Shown here piece after piece: positions 1 to 10,869 of a stretch of DNA of 10,869 nt; within the stretch, counting starts at the first letter, position 1; every line of letters begins with the position of its first letter. This stretch comes from Pseudofrankia asymbiotica. Its GTDB lineage: Bacteria; Actinomycetota; Actinomycetes; Frankiales; Frankiaceae. The position numbers were made by a program, and so were the translations under genes. The stretch lies in assembly GCF_001983105.1 (NCBI RefSeq), contig NZ_MOMC01000055.1, positions 9,248 to 20,116 on the forward strand, written 5' to 3'. The notes under the pieces are model-generated. The model worked only from the letters and a program-made list of their open reading frames with translations. It ran no database searches and was not told where the DNA came from.

Positions 1-1584
1 CGGGCCCTGCTCGACGACCCGGCCGCGGCTCATCACCGAGACCGTGTGGGAGATCTCCGCGACGACCGCCAGGTCGTGCGAGACGAACAGGTAGGACAGG
101 CCAAGCTCGGCCTGCAGCTCGGTGAGCAGCAGCAGGATCTGCTCCTGGACCGAGACGTCGAGGGCCGAGACCGGCTCGTCGAGCATGAGCAGGTCGGGGC
201 GGGGAGCCAGCGCCCTGGCGATCGCGACGCGCTGGCGCTGGCCACCGGACAGCTCGGTGGGCAGGCGGTCGAGGTAGGACGCGGGCAGCGCCACCTGGTC
301 GAGCAGCTCCCTGGCGCGCAGGTGCCGGCTGCGCCGGTCGCCGATCCGGAACGCCACCAGCGGCTCGATGATCGACTGCTTGATCGTGAACTTCGGGTCG
401 AGGGCCGCGAACGGGTTCTGGTGCACGATCTGGGCCTTGCGCCGCAGCGGCCGCAGCCGGCCCCACGACAGGCCGGCCAGCTCCGCGCCGTCCAGGACGA
501 TCGAGCCGCTGGTCGGCGTCTCGAGCCCGAGGGCGATCCGCAGCGTGGTCGTCTTGCCGCAGCCGGACTCGCCGACGAGCGCGTGGGTCTGCCCGCGCGG
601 CACGGCCAGCGAGACGCCGTCGAGCGCGTTGAAGCCACGCTGGCCGCGGCGGCTGTCGCCGGCCCCGAACGTCTTGTGGACGTCGGTGAGGGTCAGGACC
701 GCCTCGGGAGCCGCCTGGCCCCGGACGTCGAAGCGCGGGACGACCCGGCCGCCGTGCGCGAGCCCCGGGGCGGCGGCGATGAGCGCCCGGGTATATGCCT
801 GCCGGGGCGAGACCAGGATCGTCGCCGGGTCGCCCTGCTCGACGACGCGGCCGTCGCGCATGACGAGGACCCGGTCGGCCCGGTCGGCGGCGACCGCCAG
901 GTCGTGCGTGATGAGCAGCAGCGAGATGCCCTGCTCGCGGACCAGGCCGGTCAGGTGGTCGAGAATCCTGCGCTCGACGGTGACGTCGAGGGCGCTGGTC
1001 GGCTCGTCGGCGATGATCAGTTTGGGCCTGCCGGCGAGCGCGATCGCGATGAGCACCCGCTGGCGCAGGCCACCGGACAGCTCGTGCGGGTACTGGCGGG
1101 CCCGCTGCTCCGGGTCGGGCACGCCGGCCTGGCCCAGCAGCTCGTGGACCTCGGCGTCGACGGCGGGCCCGGTGACGCCGCGCAGCCTCACCGCCTCGGC
1201 GATCTGGGCGCCGATCCGCCGGGTCGGGTTGAGGCCGACCATCGGGTCCTGCGGGACCAGGCCGACGACCCGGCCGCGCAGCGGGCGCAGCGTCCTCTCC
1301 TTGGCGCCCGCCGTCTCGACCCCGTCGACGAGGACTGAGCCGGCGGTGACCCGGCCGCTGTCCGGCAGCAGGCCGATGACGGCGCTGGCGGTCGTGGTCT
1401 TGCCCGACCCGGACTCGCCGACGATCGCGACGATCTCCCCGCGGCCGATGGTGAGGTCGAGCCCGATCACGGCCGGCGTGACCCGGCGGTGCCGGACGTA
1501 GCCGACGTCGAGGCCCCTGATCTCGACGATCGGGCCTTCGTCGTCGGTCGGCGCGGTGGCCGGGGCGAGCGTGGTGGCCGTCAT
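1..1584 (-). CDS. Double-domain peptide/nickel-type ABC transporter ATPase (DppD-DppF fusion), 3' end outside window
   Basis: This cytoplasmic ATPase drives the importer formed with the two permeases encoded just upstream. The frame is open from ATG 1584 to base 1, giving 528 residues with no stop, so the C-terminus is cut by the window edge; the family usually runs a few dozen residues further. Two complete nucleotide-binding domains are visible. Domain 1 has Walker A GESGSGKT (56-63), Q-loop Gln112, signature LSGG (169-172), Walker B LIIADEP (189-195), D-loop SALD and H-loop His227. Domain 2 has Walker A GESGCGKT (338-345), Gln389, LSGGQ (445-449), LLMLDEP (465-471) and His503. Both sites therefore look catalytically intact. 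The start overlaps the stop of the permease gene (ATGA), with AGGAG eight bases upstream inside that gene. Fused DppD/DppF ATPases are common in actinobacterial family-5 importers. The substrate cannot be read from this protein. Confidence 0.95.
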
Positions 1585-2639
1585 CGGTCCAGCTCCTGGA
1601 GCGTCTTGGAGATGTGGTTGAGGGCGAGGACCAGCAGGGCCACGAACAGGCCCGGGAGCAGGCTCAGCCAGGAGGCGGTGACCAGGTAGCCGCGCCCGTC
1701 GGAGATCAGGGTTCCCCACTCGGCGGCCGGCGGTTTCGCGCCGAAGCCGAGGAAGCTCAGCGACGCGATCGCGATGATCGCGACCCCGGCGTCCAGCACC
1801 ACCAGGACCGCGACCGGGCCCCACGAGTTGGGCAGGATGTGGCGGACCAGCACCCGGCCCCAGGACGCGCCGCCGGCGCGCGCGGCCTCCACGTACGGCA
1901 GCGTCCTGACCCGCAGCACCTCGGCCCGGGTCGTGCGGGCGAACCCGGGGATGATGCCGACCCCGACGGCGACCGCGACCGGCACGGTGCCGTAGCCGAG
2001 CGCCGTGACGATGGACAGCGCGAGCAGCAGGCCGGGGATCGCCAGCTGCACGTCGACGATCCGCATGAGCAGCGCGTCGACGAACCCGCCCACGAAACCG
2101 GCGACGACGCCGAGCGCGAGGCCGGCGACGACCGCGATGCCCAGCGCGATCAGCGTCGCCTTGATGGTCAGCGCCGAGCCGTGCAGCATCCGGCTCCACA
2201 GGTCGCGGCCGTAGACGTCGGTGCCGAACAGGTGATGGCGGTTCGGCGGGGCGACCGCCAGCTCGGGATGGGTGTCGAAGGGGCTCTGGTGGGCGAACAG
2301 GCCGGGCGCGAAGGCCGAGGCGACCACGAAGAGCACGTAGAGCAGCGCCAGCAGGAAAACCGGCCTGCGGGTGAGCTGCGCGAGGTTCGCGCGCACGCCG
2401 GCCCAGCGCCCGCCGCCCCGCTCGGCGCGGTCCGCGCCGGCCGGCTCGGCGACGCCGGCCACGTCGGCCCCGGCCTCGTCGGCCCCGGCCGTCGCGGTGG
2501 CGCTCGTCGTCACGGTGGCGCCGTTCGCCGCGGCGGCCTCGGTCGTGGCGGAGACCTCGGTCGCGGCGGTGGCGGGGGGCTTGGCGGTGGGCACGAGGGC
2601 CCGGTCCCGCTCGGAGATGAGATGGACGTCCGCGGTCAC
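1581..2639 (-). CDS. DppC-type ABC transporter permease
   Basis: Inner-membrane permease subunit of a peptide/nickel-family importer, 352 residues. The conserved start of the core is seen at LFGTDVYGRDLWSRMLHG (138-154-like region). Hydrophobic spans lie near 93-112, 160-188, 196-215, 218-232, 276-298 and 325-341. The EAA loop that docks on the ATPase is at about 249-270 (YVEAARAGGASWGRVLVRH), and the family motif PPAAEWGTLI follows at 303-312. The start is GTG 2639, overlapping the TGA of the other permease gene, with GGAGG ten bases upstream; no ATG is available before the core. The first roughly 75 residues are an unusual Ala/Thr/Glu-rich, low-complexity cytoplasmic tail. Its stop overlaps the ATPase start, so the subunits are probably translationally coupled. 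Confidence 0.93.
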   Translation of the reverse strand: MTADVHLISERDRALVPTAKPPATAATEVSATTEAAAANGATVTTSATATAGADEAGADVAGVAEPAGADRAERGGGRWAGVRANLAQLTRRPVFLLALLYVLFVVASAFAPGLFAHQSPFDTHPELAVAPPNRHHLFGTDVYGRDLWSRMLHGSALTIKATLIALGIAVVAGLALGVVAGFVGGFVDALLMRIVDVQLAIPGLLLALSIVTALGYGTVPVAVAVGVGIIPGFARTTRAEVLRVRTLPYVEAARAGGASWGRVLVRHILPNSWGPVAVLVVLDAGVAIIAIASLSFLGFGAKPPAAEWGTLISDGRGYLVTASWLSLLPGLFVALLVLALNHISKTLQELDR

Positions 2640-3625
2640 AGGGAACCGACCTCCACGGGGGCGTCGGGGGCACGCACCTTGCCGCCGCGGGCGTGCGAGA
2701 TCCGCGGGTCGAGCAGCGGGTAGAGCAGGTCGACGACCAGGTTGACGAACACGAACAGGGCGGCCGCGACGGTGACGATGCCGAGGACGACGGGCACGTC
2801 CTGGGAGAGCACCGCCTGCTGGGCGAGCCGGCCGATGCCCTCCCGGGTGAAGACCGTCTCGACGACGATCGACTGGGTCACGGTCAGGCCGACTAGCACG
2901 CCGAGGATCGTCATCGCGGGCAGCGCCGCGTTGCGGAACGCGTGCTTGAGGTGCACCGCCGAGCGGGACAGCCCCTTGGCGCGCGCGGTGACGATGTAGG
3001 GCTGGCGCAGCGTCTCCTCGAAGCTCTTGATGAGCACCTGCGCCAGCACCGCCGACGTGAGCAGCGAGATCGTGACGACCGGCATCACCAGCGAGCCGAA
3101 GCCCTGCGTCCCCGTCGCGGGGAAGAGGCCCAGGTTGAACGAGAAGACCTGGATGAGCAGCAGCGCGATGAAGAACTGCGGGAACGACGCGCCGAGCGCC
3201 GGCAGCCGGGACAGGAAGACCCGCAGCGGGTTGAACCGCACGAACGTCGCGACGTACGCCAGCAGGGCGCCGGCGACGAGCGAGACGACCGCGGCGCCCG
3301 CGGACAGCAGCAGGGTCTGGCCGACCCGCTGGCTGATCAGCTCGGTGACCGGGACGTGCTGGGTCAGCGAGGTGCCGAAGTCACCGTGCAGCGCGTCGAC
3401 GAGGTGGTGCCAGTACTGCGCCCAGATGGACTCGTCGAGGCCGAACTGGTGCTTGAGCGCGGCCACCTGCTCGGCGCCGAGGCTGTCCTCGTCGATGCCG
3501 GCGGCGCCGAGCTGCAGCTTCACCGGGTCGCTCGGCAGCAGGTAGAGGATCATGAACGTGACCGTGAACGCGGCCCACAGCACGGCGATCGCCTGCAGGA
3601 CGCGTCCGACGATGTATCTGGTCAT
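2636..3625 (-). CDS. DppB-type ABC transporter permease
   Basis: Inner-membrane permease partner of the DppC-type subunit, 329 residues from the chosen start. It begins MTRYIVGRVLQAIAVLW, the usual DppB opening, with a first membrane span at about 4-30. An extracytoplasmic segment (about 31-100) contains the family-typical FGLDESIWAQYWHHL and GDFGTSL stretches. Further spans lie near 101-128, 150-170, 178-200, 237-258 and 279-305. The EAA loop is at about 210-236 (YIVTARAKGLSRSAVHLKHA). ATG 3625 is preferred to GTG 3643 because AGGGAG (3635-3640) lies nine bases before it and inside the longer version, and because the N-terminus then matches the family. It follows the binding-protein gene by 76 bases that hold a strong hairpin, and its TGA overlaps the GTG of the next permease. 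Confidence 0.93.
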   Translation of the reverse strand: MTRYIVGRVLQAIAVLWAAFTVTFMILYLLPSDPVKLQLGAAGIDEDSLGAEQVAALKHQFGLDESIWAQYWHHLVDALHGDFGTSLTQHVPVTELISQRVGQTLLLSAGAAVVSLVAGALLAYVATFVRFNPLRVFLSRLPALGASFPQFFIALLLIQVFSFNLGLFPATGTQGFGSLVMPVVTISLLTSAVLAQVLIKSFEETLRQPYIVTARAKGLSRSAVHLKHAFRNAALPAMTILGVLVGLTVTQSIVVETVFTREGIGRLAQQAVLSQDVPVVLGIVTVAAALFVFVNLVVDLLYPLLDPRISHARGGKVRAPDAPVEVGSL

Positions 3626-3634
3626 TCGCTTGGG

Positions 3635-3640
3635 CTCCCT
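3635..3640 (-). promoter_or_regulatory. Ribosome binding site deciding the DppB-type start
   Basis: AGGGAG on the minus strand sits nine bases upstream of ATG 3625. It would fall inside the coding region if GTG 3643 were used, which argues for the shorter protein. Confidence 0.6.
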
Positions 3641-3659
3641 CACGAGGGTCCGCGGCGTA

Positions 3660-3694
3660 CCGCCGCCCGCCCGGGAGAACCGGGCGGGCGGCGG
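3660..3694 (-). terminator. 15-bp GC-only hairpin between binding-protein and permease genes
   Basis: Bases 3660-3674 and 3680-3694 form a perfect 15-bp inverted repeat made only of G-C pairs, with a five-base loop (GAGAA on the plus strand). It starts seven bases after the TAG of the binding-protein gene. There is no T-tract, so a classical intrinsic terminator is doubtful. Hairpins at this place in importer operons usually stabilise the binding-protein message or partly stop transcription, giving more binding protein than permease. That role is inferred here. Confidence 0.6.
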
Positions 3695-3701
3695 GCGGGA
3701 A

Positions 3702-5387
3702 CTAGCTGTTGTCCTTCCACACGTCGTTGAGCCGCAGGAAGCTCTCCGAGGTGAACGCGAAGCCGTGGAGGTGGCTGGAGACGCCGGCCATCTGCACCCG
3801 CTCGAACAGCGGGAAGGAGATGCCCTCGTCGATCAGGTAGTCCTGCAGGTCGGCGTAGGCCTTGGAGATCTGGGCCTCGTCGGTGGTCTGCAGGGCCTGC
3901 TTGAACAGCCCCTGGAGGTGCGCGATGACCTCCGGCGACGCCGAGCGGTTCGCGAGCGCCTTCGAGTTCGCCACGTCCGGGTTGAGGATGAACTGCAGCG
4001 CGCCGGGGTTGGCCCGGGTGAAGTAGGTGCTCGTCAGGTCGTAGTCGCCGCTCGGCAGGTACGTCGACTGCTCGGCCGGGGTCAGCGTGCGCAGGCTCAG
4101 GTTGATGCCGACCTTCTTCAGCTGGGCCTGGAGCAGCTCGGCGCCGGCGGTGAACTGGGTGACCGGGTAGTCGAGCGTCAGCTCCTTGCCGTCCTTGAAG
4201 CGGAAGCCGTCCTTGCCGACCGTCCAGCCGGCCGCGTCGAGGATCTTCTGCGCGCCCGCCGGGTCGTAGGCGAGCTTCGCGGACTCCGACTTGAAGTACG
4301 GCGTGGTCGAGTTGAAGACGCCCTGGACGACCGGGTAGTCGGGCCCGAAGACCGTCGACGCGTACGTCTTGACGTCGATCGCCTTGTAGAGCGCCTCACG
4401 GAGCTGCGGGTCGGCGAGCGGATGCCCGTCGGCGGTGTTCGCGAAGTGGGTGTTGGCGACGCCCGGCAGGGCGCGCTGCTCGACCGTGTCGCCCGACTTC
4501 TCGATCAGCTTGGTGTCCTGGACCGTGAACGGGTTACGCGGCCAGGCGATGTCGATCGCCCCGCTGACCAGGTTCCCGGTGCGGACGCTGTCCTCGCCGA
4601 CGTAGGTGAAGATGACCTTGTCGAGGTACGCCGCGCCCTTGTTCTGGACGAGCTCCGACGGCCAGCCGTACGGCGTCGGCCGCTTGGTCAGGACCGTCTC
4701 GACCTTCGCGGTGTAGTGGTCGAGGACGAACTGGCCGGAGCCGATGACGCCCTTGCCGGTGCAGCGGTCGGCCGGCGTGGCCTGGTACTCGGCCGGGTCG
4801 GTGATCGCCAGGTTCGTCGTCGACGTCGCCTGCAGGAACGACGAGTTCGGCTGGCTGAGGTGCAGCCGCACGGTCGCCGGGTCGACGACGGTCGCGCCCG
4901 TCAGGCCCTGCACGTAGGAGGAGCCGTACGCCACGCCCTTGGTCGCCGCGACGGTGGCGACCCAGCCGGCGGCGTCGTCGGCGACGAGCTGAGCGTCGAC
5001 CTTCTTGCCGTTGCTGAGGGTGACGCCGTCCCGGAGATGGAAGGTGTAGGTCAGGCCGTCGGAGCTGATCTCCCAGCTCTTCGCCAGCCAGGGCACGATC
5101 TTCCCGGTCTTCGGGTCCTGGTCGGTGAGGGAGTCCGCGAAGTTGCGGATGATCGTGCGGTGCTCGATCCAGTACACCTGGAACGGGTCGATGCAGGACA
5201 GGACCGGGTTGTCGGGGAAGAACGAGACCTTCAGGGCCCCGCCGGTCCTGGGCTCGCTCCCGGCCGGTGCCGCCGCCTGGCTGTTCCCACCGCCGCAGGC
5301 GGCCAGGGCCAGGAGCCCGGCGGTGGCGGCGGCGGCGAGGGGGAGGCGGCGCCCGGCCCGTGGGGCCAGACGTCTCAGGATGGTCAT
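3702..5387 (-). CDS. Family-5 extracellular solute-binding lipoprotein of the ABC importer
   Basis: Captures the substrate outside the membrane and hands it to the two permeases. It has 561 residues from ATG 5387, preceded by AAAGGG with a seven-base spacer; the open frame extends to 5420 but that extension adds no signal. The N-terminus is a lipoprotein signal: Arg-rich n-region, hydrophobic stretch at 15-30 and lipobox LAAC with Cys31, then a Gly/Ala linker. The family-5 (DppA/OppA/NikA) signature region is at about 98-131 (PWLAKSWEISSDGLTYTFHL, then RDGV and DA). Length fits the family. Two further cysteines, in LSCIDPF (Cys65) and DRCTGKG (Cys209), could form a disulfide. A family-5 fold can bind peptides, nickel, opines or other small molecules. 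Context with monooxygenases suggests an organosulfur ligand, perhaps like the predicted KPN_01854-type binding proteins; that family link is from memory and unverified. Confidence 0.93.
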   Translation of the reverse strand: MTILRRLAPRAGRRLPLAAAATAGLLALAACGGGNSQAAAPAGSEPRTGGALKVSFFPDNPVLSCIDPFQVYWIEHRTIIRNFADSLTDQDPKTGKIVPWLAKSWEISSDGLTYTFHLRDGVTLSNGKKVDAQLVADDAAGWVATVAATKGVAYGSSYVQGLTGATVVDPATVRLHLSQPNSSFLQATSTTNLAITDPAEYQATPADRCTGKGVIGSGQFVLDHYTAKVETVLTKRPTPYGWPSELVQNKGAAYLDKVIFTYVGEDSVRTGNLVSGAIDIAWPRNPFTVQDTKLIEKSGDTVEQRALPGVANTHFANTADGHPLADPQLREALYKAIDVKTYASTVFGPDYPVVQGVFNSTTPYFKSESAKLAYDPAGAQKILDAAGWTVGKDGFRFKDGKELTLDYPVTQFTAGAELLQAQLKKVGINLSLRTLTPAEQSTYLPSGDYDLTSTYFTRANPGALQFILNPDVANSKALANRSASPEVIAHLQGLFKQALQTTDEAQISKAYADLQDYLIDEGISFPLFERVQMAGVSSHLHGFAFTSESFLRLNDVWKDNS

Positions 5388-5487
5388 GCGGGTGCCCTTT
5401 CGGAACCAGGCACGCGGCACCTCGGACGAGGCGCGCGGCAGGGATGGATGGCGGTGCGCTGAGGGTGGGTGGCGCGGGACGGGTGGT

Positions 5488-6708
5488 TCAGGCGCCGAGG
5501 ACGCGGCGGCCGCTTGCCAGCAGGGCGGCGTCCTCCTGCGGCGGGTGCACCCGGATACAGAGCGCGTCGCGCAGGTGGCGCTCCAGCGGGTGGTGGCGGG
5601 ACAGGCCCGGGTTGCCCAGGGCCGCGACCGCGGTCTGGGTGGCGGCGATCACCGAGCGGGCGACGGCCGCCTTCAGGACGGACAGCTCGGGCACGAGCGA
5701 GGTGTCGCCGGCCTCGAGCCGCAGCAGCGCGCCGTGCAGCAGCGTCTCCGCCTGGACGACCTGCAGGTCGATCTCGCCGGCGACCGCCTGGATCCGCTCG
5801 GTCGTCGCGATCGGCCGGCCGAGCGCGGAGGGCACCCGCGAGCGGGCGAACTCGGCGAACGCCGCGCGGGCCGCCCTGGCGACGCCGACGTAGAGCGCCG
5901 GATGGCCGAAGCCGCCCGGCCCGGCCATCGCGGCCGGGTCCCGGTACACGCCGTCGGGCCCGCGGGGGATCTCGACGAACGCGTCGGCGGGGAGCTCCAC
6001 GTTCTCGTAGATCACGTCGTCGGTGTGGGTGGCACGCAGGCCCAGGTGGTCCCAGGTCCGGACCCAGCGAATGCCGGGGCGGCCGCCCGGGACGATCACG
6101 TGGCCGACGCGGGGCCGCGCGGGGTCGCCGCCCGGCTCGTCGGCGACCGCCCACACGACGTGGTAGGCCAGCGCCTCGCCGCCGCTGCCGTAGGCCTTGT
6201 GCCCGCTCAGCACCCAGCCGTCGGCGGTCCGGGTCGCGGTGGTCTTCGGGATGCCGCCGCGGGCCGGGGCGCCCAGCTCCGGCTCGGCGCGGATCGCGTT
6301 GACCAGCGCCGGGCCGTCGAGGGAGCGGCGCAGCAGGTCGTCGTAGTACGCCACCGGCCAGTGCGGGTGCGCGGCCTGGCCCGCGTGGCTCATCAGCAGG
6401 TTGGACGCGAGCAGGCCGACCGAGGCGTCGCCCTCGCCGATGGCCGTCAGGATCCGGACCAGGTCACGCTGGCCGACCCCCGGGCCGCCGTACCGCCGGC
6501 CGACGGTGGCGGTGAGCAGGCCCGCGCGGAACGCGACGTCGAGGCCCTTCCACGGCGTCTCGCCGGTGCGGTCGTACTCGGTGGCCGTCCCGGCGATCCC
6601 GGCGGTCACCGCCGCGAGCCCCTCGGCCGACAGGTCGGGAACCGGGAAGTCGTAGGCCGCCGCCTCGGGCGCGCTGTCGACCCGCACGCCGCCGGTGGCC
6701 GTGGTCAT
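5488..6708 (-). CDS. Acyl-CoA-dehydrogenase-fold flavin oxidoreductase, SfnB/DszC monooxygenase type
   Basis: 406 residues from ATG 6708, which overlaps the stop of the luciferase-family gene (ATGA); there is no good SD, so coupled translation is likely. The open frame extends much further upstream, but only inside that neighbour. The acyl-CoA-dehydrogenase layout is visible: N-terminal helices (about 26-130) with RYGGPGVGQRDLVRIL and GEGDASVG; middle beta domain with GWVLSGHKAYGSGG (164-177) and DHLGLRATHTDDVIYENVEL (220-239); C-terminal helical domain with GHPALYVGVARAARAAF (268-284). The end, HPLERHLRDALCIRVHPPQED (373-393), resembles the SfnB/DszC group of reduced-flavin-dependent monooxygenases rather than true dehydrogenases, and no dehydrogenase catalytic Glu is evident. 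SfnB-type proteins belong to sulfur acquisition. A reaction on C-S or S-oxidised substrates is inferred; the substrate is unknown. Confidence 0.88.
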   Translation of the reverse strand: MTTATGGVRVDSAPEAAAYDFPVPDLSAEGLAAVTAGIAGTATEYDRTGETPWKGLDVAFRAGLLTATVGRRYGGPGVGQRDLVRILTAIGEGDASVGLLASNLLMSHAGQAAHPHWPVAYYDDLLRRSLDGPALVNAIRAEPELGAPARGGIPKTTATRTADGWVLSGHKAYGSGGEALAYHVVWAVADEPGGDPARPRVGHVIVPGGRPGIRWVRTWDHLGLRATHTDDVIYENVELPADAFVEIPRGPDGVYRDPAAMAGPGGFGHPALYVGVARAARAAFAEFARSRVPSALGRPIATTERIQAVAGEIDLQVVQAETLLHGALLRLEAGDTSLVPELSVLKAAVARSVIAATQTAVAALGNPGLSRHHPLERHLRDALCIRVHPPQEDAALLASGRRVLGA

Positions 6709-7913
6709 GCCTGGCCCGCCGTCGCGTACCGGGAGTACTCCGGGGCGTAGTTGCCGAGGTGCTCGGCCTGCAGGGTGCCGCGCCGGCCGGTCTCCCTGCG
6801 ATGGGCGATCTCCTGGCGCACCAGCGGCAGCACGTACCGGCCGTAGTCCACCGCGTCGGCGAGGGTGTCGTACCCGCGGATCGAGACGAGCGACGCGCCG
6901 CGGTCGACGTAGTCGAGGATCGCGGCGGCGACCGTCTCGGGCGACCCGACCAGCGCGGTCGAGGCGCCGGCGGCGCCCGTGACGGCGGCGGTCTTGGTCC
7001 ACAGCGCGCGGTCGTAGAGCTCGGAGCGGTTCGCGAACGCGAGCGCGCGCTTCGAGCCGACGTTCTGCGGCGCCCCCTTGCCGATCATCCGCCCGGCGTA
7101 CTTCTGGAAGCTCTCGGCGACCTTCGCCACGTAGTCGTGCGCCTTCTCCCAGGCCAGCTCGTCGGTCCTCGCGATGATCGGGCGGAAGGTCACCCAGATC
7201 CGCGGCAGGGTGGTCCGCCCGGAGGCGCGGGCGATGCCGTTCACCCGCTCGATCTCGGAGCGCAGGTCGTCGAGCGGCTCGCCCCAGAAGCTGAAGATGT
7301 CGGCCTTCTCGCCGCCCACCTGGAACGCCTCGTCGGACTGGCCGCCGATCGAGATCGGGATCGGCGACGCGTAGGGCGCGAAGCCCGGGCCGAAGTCGTC
7401 GAACCGGTAGAACTCGCCGTCGTGGCTGAACGGCGCGGACTCGGTCCACGAGCGGCGCAGGACGTCGACGTACTCCGAGGTGCGGGCGTAGCGCCGCTCC
7501 TTCGGCAGGTAGTCGCCCTGGCGGGCCTGCTCCGCGTCGCTGCCCCCGGAGATGAGGTGCACGACGGCCCGGCCCTCGGTCAGCTGGTCGAGGGTGGCGA
7601 GCTTCTGCGCGCCGACGGTCGGGAACGTGGTGTTCGGCCGCAGCGCGACGATCGGGCGGATCCGCTCGGTGAGCTGGCCGACCGCGCTGGCGACGACGAA
7701 CGAGTCGGCGCTGTTCGAGCCGTAGGGCAGCAGCGTGTAGTCGTAGCCACCCTCCTCAAGGGCGGCCACGTAGCGGCGGAAGTACGCCAGGTCGATGCCC
7801 CTGGTCGGGACCGGGTTCAGCTCCGTCGACGGGTTCAGGTGCGAGAGGCTGATGAACTCCACCTCGGGCGAGGCGGTCTCGGGAATGGCCGAGTCGAAGT
7901 CGGGCACGGTCAT
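6705..7913 (-). CDS. SsuD-like luciferase-family (LLM) flavin-dependent monooxygenase
   Basis: 402 residues from ATG 7913, with AGAGG seven bases upstream; the frame opens earlier (to 7955) but that extension has no ribosome site. Motifs follow alkanesulfonate monooxygenase SsuD in order: ALRPNTTFPTVGAQKLATLD (90-109), LTEGRAVVHLISGG (111-124), RRYARTSEYVDVLRRSW (140-156), PIPISIGGQSDEAF (184-197), FWGEPLDDLRSEIERV (209-224) and TALVGSPETVAAAILDYVDR (319-338). Such enzymes are cytoplasmic TIM barrels that use FMNH2 and O2, often to cleave C-S bonds. Aligned by eye to remembered E. coli SsuD, Tyr331 is kept (Tyr348), but Cys54, Arg226, His228 and Arg297 appear as Ser68, Thr242, Arg244 and Thr312. 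The substrate is therefore probably not a simple alkanesulfonate. It is coupled to the SfnB-type gene by an ATGA overlap. No flavin reductase is nearby. Confidence 0.92.
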   Translation of the reverse strand: MTVPDFDSAIPETASPEVEFISLSHLNPSTELNPVPTRGIDLAYFRRYVAALEEGGYDYTLLPYGSNSADSFVVASAVGQLTERIRPIVALRPNTTFPTVGAQKLATLDQLTEGRAVVHLISGGSDAEQARQGDYLPKERRYARTSEYVDVLRRSWTESAPFSHDGEFYRFDDFGPGFAPYASPIPISIGGQSDEAFQVGGEKADIFSFWGEPLDDLRSEIERVNGIARASGRTTLPRIWVTFRPIIARTDELAWEKAHDYVAKVAESFQKYAGRMIGKGAPQNVGSKRALAFANRSELYDRALWTKTAAVTGAAGASTALVGSPETVAAAILDYVDRGASLVSIRGYDTLADAVDYGRYVLPLVRQEIAHRRETGRRGTLQAEHLGNYAPEYSRYATAGQA

Positions 7914-7968
7914 GGAAGGTCCTCTCGACGACGTTCGGAGTCTCAGCGAGGTCACGACGGCGCGGGGT

Positions 7969-8001
7969 CAGGGCGGGCCGGGCTGGCCAGGGCGGGCCAG
8001 C
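7969..8001 (-). repeat. Intergenic direct and inverted repeats between hydrolase and monooxygenase genes
   Basis: In the 124-base spacer, CAGGGCGGGCC occurs at 7969-7979 and again at 7988-7998. A 7-bp inverted repeat (GCTGGCC at 7982-7988, GGCCAGC at 7995-8001, six-base loop) could form a hairpin in the message about 36 bases after the hydrolase stop. This may affect message stability or processing, but GC-rich sequence makes such repeats by chance. Confidence 0.35.
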
Positions 8002-8037
8002 GTGGAAGGCGGTGGATGGCGGAGGGTGGTTGGCCTG

Positions 8038-8811
8038 TCAGGCGCGGGACTCGGCGTCCCTGCCCGGCTCGCCCAGCGACTCCGCCACCGCGATCGGGGC
8101 CAGCTCGGCGCCGCCGCGCAGGCGCTCCAGGAACTGCACGACGACGGCGGCGACGGTGCGATGGGTCTGGTCGTTGAGCGCGTCGTGCAGGCCGCCGACG
8201 ATGGTCACCAGTTCGGCCGACGGCGCGGACGCGTACCAGCGGCGCGCCAGAGCGACCGGGCTGAGCAGGTCGTTGCGGCCGTGCAGGCCCAGCACGGGCA
8301 GGTGGAGCTTGCCGGGGGTCGCCGGGTCGAACCAGTCGGCGGGCAGGTCGCTGAACAGCGCCGCCCGGCGCACCCCGGCCTCGGTGATCCGTCCCCGGTG
8401 GGCGCCGCAGGCGGTGCGGACGGCCAGCTCGTCGTCCCAGTCGCGGGCCGGCTGTGCCGCGGAGCCGGCCGGCAGGCCGGCGAGCACCAGCGCGGAGACC
8501 CCGTCGAGCTGCCCGCCCGCCACCAGGTGGGCGGCGTAGGCCGCGCCCGCGTCCGAGCCGACGACGACCCGGGGAGCGTCGGCGTCCGCCGCGTCGAGCA
8601 CGCCGAGCAGTTCGTCGCGCGCCTGGTCCGGGGCGTCGGCCGGGGCCGCCACCGCGTGCACGCGGTAGCTGTCGGTGGCCAGGCGGCGGCCGAAACGCTC
8701 GTACACCCGCGGGGACTCGCCCCGGCCCGGCAGCACGACCAGCGTGCCGCGCAGCGCCGGCCCGCTGGGCTCATACCAGCTGAGAACCGTGGCTTCCTGG
8801 GCGAGGGTCAT
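8038..8811 (-). CDS. Alpha/beta-hydrolase-fold protein with Asp in the nucleophile position
   Basis: First structural gene of the apparent operon, 257 residues from ATG 8811, with AAAGG six bases upstream; an upstream in-frame ATG at 8844 lacks a ribosome site. Fold features are the beta-strand and oxyanion-loop region LVVLPGRGESPRVYERFGRRL (24-44), the nucleophile elbow VVVGSDAGAAYAAHL (82-96), the acid-loop sequence VLGLHGRNDLLSP (173-185) and the histidine loop IVGGLHDALN (204-213). The predicted triad is Asp87-Asp181-His209. Asp rather than Ser at the G-x-Nuc-x-G position is typical of haloalkane dehalogenases and epoxide hydrolases, and uncommon in esterases or thioesterases; Ser86 next to it is an alternative if the elbow is shifted. 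Soluble and without a signal peptide. It probably acts on a product or substrate of the monooxygenases, but its reaction cannot be named. Confidence 0.85.
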   Translation of the reverse strand: MTLAQEATVLSWYEPSGPALRGTLVVLPGRGESPRVYERFGRRLATDSYRVHAVAAPADAPDQARDELLGVLDAADADAPRVVVGSDAGAAYAAHLVAGGQLDGVSALVLAGLPAGSAAQPARDWDDELAVRTACGAHRGRITEAGVRRAALFSDLPADWFDPATPGKLHLPVLGLHGRNDLLSPVALARRWYASAPSAELVTIVGGLHDALNDQTHRTVAAVVVQFLERLRGGAELAPIAVAESLGEPGRDAESRA

Positions 8812-8918
8812 GACGGACCTTTCGTCGAAAATGGCGGCGGGCATGCGTCACCGCGCCGCTGGACGGCGTCGGGCATGGCACTGGGCATAGCGGCACTGGG
8901 CATAAGGGCACTGGGCAT
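8808..8918 (-). CDS. Possible small upstream ORF with MPSA repeats, coupled to the hydrolase gene
   Basis: A 36-residue frame starts at ATG 8918 (MPSALMPSAAMPSAMPDAVQ, then 16 more residues) and ends in a TGA that overlaps the hydrolase start as ATGA. The 15-bp tandem repeats fall in frame, so each copy brings its own ATG. There is no Shine-Dalgarno sequence before the first ATG and no family resemblance. It may be a chance frame through the repeats, or a short ORF that couples ribosome arrival to the hydrolase start. Confidence 0.2.
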   Translation of the reverse strand: MPSALMPSAAMPSAMPDAVQRRGDACPPPFSTKGPS

Positions 8919-8921
8919 GGC
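8877..8921 (-). repeat. Three 15-bp tandem repeats in the operon leader
   Basis: On the plus strand GGCACTGGGCATAGC, GGCACTGGGCATAAG and GGCACTGGGCATGGC follow one another without gaps at 8877-8891, 8892-8906 and 8907-8921. They share the first 12 bases. A fourth, separate copy with two mismatches (GGTACTGGGAATGGC) lies at 9013-9027, and GGGCAT recurs at 8871-8876. They lie between the cysteine leader and the hydrolase gene, so they would be in the untranslated part of the message. They could be a protein binding array, an RNA element or a simple replication-slippage expansion. Confidence 0.85.
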
Positions 8922-8966
8922 CGGAGAGCGGCCGTGGGGAGACCGGCTGGCGCGGGACAGCGCACC

Positions 8967-8994
8967 GACCGCCCTGCTCGATGGCGAGGCGGTC
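8967..8994 (-). promoter_or_regulatory. Hairpin in the operon leader
   Basis: GACCGCC (8967-8973) and GGCGGTC (8988-8994) form a perfect 7-bp stem around 14 bases, inside which CTCG and CGAG can pair again. It lies between the cysteine-rich leader ORF and the hydrolase gene and is a candidate element of the attenuator. Smaller 5-bp hairpins are at 8854-8868 and 8919-8933. Confidence 0.4.
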
Positions 8995-9025
8995 CAGGGG
9001 TGGGCTAAGGGCGGTACTGGGAATG

Positions 9026-9043
9026 GCCGCGTGCCGGCGCGGC
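9026..9043 (-). promoter_or_regulatory. Hairpin 19 bases after the cysteine leader stop
   Basis: GCCGCG (9026-9031) and CGCGGC (9038-9043) make a perfect 6-bp GC stem with a six-base loop. In the message it begins 19 bases after the leader TGA, so a ribosome paused on the cysteine codons or at the stop would lie close to it or cover its 5' side. This is the placement expected for a translation-sensitive attenuator; no T-tract follows, so if it acts, it would need Rho or effects on RNA folding. Confidence 0.4.
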
Positions 9044-9062
9044 GCGTGTCACGGCGTCAGCG

Positions 9063-9206
9063 TCAGTGACAGCACATGGTGCCGCAGCGCATGAAGTCGA
9101 TCACGCGACGACGGGTGAGGCGTCGCCGGGACGCGCGGGCAGCGGGGGTCGAGCCCGCGGCGGCGGACCGCGACACCGCGCGGCGCTCGCCGCCAATCTC
9201 GACCAT
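9063..9206 (-). CDS. Cysteine-rich leader peptide, probable cysteine-responsive attenuator ORF
   Basis: A 47-residue ORF from ATG 9206 to TGA 9063-9065, 251 bases upstream of the hydrolase gene. Its C-terminal part reads RRRVIDFMRCGTMCCH (32-47), with Cys41, Cys45 and Cys46 encoded TGC, TGC, TGT at the very end. The RRxIDxxR-like core and terminal cysteines resemble actinobacterial leader peptides found before sulfur-assimilation genes and the polycysteine leaderless ORFs described in mycobacteria, where translation senses cysteine supply. The ATG lies seven bases after a -10-like TATCTT, so the transcript probably starts at the ATG. The N-terminal half is Arg/Ala-rich and featureless. Shorter starts (GTG 9104, ATG 9092) have no ribosome site. 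The sulfur context of the operon supports the call; regulation itself is inferred. Confidence 0.65.
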   Translation of the reverse strand: MVEIGGERRAVSRSAAAGSTPAARASRRRLTRRRVIDFMRCGTMCCH

Positions 9207-9213
9207 GCCGGTA

Positions 9214-9242
9214 AAGATAATTGGTATTTGCCCGTCTGGCCA
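9214..9242 (-). promoter_or_regulatory. Promoter of the leader and sulfur-type operon
   Basis: A rare AT-rich patch holds -10-like TATCTT (9214-9219 on the minus strand), fitting the actinobacterial TANNNT pattern. Seventeen bases upstream is TGGCCA (9237-9242), matching TTGACA at four of six positions. The -10 box ends seven bases before ATG 9206, which puts the expected start of transcription at or within a base of that ATG. Confidence 0.55.
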
Positions 9243-9268
9243 GCGACGATTCGCGATCGCACCGATCT

Positions 9269-9293
9269 CGCCGGCTTATCACCGCCGCCGGCG
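9269..9293. repeat. 7-bp inverted repeat upstream of the operon promoter
   Basis: CGCCGGC (9269-9275) and GCCGGCG (9287-9293) flank 11 bases. It lies between the FAD-oxidase terminator hairpin and the operon promoter. It could add to termination of the oxidase message or be an operator; neither is shown. Confidence 0.35.
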
Positions 9294-9314
9294 CCAGGCA
9301 CGCGGTCCGGCGGC

Positions 9315-9360
9315 GGCCACGGTCGACGAGCAGCGAGAGGCCTCGGTCGGGACCGTGGCC
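9315..9360 (-). terminator. Probable terminator or 3' hairpin of the FAD-linked oxidase gene
   Basis: GGCCACGGTC (9315-9324) and GACCGTGGCC (9351-9360) are a perfect 10-bp inverted repeat around 26 bases. The loop contains a small palindrome GAGGCCTC (9337-9344) that could fold inside. It begins ten bases after the TAG at 9371-9373. There is no T-run, as is usual for GC-rich actinobacterial terminators. It would separate the oxidase transcript from the operon below. Confidence 0.55.
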
Positions 9361-9370
9361 CTAGGTTTCG

Positions 9371-10747
9371 CTAGATGGCCTTGCCGGGGTTGAGGATGCC
9401 CTTCGGGTCGAAGACGCCTTTGATCTGGCGCTGCAGGGCGCCGACGTCCTCGCCCAGCTCGGCGCGCATCCAGCGGCGCTTGAGCACGCCGACGCCATGC
9501 TCGCCGCTCACCGTGCCACCCAGGTCGAGCGCGGCGCGGAAGATGCTGTCCGCGGCCTCCTGGACGGCCGGGTCGGACGGCTCCTGGCCCTCGGACAGGA
9601 CGATGATCGGGTGCAGGTTGCCGTCGGCCGCGTGCGCGAACGTATGGATCGACGTCCCGGTCGCCGTCGCCGCGGCACGCACCGCCTCGACCGCCGCGGG
9701 CAGCCGGGAACGGGGGACGCTGATGTCCTCGATCAGCACTCGTCCGACGCGTTCCAGCGCGGGCAGCGCGGCGCGGCGCACGGCCGTCAGCCGCGCGCCC
9801 TCGACCGGGTCGGTGGTGACCTCGAGATCGGTCGCGTACCGGCGCAGCTCCCGCGCCGCCTGATCGGCCTCCGCCTCGGCCGCGGCGCCGTCGGTCTGCA
9901 TCAGCAGAAACGCGGCGCCCCTGGCTCGCAGGTCGGTGCCCAGGTGCTCGTCGATGCGCGTGAGCGTCGCCGCGTCGATGAACTCGGCGATCGCCGGCAC
10001 CACCCCGGCCGCGCGAACCGCGCCGACGGCGGCGAAGGCGCTCGCCGCGCCGGGGAGGTGGGCGCAGATCGTCGCTGTGGCGGCGGGGATCGGCCGCAGC
10101 CGCAGCGCGGCGCCGACGATCACCCCGAGTGTTCCCTCCGAGCCCACGAACAGGCTGGTCAGGTCGTAGCCGGCGACTCCCTTGATCGCCCGCCTGCCGG
10201 TGTGGATGAGACGGCCGTCGGCCAGGACCACGTCCAGACCGAGGACGGCGTCGCGGGTGACCCCGTACTTCGCGCATCGCAGCCCACCGGCGTTGGTGGC
10301 GATGTTGCCGCCGATCGTCGAGATCTCGACGCTGGCGGGGTCCGGGGCGTAGCGCAGGCCGTGGCGGTGCGCCTCCCGGTCGAGGTCGGCGGTCAGCACG
10401 CCTGGCTCGACGATCGCGAGCTCGTCCGGCGCGGTGACCTCCACGATGCGGTTCAGCCCGGTCAGGTCGAGGACGATCCCACCGTCGGCGGCCGTCGCCG
10501 CGCCGGCGAGCCCGGTACCCGCGCCGCGGGCGACCACCGGTATCGCGGTCTGGTGCGCGAAGCGCAGGACATGCTGCACGCCGGCGACGCCGCGCACGGA
10601 CGCCACGACGGCCGGGCGGACATCCGGCGTCCAGCCCGAACGGTCGAACCGGTGCGCGTCGAGCACCGCGGGATCGGTCCGCCAGTCGACGTCGTCATGC
10701 GGGGGCAGGTCGTCGTGCGGGGGCAGCCTGTCCAGGCGCGCCGTCAT
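9371..10747 (-). CDS. GlcD-type FAD-linked 2-hydroxyacid oxidase/dehydrogenase
   Basis: 458 residues from ATG 10747, the first in-frame ATG; no strong ribosome site precedes it. The N-terminal FAD-binding (PCMH, FAD_binding_4) domain shows VVARGAGTGLAGAA (71-84), PDPASVEISTIGGNIATNAG (135-154), GLRCAKYGV and RRAIKGVAGYDLTSLFVGSE (185-204) with GTLG following. The C-terminal FAD-oxidase domain shows FAHAADGNLHP (370-380) and SGEHGVG (414-420). Length and motifs match GlcD and D-lactate dehydrogenases, which oxidise glycolate, D-lactate or related 2-hydroxyacids to 2-oxoacids; the exact substrate cannot be told. It is cytoplasmic or peripheral, as no signal is present. It ends with KGILNPGKAI, typical of the family. 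No GlcE/GlcF partner is present in the window. A terminator-like hairpin follows, so it is probably its own transcript and not part of the sulfur-type operon. Confidence 0.93.
   Translation of the reverse strand: MTARLDRLPPHDDLPPHDDVDWRTDPAVLDAHRFDRSGWTPDVRPAVVASVRGVAGVQHVLRFAHQTAIPVVARGAGTGLAGAATAADGGIVLDLTGLNRIVEVTAPDELAIVEPGVLTADLDREAHRHGLRYAPDPASVEISTIGGNIATNAGGLRCAKYGVTRDAVLGLDVVLADGRLIHTGRRAIKGVAGYDLTSLFVGSEGTLGVIVGAALRLRPIPAATATICAHLPGAASAFAAVGAVRAAGVVPAIAEFIDAATLTRIDEHLGTDLRARGAAFLLMQTDGAAAEAEADQAARELRRYATDLEVTTDPVEGARLTAVRRAALPALERVGRVLIEDISVPRSRLPAAVEAVRAAATATGTSIHTFAHAADGNLHPIIVLSEGQEPSDPAVQEAADSIFRAALDLGGTVSGEHGVGVLKRRWMRAELGEDVGALQRQIKGVFDPKGILNPGKAI
10691..10726 (-). repeat. 18-bp in-frame tandem duplication at the start of the FAD-oxidase gene
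   Basis: Two 18-base copies (10691-10708 and 10709-10726) differ at one base and encode LPPHDD twice, at residues 8-19. The first few residues of GlcD-like proteins are variable, so this is probably tolerated. Confidence 0.85.
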
Positions 10748-10869
10748 CGTGCGCCCGCGAGCCCGGCTACCACCGGGCCGGCACGATCAACATCCACATC
10801 ACACTGATCACAAAACAGAATCACAGCTACCCTATCGGCATGGTCGGGATACTGGACATAATCGCACTG
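10748..10869 (-). promoter_or_regulatory. Upstream/promoter region of the FAD-linked oxidase
   Basis: The 122 bases before the oxidase contain the most AT-rich stretch in the window (10784-10865). On the minus strand TAGGGT (10828-10833) fits TANNNT as a -10 box, which would give a leader of about 75-80 bases. ATCACA occurs on the plus strand at 10798-10803, 10807-10812 and 10820-10825 and could be part of a regulator site. A 6-bp hairpin (GCCCGG 10761-10766, CCGGGC 10773-10778) lies close to the start codon. All assignments are by pattern only. Confidence 0.4.

Follow-up and report, generated by a model that had tools for sequence, protein, structure and literature searches.

A 47-codon open reading frame (ORF) on the minus strand of a 10,869-nt stretch of Pseudofrankia asymbiotica DNA (the window, by which we mean the whole stretch analysed) is best explained, with a probability of roughly three in four, as a cis-acting, leaderless, cysteine-responsive leader, in which a ribosome pause at a UGU codon would be read out through the untranslated trailer and would control the operon that follows. 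The ORF is conserved in its genus and constrained as an amino acid sequence in its tail, its promoter has a recurrent geometry, it has relatives across the class with a marked bias to UGU at one Cys codon, and it is followed by a C-rich trailer that lacks a recognisable terminator. The kind of element is already known, and the window leader is an addition to the cysteine leaders (Seliverstov 2005; Canestrari 2020). New here, as read from the aligned leaders, is the rule that the aligned Cys codon is UGU while the Arg and Asp codons upstream of it vary freely. This rule was not found stated in the text, figures and the main mycobacterial paper aside, of the literature searched for it. Through the leader, a monooxygenase/importer operon that is so far uncharacterised would be tied to the supply of cysteine.

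The leader ORF, its promoter and the operon behind it

The leader ORF starts with an ATG at 9206, stops with a TGA at 9065-9063 and has the C-terminus RRRVIDFMRCGTMCCH (RCGTMCCH*). The initial annotation had described a 47-codon ORF with this ending and a TATCTT box 7 nt before its ATG, and all of these elements are present at the coordinates that it gave. The features of the leader and its promoter are the following.

9063-9206, minus strand: leader ORF MVEIGGERRAVSRSAAAGSTPAARASRRRLTRRRVIDFMRCGTMCCH, probably leaderless (ORF reading; orthologs in L033-L036 and L066)
9066-9119, minus strand: conserved leader tail, codons 30-47, LTRRRVIDFMRCGTMCCH (pN/pS and invariant columns)
9069-9071, minus strand: putative sensor Cys codon TGT (codon 46), nine residues past the conserved Asp (codon counts across leaders)
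9072-9074, minus strand: Cys codon 45 (TGC in the window), adjoining the putative sensor codon (Cys in the 5 orthologous operons)
9096-9110, minus strand: RR-x-x-D core, 9-13 residues N-terminal of the putative sensor Cys (leader alignment)
9214-9219, minus strand: predicted -10 element TATCTT, 7 nt before the ATG (spacing kept in the ten best-matching leaders)
9237-9242, minus strand: -35-like TGGCCA, 17-nt spacer to TATCTT (5-ortholog alignment; sister-leader layout)
9244-9259, minus strand: conserved block CGATCGCGAATCGTCG upstream of the -35, possible operator (invariant in 5/5; similar block in sister promoters)

The three Cys residues that had been noted near the end of the ORF do exist in the window, at codons 41 (TGC), 45 (TGC) and 46 (TGT), but only the pair at 45-46 is conserved: it is kept in 5/5 orthologous operons, and codon 41 is Arg in three of the five. 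Purifying selection acts on the tail, pN/pS being 0.32 for codons 30-47 versus 0.89 for codons 1-29 (six leaders), and 14 of the 22 invariant columns in an alignment of five leaders fall in codons 30-47. Codons 1-29 are weakly constrained, with the exception of MVE and some individual positions.

Nineteen stretches around monooxygenase matches in relatives were compared. Five of them, all from the window's genus, have the complete operon together with a close hydrolase (at least 71% identity). The leader precedes the operon in all four other genomes of the genus that carry the operon and its upstream region on one contig (L033-L036); in L037 the contig breaks off within the hydrolase gene, and a separate contig, L066, carries the leader by itself. 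The initial annotation had proposed aligning the upstream regions of orthologous operons, and this alignment bore out its expectation: the CC pair, the tail and the promoter-to-ATG spacing are all conserved, in support of its reading of the ORF as a cysteine attenuator. The ten best-matching leaders have TAnnnT-N7-ATG without exception, and three of these precede another monooxygenase type. A supposed second leader copy on contig C94 (83% DNA match over about 50 bases) was rejected after a three-frame reading, which encodes no leader. No NCBIfam model matches the window leader, which counts against reading it as a leader. A protein database search with the leader alignment yielded 17 candidates, of which three were short proteins, one labelled 'hypothetical protein' and two nameless.

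Because of the spacing between promoter and ATG, transcription is predicted to start at or beside the ATG at 9206, and the window leader would fit a leaderless geometry. Among the 165 unique leaders described below, TAnnnT stands exactly 7 nt 5' of an in-frame ATG or GTG in 70, compared with 0, 1, 6, 4, 7, 4 and 1 at spacings of 4, 5, 6, 8, 9, 10 and 11 nt (23 in total) and with none at 7 nt in the two other frames. The strict TAnnnT at 7 nt is absent from 95 of the 165, which is again counted against the leader reading; judged by eye, [CG]ATnnT occurs at that distance in 21 of 25 listed family leaders. Sister leaders have the layout TTGGACA-N17-[CG]ATnnT-N7-ATG, with an upstream block, GCGATCGCGGATCGGCG, that resembles the one in the window. 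A pattern made from these sister promoters has 12 matching sites, spread over 7 of 35 genomes in the bacterial family, and 0 when read backwards; it misses the window itself, which differs in the upstream block. A generic sigma-70 scan called no promoter at the leader. A second block, GGTGATAAGC (9274-9283, minus strand), is also invariant in 5/5 orthologs, and the blocks CGATCGCGAATCGTCG and GGTGATAAGC are possibly a transcription-factor site acting on top of leader control. As a genome-wide operator the CGATCGCGAATCGTCG block was rejected, with one exact and seven two-mismatch sites against three for the reversed pattern.

The leader is followed by a trailer and, on the same strand, by the genes listed here in order of transcription.

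8812-9062, minus strand: C-rich trailer from the leader stop to the first gene, C/G 1.51 (composition; no intrinsic terminator found)
8818-8823, minus strand: putative ribosome-binding site GAAAGG of the first operon gene (sequence; conserved in 5/5)
8038-8811, minus strand: alpha/beta hydrolase, first structural gene (Pfam Hydrolase_4; ortholog in L033-L036)
6705-7955, minus strand: LLM-class flavin monooxygenase, best matches alkanesulfonate monooxygenase/SfnG (all below curated cut-offs)
5488-6705, minus strand: acyl-CoA-dehydrogenase-like, SfnB/DszC-related (below curated cut-offs)
3702-5420, minus strand: substrate-binding protein of an ABC importer, TIGR04028-like (below curated cut-off)
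2636-3643 and 1581-2639, minus strand: ABC importer permeases, peptide/nickel type (profile matches)
1 to about 1583, minus strand: ABC importer double ATPase, cut by the window edge (profile matches)

The window leader thus precedes genes of sulfur-acquisition type, whose matches in the window lie below curated cut-offs, and the operon is a probable sulfur-scavenging operon. Just upstream lies a GlcD-like FAD oxidase (9371-10747, minus strand), which is beside the operon in L033 also and was not found beside it in L034-L036. In L034, an ORF with ketopantoate-reductase and rhodanese domains (5196-7058, plus strand) sits between the hydrolase and the monooxygenase; it is absent from the window.

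A class-wide leader family and its UGU codon

A profile of 37 leader tails gave matches in 243 of the 296 genomes sampled from the class (E 0.005 per genome), so that the sequence rule finds candidate cysteine leaders in most of the sample, from which many of the 37 profile leaders themselves stem. The window leader, itself among the rows that define the profile, has the family's tail (Arg-Arg, Asp and a Cys nine residues later) and, judged by this tail, is a member of a widespread actinobacterial cysteine-leader family with the motif LTRRRxVDFxR...C. Another group, from the window's own bacterial family, has the tail LTRRRxVDFGILxSxCCR and similar, and often stands before a related monooxygenase or hydrolase. 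A class-wide motif of the LTRRRxVDF type is not mentioned in the text, figures aside, of the cysteine-leader literature examined.

Where the genes behind family leaders were looked up, they include SsuA-like, DszC/SfnB-like and sulfurtransferase genes (below curated cut-offs), flavin monooxygenase genes and DUF1416. Some leaders precede genes without an evident sulfur role (an IclR regulator, an amidohydrolase), which is counted against the leader reading, one precedes an acyl-CoA-dehydrogenase homologue, and the ORFs downstream of L071, L096 and L106 had no match in the library searched. A search of the window's own genome gave 11 matches at E up to 1, of which the window leader and five others, down to E 0.0034, were examined. 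These five precede a sir/nirA-like gene followed by cysH (the latter above cut-off), a taurine/sulfonate-binding protein gene, a ROK gene with a TauD-like one farther downstream, a rhodanese gene with DUF4395, and a TauD gene; the leader before this TauD gene is itself a weak match (E 0.003). The statement in the initial annotation that actinobacterial sulfur genes carry such leaders holds for this genome as well as for others of the class.

Runs of at least three Cys are found in 10 of the 29 listed leaders of family f4 (e.g., LTKRRAVDLCRVAGCCCCCCSC in G037), and the polycysteine leaders of f4 share the core LTxRRxVDxxR. Family f4 is probably the mycobacterial family, since the leader of a Tomitella cavernea record is identical to one of its members. 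This record and one of Frankia canadensis were the only two matches when the collection was scanned with a DNA pattern that proved too strict. In 46 of 127 leaders (140 less 11 that did not fit the anchoring pattern and two duplicates) there is only one Cys after the Asp.

Codon usage was counted in 165 unique leaders, a set that excludes matches below 20 bits, those without the anchor [VIL]D[FLYTHQ], those ending more than 10 residues past the match and those with an identical core; conservation of the Asp and the Cys in this set is partly by construction, and codon choice is not. The aligned Cys codon, nine residues past the Asp, is TGT in 161 leaders and TGC in four, whereas the other 243 Cys codons of the same leaders comprise 74 TGT and 169 TGC (Fisher p 6e-49, a value that ignores common descent). 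One of the four TGC leaders, L110, carries an additional residue, and the position after its aligned Cys is a Cys too. For comparison, the longest downstream ORFs of an earlier set of 139 contain 113 TGT and 403 TGC, and the window's genes 1 TGT and 7 TGC. TGT is in the majority in 16/16 families (112 genomes), seven of them represented by one leader each. The single aligned Cys, in this spelling, is what the examined leaders share across the class.

The other conserved residues behave differently. Arg at the fourth position before the Asp is present in 165/165 leaders with all six codons in use (2.20 bits versus 0.16 bits for the Cys), Arg at the third position before it in 155/165 with varied synonymous codons, and the Asp, which is itself part of the pattern used to pick the rows, is GAC in 113 and GAT in 52. 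Since the Arg and Asp codons vary and the Cys codon is fixed, the tail appears to be held as protein and the Cys also as a codon; conservation as amino acids rather than as codons is what is expected of an arrest peptide. A single tRNA-Cys match, with anticodon GCA, was found in each of 8/8 genomes of the genus, by a strict pattern that also admits ACA and that a Cys tRNA with another loop sequence would escape. The anticodon GCA reads UGU by G-U wobble. The bias suggests that UGU acts as a sensor responsive to decoding, with assistance from a motif in the nascent peptide.

The base that follows UGU is C in 154 of the 161 leaders although the residue encoded there varies (Arg, Pro, His), which amounts to a four-base constraint, UGU-C, and given this C the UGU could serve something other than decoding. 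RNA pairing was rejected as the ground for UGU: in the stretch 20-160 nt downstream, 0/165 leaders have an exact 7-mer complement to the UGU segment, and GACA, which occurs there in 38/165 leaders, is no commoner than its permutations (16-43).

Trailer, proposed mechanism and alternatives

The trailer is C-rich and G-poor in all orthologs (C/G 1.35-1.51 in 5/5), and its length, from the leader stop to the first gene, is 199-303 nt across them and 251 nt in the window. In 164 leaders the first 50 nt of the trailer have a C content of 0.436 versus 0.299 for G, a bias that fades downstream, and C exceeds G in these 50 nt in 140/164 leaders, versus 80/158 for the stretch 200-250 nt upstream of the stop. 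An untranslated, C-rich and G-poor trailer is what Rho-dependent control of the tna type calls for. An Rfam search of 8600-9500 gave one match, at E 0.98 and far below the gathering score. Soon after the leader stop there is a GC-rich hairpin (9026-9043, minus strand), kept in only five of seven close leaders. For the segment that begins 9 nt past the T of UGU, an exact 7-mer complement occurs downstream in 21/165 leaders, against 0-7 at other offsets; some leaders therefore have a hairpin that starts near the stop. Tandem ATGCCCAGTGCC-like repeats lie in the trailer at 8860-8920 (minus strand), with an altered form in L033; by eye, none were seen in L034-L036.

We propose that transcription would start at or next to the leader ATG, which would also be where ribosomes initiate. 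Under a shortage of Cys-tRNA, a ribosome would pause with the conserved UGU (9071-9069) in its A site. At that moment the segment LTRRRVIDFMR of the nascent chain, roughly 6-16 residues behind the paused position, would lie in the exit tunnel, where it probably reinforces or adjusts the pause. The paused ribosome would prevent the C-rich trailer from ending or blocking expression, and the sulfur-scavenging operon would be made. With plentiful cysteine, the ribosome would finish and leave, and the operon would be turned down, perhaps most likely by Rho. With slow wobble decoding, UGU may register the level of Cys-tRNA more sensitively; in the E. coli leu leader, a rare Leu codon as sensor provides a precedent. 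The proposal predicts that a silent UGU-to-UGC change would weaken sensing, and that a change of the Arg or the Asp would do so with the Cys intact. If it is true, codon-starvation attenuation and arrest peptides are combined in one element. The extension of this scheme to the whole class, as a two-part sensor with a wobble-read UGU switch and an LTRRRxVDFxR arrest segment through which one signal would govern many sulfur operons (six candidates in this genome), with the mycobacterial polycysteine run as an elaboration, is more tentative and in our judgement falls just short of an even chance.

That the ORF arose by chance in GC-rich DNA, where long ORFs are indeed common in all frames, has next to no probability: its frame, its start and its distance from the promoter are seen again in related leaders and purifying selection acts on the tail, so the leader is more than chance, and the class-wide family refutes this reading as well. 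It is also very unlikely that the ORF encodes a functional small protein whose Cys residues serve in metal or redox binding. Such a protein would account for a conserved peptide motif with varied synonymous codons, but the leader lies in cis before genes of several kinds, most of those examined being related to sulfur, its N-terminal part is under hardly any constraint, more than a third of the 127 leaders have a single Cys after the Asp, and this Cys is held as the codon UGU, for which protein function has no need. A classical transcription attenuator with an intrinsic terminator has general precedent among amino-acid leaders and is highly improbable here, given that 0 terminator-like sites were found in 8700-9400 and that an intrinsic terminator within 300 nt was found for 2/165 leaders, compared with 1/165 in shuffles.

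How a paused ribosome would reach the operon is less clear-cut. Instead of Rho acting on the trailer, the trailer RNA might hide the first gene's ribosome site until a ribosome that pauses at the Cys codons frees it; a mechanism of this type is reported for mycobacterial relatives, as cited in PMC13236596 and PMC9031893. When the leader up to the Cys codons was masked in predicted folds, access to GAAAGG rose in three of five orthologs (0.54 to 0.57, 0.62 to 0.81 and 0.41 to 0.51), as such translational attenuation would have it, but it stayed the same in one (0.80) and fell in the window (0.55 to 0.38). Moreover, even the full folds leave GAAAGG 0.41-0.80 unpaired, and the distance of 199-303 nt from leader stop to first gene also speaks against this model, which we regard as on the unlikely side. 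We lean towards the Rho readout, which is the least secure step of the proposed mechanism.

Comparison with known leaders

In TnaC of E. coli, a nascent-peptide stall shields a Rho site. The window leader is compared with TnaC and leuL for its proposed mechanism, and its signal would be a shortage of Cys-tRNA. For the mycobacterial polycysteine leaderless short ORFs, cysteine-responsive attenuation is said to have been described by Canestrari in 2020 (Mol Microbiol 114:93).

In the earlier literature, Cys leader peptides were predicted in 2005 for the cys operons of Mycobacterium and P. acnes and for cbs of B. longum, with Rho suggested weakly for the mycobacterial cys leaders (Seliverstov; PMC1262725), and a Cys-rich ORF that is conserved before cysA2 and occupied by ribosomes was described in M. 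smegmatis in 2015 (Shell; PMC4633059). As far as the text of PMC1262725 goes, figures aside, the leaders of 2005 share with the window leader Cys codons near the stop, the lack of a terminator hairpin and possible Rho sites in the trailer, and they differ in having runs of Cys codons; a UGU preference and LTRRRxVDF go unmentioned in that text. The leader ORF uORFC-8-2 before cysS in Rhodobacterales (PMC8632094) also has Cys codons and presumed Cys-tRNA sensing, but it has an intrinsic terminator and stems, and UGC dominates in it, the reverse of the window's family.

With the mycobacterial polycysteine ORFs, the window leader has in common a short ORF before sulfur genes, Cys near the stop and a core, LTxRRxVDxxR, that recurs in the polycysteine leaders of f4. 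In contrast to them, it has no Cys run beyond CC, with one further Cys that is non-conserved, a variable N-terminal stretch of 29 codons and a long C-rich trailer without a consistent blocker of the ribosome site. Because it has only the CC at codons 45-46, the window leader is a relative of these ORFs rather than a strict polycysteine ORF, and it differs from them also in what it is predicted to control, a monooxygenase/importer operon.
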